DNA of 64,000 nt from Cellvibrionales bacterium UBA7375 (GTDB taxonomy: Bacteria; Pseudomonadota; Gammaproteobacteria; Pseudomonadales; Porticoccaceae). Below are positions 1 through 64,000 of the stretch, one piece after another (the stretch's first letter is position 1; each line of letters opens with the position of its first letter). The stretch covers positions 58,393-122,392 of the forward strand of contig CATAJQ010000031.1 in assembly GCA_949487135.1 (NCBI GenBank). The letters are read 5' to 3'. The translations under genes were made by a program, and so were the position numbers. The notes under the pieces were generated by a model, which saw only the letters and a list, made by a program, of their open reading frames with translations, made no database searches and was not told the DNA's origin.

Positions 1-201
<201 letters not shown>

Positions 202-213
202 CTAATGTATAAA

Positions 214-271
214 CTTCTACCGGTGAAATATGTTTAAAATTTCTTTTAACTTAACTTCACCGGTAAAGAAG
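214..271 (-). promoter_or_regulatory. Imperfect long stem-loop in glnK leader (CTTC-TACCGGTGAA ... TTCACCGGTA-aa-GAAG)
   Basis: 10-bp perfect inverted repeat 218-227 / 256-265, extended by 4 bp across a 2-nt bulge. Confidence 0.6.
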
Positions 272-278
272 TTCTTTG

Positions 279-300
279 TTTAAATCTCCCAAGATTTAAA
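279..300 (-). promoter_or_regulatory. Perfect 9-bp hairpin with 4-nt loop in glnK leader (TTTAAATCT-ccca-AGATTTAAA)
   Basis: Exact inverted repeat read directly from sequence. Confidence 0.6.
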
Positions 301-343
301 GTTGCGCGTTAAATGTATGTTTTCTAATACGCACTGAAGTCAA

Positions 344-360
344 TGCACATAGCGTGCCAA
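344..360 (-). promoter_or_regulatory. Sigma54 (RpoN) promoter for glnK
   Basis: Reverse strand TTGGCACGCTATGTGCA; -24 GG and -12 GC separated by exactly 10 nt; one mismatch to YTGGCACGrNNNTTGCW. Confidence 0.75.
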
Positions 361-452
361 CTTTTTAAAATAATGGAAAACCGCCATCATATAAGTAAAA
401 AAAGCTCAAATTTACTAATAATTAGTGCTTAAAAGTTTGCATCAAAACAATA

Positions 453-469
453 TGCACCATTTTGGTTCG
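453..469. promoter_or_regulatory. Candidate NtrC-binding site
   Basis: TGCACCATTTTGGTTCG resembles the 17-bp NtrC site TGCACYNNNNNGGTGCA with 2 mismatches in the right half; about 93 bp upstream of the sigma54 site. Confidence 0.5.
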
Positions 470-567
470 TTTTTGTTTATCCAAAGCACCTATTTGGTTA
501 GCCTTAAATTACTATGATAAGCCCAGAGAAATTTGCTACAGTAAAACCAGACAAGGAACATATACCT

Positions 568-813
568 ATGAAACCAGAAGACTTTTACCAGCAGTTAAAA
601 GACCAACTCGATTCAGCCATGACTGGCTCTAAAGCACTCAACTCTGAGGCAATGACCTATCTTCAAGCGGCAACCAATAATCTTTTTGATAAATTTGATA
701 TTGTTTCTAGAGAAGAGTTTGACGCGCAAAAAGCCGTTCTTGCTCGCTCAAGGGAAAAAATCACGCAGCTTGAACAAAAACTAGCTGAACTGGAAAAAAC
801 ATTGGCAGGCTAG
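568..813 (+). CDS. ubiK: BMFP-domain protein, ubiquinone biosynthesis accessory factor UbiK (YqiC) family
   Basis: MKPEDFYQQLKDQL...VSREEFDAQKAVLARSREKITQLEQKLAELE, BMFP pattern; start moved to the internal Met. Confidence 0.85.
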   Translation: MKPEDFYQQLKDQLDSAMTGSKALNSEAMTYLQAATNNLFDKFDIVSREEFDAQKAVLARSREKITQLEQKLAELEKTLAG

Positions 814-844
814 TCGGCACCACAGCAATCTAGAGGGACAATGG

Positions 845-2341
845 ATGTCACTTTCTACGGTTAATACCCGCGCCAAGTTAGGCTTGCAGGCACCTCTAGT
901 CTCTGTTGAGGTGCATCTTTCAAACGGATTGCCGGCATTTAACATTGTTGGCTTGCCCGAAGCCGCTGTAAAAGAGAGCAAGGACCGTTTTCGCAGCGCT
1001 ATTATCAACTCAAAGTTTGAATTCCCCAATCGGCGCATTACCGTTAACCTAGCCCCTGCCGAATTACCCAAAACGGGGAGTCGCTTTGACCTAGCCATTG
1101 CCATTGGAATTTTGGCAGCTTCAGATCAAGTACCCAAGCAGCTTATTGAACAACATGAATTTATTGGCGAATTAGCCTTATCGGGAGAACTGCGCGGCGT
1201 TGAAGCTATTCTCCCTGCAGTAATAGCCTGTGCAACTGCGGATAGACATATTATTATCAGCCCACAGAATGCCGATGAAGCCTCATTTGTTGACACTGTT
1301 ACTGTACTTGCCGCAACTAATCTTCTGCAAGTTACCGCCCACCTCCATCAAGTGCAGCCTATAGCATCATGGGGTAAAAAAACTGCAAATAATCATGCAC
1401 AGCAACCTGAGATACGCGATGTGATTGGACAGAAGCAAGCTAAACGCGCGCTAGAAATTGCTGCCTGCGGTGGCCATCATCTGTTGTTGTTTGGGCCACC
1501 GGGCACCGGAAAATCGATGTTAGCCAGCCGCTTAGGGGGTATTCTTCCGCTAATGACCAATCATCAAGCATTGCAGGTCGCCTCTATACTCTCACTCGCA
1601 AATAAGAATTTAGATCGCGATATGCTCGAGCGACCATTTCGCTCGCCTCATCATAGTGCTTCGGCTATTGCTATCGTCGGCGGTGGCAGTTCACCAAAGC
1701 CGGGGGAAATTTCCCTTGCCCATGAGGGAGTTCTATTTCTTGATGAATTTCCAGAGTTTCAACGATCTGTTGTAGAAATGTTACGTGAACCTCTAGAATC
1801 GGGTGAAATCAACATCTCGCGCGCCACAGCACAACTTACCTTCCCTGCCCAATTCCAACTGATAGCAGCAATGAATCCATGCCCCTGTGGCTACATGGGA
1901 AGTGACCGCTGTCATTGCAGCGCAGAAAAAATAGCCCGTTACCAAAGTAAAATATCCGGCCCTATATTGGATCGCATTGATCTCCATATACCAGTAACCA
2001 ATATTAAAAATAAGCAATTATTTCAGACACAGGGACAGCAAGGAGAATCTAATCAGCAAATTAGCCAAAGAGTCAATCGGGCAAGGTCAATACAGATGGC
2101 TAGACAGGGGCTTATTAATTCGAGACTTGATAACCAACAACTTAAAAAAGTATGCCCGCTAAATCAACAACAACAGGATTTTTTAGATCAGGCTATTAAT
2201 AGCTATAAACTTTCTACCAGAAGTTTTCACCGTTTACTTAAGGTTGCGCGAAGTATTGCAGATTTAGCCGAACTACAGTTTCCCGATATTGCGCAGTATC
2301 AAGAAGCCCTTAGTTACCGCAGTCAGTTTAATACCCATTAA
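845..2341 (+). CDS. comM: YifB/ComM family Mg-chelatase-like AAA+ ATPase
   Basis: GPPGTGKSMLASRLGGILP Walker A, FRSPHHSAS, LFLDEFPEF, AAMNPCPCGY. Confidence 0.95.
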   Translation: MSLSTVNTRAKLGLQAPLVSVEVHLSNGLPAFNIVGLPEAAVKESKDRFRSAIINSKFEFPNRRITVNLAPAELPKTGSRFDLAIAIGILAASDQVPKQLIEQHEFIGELALSGELRGVEAILPAVIACATADRHIIISPQNADEASFVDTVTVLAATNLLQVTAHLHQVQPIASWGKKTANNHAQQPEIRDVIGQKQAKRALEIAACGGHHLLLFGPPGTGKSMLASRLGGILPLMTNHQALQVASILSLANKNLDRDMLERPFRSPHHSASAIAIVGGGSSPKPGEISLAHEGVLFLDEFPEFQRSVVEMLREPLESGEINISRATAQLTFPAQFQLIAAMNPCPCGYMGSDRCHCSAEKIARYQSKISGPILDRIDLHIPVTNIKNKQLFQTQGQQGESNQQISQRVNRARSIQMARQGLINSRLDNQQLKKVCPLNQQQQDFLDQAINSYKLSTRSFHRLLKVARSIADLAELQFPDIAQYQEALSYRSQFNTH

Positions 2342-2424
2342 AAACCAATAGCACAGAGTTAATTGATGATTAAATGGTTAAAATTAGTAATAATCTCTTA
2401 ACCAATATTATTTGAGACTCATCA

Positions 2425-2751
2425 ATGCCAAATAAAGAATCGCGTCTTGTGTACTCCACCGAAACTGGTCGTATAAAGCAACAAAGCGAACCCAGCCCAT
2501 CGTTACAATCCGATGGCATTATTCGTATTCGCCGAGAAACTAAAGGCCGAAAAGGCAAAGGCGTTACCACCATCAGCGGATTTGATTTGGAAGCAGACAA
2601 GTTAAAGGCTTTGGCAAAACAGCTTAAAAAGAGCTGCTCTACGGGCGGCACTGTAAAAGATGGCGTTATTGAAATTCAGGGCGATCACCGCGAAACATTA
2701 AAACAGCAATTAGAAAAAATGGGGCACCCCGTTAAATTGGCTGGCGGCTAG
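2425..2751 (+). CDS. yciH: Translation initiation factor Sui1 (YciH family)
   Basis: Sui1 fold motif IRIRRETKGRKGKGVTTISGF...GGTVKDGVIEIQGDHRE. Confidence 0.93.
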   Translation: MPNKESRLVYSTETGRIKQQSEPSPSLQSDGIIRIRRETKGRKGKGVTTISGFDLEADKLKALAKQLKKSCSTGGTVKDGVIEIQGDHRETLKQQLEKMGHPVKLAGG

Positions 2752-4646
2752 TGAGTATGGAATCTAAAACCGCTCTACCATTTGGCACTTGGCCATCATC
2801 ATTAAGCGCAGAAAAAGTTGCCAGCGCTGCACCTAAGATAAATCATATCCAATGCTGCAATCACCTAGTTACTTGGGTAGAAAGCCGACCCAATGAGGGT
2901 GGTAGAAATGTAATTATTGGCCGCAGTAAAAACGGATTGATAAAAGACCTGATTCCAGCACCCTATAGCCACTATAGTCGTGTGCATGAATATGGCGGCA
3001 TGGCTTACGCGTTATCAGAAAATAGTATCTATTTTGTCAACGCTTCCGATCAGCGTATTTACCAGCAACAATTTGGTACTACAACCCCAGTAGCCATTAC
3101 TGAATCTGGCCCTCGCTTTGCCGATTTGATAATCGATAGTGTTAACCATCGACTAATTGCCGTTTGTGAGCAACATGATGAAACGACTGAACCAGAAAAC
3201 TATTTGGTCGGTATTTCACTTGCAGCAGGCAACATGCAGATAACCCCGCTTGCCAGAGGCGCTGATTTTTATGCTTACCCACGAATCAGCCCGGATGGAA
3301 AAAGCCTGTGTTGGATAGAATGGAATCATCCCAATATGCCATGGGACAGCACCCAACTGTGGCAGGCAGATATTCATAACCATTGCCTTGAGAACAAACG
3401 ACTAATAGCAGGAGGCGATGGACTTGAAGCTATATTTCAACCTCAGTGGTCGCCAGACAATCGATTATACTATGTCTCTGATCGCAATAACTGGTGGAAT
3501 ATATACTCTGCCGACCATGGAGTTATTGTTGATATGCCCGCTGAATTTGCTACACCTCTGTGGCAATTTGGCATGTCAACTTATGATTTTATAGACGCCA
3601 ATACAATTGGCTGCCTGTGGACTCAGCAAGGCGTTTGGTATTGCGGCTTTGTGGATATTGCCAAGGGTACATTGCAACCAGTGGCGAGCACCTATAAATC
3701 GATGCAAGCTGCTTGCTGTGATTCCGGTGGCTTATATATGGTGGCTGGCGCGCCCGATATTGCCGATCAAGTGGTTACTGTTTCGCAAAAGGGTATGGTC
3801 GAGGCTATCTATTCCCCCTCAAATCTTAATATAGCCACCGAAGACCTTGCTAAACCAGAATCTATAAGTTTCCCAACGGCAAATAACACCAGCGTTCAGG
3901 CATTTTTTTACCCTCCAACTAATAGTCAATATCGTGGTGAAGACAACCAACTACCGCCCGTTATCGCCATCTGTCATGGTGGACCCACAGGTGCTACTGA
4001 CTGCAGTTTAAATTTAAAAATTCAGTATTGGACGAACAGAGGCTTTGCCGTAGTGGATATCAATTACCGTGGCAGTACCGGTTTTGGCAGGTATTATCGC
4101 GATGCGTTAAATGGCGCCTGGGGGCTAGCGGATATCGAAGACACTCAATACGCCATTAAGTTTTTAACTACACAGCAAAAAGTTGACCCACAGCGATGTA
4201 TTATTCGTGGCAGCAGTGCCGGTGGCTATACAGTATTATCGGCGCTTACCTTCACAGATACTTTTAAGGCAGGAGCAAGCCTTTACGGCATTGGCAACCT
4301 TGAAACCCTGGCTAGTGATACCCATAAATTTGAATCGCGCTACTTAGACAAATTAGTTGGGCCCTACCCTGAACAAAAAGCTATTTATCAACAGCGATCA
4401 CCGATTAATCATATAGACCAACTTAACTGCCCAGTGATATTTCTGCAGGGCTTAGAAGATAAGGTAGTACCCCCCAATCAAGCGGAGCTGATGGTAAATA
4501 GCCTTAAGAAAAAAGGTATTCCTGTAGTTTATGTTAAATTTCCCGACGAGGGTCATGGCTTTCGAAAAGCGGAAAACATTATTCGCGCCATGCAAGCTGA
4601 GCTCGATTTTTATTGCGATGTATTTGATTTGGCGCAAAGGTCCTAA
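2751..4646 (+). CDS. S9 family peptidase (prolyl oligopeptidase type)
   Basis: Beta-propeller N-terminal part and C-terminal hydrolase: CHGGPTGATD, RGSSAGGYTVL, DEGHGF. Confidence 0.92.
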   Translation: MSMESKTALPFGTWPSSLSAEKVASAAPKINHIQCCNHLVTWVESRPNEGGRNVIIGRSKNGLIKDLIPAPYSHYSRVHEYGGMAYALSENSIYFVNASDQRIYQQQFGTTTPVAITESGPRFADLIIDSVNHRLIAVCEQHDETTEPENYLVGISLAAGNMQITPLARGADFYAYPRISPDGKSLCWIEWNHPNMPWDSTQLWQADIHNHCLENKRLIAGGDGLEAIFQPQWSPDNRLYYVSDRNNWWNIYSADHGVIVDMPAEFATPLWQFGMSTYDFIDANTIGCLWTQQGVWYCGFVDIAKGTLQPVASTYKSMQAACCDSGGLYMVAGAPDIADQVVTVSQKGMVEAIYSPSNLNIATEDLAKPESISFPTANNTSVQAFFYPPTNSQYRGEDNQLPPVIAICHGGPTGATDCSLNLKIQYWTNRGFAVVDINYRGSTGFGRYYRDALNGAWGLADIEDTQYAIKFLTTQQKVDPQRCIIRGSSAGGYTVLSALTFTDTFKAGASLYGIGNLETLASDTHKFESRYLDKLVGPYPEQKAIYQQRSPINHIDQLNCPVIFLQGLEDKVVPPNQAELMVNSLKKKGIPVVYVKFPDEGHGFRKAENIIRAMQAELDFYCDVFDLAQRS

Positions 4647-4647
4647 T

Positions 4648-5151
4648 ATGTCGCGTTACAGACCCCCTCCCCCGAAAAGCTCGGCCTATATTACCGCCGA
4701 AGGTGCCGCCAAATTACGCGCCGAAGTCCGTCAATTATGGAAAGTGGAACGTCCTCAAGTCACCCAAGTGGTGCATGAGGCGGCAAAAAATGGTGACCGC
4801 TCAGAAAATGGCGACTATATTTATGGCAAGCGGCGTTTGCGCGAAATTGATAGCCGTGTGCGTTACTTAAGTAAACGACTTGAAAATGCCACTATTGTTG
4901 AGGATAAGCCAAGAGATACCTCGGCGGTATATTTTGCGGCTTGGGTCACCCTAGAAGATCAGGACAACCCTGATGCACCACCCCAACGACTGCGTTTAGT
5001 TGGCTCTGATGAAATCGATGCAGAGCAAAATTGGATTAGTATTGATTCGCCTTTGGCGCGAGCCCTAATAGGCAAGTCTGTCGATGACGAAGTTCAGGTA
5101 ACAACACCAGAGGGTGAACGCTATTTTGTTATTGTTGCCATTAATTATTAA
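4648..5151 (+). CDS. greB: Transcription elongation factor GreB
   Basis: MSRYRPPPPKSSAYITAEGAAKLRAEVRQLW...RSENGDYIYGKRRLREIDSRVRYL; start corrected to the internal Met. Confidence 0.95.
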   Translation: MSRYRPPPPKSSAYITAEGAAKLRAEVRQLWKVERPQVTQVVHEAAKNGDRSENGDYIYGKRRLREIDSRVRYLSKRLENATIVEDKPRDTSAVYFAAWVTLEDQDNPDAPPQRLRLVGSDEIDAEQNWISIDSPLARALIGKSVDDEVQVTTPEGERYFVIVAINY

Positions 5152-5233
5152 CCCAATATGTAGTCAATACTTTGAAATTTTATAGATATGGCATTCCAAA
5201 AGGCAAATTTATTATCTATCCCCATAAAAACAA

Positions 5234-5264
5234 GATATTTCTAGGGCGATAGTCGAGAAATATC
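5234..5264 (-). terminator. Possible intrinsic terminator straddling the pdxH stop codon
   Basis: 8-bp perfect inverted repeat GATATTTC...GAAATATC followed on the minus strand by TTGTTTTTATG; AT-rich stem. Confidence 0.4.
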
Positions 5265-5876
5265 CCAGCTATCGTCATTTAACTGATAGCGAAATCTGTC
5301 GTGTAAGCGTTTCTCGCCACCCTGCCAAAACTCAATTTCAGTCGGCACAATACGATAACCTCCCCAGAAATCTGGCAGAGGTACATCACCGTTTGAAAAC
5401 TGTTCTTTTAGCTTGTTAAATTCATTCTCTAAAGTCTGCCTTGAGTCAATTACACTACTTTGCTTTGATGCCCAGGCACCTAGCTGACTTTCAACGGGTC
5501 GACTCAAAAAGTAGTTTAAAACCTCGTCTCTTGGCAACGACTCAGCACAACCGCCAACAATGACCTGCCGATCTAACTGCAACCAAGGAAAATGTAAACT
5601 CACTTTTTGATTGGCCTGAATTTCTTTGGCTTTTCGGCTCTCTAAGTTGGTATAAAATACAAATCCGCCTGTATCAAAATGCTTGAGCAATACCATTCGC
5701 TGCGAGGGCTGACCGTCAGCATCCACAGACGCAATACTCATGGCAGTAGGGTCTTGAATTTGCGACTCAATCGCTTGATTCATCCATAACTCAAATTGTG
5801 AAAATGGCTCATCCATTAATGAAGCACGGGTTAGCACAGCGTAATCATATTCTCGACGATTATCTTCTAAACTCAT
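5241..5876 (-). CDS. pdxH: Pyridoxamine 5'-phosphate oxidase
   Basis: Full-length; [56 protein letters not shown]. Confidence 0.96.
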
Positions 5877-6140
5877 ATTGACTCCAAAGTGATTTCAAAA
5901 AAACCAAGATATATCTAATTTACCATAGTTAGTGCTTAGCTTGGCGCTTATTGTTAGCATCAATAAACAGTTGTACGTTAGCTAGAATTTTTTGCTCACA
6001 ATTTTATGACCAATTTGACGCTAAATTGAGGCTAAAACGCATGAAATGCTAATAATAACAATGATTAAGCTATAAAAATGCTGATGACAGGCGTATACTC
6101 CGCGCCTCTCGCTGTTGAGAGCATAACCAAAGGTAATTTA

Positions 6141-8033
6141 ATGTCTTCTAACGAATTTCTATCACTGGGTATCAGTGCACCGGTGCTTAAAGCTGTTCAA
6201 AATTTGGGTTACGAGCAGCCCTCGCCAATTCAAGCGCAAAGTATCCCTATTCTTTTAAGTGGTAAAAATCTTTTAGGTACTGCCCAAACTGGTACTGGTA
6301 AGACAGCGGCGTTTGCCCTGCCTTTGCTTAGCAATATTGATCCACAGCAAAAAACACCGCAAATCTTGGTGCTTACACCTACGCGTGAGCTCGCTATTCA
6401 GGTAGCTGAAGCGTTTCAAAGTTATGCTAAACATATCAAAGGTTTCCATGTACTGCCTATTTATGGTGGTGCTGATATTGGTGGTCAGTTGCGCGGCTTA
6501 AAACGTGGCGCGCAGGTAGTTGTTGGTACGCCTGGTCGTATACTGGACCACCTTAAACGCAAAAGTCTAAATCTAAGCCAAGTAAAATCATTGGTATTAG
6601 ATGAAGCCGATGAAATGTTGCGTATGGGTTTTATTGATGACGTAGAAACTATTCTTTCAAAAACCCCCGCCGAAAGTCAGCGTGCACTATTTTCTGCCAC
6701 CATGCCTGCAGCAATTAAACGTGTGGCTGACACCTATCTTGGCGATGCTGAACAAGTTCGCATCAAGAGCAAAACCCAAACCGTCGAGCGCATCAAGCAA
6801 CAGTATGTCACTGTAAAAGCACACCAGAAAATGGACGCGCTAACTCGCGTTCTTGAAGTAGAGCAGTTTGATGGCATGATTATCTTTGTGCGCACCAAAT
6901 CCTCTACCCTGAATATTGCCGAGCGCCTTGAAGCACGCGGCTTCTCAACAGCAGCACTCAATGGCGACCTAACACAGGCTCTAAGAGAGCGCACCATTAG
7001 TAAACTTAAGCGCGGTCAAATTGATGTGGTTGTAGCGACAGATGTTGCGGCTCGCGGGCTTGATGTTGAGCGTATCAGTCATGTTATCAACTTTGATATC
7101 CCCTATGACAACGAGTCTTATGTCCATCGAATTGGCAGAACCGGTCGTGCTGGCAGAGAGGGTAATGCAATATTGTTTATTACTCCAAAAGAAACTCGCT
7201 TACTGCGCTCAATTGAAAAAACCACTAAAAGCACTATTGCTCCGCTGACTATGCCATCAAATGCCCAAGTCAGCGATCAACGTATTCAGCAATTCACTGA
7301 GCAATTATCTAGAACATTAGAAACGCCGCGTTTAGATAAATTCCGTGAAATGATTGTTAAATATGTTGAAGAAAATGATTTAGATATGGCAGATGTGGCT
7401 GCCGCTCTGACCTATGAAAATCAAAAAGAGCGCCCACTATTTCCTAAACTGGATAATATTGTTGCGCCTCGCCGGGATAACTCTGGTAAAAACAGAGATA
7501 AAAATAAAGATAGAGACGGCAAAAATAGAGATAGAAAAGCAAAGGACAGCTTTTCTAAAGATAGCAATTCTAGAAATTCTAGAGCCAAATCTGAACGCGT
7601 GATTCGCGATGAAGATGGCAATGAAGTACCTATGCTAACTTACCGTTTAGAAGTTGGTAAAAATGACAGCGTTGAGCCTTCAAATATTGTTGGCGCGATT
7701 GCCAATGAAGCTGATATTAGTAGCCAATATATTGGCCAGATTATTCTGCATGATGATTATAGTACGGTAGATCTTCCCGATGGCATGCCAGATGACATCT
7801 TCAAAACCCTAAAAAAGGCAAGAGTGCGCTCAAAAGCACTCAATATTAGCATCGACAAAGGTGGTGATAAATCCGCACCTTCCAGCCGATCACCAAGACC
7901 AAGAAAAGGTCCAAAAAAGGTAAAATCGGCTGGTCACGATAATTCATCAAAGCGAAAAACAGCCAAGAATGATGGCAGCGCACCGCTAAAGAAAAAGAAA
8001 AAGACCTACACCAAAAAAGACAAAAAGAAATAA
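6141..8033 (+). CDS. deaD: DEAD-box ATP-dependent RNA helicase DeaD/CsdA
   Basis: AQTGTGKTAAFALP, LDEADEMLRMGF, SATMP, HRIGRTGRAGREG; C-terminal DbpA-like RNA-binding region and Lys-rich tail. Confidence 0.94.
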   Translation: MSSNEFLSLGISAPVLKAVQNLGYEQPSPIQAQSIPILLSGKNLLGTAQTGTGKTAAFALPLLSNIDPQQKTPQILVLTPTRELAIQVAEAFQSYAKHIKGFHVLPIYGGADIGGQLRGLKRGAQVVVGTPGRILDHLKRKSLNLSQVKSLVLDEADEMLRMGFIDDVETILSKTPAESQRALFSATMPAAIKRVADTYLGDAEQVRIKSKTQTVERIKQQYVTVKAHQKMDALTRVLEVEQFDGMIIFVRTKSSTLNIAERLEARGFSTAALNGDLTQALRERTISKLKRGQIDVVVATDVAARGLDVERISHVINFDIPYDNESYVHRIGRTGRAGREGNAILFITPKETRLLRSIEKTTKSTIAPLTMPSNAQVSDQRIQQFTEQLSRTLETPRLDKFREMIVKYVEENDLDMADVAAALTYENQKERPLFPKLDNIVAPRRDNSGKNRDKNKDRDGKNRDRKAKDSFSKDSNSRNSRAKSERVIRDEDGNEVPMLTYRLEVGKNDSVEPSNIVGAIANEADISSQYIGQIILHDDYSTVDLPDGMPDDIFKTLKKARVRSKALNISIDKGGDKSAPSSRSPRPRKGPKKVKSAGHDNSSKRKTAKNDGSAPLKKKKKTYTKKDKKK

Positions 8034-8035
8034 CC

Positions 8036-10132
8036 TTAGTGCTGTCGTCTAAACGGCGGCAGCGCATCCATTAGCTGCCCACCATAGCGCTTAGTTAGCA
8101 AGCGCTTGTCTAAAATAGTTACAGTGCCAGTATCAGTTTCAGTTCGCAATAGACGACCACAGGCCTGAATAAGGCGCAATGAAGCTATAGGCAATGCTAT
8201 ATCGAAGAAAGAATTTCCTCCCTTAGCCTCAACCCACTCAGACAAAGCTTCATGGAGCGGATCATCGGGCACCATAAAGGGTAATTTAGCAATAATGACA
8301 TGCTTGCAATAGTCCCCCGGTAAATCAACACCCTCAGCAAAACTAGCTAGACCCATTAAAACACTGGTTTTTCCTTGATCAACCCGCTCTTTATGCAGCC
8401 TTACCATTTCGCGATTAGAATACTTGCCCTGTACTAGGCTTATGCTTTGTATATCAGAATCGAGTCGATCATAAACCTCATCCATTTGCCGCCGAGAAGA
8501 AAAAAGCAACAGCGTACCGACTTTTTTCTCAACCATAGCAGCGAAGTTATCAGCAATATAATCTGTATGCTGATCAATAGAATTACCCTCAATACAGTTA
8601 TTAGGGACACGCAGTGTGGCGGCTTCGGCATAATCAAAGGCACCCGCAACTGATAGAAACTGTGCAGTTTCAGGGATGCCTGTTTCGCGCTTAAGGCTAT
8701 TAAATGTCCCCAGAGATCGCAAGGTAGCTGAAGTAATCACCGCGCCATAACAACAGCCCCACAGTTGTTCACCCAGAATATCTGTGGCTTGAATAGGGCT
8801 GGCATTAATGGCGATATCTAAATTACCAGAACCTGTATCATCGAGTCGCAACCAGCTAGCCAAGGGAACTTTATTAGTGGTCGGCTGCTGCTTTAAACGG
8901 TCCCACAGCGCCAACAGACTTTCACTCTTAGTTAACCAACTGCCCACCTGCTGATAAAACAACTCTACATCTGCATTGGGTACGGAATAATCTTTATCAC
9001 TAAGGGCTTCATTTAAGGTATCTCTTAGCACCTCAACCCGACCCATCCAACGGCTGGTAAGCGAGCTAATATTTTGAGCTATTTCACGTGTGTCTTCACC
9101 TACATCACCTTGAGGGAATCGGTAAAGCTGGCGTTCATCTTCTACGTTGTCTAGGTAAACTTTAAACCTTGGGTAGGAAACCGTAAGGAGGTCCATAACC
9201 TCTTTGGCACCTTTTTCGATGCGCGGCAACATCTCAGTAATGGTCGTATCTTTTTCAAATACCGGCGCCTGACCTTTGAGCTGTTTGGGAAGCCTCTCCA
9301 ACCAATTGATGGTTGTATTGATACGACATTGAGCACCGAAATGCTTTACCGCCGTTTCGCCCAAGCGATGCCCCTCATCAAATATATAAATACAATCTTC
9401 GGGCGGTGGTAAAATTGCACCACCCCCCAAAGCTAAGTCAGCCATCACTAAATCGTGATTAGCTACAATACAATCAGCCTCTTCAAGCTCAGAGCGCGCC
9501 TTAAAAAAAGGACACTGATCTACAAACTGACAACGTCGCCCGGTGCACTGTCGGTGATCCACCGTCAGCGTGCGCCAATCTGCATCGGCAATTCGACTAT
9601 CCCATGCGTCGCGATCACCATCCCAACTTCCATCCTCTAACGATTCTGATAATTCTTGATATAGATCTTCACTATCGCCATTGGGGTTAAATTGCAGTTC
9701 ATCTTCAAATAGAAATAGACCCGCCTCTTTGGACTTAATCGCGTCCATACACTGCTGTAAACGCAAATTACAAATATAGCGCCCACGGCCCTTTACCAGT
9801 GCAACTTGGTAATCCCAGCCACAGGCTTCCAGTAAATCGGGAATATCTTTTAAAAGTAATTGTTCTTGAAGCGCAATAGTTCCGGTAGCCACAACCACTG
9901 TTTTATCTAGTGCCCGCGCTATAGGAAGAGCAGAAAGAAGGTAGGCAACGGTTTTACCGGTTCCAGTTCCAGCCTCGATAACGGCAAGTCGCTTATCGGC
10001 ATCATTATGGCTAAGGCTATTGGCAATAGCGGCCACCATTTGCTTTTGCCCCTGCCGAGGTTTTAAATCACGAGATTGTAAAAATTGCCGGTAACCCTGT
10101 TGAATGGTTTCCTTAGTTGAATCATCTAACAA
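8036..10132 (-). CDS. DinG/YoaA family ATP-dependent DNA helicase
   Basis: EAGTGTGKTVAYLL, Cys-rich FeS region, DEGHRLGETA, QACGRLLRTETDTG. Confidence 0.9.
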   Translation of the reverse strand: MLDDSTKETIQQGYRQFLQSRDLKPRQGQKQMVAAIANSLSHNDADKRLAVIEAGTGTGKTVAYLLSALPIARALDKTVVVATGTIALQEQLLLKDIPDLLEACGWDYQVALVKGRGRYICNLRLQQCMDAIKSKEAGLFLFEDELQFNPNGDSEDLYQELSESLEDGSWDGDRDAWDSRIADADWRTLTVDHRQCTGRRCQFVDQCPFFKARSELEEADCIVANHDLVMADLALGGGAILPPPEDCIYIFDEGHRLGETAVKHFGAQCRINTTINWLERLPKQLKGQAPVFEKDTTITEMLPRIEKGAKEVMDLLTVSYPRFKVYLDNVEDERQLYRFPQGDVGEDTREIAQNISSLTSRWMGRVEVLRDTLNEALSDKDYSVPNADVELFYQQVGSWLTKSESLLALWDRLKQQPTTNKVPLASWLRLDDTGSGNLDIAINASPIQATDILGEQLWGCCYGAVITSATLRSLGTFNSLKRETGIPETAQFLSVAGAFDYAEAATLRVPNNCIEGNSIDQHTDYIADNFAAMVEKKVGTLLLFSSRRQMDEVYDRLDSDIQSISLVQGKYSNREMVRLHKERVDQGKTSVLMGLASFAEGVDLPGDYCKHVIIAKLPFMVPDDPLHEALSEWVEAKGGNSFFDIALPIASLRLIQACGRLLRTETDTGTVTILDKRLLTKRYGGQLMDALPPFRRQH

Positions 10133-11337
10133 ACAATAGCTTCCTCATTGATGGAGTTGCCCGCAACTGGGCTTTGCTGTTGGTAGTCTAGTTGATTTTT
10201 AACCGGAGCGGCATAGGCGTCTATAACCAGAGACTGCTGCTCTTCTGGCACTAAATTAAGATGCTGCCGAAACTTAGCCTCAGCTTGCGACCAATCCTCT
10301 TCCGGCCACTGCTGTTTTAGCTGATCAAGTGCTTCAGCATTTATACCCTGGTGAATTTGCCATGCAATAATATTGCTAGGAAAAAGTTGATATAGCGAAT
10401 AGATTTGGCGATTAACCTCAACCGCTAAATCTTCTGCGTTTTCAAAATCATTACCCACAACATCACCAAAATTAACCTGAACCCGACCTTTGTAACCTAA
10501 AAAGCCCTTTTGGATACTATCTAAGTCTTCAAATTCAGACTTTATATAGTCTTCTCCCTGCTTGGCAGAATAAAGCTCTCCTGTCTTCTCAACAATACAG
10601 GGATCATATTCATAGGAGATACTAACCGGCATCAGTTTTATTTGACCTATGGCCTCGCCAAAGGTCTGCTGTTTTGTTTTAGATAATGTCAGCATCTTTA
10701 ATAAAGCTGTTTCTGTGCGATCATTACCATCTTTGGCTCGCCCTTCCGCTTGCGCTATCCAGCAAGAAGCCTTGTCATTAGTTACACTGTGACGGATATA
10801 AGCTGAAAGATTTTTAAGTGACTCAAGCTTTTCCCTGCGCCCTTCAACCGAGCGCTTAACGATAAAGCTGCGATTTACTCGCATAAGATCACTGGCAAAT
10901 GGTTTACTTAATAGATTATCACCGATAGCGATTCTGACTGTATCTAGCCCTACCGTATGAAGTGCTAAATTGACCATTGCCGGATCCAATGCAATATCAC
11001 GATGATTGCAAATAAACAGGTAAGCTTGATTTGGGTCTAATTGATCTAAGCCACCAAAGGCATAGCCATCTGTAGTTTTATCCAAGCTATTTTGCAACCC
11101 AACTTTCACGTGATCTTGAAAGTCAGCTACTGTGGTTACATCCGCGGTTAAACGTCTCAAGCTTCGCCTTAGTAAAGGTCTTGCTATGGGCTTTAACAAC
11201 CAAGGTGCGAGTCGCCATAATTTTGGCAAGCGTTTGGATAACAGCAGATCAATAAATTCATTGTCGGCAATTAGTCGCGATATAACTGCGGAAACTTCAG
11301 AATCCCGATAGGGACGAATATCATCGAATTGATTCAT
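10126..11337 (-). CDS. Glycerol-phosphate acyltransferase family protein (PlsB/PlsC type)
   Basis: Acyltransferase motif NHRDIALDP and downstream AEGRAKDG; overlaps dinG-like gene by 7 nt. Confidence 0.75.
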   Translation of the reverse strand: MNQFDDIRPYRDSEVSAVISRLIADNEFIDLLLSKRLPKLWRLAPWLLKPIARPLLRRSLRRLTADVTTVADFQDHVKVGLQNSLDKTTDGYAFGGLDQLDPNQAYLFICNHRDIALDPAMVNLALHTVGLDTVRIAIGDNLLSKPFASDLMRVNRSFIVKRSVEGRREKLESLKNLSAYIRHSVTNDKASCWIAQAEGRAKDGNDRTETALLKMLTLSKTKQQTFGEAIGQIKLMPVSISYEYDPCIVEKTGELYSAKQGEDYIKSEFEDLDSIQKGFLGYKGRVQVNFGDVVGNDFENAEDLAVEVNRQIYSLYQLFPSNIIAWQIHQGINAEALDQLKQQWPEEDWSQAEAKFRQHLNLVPEEQQSLVIDAYAAPVKNQLDYQQQSPVAGNSINEEAIVC

Positions 11338-11414
11338 TAACTCTGCCTAACTAAATTTGAAGCGATATTGATAGGTGCATTCGCTTGTTTATTTTTATAA
11401 TAATACCTTGCTAT

Positions 11415-12425
11415 CTAAGCGCGCGCATTGAACCAACGAATATCATGGGAATACTTGTCCACACTATCGACTACATCAAGAACGAGGGCAAATAGCGCCA
11501 TACGCACTAGAACACCATTGTCGGTTTGTCTAAAAATTGCCAAGTTGGGGTTATTATTTAAATCATTATCCAATTCATTGGCATCTGCTCTTGAGTCTCT
11601 AGGCAGTGGGTGCATTATCACCGTATTAGGCTGACAAAATTCTGTATATATCGCCTGGTTTAATCTAAATCGACCGCGATAAAGATCAGCTTCCTGTTTA
11701 CTGCCAAAGCGCTCTTCTTGAATACGGGTAGAGTAGACAATATCTACATCAGTGATACCATGCGTCAAATCCTCCGACACATCGACCTCAACCCCGGCAC
11801 TGCGCATACCCTCAACAATCTCTGCCGGCAGTGAAAGTTCTTTCGGCGAAACCAGTACCACTTTAATATTGCTGTATAAACGCAACAATTTACACAATGA
11901 GTGGACTGTGCGCCCATATTTAAGATCGCCCACCATTGCTATTGTCAGCCCATCGATATCGCGGCCTATAGCAACCATTTCTTTGCGGATAGTGTAGAGA
12001 TCTAGCAATGCCTGAGTTGGGTGTTCATTGGCACCATCACCGCCATTCATAACCGGCACACGGCTGGCAGAGGCAAACTCTGCAACGGAACCGGCATCGG
12101 GATGGCGCATACAAATCACATCACTAAACCCTGAAAGTACTCTAGCAGTATCCTGAAGCGACTCACCTTTGACCAGAGCTGAACTTTCAAACCCTGCAGT
12201 TTCACGCACCTCACCACCGAGCAAATTGAATGCTGAACCAAAACTTACCCGAGTTCGCGTACTGGCTTCAAAAAACATATTTCCAAGTATCGCTCCCTCT
12301 AAAACTCTTGTGACTTTTTTACGAAGAGCATAGGGTTCCATCTGATCTGCAACATCAAAGATACGGGTCACATCTTGCTTCTCAAATTGGTTGATTGAGA
12401 GTATATGAGCACCTTGAAAGTTCAA
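11415..12425 (-). CDS. pyrB: Aspartate carbamoyltransferase catalytic subunit
   Basis: FFEASTRTRVSFGSA, NGGDGANEHPTQALLDLYTI, MHPLPR. Confidence 0.96.
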   Translation of the reverse strand: MNFQGAHILSINQFEKQDVTRIFDVADQMEPYALRKKVTRVLEGAILGNMFFEASTRTRVSFGSAFNLLGGEVRETAGFESSALVKGESLQDTARVLSGFSDVICMRHPDAGSVAEFASASRVPVMNGGDGANEHPTQALLDLYTIRKEMVAIGRDIDGLTIAMVGDLKYGRTVHSLCKLLRLYSNIKVVLVSPKELSLPAEIVEGMRSAGVEVDVSEDLTHGITDVDIVYSTRIQEERFGSKQEADLYRGRFRLNQAIYTEFCQPNTVIMHPLPRDSRADANELDNDLNNNPNLAIFRQTDNGVLVRMALFALVLDVVDSVDKYSHDIRWFNARA

Positions 12426-12527
12426 ATCATTACCTCGAAAGTAAATTATTAACGCGGATTTTAGCCTGTTTGACGGCGCTACTCTAGCCTAAATATCAAT
12501 TGAAGTAATAAGCTTGACTGAATCCGG

Positions 12528-14006
12528 CTATTTCATTGCAATATTAAGTGAAAATTTAGCTGCTACTTCGTGGTTCCAATCACTAAGCGCATGCAAAATT
12601 TTACGATTCTGTTGTGACAATTCAGAATCGCTTAACAATTGATCGATATCTTTCTGTTGCTGTTCTAAGGAGCGAAAGCCATTTTTCGCATCAGTAAGTC
12701 GATGACGACAACTATCGAGCCAGTCACTTTGCTCATTAGCACTCAGTGATTCTGCATAATATCTTGCGCGGTAATTCAACAATAATCGATTGTAGCGATC
12801 ATCAGAAAAATAAAATTGCTGGCGCTTAAAATCTTCTACTGTGGCTGCGCGTATCTGCTCTAGCAGAGGTTTATCCTGATTGGGTAAAAAGCCGCCATAC
12901 AGCTGTTGTTCCGCCTCGTCGCTAGCAACAAAATCTGATTCAGAAAATACTGCTTGAAGTTTTTGCTGCAAATCGACTTGCTGAAGGCGTTGCCAGTTTT
13001 GTTCACAGCGATCAACATTAATCGATAATCGTTTTGCCACCGTTGTATCCACTACCTTGGGCGTGGCAACCATAGGCGCCTTATTAAGATGAACCAATTT
13101 AAGTGGAATACGCTCAACTCCCTCCGGTAAATCTTTGGCAGCGGTAAAAATACGCTGTTTAATATCATCGCTATTAAGATTGATTAACACCTCAGGATCT
13201 GCTGAAAGGTCATAACATATCACCGCATTTTTATTGGTTGGATGAGCCGCCAGCGGCATCATAATAGCACTATAAAGACGCTCCTTAGGAAGCATACCCG
13301 AGCAATGAAAAAATGGCTTACGGCTTTGCACGTCGACTATGTTAGCCACTGCAACCTTACCGCGATTTTGCAATACATAATCAAATAACTTTGGCTGCGT
13401 CTGTTTAACTAACTTGGCCATAGCTATTGTGGCCGTGACATCGGAAAGTGCATCATGCGCATCCTCGTGTGCGATACCATTGGCCACCGTAAGATGCTCG
13501 AGTTTAAAACTTGGGCTTCCAGGCTCATGATCTGGCCATTCTATTCCCTTGGGACGCAGTGCGCGAGTAGCGCGCAAAAGATCAATAATATCCCAACGTG
13601 AGTTGCCGTTTTGCCATTCGCGTTGATAAGGGTCATAAAAGTTACGATATAAACTGTACCTAGTTATCTCATCGTCAAAACGAATACTGTTATAGCCCAC
13701 AGTACAGGTTCTCGGCTGGGCTAATTGAGAGTGAATTTGGGTAATAAATTCAGGTTCAGGCATACCCTGGGCTTGAGCATGCTGAGGAGTAATTCCAGTG
13801 ATTAAACAGGCTTGCGGCGAGGGTAAAATATCCAGCGATGGCTGGCAATAAATAACTAAGGGGTCGCCGATAATATTTAAATCAAAATCTGTTCTTAGAC
13901 CAGCAAACTGACTAGGCCTATCAACCGATGGCACCGCGCCAAAGGTTTCATAATCATGCCAATATAAGCTGTCTTGCATAAACGCTTTCAACCCCGAATT
14001 TATCAA
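12528..14006 (-). CDS. sbcB: Exodeoxyribonuclease I
   Basis: LYWHDYETFG...QFAGLRTD, GYNSIRFDDEITRYSLYRNFYDPY, AHDALSDVTATIA. Confidence 0.95.
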   Translation of the reverse strand: MINSGLKAFMQDSLYWHDYETFGAVPSVDRPSQFAGLRTDFDLNIIGDPLVIYCQPSLDILPSPQACLITGITPQHAQAQGMPEPEFITQIHSQLAQPRTCTVGYNSIRFDDEITRYSLYRNFYDPYQREWQNGNSRWDIIDLLRATRALRPKGIEWPDHEPGSPSFKLEHLTVANGIAHEDAHDALSDVTATIAMAKLVKQTQPKLFDYVLQNRGKVAVANIVDVQSRKPFFHCSGMLPKERLYSAIMMPLAAHPTNKNAVICYDLSADPEVLINLNSDDIKQRIFTAAKDLPEGVERIPLKLVHLNKAPMVATPKVVDTTVAKRLSINVDRCEQNWQRLQQVDLQQKLQAVFSESDFVASDEAEQQLYGGFLPNQDKPLLEQIRAATVEDFKRQQFYFSDDRYNRLLLNYRARYYAESLSANEQSDWLDSCRHRLTDAKNGFRSLEQQQKDIDQLLSDSELSQQNRKILHALSDWNHEVAAKFSLNIAMK

Positions 14007-14061
14007 TCACTGTTGATCTAAACTATCATCATAAAGTGTAGTTGAATACTTTTTTATTGCC

Positions 14062-14089
14062 AAAAAAAACGGCGCTCAGCGCCGTTTTT
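14062..14089 (-). terminator. Rho-independent terminator downstream of the OM beta-barrel gene
   Basis: AAAAAAAACGGCGCTCAGCGCCGTTTTT. Confidence 0.85.
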
Positions 14090-14104
14090 AGAGAATATTC
14101 AAAC

Positions 14105-14611
14105 TTAATCAAAGAGGCGATTAATCGAAAATTGAATTCCGAAATCGTCTTCATTCTCTTCATTTCTGACCATCAAACGAAGATCCCCACGAACTAGGTA
14201 ATTTTTTGAGACTTTAGAGCCAAAGCCAGCACCAAAAGCGACTTGGGTATTTCGATGTTTGATTGGCAGGCCCTCTTCGTTATCGAAGTTGTAAACATTA
14301 GTGCCTAATAAAAAGTAAGGCTGGTATTTTTCAGCGCTATTACCTAGCCAGAATAGAGCCGTTAGGGAACCAATAAAAAAGTCAGTTCTGTCAGAGTTAA
14401 ATGCATAGCCGCCTTCGACAGACAGATCTTCTGTTATAAATTTACCGATCTGCAATCCTGCTTGGCCAATATCAATTTCTCCATTCCATTTATCTCCCTC
14501 ACCAACACTATAAAAACCCTGAGTAACACCAAGATACCATTGATCAGAGGATACAGCGGAGCAACTTGCAAAAATAGCAACTGCTGCCACTAATGATCTT
14601 AAAAAATTCAT
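14105..14611 (-). CDS. Small outer-membrane beta-barrel (porin-like) protein
   Basis: Signal peptide, alternating amphipathic strands, C-terminal Phe-x pattern (INRLFD). Confidence 0.7.
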   Translation of the reverse strand: MNFLRSLVAAVAIFASCSAVSSDQWYLGVTQGFYSVGEGDKWNGEIDIGQAGLQIGKFITEDLSVEGGYAFNSDRTDFFIGSLTALFWLGNSAEKYQPYFLLGTNVYNFDNEEGLPIKHRNTQVAFGAGFGSKVSKNYLVRGDLRLMVRNEENEDDFGIQFSINRLFD

Positions 14612-14657
14612 ACATACACCCTAACTATAAATAATCTATCTATTTTTATTAATGGCA

Positions 14658-14685
14658 AGTTTAGCAAGCCTACAACATAGGTCAA
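14658..14685 (-). promoter_or_regulatory. Sigma70-type promoter for the OM beta-barrel gene
   Basis: Reverse strand TTGACC - 16 nt - TAAACT. Confidence 0.5.
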
Positions 14686-14700
14686 TCTAATACTTTAGAT

Positions 14701-16218
14701 TTACTTAATTTGAATCACTTTTTTTTCAATTTTAGCTTGCCACAACTTGGGGCCGCTAATATGCACCGACTCGCCTTGAGTATTAACCGCCACGGTCACT
14801 GGCATATCAACTACCTCAAACTCGTATATAGCCTCCATACCAAGTTCGGGAAAAGCAACTACCTCGGCAGATACAATGGCCTTTGACACCAAATAAGCTG
14901 CACCCCCTACGGCAATTAGGTACACCGATTGATTGTCTTTAATCGCCTCTATACCCTGCTGGCCGCGCTCGGCCTTACCAATCATCCCCATCAAACCAGT
15001 TTGCTCAAGCATAGTTCGGGTAAACTTATCCATTCGAGTTGCTGTCGTCGGTCCCGCAGGCCCCATAACCTCGTCCCTAACCGGATCAACGGGACCCACG
15101 TAGTAGATAAATCGATCCGTAAGATCAACTGGCAACTGCTCACCGCGAGCAAGCATATCCGTCATTTTTTTATGCGCCGCATCACGACCAGTCAGCATTT
15201 TCCCAGATAACAAAAGCGTTTCTCCTGGTTGCCACTGATCAATATCTGACTGAGTCACAGAATCTAAATTTACTCGCCTTACTGTCTCATTGGCTTCCCA
15301 TGCAATTTCTGGCCAATCATTTAAATCAGGGGCATCAAAAGTGGCGGGGCCCGAACCATCTAAAACAAAGTGAACATGTCGAGTAGCTGCACAATTGGGA
15401 ATAATCGCAATTGCCTTATTAGCCGCATGAGAGGGATAATCTTTGATCTTAATATCGAGCACCGTGGTTAAACCACCAAGACCCTGAGCACCAATACCTA
15501 AGGCATTGACCTTTTCATACAACTCCAAACGCAACTCTTCATTGCGGTTTTCAGCACCCTTGGCTTTAAGTTCTTGAATATCTATATGTTCAAGAAGTGC
15601 TTCCTTGGCCATCAGCATGGCTTTTTCTGCCGTGCCACCTAAACCAATACCCAAAATCCCCGGCGGACACCATCCGGCACCCATAGTTGGAACAACCTTT
15701 AGCACCCAATCTACAATAGAATCAGACGGATTTAACATGGCAAATTTTGATTTAGCTTCAGAGCCACCCCCTTTTGCAGCAACATCAATTTCAACCTGAT
15801 CGCCAGGCACCACTTGATAGTGGATAACCGCAGGCGTGTTATCGCCGGTATTTCTTCGCTCACCATCGGGATCAGCCAGTATAGAGGCGCGCAGTACATT
15901 ATCTGGGTGCGTATAAGCCTGCCTTACACCCTCGTTAATCATATCCTCAAGACTATCCTCGGCATCCCACTGAACCTGCATACCTAATTTTACAAAAACC
16001 GTCACAATACCCGTATCCTGACAAATCGGACGCTTGCCGGTAGCACAGAGTCTAGAGTTAATTAAAATCTGCCCCATAGCATCCTTAGCAGATTTTGACT
16101 CCTCACGATCATAGGCCTGTTTCACGGCCTGAATAAAATCAGCCGGATGATAATAGGAAATGTACTGCAGAGCATCTGCAACACTTTGAGTGACATCTTG
16201 TTGGCGAATAACGGTCAT
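14701..16218 (-). CDS. Class I (iron-sulfur) fumarate hydratase
   Basis: RPICQDTGIVTVFVKLG, GGGSEAKSKFAML, GWCPPGILGIGLGGTAEKAM, GPAGPTTATRMDKFT. Confidence 0.94.
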   Translation of the reverse strand: MTVIRQQDVTQSVADALQYISYYHPADFIQAVKQAYDREESKSAKDAMGQILINSRLCATGKRPICQDTGIVTVFVKLGMQVQWDAEDSLEDMINEGVRQAYTHPDNVLRASILADPDGERRNTGDNTPAVIHYQVVPGDQVEIDVAAKGGGSEAKSKFAMLNPSDSIVDWVLKVVPTMGAGWCPPGILGIGLGGTAEKAMLMAKEALLEHIDIQELKAKGAENRNEELRLELYEKVNALGIGAQGLGGLTTVLDIKIKDYPSHAANKAIAIIPNCAATRHVHFVLDGSGPATFDAPDLNDWPEIAWEANETVRRVNLDSVTQSDIDQWQPGETLLLSGKMLTGRDAAHKKMTDMLARGEQLPVDLTDRFIYYVGPVDPVRDEVMGPAGPTTATRMDKFTRTMLEQTGLMGMIGKAERGQQGIEAIKDNQSVYLIAVGGAAYLVSKAIVSAEVVAFPELGMEAIYEFEVVDMPVTVAVNTQGESVHISGPKLWQAKIEKKVIQIK

Positions 16219-16252
16219 AATTTGTCTTTAGCTCGCTGTAAAATTAATGTAA

Positions 16253-17029
16253 CTATTGAGGGTTAAGAGTATTTGCATCCGATTGCGGACTCAAGTTTTG
16301 TGTCCCAACACTCTGTTTTTCAATTTTTTTCTCAAGATTTAATATCTTCTGGTTGACCTGTCTGCGAAACGCATCCATGGATTTCACAGCTTCTATATTT
16401 GCTAGAATCTTTTTATCCTGTTGCTTGAGCGATTGCTTAAGGTTTTGCACTGCTAAAAAATAATCGTCTAAGGATTGTGATAATTTATCCATATCAGCAG
16501 ATAGGCCAAAAAAGTTTTCGCCAACACCCTCTGCTGCAGCTCTGTCCTTGTCTATCTGAGCACGAAGATTTTTTATAGAGGTTTCTAATTCAGAGCGCTT
16601 GCTAGCAAGAAAAGATATATCCTTAGTGTTTTTACTAATCTTGCCTTTATTTTTATCATTAGCCACGCCCCAAAGCTTTCTAATTTCGCTCCAGTGTTTC
16701 TTGAGTTGCTCACTGTGCTTGCCAATATTGACCTGCATAGCAACCCCAGATTGATTGACTGATTCGTCAGTATTGTTAAGTCTCGAGTCGAGTACCGCAA
16801 AGCGTTGCTGTAATTCAACAAACTGTTGATATTGCTGCCAGCCAAACCATGAAACAGCAAGCATTCCCAACAAAGCAACTACTGCAATAAGCTTCCACAT
16901 AGAAGAGAGATTATCTGCAGGCTTTGCTGTCTCTCTAGACCTGTAAGGCTCAGATTGAGAACCATTAGAGCCTCGACCTAAACTATCATCACGATCTGGA
17001 ACAATTGGGTTATTGCGCTGATTATCCAT
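16253..17029 (-). CDS. Hypothetical single-TM protein with long coiled coil
   Basis: LIAVVALLGMLAVSWFGW TM segment followed by heptad-rich C-terminal region; no family recognised. Confidence 0.6.
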   Translation of the reverse strand: MDNQRNNPIVPDRDDSLGRGSNGSQSEPYRSRETAKPADNLSSMWKLIAVVALLGMLAVSWFGWQQYQQFVELQQRFAVLDSRLNNTDESVNQSGVAMQVNIGKHSEQLKKHWSEIRKLWGVANDKNKGKISKNTKDISFLASKRSELETSIKNLRAQIDKDRAAAEGVGENFFGLSADMDKLSQSLDDYFLAVQNLKQSLKQQDKKILANIEAVKSMDAFRRQVNQKILNLEKKIEKQSVGTQNLSPQSDANTLNPQ

Positions 17030-17122
17030 TGCTTAATTAACACCTAAATATTGGGATTCTTTATCAATGATTATACTCCTATCACCAACTAGAACCATAC
17101 TAGTCCAGTGAATTTATTGCAT

Positions 17123-17157
17123 AAAAAAACCGACGCTTCAAACGCCGGTTTTTTTAA
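17123..17157 (-). terminator. Rho-independent terminator for PuuD-like gene
   Basis: AAAAAAACCGACGCTTCAAACGCCGGTTTTTTT; the one irregular pair becomes a G-U wobble in the minus-strand RNA. Confidence 0.75.
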
Positions 17158-17172
17158 AAACTTCAAGCTCGC

Positions 17173-17811
17173 TTATAGCAGATTTAGCGCCAACGCCAAA
17201 ACTGCGGTCAAAACGAGACTAGACTTAATTACACCGCTGACGCTAGTAATTGGTCCCATCTTACCTTTAAGACCGTTGATCTCAATCGCAGCGATTATAA
17301 CGAGCGCCAAAATCAAGCCAGTTCCACCTACCGCTGTACCATAGCCATAGCCTGCATAATGGGGACCAGCAAACATGCCCCACAACATGGGTGCAGAAAA
17401 TAATGTATTAGTACGAGAGGCTAATAATGCTTTACCAGCAGCCGCAGCCTTATCACCACCATCTACTAAGCCTAAAGCAATTTTTTGTGCTGGCCAGATT
17501 ACCATCCATACATTGGCAGCCATTAGCGTACCCATAACCACACCAATAATAATGTAGTTGTTCATTTGCGCATTGTGATAAACACCCGCAAAAAGAATAA
17601 TACCGGTGATAAAAGTGAACATTGCACCCCAACGGAACCACCACAACGCTCTTGGTGCAAGCTTAGCCTTAGCATCAGCTAATCCCTCAGGTGAGGCTTC
17701 TTTAAAATAAGCGCCCTGAATAAAATTAAAGTAATAAAGCATACCTATCCATGTAATACCAAATAGACCATGGCCCCAACGAGCCAGAAAATTAATAAAT
17801 TCCATTGTCAT
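17173..17811 (-). CDS. PuuD-like (urate hydroxylase N-terminal domain) membrane protein
   Basis: MEFINFLARWGHGLFGITWIGMLYYFNFIQGAYFKEA...RALWWFRWGAMFTFITGIILF; start at internal Met. Confidence 0.75.
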   Translation of the reverse strand: MTMEFINFLARWGHGLFGITWIGMLYYFNFIQGAYFKEASPEGLADAKAKLAPRALWWFRWGAMFTFITGIILFAGVYHNAQMNNYIIIGVVMGTLMAANVWMVIWPAQKIALGLVDGGDKAAAAGKALLASRTNTLFSAPMLWGMFAGPHYAGYGYGTAVGGTGLILALVIIAAIEINGLKGKMGPITSVSGVIKSSLVLTAVLALALNLL

Positions 17812-17948
17812 AGCAGTTCCCCTTTGATTGAGCGCCCGCAAGTGGGCATTGATTCCTAACTCTGCAATTGTTCTGCAAAGCCCAGTAAATATCAACTCTT
17901 AAAATAAAAAAATAGCCTTATATGGGTTTAATTTTTTAGCGAGACAAA

Positions 17949-17983
17949 AAAAACCCCGTATTTTAGTAATACAGGGCTTTTTT
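17949..17983 (-). terminator. Rho-independent terminator downstream of groEL
   Basis: AAAAACCCCGTATTTTAGTAATACAGGGCTTTTTT; G-U wobble in the minus-strand RNA. Confidence 0.75.
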
Positions 17984-18008
17984 ATGAGGCTTGGAAGCAT
18001 CGGTAAAA

Positions 18009-19691
<1,683 letters not shown>

Positions 19692-19700
19692 TTAAATAAA

Positions 19701-19994
19701 TTAGCCTTCAACTACGGCTTTGATATCACTTTCACTGAGGATAATTAATTCCTCACCATCGACATCAATTTTGTCGTTGCCCGCATATTGGCCAAATACC
19801 ACGATATCACCAACGTTGACATCCACCGCACGAGTATCACCATTATCAAGTACACGGCCGCTGCCTACTGCGACAACCTCACCACGATTTGGCTTTTCTT
19901 GAGCTGAACCTGGCAGAAGAATTCCACCGGCTGTTTTCTGTTCCTCTTCCTCGCGACGCACGATCACTCGATCATGTAATGGGCGAATTTTCAT
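19701..19994 (-). CDS. groES: Co-chaperonin GroES
   Basis: [38 protein letters not shown]. Confidence 0.98.
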
Positions 19995-20069
19995 ACTTTT
20001 TATCTCCAAATTATCTATCTACAGTTTTAGCATGGGGTTGCAGAGTATCAAACTCTGCGCTTGTAAATC

Positions 20070-20098
20070 ATATGGTGGCATTAGAGGGGCTTTTCAAG
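20070..20098 (-). promoter_or_regulatory. Sigma32 heat-shock promoter of groESL
   Basis: Reverse strand CTTGAAA - 14 nt - CACCATAT versus consensus CTTGAAA-N13-17-CCCCATNT. Confidence 0.75.
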
Positions 20099-20121
20099 GG
20101 TCAACCTAAAAAAACTTTAAT

Positions 20122-20604
20122 TTATTTAGGTTTTTTTAAGCTTTCTTCAGCATCCCAAGATTCACCTTCGAAGGTATCACCATTATTTTTAGGGTCAGAT
20201 CCAAAGGGTTGCTGACCAAAAGGCTGAGCACTGGCAGTGATAAAATTAACTTTTTGCAGTATTCCTTTGACTAACATAATACGGGTAAATGGCAACAAAC
20301 CCATTAACCCAATTGCATCGGTTACAAAACCCGGTGTTAGTAACAGCGCGCCCGACACAGCTAGTACAATCCCCTCCATTATTTCTTGAGCGGGTATCTT
20401 ACCTTGCTGTAATTTTTCTTTACCGCGCCAGAGAGTTGTAAAGCCCTGTGCTCTGAGCAGACCAATACCTATTAATGCGGTTAGAAGAACCAGTAATATT
20501 GTGCTTAGCGCCCCTATATAACTTCCAATAGTAATCAATAACCACATTTCAATAATGGGCATTAAAATAAATAGTAGCAGTGCATAGCGCATAGTGATCA
20601 CCAA
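20122..20604 (-). CDS. fxsA: FxsA family membrane protein
   Basis: MRYALLLFILMPIIEMWLLITIGSYIGALSTILLVLLTALIGIGLLRAQGF. Confidence 0.9.
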   Translation of the reverse strand: MVITMRYALLLFILMPIIEMWLLITIGSYIGALSTILLVLLTALIGIGLLRAQGFTTLWRGKEKLQQGKIPAQEIMEGIVLAVSGALLLTPGFVTDAIGLMGLLPFTRIMLVKGILQKVNFITASAQPFGQQPFGSDPKNNGDTFEGESWDAEESLKKPK

Positions 20605-20704
20605 TTCTTAATCTAAATACTATATTGGGGTGGTTTCAGGTTTTTCAATGTTATCTTTACATGAGCTAGTGTAAAGTTATAAAAGTTGCAGACGAGTATA
20701 AACC

Positions 20705-22264
20705 ATGGCGCCAAATAATCATTTAACCAACACCAGTTGGAAACAAAGCATAGGGGCTATAGCTCAGCCTAGGGTTGTTACCATGCTGTTATTAGGCGTT
20801 TCAGCGGGAATTCCCCTACTACTTATCTTCTCATCACTAAGCCTATGGCTACGCGAGGCTGGTGTAGACCGCTCGGCAGTCACATATTTTAGCTGGGCGG
20901 CCCTGGGTTACTCGTTTAAGTTTGTGTGGGCGCCATTAGTCAACAGTCTAAAAGTGCCCTTTTTGACGCAAAAAATGGGGCGAAGACGGTCTTGGTTATT
21001 GCTATCTCAGTTGATGATTATGTTGGCTATAAGCCTGATGGCGTTTGTCGACCCGGCCACAGATCAGTTAACCGCTATGGCTTTAGCTGCGGTTTTATTG
21101 GGCTTTTCTGCCGCCACTCAAGATATTGTTATTGATGCCTACCGCATAGAGTCTGCGGACGAGCAGTATCAGGCACTCATGTCATCCGGCTATATTTCGG
21201 GATATAGAATTGGTATGCTTATCGCCGGTGCCGGCGCTTTATATTTAGCCAGTTTTTTAGGCTCTACTAGTGGTCACTATAATTACCAAGCTTGGCAGTC
21301 GACCTATCTCTTTATGGCGCTCACTATGCTGGTGGGTGTTATCACCACCCTATGTATTTCTGAGCCCAATATTCAACAGAGGGGCGGCATTGTAACCACC
21401 ACCAATAACAGTCTTAGATTTTTTATACTGTTTACCGCTGCGGTGATTGGCTTTATTGGCTGCTATTTTGCTAGCTCTGAATTAGCTGCGTATTCAAAAG
21501 GACAGCTTGGTCAATTATTCTCAAATGGCTATCTCGCATCCACAGTAGTCGAGTTTTTGCGCCTTATTTTGGCCACAATCATCGCTATACTAATCGCCAA
21601 GTTACTGATTTTTATTGGCATGGTAGATCAACACCAAGTTAATCAAGCCTATATTGCTCCGGTTACAGATTTCTTTGATCGCTATGGATTATCTCTAGCC
21701 TTAACTATGCTGGCTTTAATTGGTCTTTATCGGGTTTCTGATATTGTTTTAGGCGTTATTTCCAATGTTTTTTATCAGGATCTGGGGTTTAGCAAAAATA
21801 CTATTGCCAGTGTAGTAAAAAGTTTTGGCTTAGGCATGTCTATTATCGGTGGTTTTGTCGGTGGTATTTTAGCGTTGCGCTTCGGCGTGATGCGGATTTT
21901 GTTTGCTGGCGCCGTTTTATCGGCACTAACCAATATATTGTTTATAGTTTTGGCAAAAGCAGGACAGGATATAGCTTTGCTGTATTGGGTAATTGCGGCG
22001 GATAATCTATCCGCCGGTTTGGCGAGCGCCGCCTTTGTTGCCTTTTTATCGAGCTTAACCAATATTTCCTTTACTGCCATGCAGTATGCAATTTTCAGCT
22101 CAATTATGACCCTATTCCCAAAAGTCTTAGGTGGTTACTCTGGCTCTATTGTCGAAGGTATTGGCTATGAGTCATTCTTTTTGATCACTGCATTAATGGG
22201 TTTGCCTGTGCTGTTTTTGATTGTCTGGGCAAACCGTCTCTTAGACGCGCAAAAATCCAATTAG
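20705..22264 (+). CDS. ampG: AmpG-like MFS muropeptide transporter
   Basis: FSAATQDIVIDAYRIE, GYISGYRIGMLIAGAGALYLAS, DNLSAGLASAAFVAFLSSLTN. Confidence 0.88.
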   Translation: MAPNNHLTNTSWKQSIGAIAQPRVVTMLLLGVSAGIPLLLIFSSLSLWLREAGVDRSAVTYFSWAALGYSFKFVWAPLVNSLKVPFLTQKMGRRRSWLLLSQLMIMLAISLMAFVDPATDQLTAMALAAVLLGFSAATQDIVIDAYRIESADEQYQALMSSGYISGYRIGMLIAGAGALYLASFLGSTSGHYNYQAWQSTYLFMALTMLVGVITTLCISEPNIQQRGGIVTTTNNSLRFFILFTAAVIGFIGCYFASSELAAYSKGQLGQLFSNGYLASTVVEFLRLILATIIAILIAKLLIFIGMVDQHQVNQAYIAPVTDFFDRYGLSLALTMLALIGLYRVSDIVLGVISNVFYQDLGFSKNTIASVVKSFGLGMSIIGGFVGGILALRFGVMRILFAGAVLSALTNILFIVLAKAGQDIALLYWVIAADNLSAGLASAAFVAFLSSLTNISFTAMQYAIFSSIMTLFPKVLGGYSGSIVEGIGYESFFLITALMGLPVLFLIVWANRLLDAQKSN

Positions 22265-22806
22265 TCTTTAAGTGACTCTCTATACCTATGCCAATCAAAG
22301 GCTTCTCCTGGGTCAGTTTTACGCCCTGGGGCAATATCACTGTGACCGACTATAGTATCTTGACTAATCAGTGGGTATTGGCTGACAATTTGTCGGCTCA
22401 CCTCTGCTAGTACCGAGTATTGAATATCGCTAAAGGGTATATGGTCCGCCCCCTCTAACTCAATGCCAATGGAAAAATCATTACAGCGTTGGCGACCTTG
22501 AAATTCTGAGACTCCTGCATGCCAAGCTCGTTTATCGAAAGGGACAAACTGAGTAATATTACCCTGACGATCGATTAATAAATGGGATGAAACCTCAAGC
22601 TTATAGATATCACGAAAGTAAGGATGCTCTTTGGGGTCTAAGCTATTTGAGAATAATTGCTCAATATAGGGCCCGCCAAACTGCTCTGGAGGTAAACTAA
22701 TATTATGAATAACCAAAAGACTAATATCATTTTCATCTGGTCGTAAATCGGCATTGGGCGATTCAAGTTTTTTTGCTGTGTTTAGCCAGCCCTTTGCTAT
22801 ATGCAT
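22261..22806 (-). CDS. ampD: 1,6-anhydro-N-acetylmuramyl-L-alanine amidase
   Basis: LLVIHNISLPPEQFGG, FSIGIELEG, VGHSDIAPGRKTDPGEAFDW. Confidence 0.95.
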   Translation of the reverse strand: MHIAKGWLNTAKKLESPNADLRPDENDISLLVIHNISLPPEQFGGPYIEQLFSNSLDPKEHPYFRDIYKLEVSSHLLIDRQGNITQFVPFDKRAWHAGVSEFQGRQRCNDFSIGIELEGADHIPFSDIQYSVLAEVSRQIVSQYPLISQDTIVGHSDIAPGRKTDPGEAFDWHRYRESLKD

Positions 22807-22955
22807 TTTTTATCCAAGAATTTTAGCCGCCAACCAATGTGTTGGTTGTTAATTATAATAGCTATTTACTTAGCTTAATACGAGGGCATTTATTCAGTGC
22901 AAAATGCTATACTCACACCCTAGTTGAATCACCCATTAAAAAGGTTATGTTTTCT

Positions 22956-23801
22956 ATGAGTTGCACGCCCAAAGTTATCGCGGAAGATGTCGCCATATCA
23001 GTTACTCGAACACTTGAAGAAGATATTGGCTCTGGTGATATTAGCGCGCAATTAATAGAAGCTGATACATGGGCAACGGGCAGGGTTATTTCACGAGAAA
23101 AAGCAGTAATTTGTGGGCGCCCATGGGTTGATGAAGTATTTAACCAATTAGATCCTTCCATCTGTATCGACTGGCATATTTCCGAGGGCGACTGGGTTTG
23201 TGACAATCAGACAGTGTTTACCATTTCTGGTAATGCGCGAGTGCTATTAAGCGGCGAACGATGTGCTCTAAATTTTTTACAAACCCTTTCGGGTACTGCA
23301 ACTATCGCCAGACAATATGCAAATTTAGCGACTGATTCGAGTATTAAAATACTGGATACCAGAAAAACTGTACCCGGCCTGAGATTGGCGCAAAAATATG
23401 CCGTAGCCATCGGCGGCTGTAGCAATCATCGCATCGGCCTGTACGATGCTTTTTTGATTAAAGAAAATCATATCATTGCCTGTGGTGGTATCACTCAGGC
23501 GGTAAATAAGGCCAAGCAAATTGCGCCACAAAAAGAAATTGAAGTGGAAGTTGAAAGCCTTACTGAACTTCAGCAGGCTGTCGATGCCGGTGCTGATCGG
23601 GTTATGCTGGATAACTTTACCCGCGATCAAATACTGAAAATTAAAACCATTAATCTAGGTAATACTAAAATAGAGGTGTCTGGCAATGTGACTGAACATA
23701 GTTTATCCCAATACCTCGATACGCCTATAGATTTTATTTCTTCCGGAAGCTTGACCAAGCATGTGCAAGCGATCGATCTCTCTATGCGTCTGTCACTTTA
23801 A
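22956..23801 (+). CDS. nadC: Nicotinate-nucleotide pyrophosphorylase
   Basis: EDIGSGDISAQLI, GERCALNFLQTLSGTAT, DTRKTVPGLRLAQKYAVAIGG, EVEVE, VMLDNF. Confidence 0.95.
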   Translation: MSCTPKVIAEDVAISVTRTLEEDIGSGDISAQLIEADTWATGRVISREKAVICGRPWVDEVFNQLDPSICIDWHISEGDWVCDNQTVFTISGNARVLLSGERCALNFLQTLSGTATIARQYANLATDSSIKILDTRKTVPGLRLAQKYAVAIGGCSNHRIGLYDAFLIKENHIIACGGITQAVNKAKQIAPQKEIEVEVESLTELQQAVDAGADRVMLDNFTRDQILKIKTINLGNTKIEVSGNVTEHSLSQYLDTPIDFISSGSLTKHVQAIDLSMRLSL

Positions 23802-23823
23802 TTAGAACATTAAAATAATCTTA

Positions 23824-24285
23824 TTAGCACAGTTCTGCTTTAGAGCATTCACCCTTGTCCCACTCAACCTTTCCGCTGGCCTTTAAAGTGGCCGTTAGCG
23901 TGTAAGTTTGATTGGCATTATCTGAATCAATCGGCGCTGTAGCAATAATTTTTACTTGATCTTCTTCACTAACTGCCTTGGAAGCATCAGCATTAAAAAT
24001 ATCGCTAACTAGTTTAACTCCCACAACCCCTTTAGCGGCATTTTTTATGGCTGGAATACTATGACTGCTACGCTGACACCCCCTAACCTTTGCAAGCCCT
24101 AACATCTGCGCGCACACTTCAAAACTGACTTTGACTGCCCCGACTGCTACTTTGGTTTCAATAAATTCTGCTCTTAAGATAAAATTTCTATAACCTGGCA
24201 ATGCGATCAATGCCAATAAACTAATAATGCCGATAACCACCATCAACTCAACCAAAGAAAACCCCTTGCCAAATATCTTTACCAT
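23824..24285 (-). CDS. pilA: Type IV pilin
   Basis: Prepilin motif GKGFSLVELMVVIGIISLLALIALPGY; C-terminal Cys pair ECSKAELC. Confidence 0.85.
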   Translation of the reverse strand: MVKIFGKGFSLVELMVVIGIISLLALIALPGYRNFILRAEFIETKVAVGAVKVSFEVCAQMLGLAKVRGCQRSSHSIPAIKNAAKGVVGVKLVSDIFNADASKAVSEEDQVKIIATAPIDSDNANQTYTLTATLKASGKVEWDKGECSKAELC

Positions 24286-24487
24286 CCCTGTACTCCCATC
24301 TATTCCATAGCTAATAGGTCATGCATTTTTTAAATCCGTTTTATTCAATACTAGATCAGCATCTTTGTGACGGTTTAATATTTCTGCTGTTTTGTGAAGC
24401 AGTTCACTGAAAAAGTTTTTAATTCTTCATAATCTTGAGCTTGTTCAAAACGGCTAGCATTGGCGGCTGTCTTATCGGGGTTATTAA

Positions 24488-25699
24488 ATGCCACTTTCTA
24501 GCAATCAACTATTTTTATATCGCGGCAAAAATAGACAGGGTCAATTTATTGAGGGACGCCTTAAGGCACAAAACAGTCAATGGGCGAGGCACAAATTAAG
24601 AAAAAAAGGCATCAAAATTCAATCTCTAAAAAAATGCTGGAATATCCCTTTTACAAGTAGTCAATCGATAAAACCTTCAGATATATCAAAATTCACAAGA
24701 CAGTTAGCGATCTTACTTAAAGCTGGAATTCCGATTCGAAAAAGCTTTGATATTCTTGCAAATAGCTATGAAAAAATAGCGGTTCAGCAAATCATCCGCG
24801 ATATTAACCATGATATTTTTTTAGGTGACAGCTTGGCAAAATCCTTGAGCAATTATCCAAAGCAATTTAATGATATTTTCTGCAACATGGTCAAAATTGG
24901 CGAAAACTCTGGCACATTAACCCCTATTTTAGAGCGCTTGGCCCTGTTTCAAGAGAAAACTGAATACCTAAAAAAACGGGTTAAAAAAGCACTGACATAC
25001 CCATTAATAGTGCTTGTTGTCGCACTGTTGGTAGCCTCAATTATGTTGACTAAGGTGATACCAAATTTTGCTGAAGCCTATTCTGAATTTAATACCGACC
25101 TACCTTATTTTACTCAGCTTGTTATCAGTATTTCTGAAACCTTCAATCAAATTTGGCCCTATATATTTGGCGGTATTATTTTGCTATATATGACCTTATT
25201 CGCAATTATCAAACACTCAAGACAGGCAACGCTATTCGCCCATAAAACTATCCTTAAATTACCTTTTGTTGGAAAAATTTTGCTAAGAGTCATATTGGGG
25301 AGGTTTACCCATATCCTAGCCACTACGATTAATGCTGGAGTACCTATTACCGATGCATTGAAATCGTCGGCTTCTGCTATGGATAATCTCTATATCAAAC
25401 AAGCTATAAACTGTGTCAGACAGGATGTTATTGGAGGTATCTCATTACATAGGGCATTGGCAAAACAGCCAGTATTTCCGATAACATTAAGACAGATGGT
25501 TGATGTGGGTGAGGAATCCGGATCTTTAGCCCCTATTCTGGAAAAAGCCTCACAGATTTATGAGCGAGATATTGCACTTGTATTAGATACTATAATTCCA
25601 CTGATCGAGCCTGTTATGATGATTAGCTTGGAATTGCTGGTTGGCGGTTTGTTAGTCGCCATGTATTTACCAGTGTTTCAGCTTGGGCATATAGTCTAA
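24488..25699 (+). CDS. pilC: Type IV pilus inner-membrane platform protein PilC
   Basis: Two T2SSF domains: FTRQLAILLKAGIPIRKSFDIL, GRFTHILATTINAGVPITDALKSS. Confidence 0.93.
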   Translation: MPLSSNQLFLYRGKNRQGQFIEGRLKAQNSQWARHKLRKKGIKIQSLKKCWNIPFTSSQSIKPSDISKFTRQLAILLKAGIPIRKSFDILANSYEKIAVQQIIRDINHDIFLGDSLAKSLSNYPKQFNDIFCNMVKIGENSGTLTPILERLALFQEKTEYLKKRVKKALTYPLIVLVVALLVASIMLTKVIPNFAEAYSEFNTDLPYFTQLVISISETFNQIWPYIFGGIILLYMTLFAIIKHSRQATLFAHKTILKLPFVGKILLRVILGRFTHILATTINAGVPITDALKSSASAMDNLYIKQAINCVRQDVIGGISLHRALAKQPVFPITLRQMVDVGEESGSLAPILEKASQIYERDIALVLDTIIPLIEPVMMISLELLVGGLLVAMYLPVFQLGHIV

Positions 25700-25769
25700 T
25701 ATAGCAGTGTATTAACACTGAACTATTTCTCAGCGTTGCAACAACAATAAACAATATAAGGGATAATAG

Positions 25770-26627
25770 ATGACACTGGATATATATTTATCGCCTACGC
25801 TACTGGCCATGATAGGTCTGTTACTGGGCGCTATTATCGGCAGTTTTCTCAATGTAGTGGTTTATCGCCTACCCCTAATTATGCGCTCAGCATGGAGCAA
25901 TGAAGCAAAGCTATTTTTGGGCATGGCACCGGATAAAGCGGACAACTTATCGCTATCAACTCCGAGGTCTCACTGCCCTGACTGCGGCACTCAATTAAAG
26001 GCAATACACAATATTCCAGTTTTAAGTTACTGCTTTTTGCGCGGTCGCTGCAGTCATTGCAGCAGTTTAATTTCTATTCAGTACCCACTGATTGAATTAC
26101 TCTCAGCGTTTTTAACCGCCTATATACTGATTTCGTATGGCTTATCAGACAAGGGGCTATTTTGCCTTATCTTCACCTATAGCCTTATTGCATTAGCGGC
26201 TATTGATATGCGCGAGCAAATTCTGCCTGATCAAATCACACTGCCACTTTTATGGTTGGGTTTAATACTAAGCTTTTTTGGTCAGTGGACAGCCCCATCC
26301 GATGCAATTATTGGTGCTGCACTGGGTTACCTATCTCTGTGGTCAGTGATGCAACTTTTTAAACTAATTACCGGCAAGGAGGGTATGGGCTATGGCGATT
26401 TTAAACTCAATGCCGCTATTGGCGCATGGCTCGGCTGGCAAATGGTGCCTATAGTTATTTTATTATCTTCGTTTTTAGGCGCAATTATAGGGCTTTTTGC
26501 TATTATCTTTTTAGGCCATGATCGCCGCAGTCCTTTCGCATTTGGACCTTACCTCTGCCTAGCGGGTTGGGTTGCTATGCAATGGGGGGATCAGCTTAGT
26601 TATCTGTTTAATTATCTATCCCTCTAA
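25770..26627 (+). CDS. pilD: Prepilin peptidase / N-methyltransferase
   Basis: GSFLNVVVYRLP, two CxxC pairs (CPDCG, CSHCSS), GKEGMGYGDFKL. Confidence 0.96.
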   Translation: MTLDIYLSPTLLAMIGLLLGAIIGSFLNVVVYRLPLIMRSAWSNEAKLFLGMAPDKADNLSLSTPRSHCPDCGTQLKAIHNIPVLSYCFLRGRCSHCSSLISIQYPLIELLSAFLTAYILISYGLSDKGLFCLIFTYSLIALAAIDMREQILPDQITLPLLWLGLILSFFGQWTAPSDAIIGAALGYLSLWSVMQLFKLITGKEGMGYGDFKLNAAIGAWLGWQMVPIVILLSSFLGAIIGLFAIIFLGHDRRSPFAFGPYLCLAGWVAMQWGDQLSYLFNYLSL

Positions 26628-26651
26628 TTTGAGCTGAGCCAATTATATATT

Positions 26652-27263
26652 ATGAATAATAACTATCTTGTGGGCTTAACCGGCGGCATTGGCAGTGGTA
26701 AAAGCACTGTTGCTAGTGTTTTTAAACGGTTGGGGGTAAAAGTTGTAGATGCAGATCAGGCCTCTCGTGCTGTTGTAGAACCAGAATCTGAAACTTTAAA
26801 GACTATTATTGATCACTTTAAAGGTGAAACATTATTAGTTGATGGCCAACTCAATCGATCAGCCCTAAGAGATATTATCTTTAATAACCCTGAACATAAA
26901 GCTTGGCTTGAGGGTTTACTTCACCCTCTAATCAATGGGTGGATTTCGCAACAACTTGAACAGCCCACCACAAGTCCTTATGTGATTTTAGAATCGCCTC
27001 TGCTGTTTGAAACCAATCAGTACAAAATGATCAACACCTCTTTGCTGGTCGATGTGTCGCCTGAACAACAAATAGCGCGAGCCAGCCAAAGAGATAGGGT
27101 CAATAAATCGCAAATTCAGGCTATAATCGACACGCAAATGAGTCGCGAACAAAAAGTCGAGTTAGCAGACTTTATTTTTGATAATTCGCTGGCTATGAAT
27201 AGCATTGAAAAAAGAGTTATAGACTTTCATAGTCAATTTGAAGCCTTAGCCCAATCAAAATAA
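26652..27263 (+). CDS. coaE: Dephospho-CoA kinase
   Basis: VGLTGGIGSGKSTVASVFKRLGVKVVDADQASR. Confidence 0.96.
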   Translation: MNNNYLVGLTGGIGSGKSTVASVFKRLGVKVVDADQASRAVVEPESETLKTIIDHFKGETLLVDGQLNRSALRDIIFNNPEHKAWLEGLLHPLINGWISQQLEQPTTSPYVILESPLLFETNQYKMINTSLLVDVSPEQQIARASQRDRVNKSQIQAIIDTQMSREQKVELADFIFDNSLAMNSIEKRVIDFHSQFEALAQSK

Positions 27264-27281
27264 CTATTTTAGGATTTTGTA

Positions 27282-27470
27282 ATGAATAAGCCGACCATTG
27301 TTAACTGTCCGACCTGTGAAACCAAGGTTGAATGGACCGACGCTTTTCCTTTTAGACCCTTCTGTAGTGACCGTTGCAAACAAATTGATTTTGGCGATTG
27401 GGCCACCGAACGCTTTAGTATTGCAGGTGAACCCTGCTTGGATCCCGAGAAACTGGGTGAAGATGCTTAA
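27282..27470 (+). CDS. yacG: DNA gyrase inhibitor YacG (zinc-binding)
   Basis: VNCPTCETKVEW...FRPFCSDRCKQIDFGDWATE. Confidence 0.94.
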   Translation: MNKPTIVNCPTCETKVEWTDAFPFRPFCSDRCKQIDFGDWATERFSIAGEPCLDPEKLGEDA

Positions 27471-27934
27471 TTGTGCAAAGATTTGAGTTTATCTAATATA
27501 GCCTGATTGGCTTGCGGGAATTTATACCGGCTTTCTGGCCTATAAAGCTCTGGAAAATCTACCCATTTAATTTGCTGACCCTCTGCACCCTGCGCATTGC
27601 CTGTAAATTGAGTAACGGTCCAAATATCGAGGAAAACCTGCTTATCTGAATAGTCATGCTGAACCACCATAAGCGGCCGTGCTCTAATCACTGTTATACC
27701 CAGTTCTTCAAAGAGTTCTCTTTTTAACGCCTGATCAACACTTTCACCAGCGCTCACTTTTCCACCGGGAAATTCCCATAATCCACCCTGATGAAGGTGT
27801 TCGGGTCGCTTGGCAATTAGAATTTGATCCTGTTGCAAGTTGAAAATCACCCCCACTGCCACATGCACTGCATCAGCGGAGATATTTTTTCGGCGATTAG
27901 GTTCGGTATTCGGCATTAATTCGAACATATTCAT
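27467..27934 (-). CDS. mutT: 8-oxo-dGTP diphosphatase MutT (Nudix)
   Basis: Nudix box GGKVSAGESVDQALKRELFEELGI; start uncertain because it overlaps argJ. Confidence 0.92.
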   Translation of the reverse strand: MNMFELMPNTEPNRRKNISADAVHVAVGVIFNLQQDQILIAKRPEHLHQGGLWEFPGGKVSAGESVDQALKRELFEELGITVIRARPLMVVQHDYSDKQVFLDIWTVTQFTGNAQGAEGQQIKWVDFPELYRPESRYKFPQANQAILDKLKSLHN

Positions 27935-29105
27935 AACTTAAATCGGTGGTCCATAATGTTTCACAAACCTGTCCGCGATTCAATTGAATGGTTATTTCGA
28001 TATCTTCCGCCTGCATAGCCTGCTGACCCTGCGCCTCGGTATAACTTGAGGCTCTACCACCATTTTCAGCAATAAGCACTGAATTCAGATGAATCTGTAT
28101 TTTAGACACATCTAAATCACTAACATCCGCGCGGCCAACAGCAGCTAAAATTCGTCCCCAGTTAGGGTCTGAAGCGGTCAGCGCTGTCTTAACCAGGGGC
28201 GATTCTGCAACCGCATAGGCAACTGAAAGTGCCTCTTGAACTGTTTCTGCACCCTCAACATTAACCGTGACAAATTTATTGGCACCCTCACCATCGCGAA
28301 CAATCGATTGGGCAAGTTCGGTAAAAATACTGGTCAGTTGCGCTAAAAATGGCTCAAAATTTGACTCATCAATTTGTACACCACTGGCGCCAGTCGCTAC
28401 CAAAACCACCGCATCATTGGTAGAGGTATCACCATCAACAGTGATTCGATTAAAGGATTTACCATTGGCTTTTCTTATGGCTGCATGCAATAGCTCTTCA
28501 TCAATCGCCGCATCAGTAGCCACAAAACCCAACATAGTGGCCATATTCGGCTTTATCATCCCAGAGCCTTTACAGATTCCGGTAATAGTGACCTGTGACC
28601 CATTAATATCACATTGTATTGAGGCGCCCTTAGAACGAGTATCAGTGGTTAAAATACCCTCAGCCGCATCTTGCCAACCATTAACTGAGAGATTTTTTTT
28701 CGCCGAAGAAATAGCGTTACAGATGGTATCAACCGGCAAGGGTTCACCAATAACACCGGTTGAAAAAGGTAGCACTTGATGTATCTCTGCGCCAGTTTCA
28801 TCAGCAACCGCTTGGCAACAGCTAAGTGTATCAGCTATCCCTTGATCTCCAGTGCCAGCATTGGCATTACCGGTATTAACCAACAAATAACTAGGAGCTG
28901 TTTGCTGTAAATGCTGCTTGGCAACGATTACTGGTGCAGCACAAAATTTATTCTGGGTGAATACTGCTGCCGTAGTACTGCCTTCAGCGATCTGCATAAG
29001 TACCACATCTTTGCGATCGGCTACTTTTACCCCCGCAGAGGTGGTTCCCAGTCGAAAGCCTTCGACTGGATACATAGTTGGAAATTTATCGCTACCTGTC
29101 GCCAT
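27897..29105 (-). CDS. argJ: Glutamate N-acetyltransferase / amino-acid acetyltransferase
   Basis: KGSGMIKPNMATMLGF, FNRITVDGDTSTNDAV, DPNWGRILAAVGRA. Confidence 0.96.
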   Translation of the reverse strand: MATGSDKFPTMYPVEGFRLGTTSAGVKVADRKDVVLMQIAEGSTTAAVFTQNKFCAAPVIVAKQHLQQTAPSYLLVNTGNANAGTGDQGIADTLSCCQAVADETGAEIHQVLPFSTGVIGEPLPVDTICNAISSAKKNLSVNGWQDAAEGILTTDTRSKGASIQCDINGSQVTITGICKGSGMIKPNMATMLGFVATDAAIDEELLHAAIRKANGKSFNRITVDGDTSTNDAVVLVATGASGVQIDESNFEPFLAQLTSIFTELAQSIVRDGEGANKFVTVNVEGAETVQEALSVAYAVAESPLVKTALTASDPNWGRILAAVGRADVSDLDVSKIQIHLNSVLIAENGGRASSYTEAQGQQAMQAEDIEITIQLNRGQVCETLWTTDLSYEYVRINAEYRT

Positions 29106-29107
29106 TT

Positions 29108-31894
29108 TTAGATTTTACCGCAACATTGTTTGTATTTTTTACCCGACCCACAGGGGCAAGGACTATTTCGCCCTACCTTGGGAGCTGATCTTACCACGGG
29201 TTTGCTTGGTTCTGCTGAATTCTGCTGATCTGTTTCATCCCCAGCCATATCGGCAACCTGGGCATGTTGGTATTGATGCTGAGTTTCCTGCCGCCTGCGC
29301 TGTTGTTCTATACGCTCAACATCTTCTTTAGAGGATACTTCAACATGACTCAAATACTTGATTGTCTCGTGCTTAATATTATCCAATAACTGTTCAAAAA
29401 GATCATAGGACTCGCGCTTATATTCCTGCTTTGGATTTTTTTGTGCATAGGCTCGCAAACCAATGCCTTGGCGCAACTGGTCCATATTGGTCAGATGATC
29501 TTTCCACAGCGTATCCAAAAGTTGTAACATAATTTGTCGTTCGATCTCACGCATTGCATCACCAACATGTGCGTAGCGCTCGTCATAGGACTTTTGAATC
29601 GAATCAATCACCCTATGTCGCAGCTGATCTTCGTCAAATCTTTGATCTTCATCTAACCACTTTTGCACGGGTAATTTAGTTGCAAATTCTGTGACTAGGG
29701 CTTTCTCAAGACCGGCTATATCCCACTGCTCTTCAAGACTTTGTGGCGGAATAAAAGCACTAATCGTACTATCGACAACATCTTCTCGAACATTGACAAT
29801 CACATCGCTAATATCGTCATCAGACAGCAAGTCATTGCGCTGCTGATAGATAACCTGACGTTGATCATTGGCAACATCATCATATTCAATAAGATGTTTA
29901 CGAATATCAAAGTTACGCCCTTCAACCTTGCGCTGAGCTTTGACAATTGCATTGGTTACCATACGGTGTTCGATGGACTCACCGTGCTCCATACCCATGG
30001 CGCGCATCATATTTTTGACACGATCTGAGGCGAATAAACGCATCAGTGGATCTTCTAACGACAGGTAAAATCTCGACCAACCTGGATCGCCCTGTCGACC
30101 TGATCGACCTCGCAATTGGTTATCAATACGACGGGATTCATGGCGCTCGGTTCCAACAATATGCAACCCACCGGCTTCGATTACTTTGGCATGACGTTGC
30201 TTCCAATCTTCTTTAACTGCAGCAATGGCCGCATCATCCGTACCTTGTTGTGCTAGCTCTTTGAGCTCTGCTTCCAAATTACCACCGAGAACGATATCTG
30301 TTCCACGACCTGCCATATTGGTGGCAATTGTCACTGCACCGGGGCGACCGGCATTAACAATAATATTGGCTTCGCGCTCATGCTGTTTAGCATTGAGGAC
30401 GCTGTGTTCAATGTTTGCCTGCTCGAGAAGGCTAGAAAGAATTTCAGAGGTTTCTACCGATGCCGTACCAACTAGGACTGGCGCACCTTTTTCAACCAGT
30501 TGTTTAATGTCCTCAATCACTGCTTCAAATTTTTCTTGCTGTGAAATAAATATCAGATCATTGTGATCAACTCTTTGCACTTTAACATTGGTAGGGATAA
30601 CGGTTACTTGTAGACCATATATTTGTTGAAATTCATAGGCTTCAGTATCTGCGGTTCCGGTCATACCGGAAAGTTTTTGATAAAGCCGGAAATAATTTTG
30701 GAATGTCGTGGAGGCAAGAGTTTGACTCTCCTGTTGAATATTTAACCCTTCTTTGGCTTCAATTGCCTGGTGAAGACCCTCTGATAGCCTGCGGCCATGC
30801 ATGGTTCGACCCGTATGCTCATCAACCAAAACGGCTTCGCCATTTTGCACTATATATTCAACATCCTTTTGAAATAGATGCTGTGCTCTTAATGCCGAAT
30901 GCACATGGTGTAATAACCCCAAATTAGTGGCTTGGTAGAGATTTTCATTTTCGGGCAACATCCCTGCCTTAATAAGGATTTCTTCGATTTTTTGATGGCC
31001 CGACTCAGTGAGCTCTACACCTCGAGTCTTTTCATCCAACACAAAATCACCCGCTGCTTCTTGCTCTTGATCATCGCCCTCAAGCTGTTCTTGCGGCTCA
31101 AGCTTAAGTACCAGTTTATTGATAGACTTATATAGTTCAGAACTATCTTGTGCCGCACCAGAAATTATCAATGGTGTTCTGGCTTCATCGATTAGAATCG
31201 AGTCGACTTCATCAATAATTGCAAACGATAAATCGCGCTGAGACTTCTCCGCCAGCGACAAAACCATATTATCGCGTAGATAATCAAAACCAAATTCATT
31301 ATTGGTGCCATAGATAATATCTGCAGCATAGGCTTCTTTGCGGCTACAGGGACTTGCTTCGCCGTTGGCAGAATCACTATCTATAGCAAAGGAGCTCGGA
31401 ACATCAGGTCCTTGAAAGGATTGAATAATACCAATCGACATATCCAGTGCAATATAGAGTGGGGCCATCCATTCAGCATCGCGCTTGGCAAGGTAATCAT
31501 TGACGGTGATAACATGGACACTGCCATCACTTAGAGCATTTAGATAAGCCGCTAGGGTTGCCACAAGGGTCTTACCCTCACCGGTGCGCATCTCTGTAAT
31601 TTTGCCTTGATGTAGCACTATGCCGCCGATCATTTGCACATCAAAGTGACGCATTTCAAGGACGCGTTTTGCTGTTTCTCTTACGGTTGCAAACGCTTCT
31701 GGCAGAATATCATCTAGGCTTTCACCCAAATTGATACGCTGTTTGAATTCGGTGGTTTTATTTTTTAACTGCGCCGCTGTTAAATCCTGTAAACCAGACT
31801 CTAACCGATTGATTTGATCGACGGTTTTTCGCATTTTGCGAAGCTCACGATCATTACTACTACCAAAGATGCTTTTAGCTAACTTGCTTAACAT
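29108..31894 (-). CDS. secA: Preprotein translocase ATPase SecA
   Basis: [37 protein letters not shown]-terminal zinc motif [15 protein letters not shown]. Confidence 0.98.
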
Positions 31895-31974
31895 TAATTT
31901 TTCACCTAAACATACCAAAACCTGCAGTACACAGTTATTTGCGCACTACGCTATATTATCTGTAGTTTAGGAGA

Positions 31975-32916
31975 TTAGCGACTAGTTCGACGAATATAAG
32001 AGGCCGGATCGACAACACGACCATTTTTGAATACTTCAAAGTGTACATGGGGGCCTGTAGATCTTCCTGAAGTGCCCATGGTAGCTATAACATCACCCTT
32101 ATTGACTACAGTGCCAAGTTTGGCGATATTGTCTTGATTGTGCGCATATCTTGTAACGTAACCATCGCTATGGTTAATCTCAACCATCTTGCCATAACCG
32201 CTTTTTTCACCAGACCAAGTAATAACGCCCGAGGCTACAGCAATAACATCAGACCCAAGTCGTCCGGCAAAATCCACACCGCCATGCCAGCGTTGCTCGC
32301 CAGTGAATGGATCGGTGCGCATACCATAGGCTGAAGATTGCCAACCGTAGGCAATGGGTCGACCTGCCAGCCTGCGATCATCAATTAATTTTTTATCTGC
32401 CAGAGTAGAGCGAAGTAGTTTAAGTTGTAGTTCTCGCTTGGAAAGTGTTTGCCCTATATTAAACATCAATGAATTGAGGTCTAACTGCATGTCAGCAGTG
32501 CCGCGATAAGCCTGTTGGCCATAGTTGCCAGGGCCACCAAGACCTGGGGTAGCCGAGAAATCAAACTCGCCGGCTTCCATTTCTGAAAGCTCAGTTAACT
32601 GCTCACCCAGCGCATCCAATCTGACAACGCTGGCTCGCATCTGAGCTAATTTTGCCGTCATTAATGAAAGAGTTTGGTTAACCCTTTGACGATCTTCAAA
32701 CAACTCTTGTCGACTTAATGTCAACTCTTGTTGCATATCTGCAATATGATCTTCAAACAGTAATTGCCAACGTCCATCAGCGAGCTTTAACCCCAGCAAC
32801 ACACCCGCAGCAACGGGAATACCGATAACTGCAGCCGACAGAAGGATTCTCATCCAGCTATTTAAGCTAAATGTTCTTACTTTGTCAGAGCGTTTACTGA
32901 TAAGAATAAGTTTCAC
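31975..32916 (-). CDS. M23 family (LytM-type) metallopeptidase
   Basis: RWHGGVDFAG, ASGVITWSGEKSGYGKMVEINHSDGYVTRYAHN, GRSTGPHVHFEV; N-terminal TM and coiled coil. Confidence 0.93.
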   Translation of the reverse strand: MKLILISKRSDKVRTFSLNSWMRILLSAAVIGIPVAAGVLLGLKLADGRWQLLFEDHIADMQQELTLSRQELFEDRQRVNQTLSLMTAKLAQMRASVVRLDALGEQLTELSEMEAGEFDFSATPGLGGPGNYGQQAYRGTADMQLDLNSLMFNIGQTLSKRELQLKLLRSTLADKKLIDDRRLAGRPIAYGWQSSAYGMRTDPFTGEQRWHGGVDFAGRLGSDVIAVASGVITWSGEKSGYGKMVEINHSDGYVTRYAHNQDNIAKLGTVVNKGDVIATMGTSGRSTGPHVHFEVFKNGRVVDPASYIRRTSR

Positions 32917-32959
32917 TGGAATTGGCTGCCTCGTCGACCTAAGTGCTTATAACCACATA

Positions 32960-33859
32960 TTAACTATTATAGGATATTGGGGCTTTGTCTGCGTTATCAA
33001 CAAAGGTTACCATTTCCCATGCGTCTTCTTCGGCAATAAGCGCGAGCACGGAGGCATTGTTGAGACCATGACCTGATTTATGAGCATCAAACTCACCAAT
33101 AATACTATTACCCATTAGGTATAGGTCGCCGATTGCATCGAGAATCTTATGTTTCACAAATTCGTCTTCAAAGCGAAGGCCGTCTTCGTTAACAATCTGC
33201 GACTCATCGACCACAATGGCATTATTTAAACTACCGCCTCGAGCTAATCCCTTGGCGCGTAGATATTCAAATTCGTGCATAAAGCCAAAGGTTCTGGCTC
33301 TGCTCACTTCTTTTACAAATGAAGTGCTGGAGAAATCAATACTGGCATTGAGGGTTTGGCTTTCAAAAACAGGGTGATCAAAATCGATAGCAAAGTTAAT
33401 TTTAAAGCCATCAAATGGCTTAAAAGTCGCCTCTTTACCATCTTGCTTTACGGTTACTGGGCGCTTTACTCGAACAAATTTTTTCGGCGCATCCTGCTCT
33501 TGGATACCTGCTGATTGCAATAGGAAAACAAAGGGTGCGGCACTGCCATCCATTATTGGAATTTCTGCCGCTGAAACATCGATAGTGACATTATCAATAC
33601 CCATTCCCGCCAGTGCCGACATAAGGTGCTCAATAGTAGACACACGCACACCGTCTTTTATCAATGTTGTTGAAAGCGTGGTGTCACCGACATTTTTGGC
33701 TTTTGCGGAAATCTCTACTACAGGTTCTAGATCGGTACGACGAAACACAACACCAGTATCTGGTGCTGACGGGTGAAGTGTCATATACACTTTTTCACCG
33801 GTATGGAGACCCACACCCGTGGCTTGTATGGCATTTTTTAATGTTCGTTGCTTAACCAT
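32960..33859 (-). CDS. lpxC: UDP-3-O-acyl-N-acetylglucosamine deacetylase
   Basis: [61 protein letters not shown]. Confidence 0.97.
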
Positions 33860-33907
33860 AAATAGCACAGCTCGCTATATGCAGACTGCGTATTCTAACA
33901 GACAAGC

Positions 33908-33951
33908 CCTCCTACCACCAAGGATATAATCCGAGGCGCGGTGGTAGGAGG
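33908..33951 (-). repeat. 12-bp perfect inverted repeat (CCTCCTACCACC ... GGTGGTAGGAGG), ftsZ-lpxC intergenic
   Basis: Arms 33908-33919 and 33940-33951; 20-nt loop containing nested GGAT-ATA-ATCC. Confidence 0.9.
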
Positions 33952-33963
33952 TTGCTAGCGGAA

Positions 33964-35148
33964 TTAATCTGCTTGCTTACGCAAGAATGTTGGTACATCG
34001 AGATAATCTGCCTGTGAATCCAACTGAGCATCTAATTGACTGGCAGTTGCTTCACTGCCGCCATGCATTGCTGATGATCTAGGGTTGCGATTTATAGTTG
34101 GGCGATCCAATTGACGATAATCAATATCTCCACCTACTTTACGCGGTGGTTGGTTGTCGACAATAACAGCACGTGGTCCCGACTGCTCTGCAGGTGAGCG
34201 CAGACCTGTTGCCACTACTGTTACACGCAACTGATCTTCAAGGTTAGGATCAAATACACTACCGACAATAATGGTAGCGTCTTCGTCGGCAAATTCGCGA
34301 ACCGTATTACCCACTTCTTCAAATTCACCCAAAGTCTGGTCGTAACCACTAGTGATATTTACCAAAATACCTTTAGCACCGTGAAGATTGATATCTTCTA
34401 GTAGCGGACATCTAACCGCAGCCTCTGCCGCTATAATTGCACGATCTTCACCACTGGCTTCGCCAGTACCCATCATCGCCATACCCATCTCTGACATTAC
34501 CGTACGGACATCGGCGAAATCGACATTGATAAGACCATCCAGCAAGATAAGATCGGTAATGCCTTGAACAGCGCCATAAAGAACATCATTGGCCTGTTTA
34601 AAGGCGTTGAGCACTGTCATATCTTTACCCAAAACTTGCAGTAGCTTTTCATTGGGTACAATGATTAATGAATCTACTCGCTCTTTAAGCTGAGCAATCC
34701 CTTGATTGGCTAGTTCCATGCGCTTGCGCCCCTCAAAACCAAAGGGTCGAGTCACAACACCCACTGTAAGAATACCCATCTGCTTGGCCACTTCTGCCAC
34801 TACTGGCGCACCACCAGTCCCTGTTCCGCCACCCATACCGGCGGTAATAAAGACCATATCAGCACCCTCTAGGGCCTGAGCAATTCTGTCTTTATCTTCG
34901 ATTGCCGCCTGACGACCCACTTCAGGGTTAGCACCAGCGCCTAGCCCTTTGGTAAGACTGCCACCCAACTGCAAAATAGTGGCTTCTGACATATCGTTAA
35001 GTGACTGAGCATCCGTATTAGCACAGATAAAATCTACGCCATCAATATTACTAGCCATCATATGACGTACGGCGTTACAACCACCACCGCCAATGCCTAT
35101 TACTTTTATTTCTGCATTCTTTGGAATGCTATCTACTAGTTCAAACAT
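33964..35148 (-). CDS. ftsZ: Cell division protein FtsZ
   Basis: [30 protein letters not shown]-terminal [12 protein letters not shown]. Confidence 0.99.
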
Positions 35149-35184
35149 AGGTTTCCCCTTTTTATGCGCCTCTAAAAATTTACA

Positions 35185-35203
35185 TCAAAACTACTAGTTT
35201 TGA
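35185..35203 (-). repeat. 8-bp perfect inverted repeat with 3-nt loop just after ftsA stop
   Basis: TCAAAACT-ACT-AGTTTTGA. Confidence 0.85.
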
Positions 35204-35205
35204 GC

Positions 35206-36441
35206 CTATACTCCCGCCTGGAAAAAGTTTTTAATTTTATCCAGCATGCTACTTCCATCCTGCCTTACTGCTTCCTTAAAACCGTGCCTTGCCTGCTCTT
35301 GCATACCAAACTGCAAAAGCCCAACCCCAGTCGAATAAATAGGGTTATTAACTATATCTTTTAAACCTTTAACACCCGTTGGCGTTCCAATTCGAACCGG
35401 CATATGGAATATTTCTTCGGCCAATTCACAAACGCCTTCCATTTTTGAGGTACCACCGGTTAATACAATCCCCGCTGCGATTAACTCTTCAAATCCACTG
35501 CGTCTTAGCTCAGCTTGAACCAAGGTAAACAACTCGTCATATCGCGGCTCCACAACCTCAGCTAGAAGTTGGCGCGACATATCTCTAGCAGCGCGCTCGC
35601 CCACACTTGGGACTTTGACGGTCTCTTCAGGACGCGCCAATTTCGCCAGTGCACAGGCATATTTAATCTTTAGTTCTTCGGCTTGAGCGGTGGGCGTTCG
35701 CAACGCCATGGCGATATCGTTAGTTACCTGATCACCAGCGATTGGAATTACACCGGTATGACGAATAGCACCCTCGGTAAATATGGCAATATCGGAGGTG
35801 CCTCCACCTATATCGACTAGAGCTACTCCCAGTTGCTTTTCATCCTCGGTCAAAACCGCATAACTGGATGCAAGTTGCTCTAGAGCAATATTGTCTACTT
35901 CAAGACCACAACGTCGTATACATTTTTTGATATTCTGAGAGGCATTAGCCGCACAGGTCACTAGATGAACTTTTGCCTCTAAGCGCACGCCTGACATACC
36001 AATAGGCTTATGCACGCCCTCTTGATCATCAATAATATATTCCTGCGGCAATACATGAAGAATTTCTTGATCGGCAGGAATGGCTACAGCTCGTGCCGCA
36101 TCGATCACCCGATCAATATCCACTGGCTGTACCTCACGATCACTGATAGCCACGATGCCATGGGAATTAAGGCTGCGAATATGACTGCCTGCAATACCGG
36201 CATACACAGAGTGAATCGAACAACCGGACATCAAGTCTGCCTCTTCAATGGCTCGCTCTATTGAATTTACTGTCGCCTCAATATTGACCACCACACCTTT
36301 CTTGAGACCGCCGGAGGCATGCATACCGGTTCCGATAATCTCCAATTCACCACTGGCATTTACCGCACCTACTATGGCAACCACCTTAGATGTGCCTATA
36401 TCTAATGCGACGATCATGTTTTGTTCATTTGTATTTGCCAT
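35206..36441 (-). CDS. ftsA: Cell division protein FtsA
   Basis: MIVALDIGTSKVVAIVG, VDIGGGTSDIAIF, GIVLTGGTSKMEG. Confidence 0.98.
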   Translation of the reverse strand: MANTNEQNMIVALDIGTSKVVAIVGAVNASGELEIIGTGMHASGGLKKGVVVNIEATVNSIERAIEEADLMSGCSIHSVYAGIAGSHIRSLNSHGIVAISDREVQPVDIDRVIDAARAVAIPADQEILHVLPQEYIIDDQEGVHKPIGMSGVRLEAKVHLVTCAANASQNIKKCIRRCGLEVDNIALEQLASSYAVLTEDEKQLGVALVDIGGGTSDIAIFTEGAIRHTGVIPIAGDQVTNDIAMALRTPTAQAEELKIKYACALAKLARPEETVKVPSVGERAARDMSRQLLAEVVEPRYDELFTLVQAELRRSGFEELIAAGIVLTGGTSKMEGVCELAEEIFHMPVRIGTPTGVKGLKDIVNNPIYSTGVGLLQFGMQEQARHGFKEAVRQDGSSMLDKIKNFFQAGV

Positions 36442-36462
36442 TTTTTCCTCTACAGTTTGCTA

Positions 36463-37284
36463 TTACCCGCGGATAATAGTTACTTTCTCCAATTTGTCTG
36501 ATTGACTATCTGTTTTAATAGTGGCTACTGGTTTTCGACCTTTCCAAGCCACAGCCAGTCCATTTGGATAACGCAAATCGATAGTTTTTATCTTGGCTAA
36601 CTGGTGATTGAGCTCTGACTCCCAAACCACAACAAGACGTCTTATTTTGTCGCCAACCTGGTTGCGTCCTAATACAATTTGAATACCATTACTGGTCTCT
36701 AGCTGCCAGGCTCCGAGGCGATCGAGTTGTAATTTAGATAGCTTTAATCCCGTTGGAAGTAACAAGTCTGCTAAGCGCTGATACTGCTTCATCACTTCAG
36801 AAGAGCTGCCAAATGCTGCAGTCATTAGCGGTAAGTTAGCTAGATGACTGTTGTCTTCAATTATTAACTTATCGCCTAATCGGTTTAAGAATGCGTCATC
36901 TCCCCAGCGGGCAATAGGAACTTCCTCAATCACATTAATTTTTAAAAAAGTTGGCCATTGGCGCTGAACACTTACATCGGCTACCCATGGATGCTGATGA
37001 AGCACATTTGACATCGCCTTGAGATCAATAGTGATAAAGCCACCTTGCATTTGGCTATTAACCAACTCAACCAATTCTTGGTGATCAAGGTATTTAAATT
37101 CACCTTGTATACTGACCTTAGTAATTGGCTTATCTAAATGCTGAATGGCTAAATTGGCACCGTAGGCAATACTGCAAAATACAAGTACGGTAATTATTTT
37201 GCTGGTGTTATCCATCACCTTATCGATAACACTGCGGTTATCTTGCATAGATCTTGCGTTATTTGATTGCTCTAAACGACTCAT
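36463..37284 (-). CDS. ftsQ: Cell division protein FtsQ
   Basis: N-terminal TM, POTRA-like ISIQGEFKYL region, HPWVADVSVQRQWPTFLKINVIEEVPIARW; position in dcw. Confidence 0.94.
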   Translation of the reverse strand: MSRLEQSNNARSMQDNRSVIDKVMDNTSKIITVLVFCSIAYGANLAIQHLDKPITKVSIQGEFKYLDHQELVELVNSQMQGGFITIDLKAMSNVLHQHPWVADVSVQRQWPTFLKINVIEEVPIARWGDDAFLNRLGDKLIIEDNSHLANLPLMTAAFGSSSEVMKQYQRLADLLLPTGLKLSKLQLDRLGAWQLETSNGIQIVLGRNQVGDKIRRLVVVWESELNHQLAKIKTIDLRYPNGLAVAWKGRKPVATIKTDSQSDKLEKVTIIRG

Positions 37285-38201
37285 TGGATAGACTCCTCTA
37301 AGATCGCCACAACCAGTGACTCAAAATCCATTCCTGCGGCTTTACCTGCCATAGGCACAAGACTATGGCTAGTCATTCCGGGCACTGTATTGACCTCAAG
37401 AACATAAAATCGGCCCTTTAGGTCAGTCATAACATCAACGCGACCCCAGCCTTTTCCGTCAATACTTTTGAATGCATTAAGACATAATTTGGCCAGTTCA
37501 GCTTCTTGCTCAGCACTTAAACCTGATGGGCAAAAATATTCGGTCTTATCGGACAGATACTTCGCTTCATAGTCATAGAATGTAGCATTGGCTTGAATTC
37601 TTATTGATGGCAGCGCCTGATCGCCGAGAATGGCAACGGTGTATTCTTTACCCATAAGTCTCGGCTCAGCAATTACCTTAGCGTCGTATTTGTAGGCTAA
37701 CTGCCACGCTTGTTTTAACTGCTCGGCTGATTCAGCAATACTCATGCCCACGCTAGAGCCCTCACAGGCAGGTTTAACCACTAAACAACCTCCCAGGCTG
37801 TCGATAGCTTGTTGCCAGTCTGTATCTTTATCTAGGGATACGAAATCTGAAGTTGGCAAGTTGATACCCTTCCATATCTGCTTGCAACGCAATTTATCCA
37901 TGGCTAGAGCTGATGCAATAACACCACTGCCGGTATAGGGTATACCGAGATACTCAAGCGCACCTTGTAGGGTTCCGTCTTCACCACCGGGGCCATGCAG
38001 AGCAACAAATGCACGATCTATATTCGCCGCAGAAATAGCTTCGAGGGACTGTTCTTTTAGATCGATAGCTACGGTATTAACACCCTGATTTTGCAATGCT
38101 TGCAAAATCGCCGCACCGGTCAAAAGGGAAATCTCGCGCTCCGATGAATTACCACCAAAGAGCACACCAACCTTGCCAAACTTAGTCATTTGAGAAGTCA
38201 T
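37281..38201 (-). CDS. ddlB: D-alanine--D-alanine ligase
   Basis: [54 protein letters not shown]. Confidence 0.97.
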
Positions 38202-39646
38202 TTTTCCTCCTCAATAGGTTTTAATTGGCTGTCTTTTAACATAGCGACTAATTTTGAAACGCTTCCTGCGCCCTGAGTCAGAACTAGATCATCCGCCTGC
38301 ACCAATCCCGCTACAAGATTTGGAACCTGTTCCATAGTCTCTGCATAAATAGGATCAACAGCACCGCGCTGACGTATGCTGTTGCATAGGTTTTTACTGC
38401 TGGCGCCTACAATAGGCTCTTCACCTGCCGCATAGACATCTAACATAATTAATAGATCGACCTCAGATAGAACTTGGACAAAATCCTCATATAGATCTCT
38501 AGTGCGACTATAGCGATGGGGCTGAAATACCATCACTAGCCTCTTTTGTGGCCAGCCATCTCTAACAGCATCAATCGTGGCCTTTAATTCGGTTGGGTGA
38601 TGGCCGTAGTCATCAACCAATGTCGCTATTCCGCTTGTCTGATTTTTTTCAATCGAATATTCACCAATGGTTTCAAAGCGGCGACTGACACCACAAAACT
38701 TTTCAAGCCCTGTAACAATCGCATGATCTGAAACACCATCATCGCTAGCCACAGCAACTGCAGCTGCTGCATTTAAGGCATTATGTCGACCAGGAATATT
38801 CATACTTATGGTCAGGGTCGAAAGATTGTCCGGACGATCAATAACAAACTGACCTCGTCCATCAACCATTGAAAAATCGGTGATGCGATAGGCTGCATTT
38901 TCACTAAAGCCATAGGTCAGTGTCGGGCGACCTATATTGGTTAGCAGCTCTTGTATAACTGGATCATCAATACAAACCACCGCTAAACCATAAAACGGTA
39001 GATTGTGTAAAAATTCGATATAGGTAGTTTTTAACTGATCAAAATCAAAACCATAGGCTTCCATATGATCTGGCTCAATATTGGTAACCACGGAGACCAT
39101 TGGCTGAAGATGCAAGAAGGAAGCATCGCTTTCATCAGCCTCGGCAATAATGTAGCGACTGGCACCTAATTTGGCATTGGTACCGGTACTGTTAACTCGA
39201 CCGCCAACAATAAATGTCGGGTCCAATTTAGCCTCGGCAAAAACCGCGGCAATTAAACTTGTTGTTGTGGTTTTTCCATGAGTGCCAGCAACAGCTACAC
39301 CATGGCGATAGCGCATCAACTCCGCCAGCATTTCCGCTCGTCTAACGACGGGCACACCCAGCTCATAGGCAGCGGCAATTTCGGGATTTTCTAGGGTCAC
39401 TGCGGAGGATTTAACTACCACATCAGCACCTTCAATATTACGTCTAGCATGGCCTTTAAAAATTTCCATACCAGCGGCTTTAAGACGCCTAATAGTTGGG
39501 CCTACACCAATATCTGAACCCGATATTTGATAACCCTGATTTAATAAAACCTCAGCAATACCGCTCATACCACTACCGCCAATACCAACAAAATGGATAC
39601 GGCTAATGCGGCGCATTTCAGGCGGCTGAAAATTCAAACTATCCAT
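38198..39646 (-). CDS. murC: UDP-N-acetylmuramate--L-alanine ligase
   Basis: [43 protein letters not shown]; start set to internal Met. Confidence 0.97.
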
Positions 39647-40748
39647 TTGCCACCTCCAAACATACTTTGGCAACACGCTCGGCAGCACCATTTTTTGCCA
39701 GTGATCTTGCCTTATTTGCCATATTTAAACGGGTATCTGGATTATTGCTAAGCGTCATAATTTGATCGGCCACACCCTGCGGACTTATGTCTCGCTGCTG
39801 AATCATTAATGCCGCTCCTGAATTAACTAGCCACTCGCCATTGGTGGTTTGGTGATCATCAATTGCATAGGGAAATGGAATAAGTAGCGCGCCTAAACCC
39901 ACTGCTGTCAATTCAGCAACGGTTAAAGCGCCAGAACGACAGATAGCAAAATCAGCCCATTGGTAGGCCTCTTCCATACTGTCGATAAAGGGCACTACCT
40001 GAATGCTCTCCGCGTTAATATCAAGCCCCTGAGTTTGGTATAGCGCTTGCGTTGTTTGCACATGTTGAGCGCCTACTTGATGAATAATCTGCGGTCTTTG
40101 CTGTGGCTCTATTTTGGCTAGCATTTCAGGTATTAACTGATTGATGGCCAATGCACCCCGACTACCACCCAATACAAGTAATTTCATTGGCCCCTGCCGA
40201 TCGCTAAAGCGCTCAGCCGGCGATTTTATAGCAGCTATCTCAGCGCGAACTGGGTTGCCACAGTGTTCACCTTGCTTAAAGGTATTAGGGAAACCCTGCA
40301 TCACTCGAGTAGCCATATTTGCCGATAACTTATTGGTCGTTCCCGCCACAGAATTTTGTTCGTGGATAACTAGCGGAACACCTTTTAATTTAGCCGCTAT
40401 AGCACCGGGCCCAGAAACAAAGCCTCCCATCCCCAATACCACTGATGGCTTAAATTGAGTAAGCGCAGCACAAGCCTGAATGATTGATGCTAGTAATTTA
40501 AATGGCGCTCTAATAAGTGCCAATAGGCCGCGACCGCGAAGGCCCTCTACATTAAGAAAATGTAATTCAATACCCTGCTGAGGAATCAATTCAGATTCTA
40601 TTCCTTTGCGAGTACCCAACCATGCAACTGACACCTGTTGATGCTTAAACTTTTCTGCAACGGCGAGCGCGGGGAATACATGGCCGCCAGTTCCACCTGC
40701 CATTATCATCACGCGCAACCTATTCAGAGAAGCTGTGTTATTTTGCAT
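39639..40748 (-). CDS. murG: UDP-GlcNAc:undecaprenyl-PP-MurNAc-pentapeptide GlcNAc transferase
   Basis: [48 protein letters not shown]. Confidence 0.97.
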
Positions 40749-41916
40749 AACCAGACCTCCCCGATACTGTTTTGCTTCGCTGTAATTCATGACTCAGGCG
40801 CATCATCATGCCCAACATGGCACAGCAGACAATCAAACTACTGCCGCCATAACTTATAAACGGTAGTGTTAGCCCTTTGGTTGGCAACAACCCAGCGTTA
40901 ACTCCTAGATTAATAAATGCCTGTCCACTCAGAATCAAGCCAAAGCCAATTAACACATAGGCGGCATACCAATTTTGTTTACTAATTGCTTTTTTACCCA
41001 GTTGTAAAATGCGAATTACAAAAAAGCAATAAAGCGCAACCAGACAAACCACGCCGATAAAACCAAATTCTTCGGCATAAATTGCAAATACAAAGTCAGT
41101 ATGAGCATCGGGCAAATACAGCATTTTTTGTACTGACTGACCCAAGCCAACACCAAATAATTCACCGCGACCAAAAGCGATTAATGACTGGGTTAGCTGG
41201 TAGCCAGAATTAAATTGATCCGACCAGGGATCCAGATATGCCGTCAAACGAGCCATGCGATAAGGCGCCGCAGTAGCCATCACCCAAAACGATAACCCAG
41301 CTAATACCAGTACCGATAAAAATTGACGAATATGTGAGCCGCCCAAGAATAACAGCGCCATAAAGGTACAACCTAACACAGCCACAGAACCAAAATCTGG
41401 CTCGAGTATAAGAAGAACGGACAATAGAATAATTACCGCCATTAACTTGCCAAACTGAGGCCAGCTATCGCTCAGCGTATCTCGGTATTTTTCAAGCTGA
41501 GCGGCTAAAAATACCACGGTTGCTACCTTTACCAACTCAGAGACCTGTAATGTAAAGCCACCAACACCGAGCCAGCGACGACTGCCATTTAGGTTTAGAC
41601 CAACGCCCGGCACTAGTACGGCAACCAATAACAAAACTGATAATAGCATCCATACTAAGCTGTATTTAGCCCAGTTGGAGGGAGAGACATAAAAACCAAC
41701 AGCAATAGCACCAAGGCTGATAATAAGATAAGCAAAATGACGTTTTACAAAATAAAACTGATCATCAAATCTGTGGTCGGCATAACTAAATGATGCCGAG
41801 GCCACCATAACCAAACCAATGGATAATAGGGCTAAAGCTGGAATTAATAGTTTGGTATCGAAGTACCAACTATCATTTCTTTGCGCCATATTTTTCATTG
41901 GGATGGTTTGACTCAT
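40738..41916 (-). CDS. ftsW: Septal peptidoglycan glycosyltransferase FtsW (SEDS)
   Basis: NGSRRWLGVGGFTLQVSELVKVA, LPDAHTDFVFAIYAEEFG, LPFISYGGSSLI. Confidence 0.97.
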   Translation of the reverse strand: MSQTIPMKNMAQRNDSWYFDTKLLIPALALLSIGLVMVASASFSYADHRFDDQFYFVKRHFAYLIISLGAIAVGFYVSPSNWAKYSLVWMLLSVLLLVAVLVPGVGLNLNGSRRWLGVGGFTLQVSELVKVATVVFLAAQLEKYRDTLSDSWPQFGKLMAVIILLSVLLILEPDFGSVAVLGCTFMALLFLGGSHIRQFLSVLVLAGLSFWVMATAAPYRMARLTAYLDPWSDQFNSGYQLTQSLIAFGRGELFGVGLGQSVQKMLYLPDAHTDFVFAIYAEEFGFIGVVCLVALYCFFVIRILQLGKKAISKQNWYAAYVLIGFGLILSGQAFINLGVNAGLLPTKGLTLPFISYGGSSLIVCCAMLGMMMRLSHELQRSKTVSGRSGYAK

Positions 41917-43286
41917 TGAACTGACCCCCGCGCGCTATCAAGTGCGCTTACAGCGGCTTCAAAGCATTTGCCACGATGCTCAAATCCATCAAACATATCA
42001 AAGCTAGCACAGGCTGGTGACAATAGAACCGTATCACCTGATACAGCTACTTGGTTAGCTTGAACAACCGCTTCATCAAGAGAATCTGAATACTGAATTT
42101 CACAGCTATCACCAATAGCTGAAGCGAGCTGCTTGCCATCTTGCCCCATTAATACGGTTAATTTCACATAGTCAGAAATTTCCGAAGCTAGAGCTTTAAA
42201 CTCTTGACCCTTAGCTTGGCCACCGGCAATTAAAATAATATTTTTATTCGCCTTATCACCAAACCCTTTAATTGCCGCAACTGTTGCACCAACATTAGTT
42301 GCCTTAGAATCATTGACAAAGTTTACTGAATTAATGTGTGCGATAGACTGACATCGATGAGGTAAGCCCTTAAACGTTTTCAAAGTATCGAGCATACTTT
42401 GCATCGGCAGATCGACCGCTTGACCCAAGGCTAATGCGGCAAGCACATTAGCAAGATTATGGGTGCCTTTTAACGCTACCTGATTGACCCGCATTAGGCG
42501 CTCAATACCATAGGATAAATAACCATCCTTCACGCCTTCTAAAATGCCAAAGCTGCCAAGATCTGGTTGATTTAAACCAAAACTAATCATAGGGATTTGG
42601 GTTGAGATAAGCGGGCGAGTTAAAACATCCTCACGATTGACAACCACTTTGCTAGCCCCGCGAAAAATACGATGTTTGGCCGTATGGTATTGCTGCAGGT
42701 TTTTATAGCGATCGAGATGATCAGGGCTAATATTTAATAACCCCGAAATAGCACCGCGAGAGTCATTTAGCAGCTCTAGCTGGAAACTTGATACCTCAAT
42801 AACATACAGTTTATGGGCATCATCCAAAAGATCTAACATTGGCGTGCCTAAATTACCGCCGATCCCCACGCTTAAACCACTATCTTGCGCCATCTTACCC
42901 AGCAAAGCAGTAACAGTGCTTTTACCATTTGAGCCTGAAATCACAACAACTGGTGCCTGCGCCTGTTCGAGAAATAACTCGAGATCACCCAATAATTCAA
43001 CACCCTGCTTTTTAGCCTTAACCAGTGCTGGTTCAGCTAGGGAAATTCCGGGGCTTACAATTAGGCGATCATAGCGACATAAAAATTCTGCATCAAAATC
43101 CCCAAGAGCTATATCAGCTTCAGGGTAATCTGCTTCAACTAATCTTCTATTAGGCGGCTCATTGCGACTATCGATAAAATCAAATGACATATCCTGTGAG
43201 GCAAGAAAGGATGCTACAGATACACCTGTAGCGCCCATACCTAGGATAGCGATTTTGCGATTAGTAACAATAATATCCGGCATCAA
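41913..43286 (-). CDS. murD: UDP-N-acetylmuramoylalanine--D-glutamate ligase
   Basis: ISGSNGKSTVTALLG, NISPDHLDRY, NDSKATNVGATVAAI. Confidence 0.97.
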   Translation of the reverse strand: MMPDIIVTNRKIAILGMGATGVSVASFLASQDMSFDFIDSRNEPPNRRLVEADYPEADIALGDFDAEFLCRYDRLIVSPGISLAEPALVKAKKQGVELLGDLELFLEQAQAPVVVISGSNGKSTVTALLGKMAQDSGLSVGIGGNLGTPMLDLLDDAHKLYVIEVSSFQLELLNDSRGAISGLLNISPDHLDRYKNLQQYHTAKHRIFRGASKVVVNREDVLTRPLISTQIPMISFGLNQPDLGSFGILEGVKDGYLSYGIERLMRVNQVALKGTHNLANVLAALALGQAVDLPMQSMLDTLKTFKGLPHRCQSIAHINSVNFVNDSKATNVGATVAAIKGFGDKANKNIILIAGGQAKGQEFKALASEISDYVKLTVLMGQDGKQLASAIGDSCEIQYSDSLDEAVVQANQVAVSGDTVLLSPACASFDMFDGFEHRGKCFEAAVSALDSARGSVQ

Positions 43287-43296
43287 ATCATCGATC

Positions 43297-44379
43297 CTAA
43301 CGTAGCTTCAATGTTGCTAGACCCAATAGGACTAGCATGACTGTAATTATCCAGAAACGCACAATAACGCGCGGCTCTGGCCATCCTTTTAATTCATAAT
43401 GATGGTGTAATGGCGCCATTCTAAAAATGCGCTTACCGGTCATCTTGTAGGAACCGACCTGTAAAATTACTGACAGTGTTTCCATCACAAAAACACCACC
43501 CATAATGATCAATACAATTTCTTGACGCACAATCACCGCTATCACACCCAGGGCTGCCCCAAGGGCTAAAGAACCAACATCGCCCATAAACACCATCGCG
43601 GGATAGGTGTTAAACCAAAGGAAACCAAGCCCTGCACCGCAGATTGCTGCAGTGAATATTAGAAGTTCGCCAGCACCGGCGATATAAGGGATATGTAAGT
43701 AGCTAGCAAATTGAAAATGACCGGTTAAATAGGCAAAAATACCCAGAGCGCCGGCGACTAATACGGTGGGTAAAATAGCTAACCCATCTAAACCATCAGT
43801 AAGATTTACCGCATTACTGGTTCCCACAATAACGAAGTAAGTCAGTACGATAAAAAATGGCCCCATATAAATGGCCACATCTTTAAAGAATGGAACAATC
43901 AATTCCAAATCAGCAGGGCTCTGGACTGTATTGTATAAAAACAAAGCCGCACCTAGACCCACCACTGACTGCCAAAAATACTTCCAACGCCCAGGTAAGC
44001 CGCGCGGGTTTTTTTCTACCACCTTGCGATAATCGTCAACCCAACCAATAAGACCAAATAGCAGTGTCACGATCATTACCACCCAAACATAGCGGTTACC
44101 TAAATCAGACCACAGTAGGCTACTAACAAAAATTGATAAAATAATTAAAGAGCCACCCATGGTCGGCGTACCGGCTTTTTCAAGATGAGTTTTTGGCCCA
44201 TCTGTACGGATTGCCTGACCCATTTGTAGACGATTAAGCAGACGAATCACTTTTGGACCCGCAACTAAACTAATTAATAAGGCCGTTAGTACTGCAAGGA
44301 TGCCTCTTAGTGTTAGGTATTTAAATACCGTAAACGGCGCATAAAATTCACTTAAATATTCTGCAAGCCACAATAACAT
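43297..44379 (-). CDS. mraY: Phospho-MurNAc-pentapeptide transferase
   Basis: [52 protein letters not shown]. Confidence 0.98.
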
Positions 44380-45740
44380 TAGCTAATCTCCTTATTGGAA
44401 AGGGTTTTCACCACTTCATCCATGCCTGAGCTTCGAGAGCCCTTAATTAAAATAGTTGTTTTTGTTTTTTTAGCCAAAAGATCAGCTATTGCAGTGATTA
44501 ATTGGTTTTTATCCTGATAATGAGTTCCGCCGAACTGGTTAGCGGCAACCGCACTTAATAGACCCACTGAATACAAGGTATCAATACCTTTTTCTTGTGC
44601 ATAGCGACCAATTTCTTCATGCATTTGCATCGCCTCTTCACCTAATTCAGCCATATCGCCCATGACTAAAACCCTGCGACCTTCTCTTAAACTCAGCACA
44701 TCAATAGCGGCTTTAAATGAATCGGGGTTAGCGTTGTAGGTATCATCAATCAGCGTTATATCTTCATCTAACTGATAAGAATTAAGACGGCCAGATACCG
44801 GCTTAACCGCAGATAAACCTCGAGCGATTTGCTCTAATCCAATGCCAGATGCAACAGCACAGGCGGCGGCAGCAACGGCATTTTTAACTGAATGTAGTCC
44901 CGGCATCGGTAAATCAAGTGACAGCTTCTTCCCACCTGAACACAATTCAAACCTATAACAGCCTCCCACTAGGGACTCAATATTGTCCGCATAGATATCT
45001 GCATCTTTATGCTCAGTAGAAAAGGTAAGGCAATGGTGTTTCGTTAGTGATTTAAGCCATTGTTGCGACCAGGATAGATCCAGATTTACAACTGCTGTGC
45101 CATTGGCATCCAATCCACTGTAGATTTCCGCTTTTGCCGAAGCCACGCCCTCAATCGAGCCAAAACCCTCAATATGAGCGTGCTGAATATTATTAACCAA
45201 TGTAATATCAGGTTTAGCAATTGTGCACAGATAGGCAATTTCACCCACGCCACTAGCACCCATCTCTATTACAGCAATATCCGCATCGGCATCCATAGAT
45301 AACAGCGTTAATGGAACGCCGATATGATTGTTTAGATTGCCATTTGTCGCATGAACTTTAACGCTTTGAGCATGGATAGCTGCAATCATCTCTTTAACAG
45401 AGGTTTTACCACTACTGCCGGTAACAGCAATCAGCTGACCCTCAAATCTATCCCGATTCATTTGCGCTAACTGCCCCAATGCCTTGGTGGTATCTTCAAC
45501 CACCCACTGGGTAACAGGTAAATTCTTATCTGGGTTACTTACCACCAAACCTGAAGCTTTTAGCGCTATATCACTTAAGAATGCATGCCCATCAAAACGC
45601 TCGCCCTTAATCGCCACAAATAAATCACCATCGGCGAGGTTACGGCTATCGATAGAAACCTGACTAAAGTCACAGTCTGGATTGAGCAAGGTGCCACCAA
45701 AGGCTAATGCCGCATCAGTTAATCGAAATTCAGAGATCAT
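44379..45740 (-). CDS. murF: UDP-MurNAc-tripeptide--D-Ala-D-Ala ligase
   Basis: [44 protein letters not shown]. Confidence 0.97.
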
Positions 45741-47323
45741 ACAATCCCTCCTTCGATAGATGCGGAACCACTCAACTGAGCAGTCTCTAATGCCGCTCGC
45801 GCTTCTTCCTGATCACTAAATGCAATAGAGTTGTTTTCTATAATTTGATAATTTTCATGACCCTTACCTGCAATTAGGACTATATCCTGTTTTTCAGCCT
45901 GAATAATGCTCGTCGCAATGGCACGTCTGCGGTCTAATTCGATCTCGACCTCAATATCGCCACTAATACCTTCAAGGATCTGCTGAGCAATCTTTTCTGG
46001 CGCTTCAAATCGTGGGTTATCATTGGTAATAACAACCTTATCGGCATATTGACTAGCGACCTTACCCATTTCTTTGCGCTTGCCAATATCGCGATTGCCA
46101 CCACAGCCAAACAGCACCCAAAGGTTGCCCCCGCAATAAGGCTTTAGAGCACAAAGTGCTTTTTCTAATGCATCAGGAGTATGAGCATAATCAACAATCA
46201 CCTGTGGTTGTAAGGTTGAAGACATCAACTGCATTCGGCCAGCAACCGCTTGCAATGTTGCAACCACCTGTAAACAATCCTCCAAAACCGCACCCTGAGC
46301 GCAGGCAGTGGCAATAACAGCCAGTAAATTACTCACATTAAATTCTCCCAGCAGAGAAGATTTAAGCTTGCCAGAACCCCATGGAGTTTTAAGGGTAGCG
46401 CTACTTCCTGAGGCTGAATAAGTAATGTCTGTACAGTAAATATCTGCCGCTTGATTTTTCAAGCTGTACGTTAGCAGTCTAATATCAGCGCGCAAACCAG
46501 TGATTATCTGCTCGCCCACTGCGTCATCCATATTAATTACAGCAGTTTTCACAGAGGGCAATTCAAACAGACTAGCCTTGGCCGCAGCATAGTTTTCCAT
46601 GCTTTGGTGGTAATCCAAATGATCGCGGCTTAAATTAGTAAATACGGCAGTATCGATCTGCACCGCCTGAAGACGATGCTGAACCAAGCTATGGGATGAA
46701 GCTTCCAAAGCAATATATCGAGAACCACTATTGGCTAACTCTGCCAAAATACGCTGAGCAGCAACTGCATCCGGTGTGGTTAATTGATGACCACTGCGCT
46801 TGTCTGTAAAGGCATTATTTACCTTATTATTAGACTCAGGCTCAGCCATGGCATAACCGGTAGTGCCGATATAACCAGATTTAACAGTATCACCAGCGAT
46901 AGAAACCGATGCCATTAACTGTGCATAGAGATGCGAACAGGTAGTTTTGCCATTGGTTCCGGTAAATGCTGCTATATTTAATCCGTGCGATGGGTCGCTA
47001 TAGAAACGACCGGCAATGATTGACGCTGATTGCGTTAAATTTTTAATCGATACCACAGGCACTGCACTATCGGACCGGTCGATTTTTACCTCAGAAGTCT
47101 CGTCAACCAAAACCACCACTGCGCCAGCGGAAATTGACTGCTTAATATAATGAGCCCCATCGGTCACAGTGCCTTTTAGAGCAATAAAACAGTCACCTGC
47201 AGTCACTGCGCGACTATCAATAGTCACGCCGCTGACATCAACCTCAGGCAATTCATTACCATAGGTCAAACCGGTTAATAGATCTGAAAGCGGCACATAA
47301 CATTTTTTTGCAAGGCTCATCAT
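45737..47323 (-). CDS. murE: UDP-MurNAc-Ala-Glu--2,6-diaminopimelate ligase
   Basis: FTGTNGKTTCSHLYAQ, NLSRDHLDYHQSMENYAAAK, VDYAHTPDALEKAL, ITNDNPRFE (DNPR motif of DAP-adding enzymes). Confidence 0.97.
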   Translation of the reverse strand: MMSLAKKCYVPLSDLLTGLTYGNELPEVDVSGVTIDSRAVTAGDCFIALKGTVTDGAHYIKQSISAGAVVVLVDETSEVKIDRSDSAVPVVSIKNLTQSASIIAGRFYSDPSHGLNIAAFTGTNGKTTCSHLYAQLMASVSIAGDTVKSGYIGTTGYAMAEPESNNKVNNAFTDKRSGHQLTTPDAVAAQRILAELANSGSRYIALEASSHSLVQHRLQAVQIDTAVFTNLSRDHLDYHQSMENYAAAKASLFELPSVKTAVINMDDAVGEQIITGLRADIRLLTYSLKNQAADIYCTDITYSASGSSATLKTPWGSGKLKSSLLGEFNVSNLLAVIATACAQGAVLEDCLQVVATLQAVAGRMQLMSSTLQPQVIVDYAHTPDALEKALCALKPYCGGNLWVLFGCGGNRDIGKRKEMGKVASQYADKVVITNDNPRFEAPEKIAQQILEGISGDIEVEIELDRRRAIATSIIQAEKQDIVLIAGKGHENYQIIENNSIAFSDQEEARAALETAQLSGSASIEGGIV

Positions 47324-49110
47324 GACTCTCCTCGCAAACTAGATTCAGGTCTTTCCACCAACGACCCATTTGTTTTCATTTGATCGGGAACCACTTGCAT
47401 CAAGCGCAAGGCCGCACCAGTCACTTCAGAAAATACCGGCGCCGCAACAACACCGCCAAAGTAACCTCCTACAGAGGGTTCATCAATCACTACCACCGTC
47501 ACTAAGCGCGGCTGATCAATAGGGGCAAAGCCGGCAAATGCAGACATATAAAGGCTTTCATGGTAACCCCCTGCACTGTTAGTTTTATGGAGAGTGCCAG
47601 TCTTACCACCAACGGTATAGCCCTTAATATTAGCGCGCTTACCTGTCCCTTTAGAGCCTGTAGCGGCTTGAAGCATATAACGCAACTCATCGGTTAATGT
47701 CGCATCGATAATTCTGCTACCCTCTGGCTCCTCATCAACAGCAACCAGTGAGATCTCTTTGCGCACACCATTATTTGCCAGAACCGCATAGGCACGTGCC
47801 AACTGCAGCGACGAAGCACTCAACCCATAGCCAAATGCAAAGTTAGCCTGAGTTACGGCATCCCAACGCCGATGCGCAGGTAAAACGCCGCTAGTCTCAC
47901 CAGGGAAGCCACTGCCGAGATTTTCACCAAAACCAACCCGCTGAAATAGCTCTCTAGTTTCGTTGGGGTTAAGTTGCAAAGCTATTTTTGAGGTGCCCAC
48001 ATTGCTCGACTTAGCGATAATTCCAGACAGATCTAATAGACCATAATTATTTTCATCTTCAAAAACCTTGTAATCTACCTTGAGGTAACCAGGGTGTGTA
48101 TCAATAGTGGTATTTGATTGGAATTTTCCGCTCTCAAGGGCCGCCAAAATAGCAAATGGCTTAACGGTAGAACCGGGCTCCATCATATCGGTCATTGCCC
48201 GGTTTCTAACCGAATCTGGTCTTAACTTTGAACGATCATTGGGATTAAATGATGGCTGATTAGCCATGGCTAATACTTCACCGGTTTCGACATCTAAAAC
48301 CACCACAGATCCCGATTTTGCATTGTGTTTTTGCACTGCTGATTTTAAGGCTCTGTAGGCGGCATACTGAACACGCAAATCGATACTGAGTCGCAAATCC
48401 CTTCCCGCATGAGCTGGCTTAATCAGGGAAATATCTTTAATAATGCGACCGGTCAGGTCTTTAATTACTTTTTTTGAGCCCGGCTCACCGGTAAGTCCTT
48501 CATTGTAAGCGAGTTCCATACCTTCTTGACCGTTATCGTCAATATCGGTAAATCCAACCAACTGAGCAGTCACCTCGCCAGCCGGATAAAAACGCTTAAA
48601 CTCTTGAAGACCTTCGATACCCACAATACCTAGATCCAAAACACGCTGAGCTTCATTTGCTGGCAACTGTCTGGCCAAATACATAAACGATTTATTGCGA
48701 TATCTTTTCAATCGAGCGCTAAGTTGCGAGTAACCCACACCAAGCGCATTAGCCAAATCTTTTATATCGTCTTCATTGGCTAGATTTTGAAGGTGCTTAG
48801 GGTTTGCAACCAAAGATGTAACCGGTGTACTTACCGCTAATGGCTCACCGTTGCGATCAGTAATCAGGCCTCTGTAGGCGGGAATAGCTTCCTTGCGAAT
48901 TGAGCGAGCGTCACCTTGGTTTTGCAAGAAATCAACACCAAACTCTTCATCTGGCATTATCTGCAACTGGGCAACCTGTGCAATCAACAAAATCGGCAGA
49001 GCGAATAACCCCGACATCACTAAAAAGTAACGCCATCGGGGTATTAACTTTTGCGCCTGTTGCTTGGACACGTTTTTACCTTTAGTTACATGCTGGGCGT
49101 TTTTGCCCAC
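47320..49110 (-). CDS. ftsI: Septal transpeptidase FtsI (PBP3)
   Basis: PGSTVKPF active-site motif, KSSNVG, VGGKTGTLHK. Confidence 0.97.
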   Translation of the reverse strand: MGKNAQHVTKGKNVSKQQAQKLIPRWRYFLVMSGLFALPILLIAQVAQLQIMPDEEFGVDFLQNQGDARSIRKEAIPAYRGLITDRNGEPLAVSTPVTSLVANPKHLQNLANEDDIKDLANALGVGYSQLSARLKRYRNKSFMYLARQLPANEAQRVLDLGIVGIEGLQEFKRFYPAGEVTAQLVGFTDIDDNGQEGMELAYNEGLTGEPGSKKVIKDLTGRIIKDISLIKPAHAGRDLRLSIDLRVQYAAYRALKSAVQKHNAKSGSVVVLDVETGEVLAMANQPSFNPNDRSKLRPDSVRNRAMTDMMEPGSTVKPFAILAALESGKFQSNTTIDTHPGYLKVDYKVFEDENNYGLLDLSGIIAKSSNVGTSKIALQLNPNETRELFQRVGFGENLGSGFPGETSGVLPAHRRWDAVTQANFAFGYGLSASSLQLARAYAVLANNGVRKEISLVAVDEEPEGSRIIDATLTDELRYMLQAATGSKGTGKRANIKGYTVGGKTGTLHKTNSAGGYHESLYMSAFAGFAPIDQPRLVTVVVIDEPSVGGYFGGVVAAPVFSEVTGAALRLMQVVPDQMKTNGSLVERPESSLRGES

Positions 49111-49123
49111 AAATTATTATTAG

Positions 49124-49396
49124 CTACTGCTTGATCATCACTATTTCATCAGCTTCAGGGGTATGCATCTGCAACCCATCTGTCGCTGCTGTTTCTACTC
49201 GCTGAAATGAACCAACGGCACTTTGCTCAAGCAAATATCTGCCATATTCGACCTGCAGCTGATTAGCTTCTCTCTGCATAGCTGTCAAATGACCATAGGT
49301 CTGTCGCGACACATGACTGTAATGGGTCACGGCCAATGCACTGGCAACAACCGCTATCCACAACAATGCAATTTTCAACCAATAAGCGCCACTCAT
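49124..49396 (-). CDS. ftsL: Cell division protein FtsL
   Basis: Short single-TM coiled-coil protein between ftsI and rsmH. Confidence 0.88.
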   Translation of the reverse strand: MSGAYWLKIALLWIAVVASALAVTHYSHVSRQTYGHLTAMQREANQLQVEYGRYLLEQSAVGSFQRVETAATDGLQMHTPEADEIVMIKQ

Positions 49397-49401
49397 ATCG
49401 C

Positions 49402-50361
49402 CTAGGCCACTCGCTCAGCAATTCGCATAACCGCACTGCGAGCCCTGACATTATTTTCAACCTCAATTGCCGACGGCTTAATCGCTTTACCCACCTTGAT
49501 TAAGCGCACACCGCGATCGACATCGGGAATTGGTAGATTCTTTGGCAGCTTAATACCACGATGCTGATCGCGAATAAAACGTTTAACCCTTCTATCCTCG
49601 AGCGAATGGAAACTAATCACCACCAAATGACCACCAATCGCCAAACTATCAATCACCTGTTCTAGCAACTCTTCCAGGTCAGCTAGTTCGCGATTAATAA
49701 AAATCCTAATAGCCTGAAATGCTTTTGTTGCCGGATGCTTGCCGCGCTCCCAGGCTGGATGGGCTTCAGCTAAAATCTTTGCCAATTGAACTGTGCGCTC
49801 TATCGGGCTCTCAGTTCGCTCGCGAACAATCGCTGCCGCCATACGTCGCGCAAATCGTTCCTCACCGAATTCTTTAATTACCTTGGCTATTTCTTGCTCA
49901 TCAGCACTGGCGATCCACTCTGCTGCCGATTGGCCTTTACTGGTATCCATACGCATATCTAGAGGACCATCTCGCATAAAACTAAAACCGCGATCGGCCT
50001 GATCTAACTGCGGCGATGACACGCCCAAATCCAACAGCACACCAGACACATTACCCTGCATACCTGCTTGCTCAACAATGCTGGTAAGATCGGCAAAGGT
50101 GCCATGTACAAGAGACAATCGATCATCATCCGCAAAGCGCGCACTTCCCGATGCAATAGCGTCTAAGTCTTTATCAATTGCAATCACTGAACCTTTGACC
50201 GACAGTCGAGACAACAGTTCAGCGGTATGTCCACCGCGACCGAAGGTGCCATCTACATATAAGCCATCGGGGTCAACAACCAAGGCATCGATAGCCTCAT
50301 GCAGAAGGACCGTCGAATGCTCAGTCACAGCCTCCTCCAATGAAGTAACAGCAACTACCAT
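49402..50361 (-). CDS. rsmH: 16S rRNA (cytosine1402-N4)-methyltransferase
   Basis: LYVDGTFGRGGHTAELL, LLDLGVSSPQLDQADRGFSF, ISFHSLEDRRVKRF. Confidence 0.98.
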   Translation of the reverse strand: MVVAVTSLEEAVTEHSTVLLHEAIDALVVDPDGLYVDGTFGRGGHTAELLSRLSVKGSVIAIDKDLDAIASGSARFADDDRLSLVHGTFADLTSIVEQAGMQGNVSGVLLDLGVSSPQLDQADRGFSFMRDGPLDMRMDTSKGQSAAEWIASADEQEIAKVIKEFGEERFARRMAAAIVRERTESPIERTVQLAKILAEAHPAWERGKHPATKAFQAIRIFINRELADLEELLEQVIDSLAIGGHLVVISFHSLEDRRVKRFIRDQHRGIKLPKNLPIPDVDRGVRLIKVGKAIKPSAIEVENNVRARSAVMRIAERVA

Positions 50362-50822
50362 GATAGATTCTTAAGGGCATCAGACATGCTCTCCTTATCT
50401 AGTAACATAGCGCGATAATTTTCTTGCGACTTCTCTCTTTCGGCATTCCATTTGGCCTCAGACCATATCTCTAAACGCTGGGTTCGCCCCACAAGCACTA
50501 GCTTCTTATCCAGAGCAGCATAGCCGCGCAATTCAGTCGGTATCAAAATGCGACCACTGCCATCAACCTGAAGATCTTTAGCCTGACCGACAACAAATCG
50601 ACTGAGCATCTCACCAAGATCATCCATCGCTGGAAGAGCTGCGACTTTTTCTTCGAAATTTTTCCACTCGGGTAGCGGCGATAGCGTTAAACAGGGAGAT
50701 TTCATATCAATCGTGATCACTAGCTCGCTACCGCAAACTTCTTCAAGTAGCGCGCGATAGCGGGTCGGAATAGCCATCCGCCCTTTTGCATCCATGTTAA
50801 TTGGATCACTGCCCCTAAACAT
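50355..50822 (-). CDS. mraZ: Transcriptional regulator / cell-division protein MraZ
   Basis: MFRGSDPINMDAKGRMAIPTRYR...VDGSGRILIPTELR. Confidence 0.97.
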   Translation of the reverse strand: MFRGSDPINMDAKGRMAIPTRYRALLEEVCGSELVITIDMKSPCLTLSPLPEWKNFEEKVAALPAMDDLGEMLSRFVVGQAKDLQVDGSGRILIPTELRGYAALDKKLVLVGRTQRLEIWSEAKWNAEREKSQENYRAMLLDKESMSDALKNLSW

Positions 50823-50838
50823 TTTTAACCCTTTAGCT

Positions 50839-50911
50839 CCACTTTAACCGTATAAAAGTACACTTTTTGCCACTTTTACCCACAATTGCAGATTATGACC
50901 CACAGATCCCA
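50839..50911 (-). promoter_or_regulatory. Array of MraZ-type boxes upstream of mraZ
   Basis: Minus strand TGTGGGTCATAATCTGCAATTGTGGGTAAAAGTGGCAAAAAGTGTAC...AAAGTGGAG; (A/T)GTG(G) cores at plus-strand 'cac' positions 50840, 50861, 50871, 50881, 50901. Confidence 0.65.
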
Positions 50912-50918
50912 ATGTCAA
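50892..50918 (-). promoter_or_regulatory. Sigma70-type promoter for mraZ/dcw
   Basis: Minus strand perfect TTGACA (50913-50918), 15-nt spacer, CATAAT (50892-50897); spacer is short. Confidence 0.5.
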
Positions 50919-51192
50919 GGCGAATAGGAAGGAAAAAAGTAATAAAATCAGCTAGTTCCACTAGGGTTCACCGGCATGACTATGGAGGGTAAAAATTAAC
51001 AAATATAAAACAGCTAGCTAAAGCTACAACTTAAAGTAACTTCTAGGTATTGGTATTTTTAATAATATTTTAGAATAAAAAATAATTTTATATATTAAAA
51101 ATAGAATAAAAAATGATTGCGTTTCATTCTGACCAGACGAATACGAATTTTAATGCAGCGAAGAGTAAAAGATCATGCATGCAAAGAGTTAA

Positions 51193-51576
51193 GGTGAGTT
51201 GGCCGATAAGCCGGGTTCTGTCGAGGACAATCATTCATCTGGGATAAGCGTCACCGCTTACCTCAAGCAACCTACCCGTTCCCAACGCGGGTCACGCCTA
51301 ATGGGAACCTATTTGGTCTTGCTCCGAGTGGGGTTTACCATGCCGCTACTGTTACCAGCACCGCGGTGCGCTCTTACCGCACCCTTTCAGCCTTACCTGT
51401 GCTTCCGAAGAAGCCATCGGCGGTCTACTCTCTGCTGCACTTTCCGTAGGCTCTCGCCCCCCAGGTGTTACCTGGCACTCTACCCTATGGAGCCCGGACT
51501 TTCCTCTGCCATACACCCTTTTTAACGCAAGCGAAAAAAAGAGACCTTACTACAGCGATTGCCTGGCCAACTCGGC
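51193..51576 (-). ncRNA. rnpB: RNase P RNA, bacterial class A
   Basis: Minus strand: P1 arms GAGTTGGCCA / TGGCCAACTC, GAGGAAAGTCCGGGCTCCATAGGG, and 3' AGAACCCGGCTTATCGGCC. Confidence 0.97.
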
Positions 51577-51621
51577 GGCAAGGGTAACATGCAATAGACC
51601 GATAGAATAGAAAAATAAAAG

Positions 51622-52032
51622 CTACTTGAGCCTTAAAAAACGCCAGTGAAGAAAATATAACGGCAAACAAATAAACACTGCGATAAGTGATTTAATTAAT
51701 TTCTGCTGATTTTTTCTAACCTCAGACTGCAACTCCAACTGATAGCTCGCAAGCCTTTGTTCGGTAATTTCCTTATCGGATAAATTCTCAATTGGCTCTG
51801 GTTTATAGGCTTCCACTGCACTGGGTGGCCCTAAAAATATGGGCTCTCCAAGCGCTGGTTGCTGAAATTGCCGATTGGATTGATGTCTTTGATAACGCCA
51901 AGAATCAAGTGTTATTTTAGGCTTTAAAACCCCAGCCAAGCTGTATAAGCCCATACCCAACCAGACCGAACAGCAGACTATAGTGACAAAGCAGACCAGA
52001 GATGCATAGATTTCAAATATAGGGCTTTTCAT
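51622..52032 (-). CDS. Hypothetical protein with two predicted TM segments
   Basis: Hydrophobic segments near both termini (FVTIVCCSVWLGMGLYSLAGV; LIKSLIAVFICLPLYFLHW). Confidence 0.6.
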   Translation of the reverse strand: MKSPIFEIYASLVCFVTIVCCSVWLGMGLYSLAGVLKPKITLDSWRYQRHQSNRQFQQPALGEPIFLGPPSAVEAYKPEPIENLSDKEITEQRLASYQLELQSEVRKNQQKLIKSLIAVFICLPLYFLHWRFLRLK

Positions 52033-52086
52033 ATTTAATTCCCTTTAAATAGATTACATGCAAGGTTAAACCCCTATCCGACCAAA

Positions 52087-52353
52087 CTAACCATCTTTTA
52101 ATAACGGATGATCCGCTGGCAACTGTCTAGAAATCCACAGAGCCAACTTGTGGCGCATATTGGGGTCGCTAATCTGATCTTTAGCTAGGGGTTGTATTAG
52201 CTTATCTTCAACCAATACCTTGTAGACAAATTCCACTTTAAGCTTAACCGAATCATGGGATTCAATTTTACCGTAAGCCCGCTTTTGCGCATAAACAGCG
52301 CCCACTTGCAGTGCTTTTTTAACTAATTCTGGTTCGTTGGGAAGTTTATTCAT
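52087..52353 (-). CDS. DUF5062-like small protein
   Basis: MNKLPNEPELVKKALQVGAVYAQKRAYGKIESHDSVKLKVEFVYKVLVEDKLIQPLAKD; family from recall. Confidence 0.6.
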   Translation of the reverse strand: MNKLPNEPELVKKALQVGAVYAQKRAYGKIESHDSVKLKVEFVYKVLVEDKLIQPLAKDQISDPNMRHKLALWISRQLPADHPLLKDG

Positions 52354-52368
52354 AACCTACCTCTTAGT

Positions 52369-55300
52369 TTAGTCGACAAATACGCGTGCATTTCTAAATA
52401 GTCGCATCCAACCACTATCTTCACCCCAATCATCAGGGTGCCATGAGTTTAGCACAGTGCGGAATACGCGCTCCGGATGAGGCATCATCAAGGTGGCACG
52501 ACCATCACTGGAGGTAACACCGGTAATACCATCAGGCGAACCATTGGGGTTTGCCGGGTACTTAGAGGCTACCTGCAAGTCATTTTCCAAATAACGTAGT
52601 GCTATTTGATTGGTTTGCTGCAAGCTATTTAAAGCTTGTGGATTAGCAAATTCTGCGCGCCCCTCACCATGGGATACGGCAATCGGCATATAGGACCCCG
52701 CCATACCCTGCATAAGAATTGACGGGGATTCTTCCACTCTAACCAATGAATAGCGCGCTTCAAACTGCTCAGAAAGGTTGCGTACAAACCGCGGCCATAA
52801 CTCAGCGCCTGGTATCAGTGTTTTTAGATTAGACAGCATCTGACAACCGTTACAAATACCCAGGCTAAACGTTTCTGGGCGATGGAAGAATTGCTCAAAT
52901 TGATCGCGCAATTGATTATTAAATAATACGGTCTTGGCCCAACCCTCACCCGCACCCAAAACATCACCATAAGAAAAACCTCCACAGGCCACCAAGCCTG
53001 AGAAGTCTTGCAATGACTGACGCTCTGCCAGTAAATCACTCATATGTACATCAACCGCACTAAAGCCGGCACGATCAAATGCAGCTGCCATTTCTAAATG
53101 ACTGTTTACACCCTGCTCGCGCAGGATAGCCATCTTAGGTTTTACGCCCTTTTTAATATAAGGAGCAGAGATATCTTCCGAAGGGTCGTAGCTAAGCTTT
53201 GCCGATAACCCCGGGTCAGGGTTAGCAATACGATCAAATTCTTCTTTCACACAATCTGCATTATCCCTGCGAGCAGCAATTTGATAGGAGGTACGACTCC
53301 AGTGTTCCTGTAATTCTGTTCGCGGCTTTGAAAACAGCAGATCGCCATTGGCGCTAATATCAATGCTATCCGCACGATTAACCGTACCTATGGCATAGGC
53401 ATTAATATTTACTTGGGCAAACTGCTGTATGATCTCGGCGGCCTGATCGGCCTTAACCTGAATAACTGCGCCCAGCTCTTCATTAAACAGTACCGCCATT
53501 GCATCCTTATCTAGGGCGCCAATATCTATCGAGACACCGGTATGGCCGGCAAATGCCATTTCTGCAAGTGTGGTAAACAACCCCCCGTCTGAACGATCGT
53601 GATAAGCCAATAAGCAATCGCTTTCGATCAAGCTTTGTACAGTATTAAAGAAGGCTTTTAAAGCATCAGCATCATCCACATCCGGCGCTACACTGCCCAT
53701 TTGAGAATATACCTGCGCTAGTATTGAACCACCTAAACGGTTAGCACCCGCGCCTAAATCCAATAGTATTAATTGAGTATCCTCGGGAAGATCATGCAAC
53801 TGAGGGGTGAGTGTTTTGCGCACATCAATGACTGGTGAGAAACCAGTGATCACCAGTGATAAAGGCGCAGTGACTGACTTGTCTTGATCTCGCTCCTGCC
53901 ATGCCGTGCGCATAGACATACTGTCTTTACCCACAGGCACGGTAATACCTAATTTGGGGCATAGATCCATACCCACCGCTTCTACAGTGCGGTAGAGCTT
54001 TTCATCTTCACCCGGCGACCCAGCAGCGCACATCCAGTTTGCCGAGAGCTTAATATCTTTAATATCGGCAATACGGGTTGCGCAGATATTAGTAATCGCC
54101 TCCCCAATCGCCATACGTCCAGACGCCGGCGCATTAATCAGTGACAATGGTGTACGCTCACCCATAGCCATAGCTTCACCGGCATAGCTATCATAGGTAA
54201 CCGTGGTAACGGCACAGTCAGCCACCGGCACCTGCCATGGACCAACCATTTGATCACGTGCGACCATACCGGTCACTGAGCGATCGCCAATGGTGATCAA
54301 GAAACTTTTACTGGCCACTGCCGGGTGCTGAAGCACCCGAACAACAGCCTCATTAATATTTAAATACTGGGTAGCAAAATCTTCAGTTTTAACTTCTAAT
54401 GTCTCCGCCGTGCGGTGCATTTTTGGCGGCTTACCAAATAATACCGACATCGGCAGATCGACTGGGTTATTATCAAACTGCTGATCAGTGACTCGAATGT
54501 TTTTTTCTTCGGTCGCCTCACCAACCACTGCAAAGGGGCATCTTTCACGCTGACAGATGGCTTCAAAACGCTCAATATCCTCTGGCTTAACCGCCAAAAC
54601 ATAACGCTCTTGCGCTTCGTTACACCAGATTTCTACCGGCGACATCCCCGGCTCATCATTGGGTACGGTTCTCAATTCAAACACACCGCCAGTGCCGCCA
54701 TCCTTAACCAACTCAGGTAGCGCATTTGATAGACCGCCCGCACCTACATCATGGATAAACGCGATAGGGTTGGTATCACCTAACTGCCAGCACTGATCAA
54801 TAACCTCCTGACAGCGGCGCTCAATTTCTGGATTCTGCCGCTGTACCGAGGCAAAATCCAAATCAGCGGAACTACTACCGGTAGTCATACTAGAAGCAGC
54901 ACCACCCCCAAGACCAATCAACATTGCCGGACCGCCTAAAACCACTAATTTTGCGCCGGGGGCAAACTCAGGTTTTTCTACATGCTCTTCACGAATATTG
55001 CCATAACCACCGGCAATCATAATCGGCTTGTGATAGCCGCGTCGCTCACCGGCAAAATCGGCCTCAAAGGTTCGGAAATAGCCACATAGGTTGGGACGAC
55101 CAAATTCATTATTAAATGCCGCACCGCCAATCGGACCCTCAATCATAATATCTAGGGCCGAGACAATACGATCTGGCTTGCCATAATCTTCTTCCCAAGG
55201 CTGGGTATAATTAGGTATCTGCAGGTTAGACACAGTAAAGCCAACCAAGCCTACTTTTGGCTTTGAGCCACGACCCACGGCGCCCTCATCGCGAATTTCA

Positions 55301-56241
55301 CCACCGGAACCCGTGCCGGCGCCAGAGAAAGGCGCAATTGCGGTTGGGTGATTATGGGTTTCGACCTTCATTAGCAGATGCACCGGCTCTTGAGAGTAGC
55401 CATATTCTTTAGATGTTGGGTCTGGGTAGAAACGACCACCTGTGCTGCCGGCGACAACCGCGGCATTATCCGAGTAAGCCGAGAGAACATTTTCGCCGCC
55501 CAGTTTATGGGTATTGCGAATCATGCCAAACAGGCTGTTGGGCTGTTCTTCGCCATCCAGTGTCCAGCTAGCATTAAAGATTTTGTGACGGCAATGCTCT
55601 GAATTAGCCTGAGCAAACATCATTAATTCAGTATCGGTTGGATTGCGCCCCAATCCTTGAAAGCTAGCAACCAAATAATCAATCTCATCATCGGCCAAGG
55701 CTAAACCAAGGGAGATATTTGCCTCTTTTAGCGCCGCTACCCCGCCAGACATAATATCTACTTCGGTTAGAGGTGCTGGCTGATGCTGTACAAAGAGAGT
55801 TTCTGCCTGCTGTAAATCGGTAAATACAGTTTCAACCATACGATCATGTAACATATCGCTCACTTGGTTTAACTGCTGTTCTGACAATAACTCGCTAGAT
55901 TCAATGTAATAAGCCGTTCCACGCTCAACACGCAAAACATTTTCCAAGCCACAGTTATGAGCAATATCAGTAGCCTTGCTAGACCATGGCGAAATAGTCC
56001 CTGGCCGCGGAACCACTAGAAGCAACTGTCCGCTGGCAGAAACTGCCTGTTCCATGGGCCCATACTGCATCAATGCTTTTAGGGTATTTGTATCATCACT
56101 TAATAGTGGCGTAGAAATATCAGCAAAGTGCTGATATTCCGCTTTAACATCGATAATAGTGGGGACTGCCTGCTTTAAACTCACAAGCAATTTTCGTTGG
56201 CGAAAGGCGGAAAGAGCAGGTGCGCCAGAAATAATAATCAT
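52369..56241 (-). CDS. purL: Phosphoribosylformylglycinamidine synthase
   Basis: 1290 aa; [53 protein letters not shown]. Confidence 0.98.
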
Positions 56242-56420
56242 ACAGGGTGAGTCCCAAAATTAAGCAGTTATTTTAAACCACGCATTTTATCTGAAATTTT
56301 ATGTTTTAGGCAGATATAGATGCATAAGTTTTTGCAGAAATTTAGCGACAGAGTCTAAACCATGTAGAATAATTACATTAATGCTAAAAAAAATATTCAG
56401 TACACCCAAAAAGGCTAGCA

Positions 56421-57869
56421 ATGGATCCTCTATCCTCCGGCATGAAAAATCTCCGCAATCGCGGCATGCTTATAGCAATTACCCTTCTGTGCTTGGCTTA
56501 TATTTCTGATAGCACTCATCTAAGCGACCTTGAAAAGGTGGTTAAACGTGGGCATCTAGTGGTGTTAACCCTTCCAGGTGCTACTACCTATTTTGAAGAT
56601 GGCGATGGAAAAAATGGTTTTGAGTATGTACTCGCCAAAGCCTTTGCCGATAGCTTAAATGTTGAACTAAAAGTAACCACCAAATCTACACTGCCTAGCC
56701 TGTTGCTTTCAATTGGTGGACCACAGGGTGACTTTGCTGCCGCCAATTTAGTCCACACTGAAGATCGCGGCAAATCTTTTAAATTTTCCTATCCATACCA
56801 TCAGGTTGTACAGCAGCTTATTTACCGCGCTGGCGATCAAAAGCCCAAAACATTGAGTCAGCTCAAAGGTGAACTCTCGGTGATCGCCGCCTCCTCACAC
56901 AGCGAGAACTTACAGCAATTGCGGCAGCAATTCCCAAGCCTTAAATGGGTCGAAGAAACTGATGCAGAGATGAGCGAGTTAATACGCAAAGTGCATGATG
57001 GCGAAATCAGCTATACCGTTACCGATTCACTAGCCTATGATATCAATCGACATATTTACCCCAATACCCGCAAGGCATTTAATGTGTCAGCGCCTCAAGC
57101 ACTGGCATGGGTCTTCCCTCGCCATGGTGACGGCACCCTTATAAAAGCGGCCAATCAATTTTTACAACAATATACCGAAAGTGGCCAATTAGATGCGCTT
57201 AAACAACAGCTATTTGCCCAAACCAAACGCTTTTCAGCGGCTGATTCAAAGCAACTAGGCCAGTTAGTCAACAGTCGTCTGCCCACATACGAAGCCATGT
57301 TTCGGCAAACTGCAGAAAAATATGATTTGGATTGGCATCTTATCGCCGCCATTGCCTATCAAGAATCTCACTGGAACCCGCGCGCCAAATCACCTACCGG
57401 AGTTCGCGGACTAATGATGCTAACATTGGATACTGCCAAAGAAATGGGCGTCACCAACCGGCTAGACCCCGCGCAAAGCCTTGAGGGGGGAGTGGCCTAT
57501 TTTTTAAAATTAAAATCGCGCTTACCCGAACGTATAAAAGACCCCGATCGCAGTCTATTTGCACTAGCAGCATACAATGTAGGTTTTGGTCATTTAGAGG
57601 ATGCTCGGGTTTTAACCGCAAGAAATAATCATAATCCAGATGTGTGGGACGACGTTCGCAAACATCTTCCTAGATTAAGTAAAAAGAAATATTACAGCAC
57701 GGTAAAAAGAGGTTATGCCCGCGGCAATGAGCCAGTTATTTATGTGGACAATATCCAGTATTACCGATCCTATTTACAGCTTAATTCAGTATCCAAACAG
57801 CCTACCTTTGACCCACCGCAGTCTAATGAAATAGATAATTGGCAACCTATAACACCGGGTTCATTATAA
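56421..57869 (+). CDS. mltF: Membrane-bound lytic murein transglycosylase F
   Basis: SBP_bac_3-like N-domain plus SLT domain AIAYQESHWNPRAKSPTGVRGLMMLT. Confidence 0.95.
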   Translation: MDPLSSGMKNLRNRGMLIAITLLCLAYISDSTHLSDLEKVVKRGHLVVLTLPGATTYFEDGDGKNGFEYVLAKAFADSLNVELKVTTKSTLPSLLLSIGGPQGDFAAANLVHTEDRGKSFKFSYPYHQVVQQLIYRAGDQKPKTLSQLKGELSVIAASSHSENLQQLRQQFPSLKWVEETDAEMSELIRKVHDGEISYTVTDSLAYDINRHIYPNTRKAFNVSAPQALAWVFPRHGDGTLIKAANQFLQQYTESGQLDALKQQLFAQTKRFSAADSKQLGQLVNSRLPTYEAMFRQTAEKYDLDWHLIAAIAYQESHWNPRAKSPTGVRGLMMLTLDTAKEMGVTNRLDPAQSLEGGVAYFLKLKSRLPERIKDPDRSLFALAAYNVGFGHLEDARVLTARNNHNPDVWDDVRKHLPRLSKKKYYSTVKRGYARGNEPVIYVDNIQYYRSYLQLNSVSKQPTFDPPQSNEIDNWQPITPGSL

Positions 57870-57876
57870 AAAATAG

Positions 57877-58326
57877 CTATCTTCGGCGCTTAAAAAAAGC
57901 TTTAATTAAAGCACTACAGTCTTGCTCTAGCACTCCGCCAGTCCAATCAATCTTATGGTTAAAATACCCCGCATCCGTCATAATAGGGTTGCTAACAAAT
58001 GCCCCCGCTCGCGGTTCTGGAGCACCAAAAATCACCCGCTGAATACGCGCGTGCACCATAGCACCTAAACACATAGTACAGGGTTCAATAGTGACATACA
58101 GGTCACACCCAGATAATCGATAGTTACCCAGTTTTTGTGCCGCATCACGCATAGCGACAATCTCGGCGTGAGCGGTTGGATCAGAGGACTCTATAGGGCA
58201 ATTAAACCCTCGACCAATAACTTCACCATTGGAAACCACAATAGCGCCCACGGGCACTTCCTCAATACTGGCGGCCTGTTGCGCTAAATCCAATGCTTGC
58301 CTCATAAAGGCGCTGTCATTTTGCAA
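57877..58326 (-). CDS. tadA: tRNA adenosine(34) deaminase
   Basis: HAEIVAMRDAA, EPCTMCLGAMVHARI. Confidence 0.95.
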   Translation of the reverse strand: MQNDSAFMRQALDLAQQAASIEEVPVGAIVVSNGEVIGRGFNCPIESSDPTAHAEIVAMRDAAQKLGNYRLSGCDLYVTIEPCTMCLGAMVHARIQRVIFGAPEPRAGAFVSNPIMTDAGYFNHKIDWTGGVLEQDCSALIKAFFKRRR

Positions 58327-58407
58327 AAAATTATTCCTGTAATTGCCACGTTAATCAAAAAAATAGCGTAAACTCTAGGCTATAAATACTGGTTAGAACC
58401 CTATTAA

Positions 58408-59421
58408 ATGTCAATTAACCCAATAAGCCAACCGATTAATCTGCACTCAGACTGGAAAGCTGAATTAAGCAACTGTGTCAGCTCAATTGATGAATTGCTT
58501 AATCAACTTGGCCTAAAACCTCATGATTTAAACGCCACTCAGCAAGCGGCAAGAAAATTCCCGATTAAAGTACCGCAACCCTTTGTTCAGCAAATGGAAT
58601 ATGGCAATCCAAACGACCCATTACTAAAACAGGTACTGCCAATTACATCCGAGCTGCAGGTTGATAGCAACTTTAGTACCGATCCAGTGGGCGAATCGTC
58701 TTTCAATCCAGTGCCGGGCATTGTACATAAATATCGCAATAGAGTGCTGATGATTATTAGCCCCAACTGCGCCATTAACTGTCGCTACTGTTTTCGTCGC
58801 CACTTCCCCTATGATGACAATCGCCAGAGCAAACAGCAATGGTTCAAAGCGCTAGACTATTTAAAAACCAAACCAGAAATAAATGAGGTCATATACAGCG
58901 GTGGCGACCCTTTGGCCGCCAATGATAATTTTTTACGCTGGCTAACCGGCGAATTAGAATCTATTCAGCATATTAAACGACTGCGTATTCACACTCGATT
59001 ACCCGTAGTAATACCCGCTAGAGTTGATGATCAATTACTAAATTGGCTTAGCAACACAAGACTAAAACCCACTGTGGTGCTGCATATTAATCATGCCAAT
59101 GAAATAAATACCGGATTGAGCCAAGGGGTTAATCGGTTAAAACAGGCAGGCATCATGGTACTTAATCAAAGCGTACTTCTAAAAGGTATAAATGATACTA
59201 GTGACCAACTGATCAACTTAAGTGAAAAGCTATTTGATGCTGGCATTATGCCCTACTACCTGCATATGCTAGATCCTGTTCAGGGCGCCAGTCACTTTGA
59301 CGTTCCTAAGGATAGTGCGGTAGAGATTTTTAACCAAATTCAAGCTGAATTACCCGGATTTCTTGTGCCAAAACTAGTACAAGAAAGGGCTGGGGAAACT
59401 TCAAAAAGTCTTATTCTGTAA
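58408..59421 (+). CDS. epmB: EF-P beta-lysylation protein EpmB (radical SAM lysine 2,3-aminomutase-like)
   Basis: CAINCRYCFRRHFPYDDN radical SAM motif, EVIYSGGDPLAANDNFL, YYLHMLDPVQGASHFDV. Confidence 0.93.
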   Translation: MSINPISQPINLHSDWKAELSNCVSSIDELLNQLGLKPHDLNATQQAARKFPIKVPQPFVQQMEYGNPNDPLLKQVLPITSELQVDSNFSTDPVGESSFNPVPGIVHKYRNRVLMIISPNCAINCRYCFRRHFPYDDNRQSKQQWFKALDYLKTKPEINEVIYSGGDPLAANDNFLRWLTGELESIQHIKRLRIHTRLPVVIPARVDDQLLNWLSNTRLKPTVVLHINHANEINTGLSQGVNRLKQAGIMVLNQSVLLKGINDTSDQLINLSEKLFDAGIMPYYLHMLDPVQGASHFDVPKDSAVEIFNQIQAELPGFLVPKLVQERAGETSKSLIL

Positions 59422-59435
59422 AAAATAAAATCCCT

Positions 59436-59465
59436 AAAAAAAGGGTGCTATTAGCACCCTTTTTT
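59436..59465 (+). terminator. Bidirectional Rho-independent terminator
   Basis: AAAAAAAGGGTGCT-ATT-AGCACCCTTTTTT, perfect 7-bp stem, A-tract and T-tract. Confidence 0.9.
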
Positions 59466-59481
59466 AACACTTTCAAAGATT

Positions 59482-59649
59482 TTACTCTTCATACTCATCA
59501 TCATTAACTGCATCAATCACAGAATCAACCGCTGTGATTGGCAGCTTAACAATACCCGCTGCAGTATCTACAACAGCGAGAGGAATGGACAACAGAGTAC
59601 AGCCTCCAAGACCAGAAAGCATTAAACAAATCATTAATTTTTTATACAT
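59482..59649 (-). CDS. Small lipoprotein (NF038104-like)
   Basis: Translated by hand: MYKKLMICLMLSGLGGCTLLSIPLAVVDTAAGIVKLPITAVDSVIDAVNDDEYEE; lipobox LGGC; absent from supplied ORF track. Confidence 0.75.
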   Translation of the reverse strand: MYKKLMICLMLSGLGGCTLLSIPLAVVDTAAGIVKLPITAVDSVIDAVNDDEYEE

Positions 59650-59765
59650 AACAATCCCTTGAGATAAATGAAAACCAATTTTTAGTTATTGGTAATAGAC
59701 TTTAGAAAAGAACAATAAAAACTAACTTCCACTCTTTACAGCCATAAGCTAATTATAAGCAATGG

Positions 59766-59794
59766 AATGATCAAATACATTATTATTGATCATT
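59766..59794. promoter_or_regulatory. 9-bp perfect palindrome upstream of membrane-protein/XRE operon
   Basis: AATGATCAA - 12-nt spacer region - TTGATCATT; right arm contains the -35-like TTGATC, 16 nt before TATGTA. Confidence 0.6.
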
Positions 59795-59874
59795 TAACCG
59801 ACCTGCATATGTAACCTTTACTTCACTATTTAAAAATGATACCTTTACGTTACATTTTCTGAAAAGAGGCATTT

Positions 59875-60261
59875 ATGGAAATCCTTGTACCTGTACTTGG
59901 CATTTTGGCGGGTATTACCATCCCATTAGGCGTTTTTGTATGGCTTTATCACGATCAAAAAAATAAAAGAGAAACGCTGATTGAAATTTCTAAAAATATC
60001 CAAGATTCCGCTGAATTAGAAAAAATCCTAAAGCAATTAGATGATAAAAAAGAACCGGTCAATCATAGAAGAAGTGGCACCATTACGTTGTTTGTTGGCA
60101 TTGGCTTGTACCTTTTAGGCGCGGTTGCGTTGGGTAGCGTCCTCAAAGGGGTTGGCCTACTGGTAGGCGCAATTGGTATTGGCACAATTATCGCTGGTTA
60201 TATCTTCCCCAATGACAGCGCCCTTCTCTCGAAGGCAGTTGAAGAATTCGAAGAAAAGTAA
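59875..60261 (+). CDS. Small membrane protein (DUF6249-like)
   Basis: N-terminal TM, charged middle KNIQDSAELEKILKQLDDKK, two C-terminal TM segments; family from recall. Confidence 0.6.
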   Translation: MEILVPVLGILAGITIPLGVFVWLYHDQKNKRETLIEISKNIQDSAELEKILKQLDDKKEPVNHRRSGTITLFVGIGLYLLGAVALGSVLKGVGLLVGAIGIGTIIAGYIFPNDSALLSKAVEEFEEK

Positions 60262-60268
60262 TTTAACC

Positions 60269-60481
60269 ATGGGTAAAAACCACGATAGGCTTCGCAATAA
60301 TCTTCAGCAGATTCGCAAATCCAGAGGACTGACTCAGCAACAGCTTTCTGAGAGCGCCGATGTATCGAGAAAAAGCATTAATGCCGTAGAAAATGGTATT
60401 TATATCCCCTCAACGGTGCTGGCATTAAAAATTACAAAGACACTAGAATGCTCGGTGGAAGACCTATTTGAGCTTCCTTAA
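60269..60481 (+). CDS. Minimal XRE-family HTH regulator
   Basis: MGKNHDRLRNNLQQIRKSRGLTQQQLSESADVSRKSINAVENGIYIPSTVLALKITKTLECSVEDLFELP. Confidence 0.9.
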   Translation: MGKNHDRLRNNLQQIRKSRGLTQQQLSESADVSRKSINAVENGIYIPSTVLALKITKTLECSVEDLFELP

Positions 60482-60660
60482 AAGCCATCAAAGCTAAGAC
60501 CACATGGCTAAAAAAATATTAAGTGATTGAAAGTCGCTAACCCTATCCTTTTGCTATAGATTTTTATTTATTAATAATTCATTATTATATAAATAAACGC
60601 ACCAAGAGTGATTAAACATTACAGTGGCTTATTGTAAAAATATTAAGGGATTTTGATACC

Positions 60661-61770
60661 ATGTTTCAGCTTAGAAAAATAACAACACTTATAATAACCT
60701 TTTTATTTCTGGGTCAGGCATGCGCTGATGACAACAGTCAAGCATCCAAGACCAGTCAGCTACAGAAATTTAAGGCATCACAAAAGTGCTATGCCAACTC
60801 GGTGGCCAATGAAAACTGGAAACTTGGTTTGGACTGTGCCAAAAGCTCATTAGATACAGGTCGCGAGTTATTTGATACAGGACACAAAAACATCGCTGCT
60901 CTAACGCATAATTATGCCCTTATGCTGGCCAACAATAACAAACATGTAAAAGCAAATGATGAATATGAGAAAGTCTACAAACTTTATAAAAAACTTTATG
61001 GCAAAACATCCGAAACGATAGGATGGTTACTGTTAGATACGGCAAATTCTCAAGTAAATTACAATCCACAAAAAGCGAGTAAAAATTATCTAAAAGCATT
61101 AGATATTTTATCAACGCAAAAACTCATTGAACCCTTAATCGAGGCTGAAATTTCCTTAGAGGCTAGTATCCATCTTACTGGCTCACAAGAATTAACCAAA
61201 CGAACATTAAATCGCGCTTTAACCCTGTCTGAGTTTGCATACAAAACCTATTTAAACACCTATGATGCCAGACACGCTCAAACAGCGCTCGCTGCTCTCA
61301 CAATAGGAAAAATTAGCTTCTTAAAAGGTGATGATGCAATAGCTGAAAAGTTTCTTAACCAATCACTGGTGAATCCAGACATTGCAATATATGCCCACGG
61401 ATTGCTGGTTGATATACACACAAAAAATGGTCGATTTGATTTAGCACAAAAGCATCAAAAAGCACTGGGGAAAGTTTCGCCAAAACGGGGTCAAGAAAGT
61501 GAATATATACCCGTATTTGTTCAAAGCCCAAAGTACCCTAAAAGAGCGATGCAAAAACGTATACAGGGCTATGCAATTGTCTCATTAACCATTACGAAAG
61601 ATGGCAGCGTTAAAGATACCCTTATAGTAGAGGAGCACCCTAAGAAGTGGGGTTTTGGAAAGGCAGCATTGAAAGTAGCAAAAAAGCTTAAATATGCACC
61701 TCAAATTGAAGATGGCATGGCAATTGAAATACCAATGGTTATGTATAAATATACTTTTCGGATGCCATAA
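60661..61770 (+). CDS. Secreted TPR-containing protein with C-terminal TonB domain
   Basis: Signal peptide; TPR-like helical repeats; C-terminal YPKRAMQKRIQGYAIVSLTITKDGSVKDTLIVEEHPKKWGFGKAALKVAKKLKYAPQ. Confidence 0.8.
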   Translation: MFQLRKITTLIITFLFLGQACADDNSQASKTSQLQKFKASQKCYANSVANENWKLGLDCAKSSLDTGRELFDTGHKNIAALTHNYALMLANNNKHVKANDEYEKVYKLYKKLYGKTSETIGWLLLDTANSQVNYNPQKASKNYLKALDILSTQKLIEPLIEAEISLEASIHLTGSQELTKRTLNRALTLSEFAYKTYLNTYDARHAQTALAALTIGKISFLKGDDAIAEKFLNQSLVNPDIAIYAHGLLVDIHTKNGRFDLAQKHQKALGKVSPKRGQESEYIPVFVQSPKYPKRAMQKRIQGYAIVSLTITKDGSVKDTLIVEEHPKKWGFGKAALKVAKKLKYAPQIEDGMAIEIPMVMYKYTFRMP

Positions 61771-61799
61771 ATTTGAGAATCAAGAACGGTCTGACATTA

Positions 61800-62195
61800 T
61801 CAATTTTCCTCCAAATGCGAGACAACAACTAATTTATTTCCTGTAGGATCTAAAAGATAAGCGGCAAAAAAGTGGGGATGCACATCTCGCAATCCCGGTG
61901 CGCCCTCGTCTTGCCCGCCATTGTCCAGCGCTAGCTGGTGAAATTTAACCACCTGCTCTCTGGTTTGAGCAAGTAACGCAATATTAACCCCATTGCCTGC
62001 TGTGGCCGGCTCGCCATTATAGGCATTGCCAATAAATAAACAATTTACACCGCTTCCAATATCCTCTTGGTTGCCATAGCCGGCATAGGTGTCGCCAGTA
62101 TCTTGCCTCGAAACCCCGAGCACTGGCATAACTTGATCGTAAAAAGCGATTGATTCGGCAAGATTATTGGTGCCCAAGCATATATGACTAAACAT
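61800..62195 (-). CDS. VOC/glyoxalase-fold protein
   Basis: MFSHICLGTNNLAESIAFYDQVM...HPHFFAAYLLDPTGNKLVVV. Confidence 0.88.
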   Translation of the reverse strand: MFSHICLGTNNLAESIAFYDQVMPVLGVSRQDTGDTYAGYGNQEDIGSGVNCLFIGNAYNGEPATAGNGVNIALLAQTREQVVKFHQLALDNGGQDEGAPGLRDVHPHFFAAYLLDPTGNKLVVVSHLEEN

Positions 62196-62262
62196 GTTAA
62201 TTCCTACTCAATGAAAATATAGTTTTAAATGATTGAATCTATCAATGTTTTTATAAAAAACA

Positions 62263-63282
62263 CTAAAATACTAAAACGCTATCTCGACACTTTTTACCGC
62301 TTAACATCTCTTTAAATACATCTAACTGACCTTGACCTAAACCACGACTTGTCCACCAAACCGCATGCTCATTGATACCTCGCTGACTATCAATAACCAG
62401 TCCCCACATGGGCGCTATCTGATTAGGAATCATGGAGTAACGAACATCTGATACAAGATTTTTTTCTTCGTCAAAGCCCAAATAGTCCTGTGAAAACCAA
62501 CGAAATCTTTCAATATCTTTTCTTTGCTGGCTGTCTTTTTCAAGATTGGGCAGATGAGTTGGATAGTCAAATATCCGAATGCTCTTGCCCGAACACCAGG
62601 TTGATGACTGAACGGTACGAATGGCATCAACATAAAACTTTTCTTCATGCTGATAAATAGACTTCCATAAAATCAGATTTCCAAAGGAAGGCTTAAGAGT
62701 CAGACGTTCTGGATTATGTCCTCTCGAATAAGCGAGCTCGTTCGCAGCAGATAAACTCCTTTCATACTGCACAAAACCTAACGACAGATAAAAAATCACC
62801 CATCCAATGGCAAAAAAACTAAATAGCTGTTTTTTGGTTTTTATTGCAGTCCCTACAAAGATTAAGATAGGAACGGTAAACAGAGGATCGACAATAGATA
62901 TATTATTCCAAGTCACTCGCTCACTGGAGAAAGGCCAAAAGAGTAGCGTGCCGTAAGAAGTGCATGCATCTAATAGTCCATGGGTTGCATAGCCCAAAAA
63001 ACTTGCCAAATAGACAGTCTTTAGACTCATGGATTTTCTAAACAAAGGATAGAGAAAAAGAGCGACAATTAAAGCGCCAAAAGGAATAAAAAAGAGCGAG
63101 TGAGAAAACTGCCTGTGGTACTCAAGGGATAAAATTGGATCAGTGGATGACCGAATCAACACATCTAAATCAGGCGCCAATCCTGCTATAAAACCGATAA
63201 TACTAATCTTAACAACATTATTGTTGTTAGCTGAGGACTGCGCAAAGGCCGCGCCAACTGTACCTTGAGATATTGGATCCAT
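62263..63282 (-). CDS. Membrane-bound metal-dependent hydrolase (DUF457/YdjM-like)
   Basis: MDPISQGTVGAAFAQ, GLAPDLDVLIR, HRQFSHSLFF, ATHGLLDACTSYGTLLFWPFS. Confidence 0.88.
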   Translation of the reverse strand: MDPISQGTVGAAFAQSSANNNNVVKISIIGFIAGLAPDLDVLIRSSTDPILSLEYHRQFSHSLFFIPFGALIVALFLYPLFRKSMSLKTVYLASFLGYATHGLLDACTSYGTLLFWPFSSERVTWNNISIVDPLFTVPILIFVGTAIKTKKQLFSFFAIGWVIFYLSLGFVQYERSLSAANELAYSRGHNPERLTLKPSFGNLILWKSIYQHEEKFYVDAIRTVQSSTWCSGKSIRIFDYPTHLPNLEKDSQQRKDIERFRWFSQDYLGFDEEKNLVSDVRYSMIPNQIAPMWGLVIDSQRGINEHAVWWTSRGLGQGQLDVFKEMLSGKKCRDSVLVF

Positions 63283-63530
63283 ATTAATTTAGTTAGAGAT
63301 CATTCCCGCTAAATGACATACTGACTATAACCTATTGATTGTATTTATATTTTAAAAAGTAAGAAAATGGAACCTTTGCATTCACCCGGCAAAATCAATC
63401 AAAACCGCAATAGTTTCACACCGTATAACTAGAGAATATCATAATCTATGGCATTTCCACACTTCATATACATCCCAAAAAATAACTGGTTACAATACAA
63501 TTGAGGATAGGGTTAATTTGGAGGACATAA

Positions 63531-64000
63531 ATGCATCAAATACTGGCAATAATACTGGCAATCTTTTTAGTAGGTTGCAGCTCCAAACCACTGGAAAAAT
63601 TTGATGTAAATCAAAACTCCAAAACAACCTTAGCACCTAATAAGTACGATTTAGGTGAAGTTTTAAACCACAGTTACTTCTTTGAACAAGCCAACAAGGA
63701 GCAAAGTTATACTCTATACATACCTAATTCTTATGATGAATCTCAGAGTTACCCACTAATTATACTTCTGCATGGGCTTCGCAGTAATCCTAATCAAATC
63801 ATTAACTACAAAGGAATTATCCCCGAGGCAGAAAAGCGTGGCTACGTTATAGCTGCCCCCTATGGATATAACGAACGTGGGTGGTATGGCAGTCGTGGAA
63901 AGGGCAAAGACGGTGTTGCGTTTGGAAAAGCAAATGATCCAGAAAACCTTGGTGAGTTAAGCGAGATAGATGTCATGAACGTTTTAGAAATTGTGAAAAA
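63531..64000 (+). CDS. Lipoprotein alpha/beta-hydrolase (PHB-depolymerase/esterase-like), truncated at window edge
   Basis: MHQILAIILAIFLVGCSS lipobox; QSYTLYIPNSYDESQSYPLIILLHGLRSNPNQ; open to window end. Confidence 0.8.
   Translation, partial: MHQILAIILAIFLVGCSSKPLEKFDVNQNSKTTLAPNKYDLGEVLNHSYFFEQANKEQSYTLYIPNSYDESQSYPLIILLHGLRSNPNQIINYKGIIPEAEKRGYVIAAPYGYNERGWYGSRGKGKDGVAFGKANDPENLGELSEIDVMNVLEIVK

Follow-up and report, generated by a model that had tools for sequence, protein, structure and literature searches.

A structured glnK leader in Cellvibrionales bacterium UBA7375 with a putative relic of a porin ribosome-binding-site hairpin

The glnK leader and its promoter

The window, a stretch of 64,000 nucleotides from Cellvibrionales bacterium UBA7375, begins within glnK, the first gene of an operon with the order glnK-amtB-glnK2. 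The gene occupies C31:58213-58548 and its remaining part runs beyond the window, as do amtB and the second P-II gene glnK2, which were read in locus L082. On the far side of the intergenic region lies the divergently oriented ubiK (Table 1). The sigma54-type site reads TGGCACG-N5-TGC on the minus strand (359-344) and places the predicted +1 at about 333. Together with its GG-N10-GC element, the NtrC-type sites upstream and the presence of both rpoN (sigma54, 468 bits) and ntrC (740 bits) in the genome, it has the features of an NtrC/sigma54 promoter. No more than about 85 bp separate the distal NtrC-type site from the ubiK start, and the site may overlap the promoter of that gene, in which case nitrogen status could also influence ubiK. 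A further conserved element, GATGCAATT-N10..14-(GG/GT)TATCTTT, is found in the gap between amtB and glnK2, 40-90 nt before glnK2 and often after an intrinsic terminator. It is common to the genus and to other genera of the family (L082 ~1296-1473, minus strand; L120-L139, L198, L202, L207) and may represent a promoter, an operator or an RNA element.

Table 1. Features of the glnK-ubiK region, with positions in the window
Feature	Positions	Strand	Evidence or remark
glnK (P-II), 5' part	1..156	minus	Pfam PF00543, 5.6e-33; start codon ATG at 156-154
glnK Shine-Dalgarno (SD), GGAG	164..167	minus	sequence
P3, GAGUGA-ucuaa-UUACUC, directly before the glnK SD	171..187	minus	putative homologue of the torF-glnK intercistronic hairpin GGGUGGCUUCGGCCACCC
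P2, repeat (b), 16-bp hairpin with 2-nt bulge	212..273	minus	z -7.4; 93.8% of cells paired in 4 genomes
P1, repeat (a), UUUAAAUCU-UGGG-AGAUUUAAA	279..300	minus	putative homologue of the torF ribosome-binding-site hairpin; orphan SD GGGAG
P0, probable 5'-terminal stem, UGCGU.../...GCGCA	303..333	minus	begins at the predicted (not mapped) +1
sigma54-type promoter TGGCACGCTATGTGCA (-24/-12)	344..359	minus	sequence; conservation in the clade and in torF leaders of the genus
NtrC-type site TGCACCATTTTGGTTC	453..468		direct-repeat pair D3; conserved; about -120 to -135 from the predicted +1
second NtrC-type site AGCACCTATTTGGTTA	485..500		32 bp beyond the 453..468 site; conserved
ubiK (BMFP, PF04380), divergent neighbour of glnK	568..813	plus	ORF and Pfam

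From the predicted +1 to the start codon the glnK leader measures about 177 nt. Read along the minus strand, the NtrC-type sites (500-485 and 468-453) are followed by the promoter, the +1, the hairpins P0, P1, P2 and P3, the SD and glnK. Two of these hairpins correspond to the inverted repeats which a first-pass annotation had placed between a putative sigma54 promoter and the glnK ribosome-binding site (RBS); both are real, exactly as described and in that location (between 359-344 and the SD at 167-164). Repeat (a) reads TTTAAATCT-CCCA-AGATTTAAA on the plus strand at 279-300, with 9 bp and a 4-nt loop, and as P1 precedes repeat (b), or P2, on the RNA strand. In repeat (b), 10 bp and 4 bp over a 2-nt bulge pair 214-217 and 218-227 with 256-265 and 268-271, and this core pairing can be extended to 212-273. 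The leader as a whole folds at -46.4 kcal/mol, compared with -25.0 ± 3.4 kcal/mol for shuffled sequences (z -6.3, 0/200). P1 alone is a weak hairpin of -4.7 kcal/mol, while none of 200 shuffles matched P2 alone.

P0, which like P3 had not been annotated before, is a probable structure according to the folding model: pairing at the 5' end amounts to 0.81 compared with 0.32 in shuffles (p ~0.02), and across the clade described below the first seven bases are paired at 0.61-0.85, compared with about 0.33 in shuffles. A 5'-terminal stem as a rule for the entire genus was rejected, the trend being weak (0.47 vs 0.31); P0 is clear in this clade only.

No terminator-like site, that is, a GC-rich stem followed by a U-tract, was found in 140-580, in agreement with the earlier view that the repeats are not obvious intrinsic terminators. 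A search of Rfam with positions 1-3000 of the window and ten loci gave no family above its gathering threshold; the best window match, GibS, reached 29.3 bits against a required 115, and sub-threshold matches such as IRES_Bip and SorX were taken as chance. These results also bear on the idea that the P0-P1-P2 segment (~120 nt) is cut off and acts as an NtrC-dependent small RNA. Such a role would suit a compact, highly structured segment behind a sigma54-type promoter, but with neither a terminator-like site nor an Rfam match, and with sequence conservation confined to P1, it is most improbable.

P1 and the torF porin gene

Among 50 genomes of the genus, searched with up to three mismatches permitted, P1 occurs once per genome in seven, the present one included (G000, G010, G019, G024, G031, G032 and G045). 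In all of them it is located in the glnK leader in the same orientation, and its 22 nt are identical in six and differ at a single position in G010; none of the same seven genomes contains the backward control pattern. These genomes form one clade with a support of 1.0 in a glnK-amtB-ubiK-comM tree. Between its deep branches, 4-fold degenerate sites differ by 0.30-0.49, and of the leader columns around P1 only 26-30% are invariant, whereas P1 with its 3' neighbours constitutes the sole fully invariant stretch of 22 columns in the clade alignment.

Elsewhere in the genus, readable loci are organized differently. The spacing between ubiK and glnK is about 1 kb, compared with about 0.4 kb in the clade, and the same sigma54-type promoter is followed there by a gene of some 215-223 codons. 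Its product is a putative porin of the TorF family (TIGR02001, 1.5e-39; PF09694). The sigma54-type site is flanked by ubiK and glnK in clade genomes and by ubiK and torF in the remainder of the genus. TorF (TIGR02001) was detected in 37 of the 50 genomes and in none of the seven that carry P1 in the glnK leader. Matches from a GlnK search across genome contigs came mostly from distant proteobacteria and were left out of the comparison. In G048 (L093), the torF frame is broken several times while P1 and glnK are intact, which reflects either gene decay or indel errors of the assembly; as several breaks in one gene are possibly assembly errors, this locus was rejected as an intermediate of gene loss.

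Every torF start codon examined is immediately preceded by NNNUCUUGGGAGANNN, a hairpin that contains the SD. In 37 of 37 torF genomes the SD lies inside a covarying hairpin with the core UCUUGGGAGA. This core is near-invariant and pairs 1-3 are essentially fixed, while pair 4 appears as AU, GU, UA or GC and pair 5 as UA, CG, AU or UG. Covariation amounts to 0.204, compared with 0.094 ± 0.017 after shuffling and at most 0.097 for slid pairings. A covariance model of the hairpin (R1) yields a single strong site per genome in exactly the 37 genomes with torF plus the seven torF-less clade members, a count that serves as a consistency check since many of the sites were in the training set. P1 conforms to this type, with its near-invariant core and covarying outer pairs; in G000 it is found by the model at 37.3 bits and no other site is reported. 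With one strong site per genome, the genus-wide search gave no regulon of further P1 copies. Weaker second matches (E ~0.004), away from glnK, are located at G013:C38:17153-17180 and G035:C13:40038-40065. In the other genera of the family that were looked at, the torF-type hairpin was not found, and sister genera use SDs such as UUUUGGAGAA without the core.

The shared promoter and position, the UCUUGGGAGA core and the R1 sites in 37 plus seven genomes all indicate that P1 is the homologue, by position and by sequence, of the torF RBS hairpin. The seven-genome clade thus appears to have lost torF and to have kept the RBS hairpin of the porin in the leader of glnK. This origin, together with the absence of a fitting Rfam family, speaks against the riboswitch that had been considered for the leader: the conserved part of repeat (a) would be an SD in a hairpin inherited from the lost porin gene.

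P1 could alternatively be a DNA operator for some repressor, as it is an exact palindrome of 22 bp, preserved letter for letter in six of the seven clade genomes with one mismatch in the seventh. However, the 37 torF genomes retain the RNA pairing with half-sites that differ, and the part that does not vary is asymmetric, includes the SD and lies at a near-fixed distance from the torF start codon. Conservation of half-site letters across orthologous promoters was not seen for an operator centred on ACCGGT or on TTTAAATCT. In view of the covariation, an operator at P1 is very improbable.

P1 does not act as a working RBS of the torF type but is an orphan relic of one. The start codon that follows the core by a few nucleotides in torF leaders is absent at P1 in G000, which has ACAAAGA, and five of the seven clade genomes read ACAAAGA or ACAAAAA there. 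ACAATGA occurs in G010 and G032 only, opening frames of 12 and 8 codons, respectively. Translation from P1 may take place in these two; a leader peptide was rejected as an explanation, the ATG being absent from the other members of the clade. Since the 22 nt stayed nearly unchanged while 4-fold degenerate sites diverged by up to 49%, the orphan hairpin seems to be kept by selection, and its conservation after the loss of torF suggests that it has a job of its own.

P2 and P3

Unlike P1, P2 is only partly conserved. In the four alignable genomes 93.8% of its cells are paired, compared with 54.7% for the best slid control, and the changes in the three relatives comprise one double change and five one-sided ones that retain a G-U pair. 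With four sequences only, the covariation of P2 did not stand out from the shuffle control (129/500). The most divergent members of the clade, G019 and G024, have a different sequence here, which folds at about chance level (z -0.6 and -0.8). The ACCGGT centre, for which a DNA operator had been proposed, changes to ACTGGT or ATTGGT in relatives; the core region there reads ACTGGTGAA, ATTGGTGAA or ACTGGTGAG, and two of the seven clade genomes are devoid of the sequence, which argues against an operator. P2 is best described as a lineage-specific hairpin in the place held by torF in relatives.

The partial retention of P2, and the fact that P1 is a relic by descent, would also be compatible with both hairpins being non-functional remains of the deleted porin locus whose decay is incomplete. 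Decay is distinctly unlikely given the conservation of P1, which is unchanged next to leader columns of which 26-30% are invariant and 4-fold sites that are up to 49% different.

P3 is found directly at the glnK SD, and a hairpin of this type with 6-7 bp stands beside the glnK SD through most of the genus, in most cases as GGGUGGCUUCGGCCACCC or a close variant. Within the clade its arms read GAGUGA/UUACUC, GGGCGA/UUGCUC, GGGUGA/UCGCUC and GGAUGG/UCAUCC. All six pairs are paired in 32 leaders, a figure biased upward because a loose pattern served to choose most of these leaders and some clade loci appear more than once; four of the six pairs are changed on both sides. Sister genera possess strong hairpins at the same torF-glnK junction. 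The genus-wide hairpin at the glnK SD and these junction hairpins together identify P3 as the probable former intercistronic hairpin between the porin gene and glnK.

Possible role of the leader and comparison with known systems

Comparison of the genomes thus shows a leader RNA of several hairpins, in which P1 appears to be inherited from the RBS of the lost porin gene and P1 and P3 to be maintained as RNA hairpins. The earlier proposal of a structured cis-regulatory leader stands as far as RNA structure is concerned, with compensatory changes in the family of (a) and mostly retained pairing of (b) in three relatives; the riboswitch and the ACCGGT operator do not. We consider it likely that both repeats belong to a structured 5' untranslated RNA with which transcripts of the nitrogen-regulated glnK-amtB-glnK2 operon begin, that they were left over after deletion of the TorF porin gene and that they have a function in the leader. 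In this scheme, a TorF-family porin would have been the first gene of the operon and would have been deleted in one lineage, leaving the promoter and the leader hairpins behind. The leader most likely stabilises the mRNA and sets the translation of glnK: P0, P1 and P2 could protect the mRNA from decay beginning at the 5' end, and translation of glnK would depend on the gene's own SD, which closely follows P3. 30S subunits might still be recruited to the orphan SD of P1 without initiating translation, or a different RNA-binding factor might occupy it. For ompA and ermC, an SD has been reported to stabilise the mRNA even when it lacks a start codon (review PMC7509114), and the orphan SD could act similarly. 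That the RBS hairpin outlived its gene and was co-opted by the nitrogen-sensor operon for regulation or stabilisation, be it by docking of 30S subunits without initiation or through the former regulator of the porin, is possible, if doubtful.

New are P3 itself and the origin of P1 as an RBS hairpin without a gene. Studies of bacterial leader elements mostly treat the element and its gene as a unit, whereas here an RBS hairpin can be traced through the loss of its gene, a single genus providing 37 genomes from before and seven from after the presumed event. A hairpin that stays frozen once translation from it is mostly impossible allows its translational role to be told apart from other roles, and opens the question to testing. 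Moreover, a lineage with small genomes would have rewired its ammonium-sensing operon by deleting a porin.

A specific candidate for a regulator in trans that first controlled the porin and now the glnK operon is CsrA/RsmA, encoded in this genome (3.5e-26) and in 42 of the 50 genomes of the genus. The loop and closing pair of P1 hold GGGA, which puts a GGA into a hairpin overlapping the SD as in known CsrA/RsmA targets. The RsmE-type consensus is A/UCANGGANGU/A, and the P1 core matches it at 8 of 10 positions. Some torF leaders (L090 and L091) carry a second, 5'-terminal hairpin at the predicted +1, UGCCU-GACGGA-AGGCA, with ACGGA in a six-base loop; this CsrA-like site belongs to one branch of the genus and is missing in most genomes. 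SELEX gave RUACARGGAUGU as the consensus for CsrA, in which both ACA and GGA are conserved throughout (PMC7652899). Against this pattern (ACA-R-GGA-UGU with the GGA unpaired in a six-base loop), the P1 core UCUUGGGAGA lacks the ACA, the last base of its GGA is paired in the stem and its loop, UGGG, has four bases. Control of P1 by CsrA or a similar regulator is therefore unlikely, but among the alternatives an RNA-binding regulator ranks first.

The orphan hairpin preferred here resembles the SD-sequestering RBS hairpins of translational control in 5' untranslated regions, including RNA thermometers of the fourU type, in that torF leaders carry, just before the start codon, a weak and covarying hairpin whose loop and 3' arm contain the SD. 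In the window, however, gene and start codon are gone and P1 is left on its own, some 120 nt upstream of glnK; a UUUU run opposite the SD, as in fourU-type thermometers, is absent from P1. P3 recalls the stabilising intercistronic hairpins of operons such as puf in its probable descent from a porin-glnK hairpin, and differs from them in being located now in a leader, beside the SD, and in being weaker in this clade. With the SD-dependent stabilisers of the ompA 5' untranslated region, ermC and Stab-SD (PMC7509114), the glnK leader has no sequence relation, and its SD is placed inside a hairpin. Judged from sequence, the likeness consists in a probable stem at the predicted 5' terminus, hairpins in series and an SD which may stabilise the mRNA without being translated.
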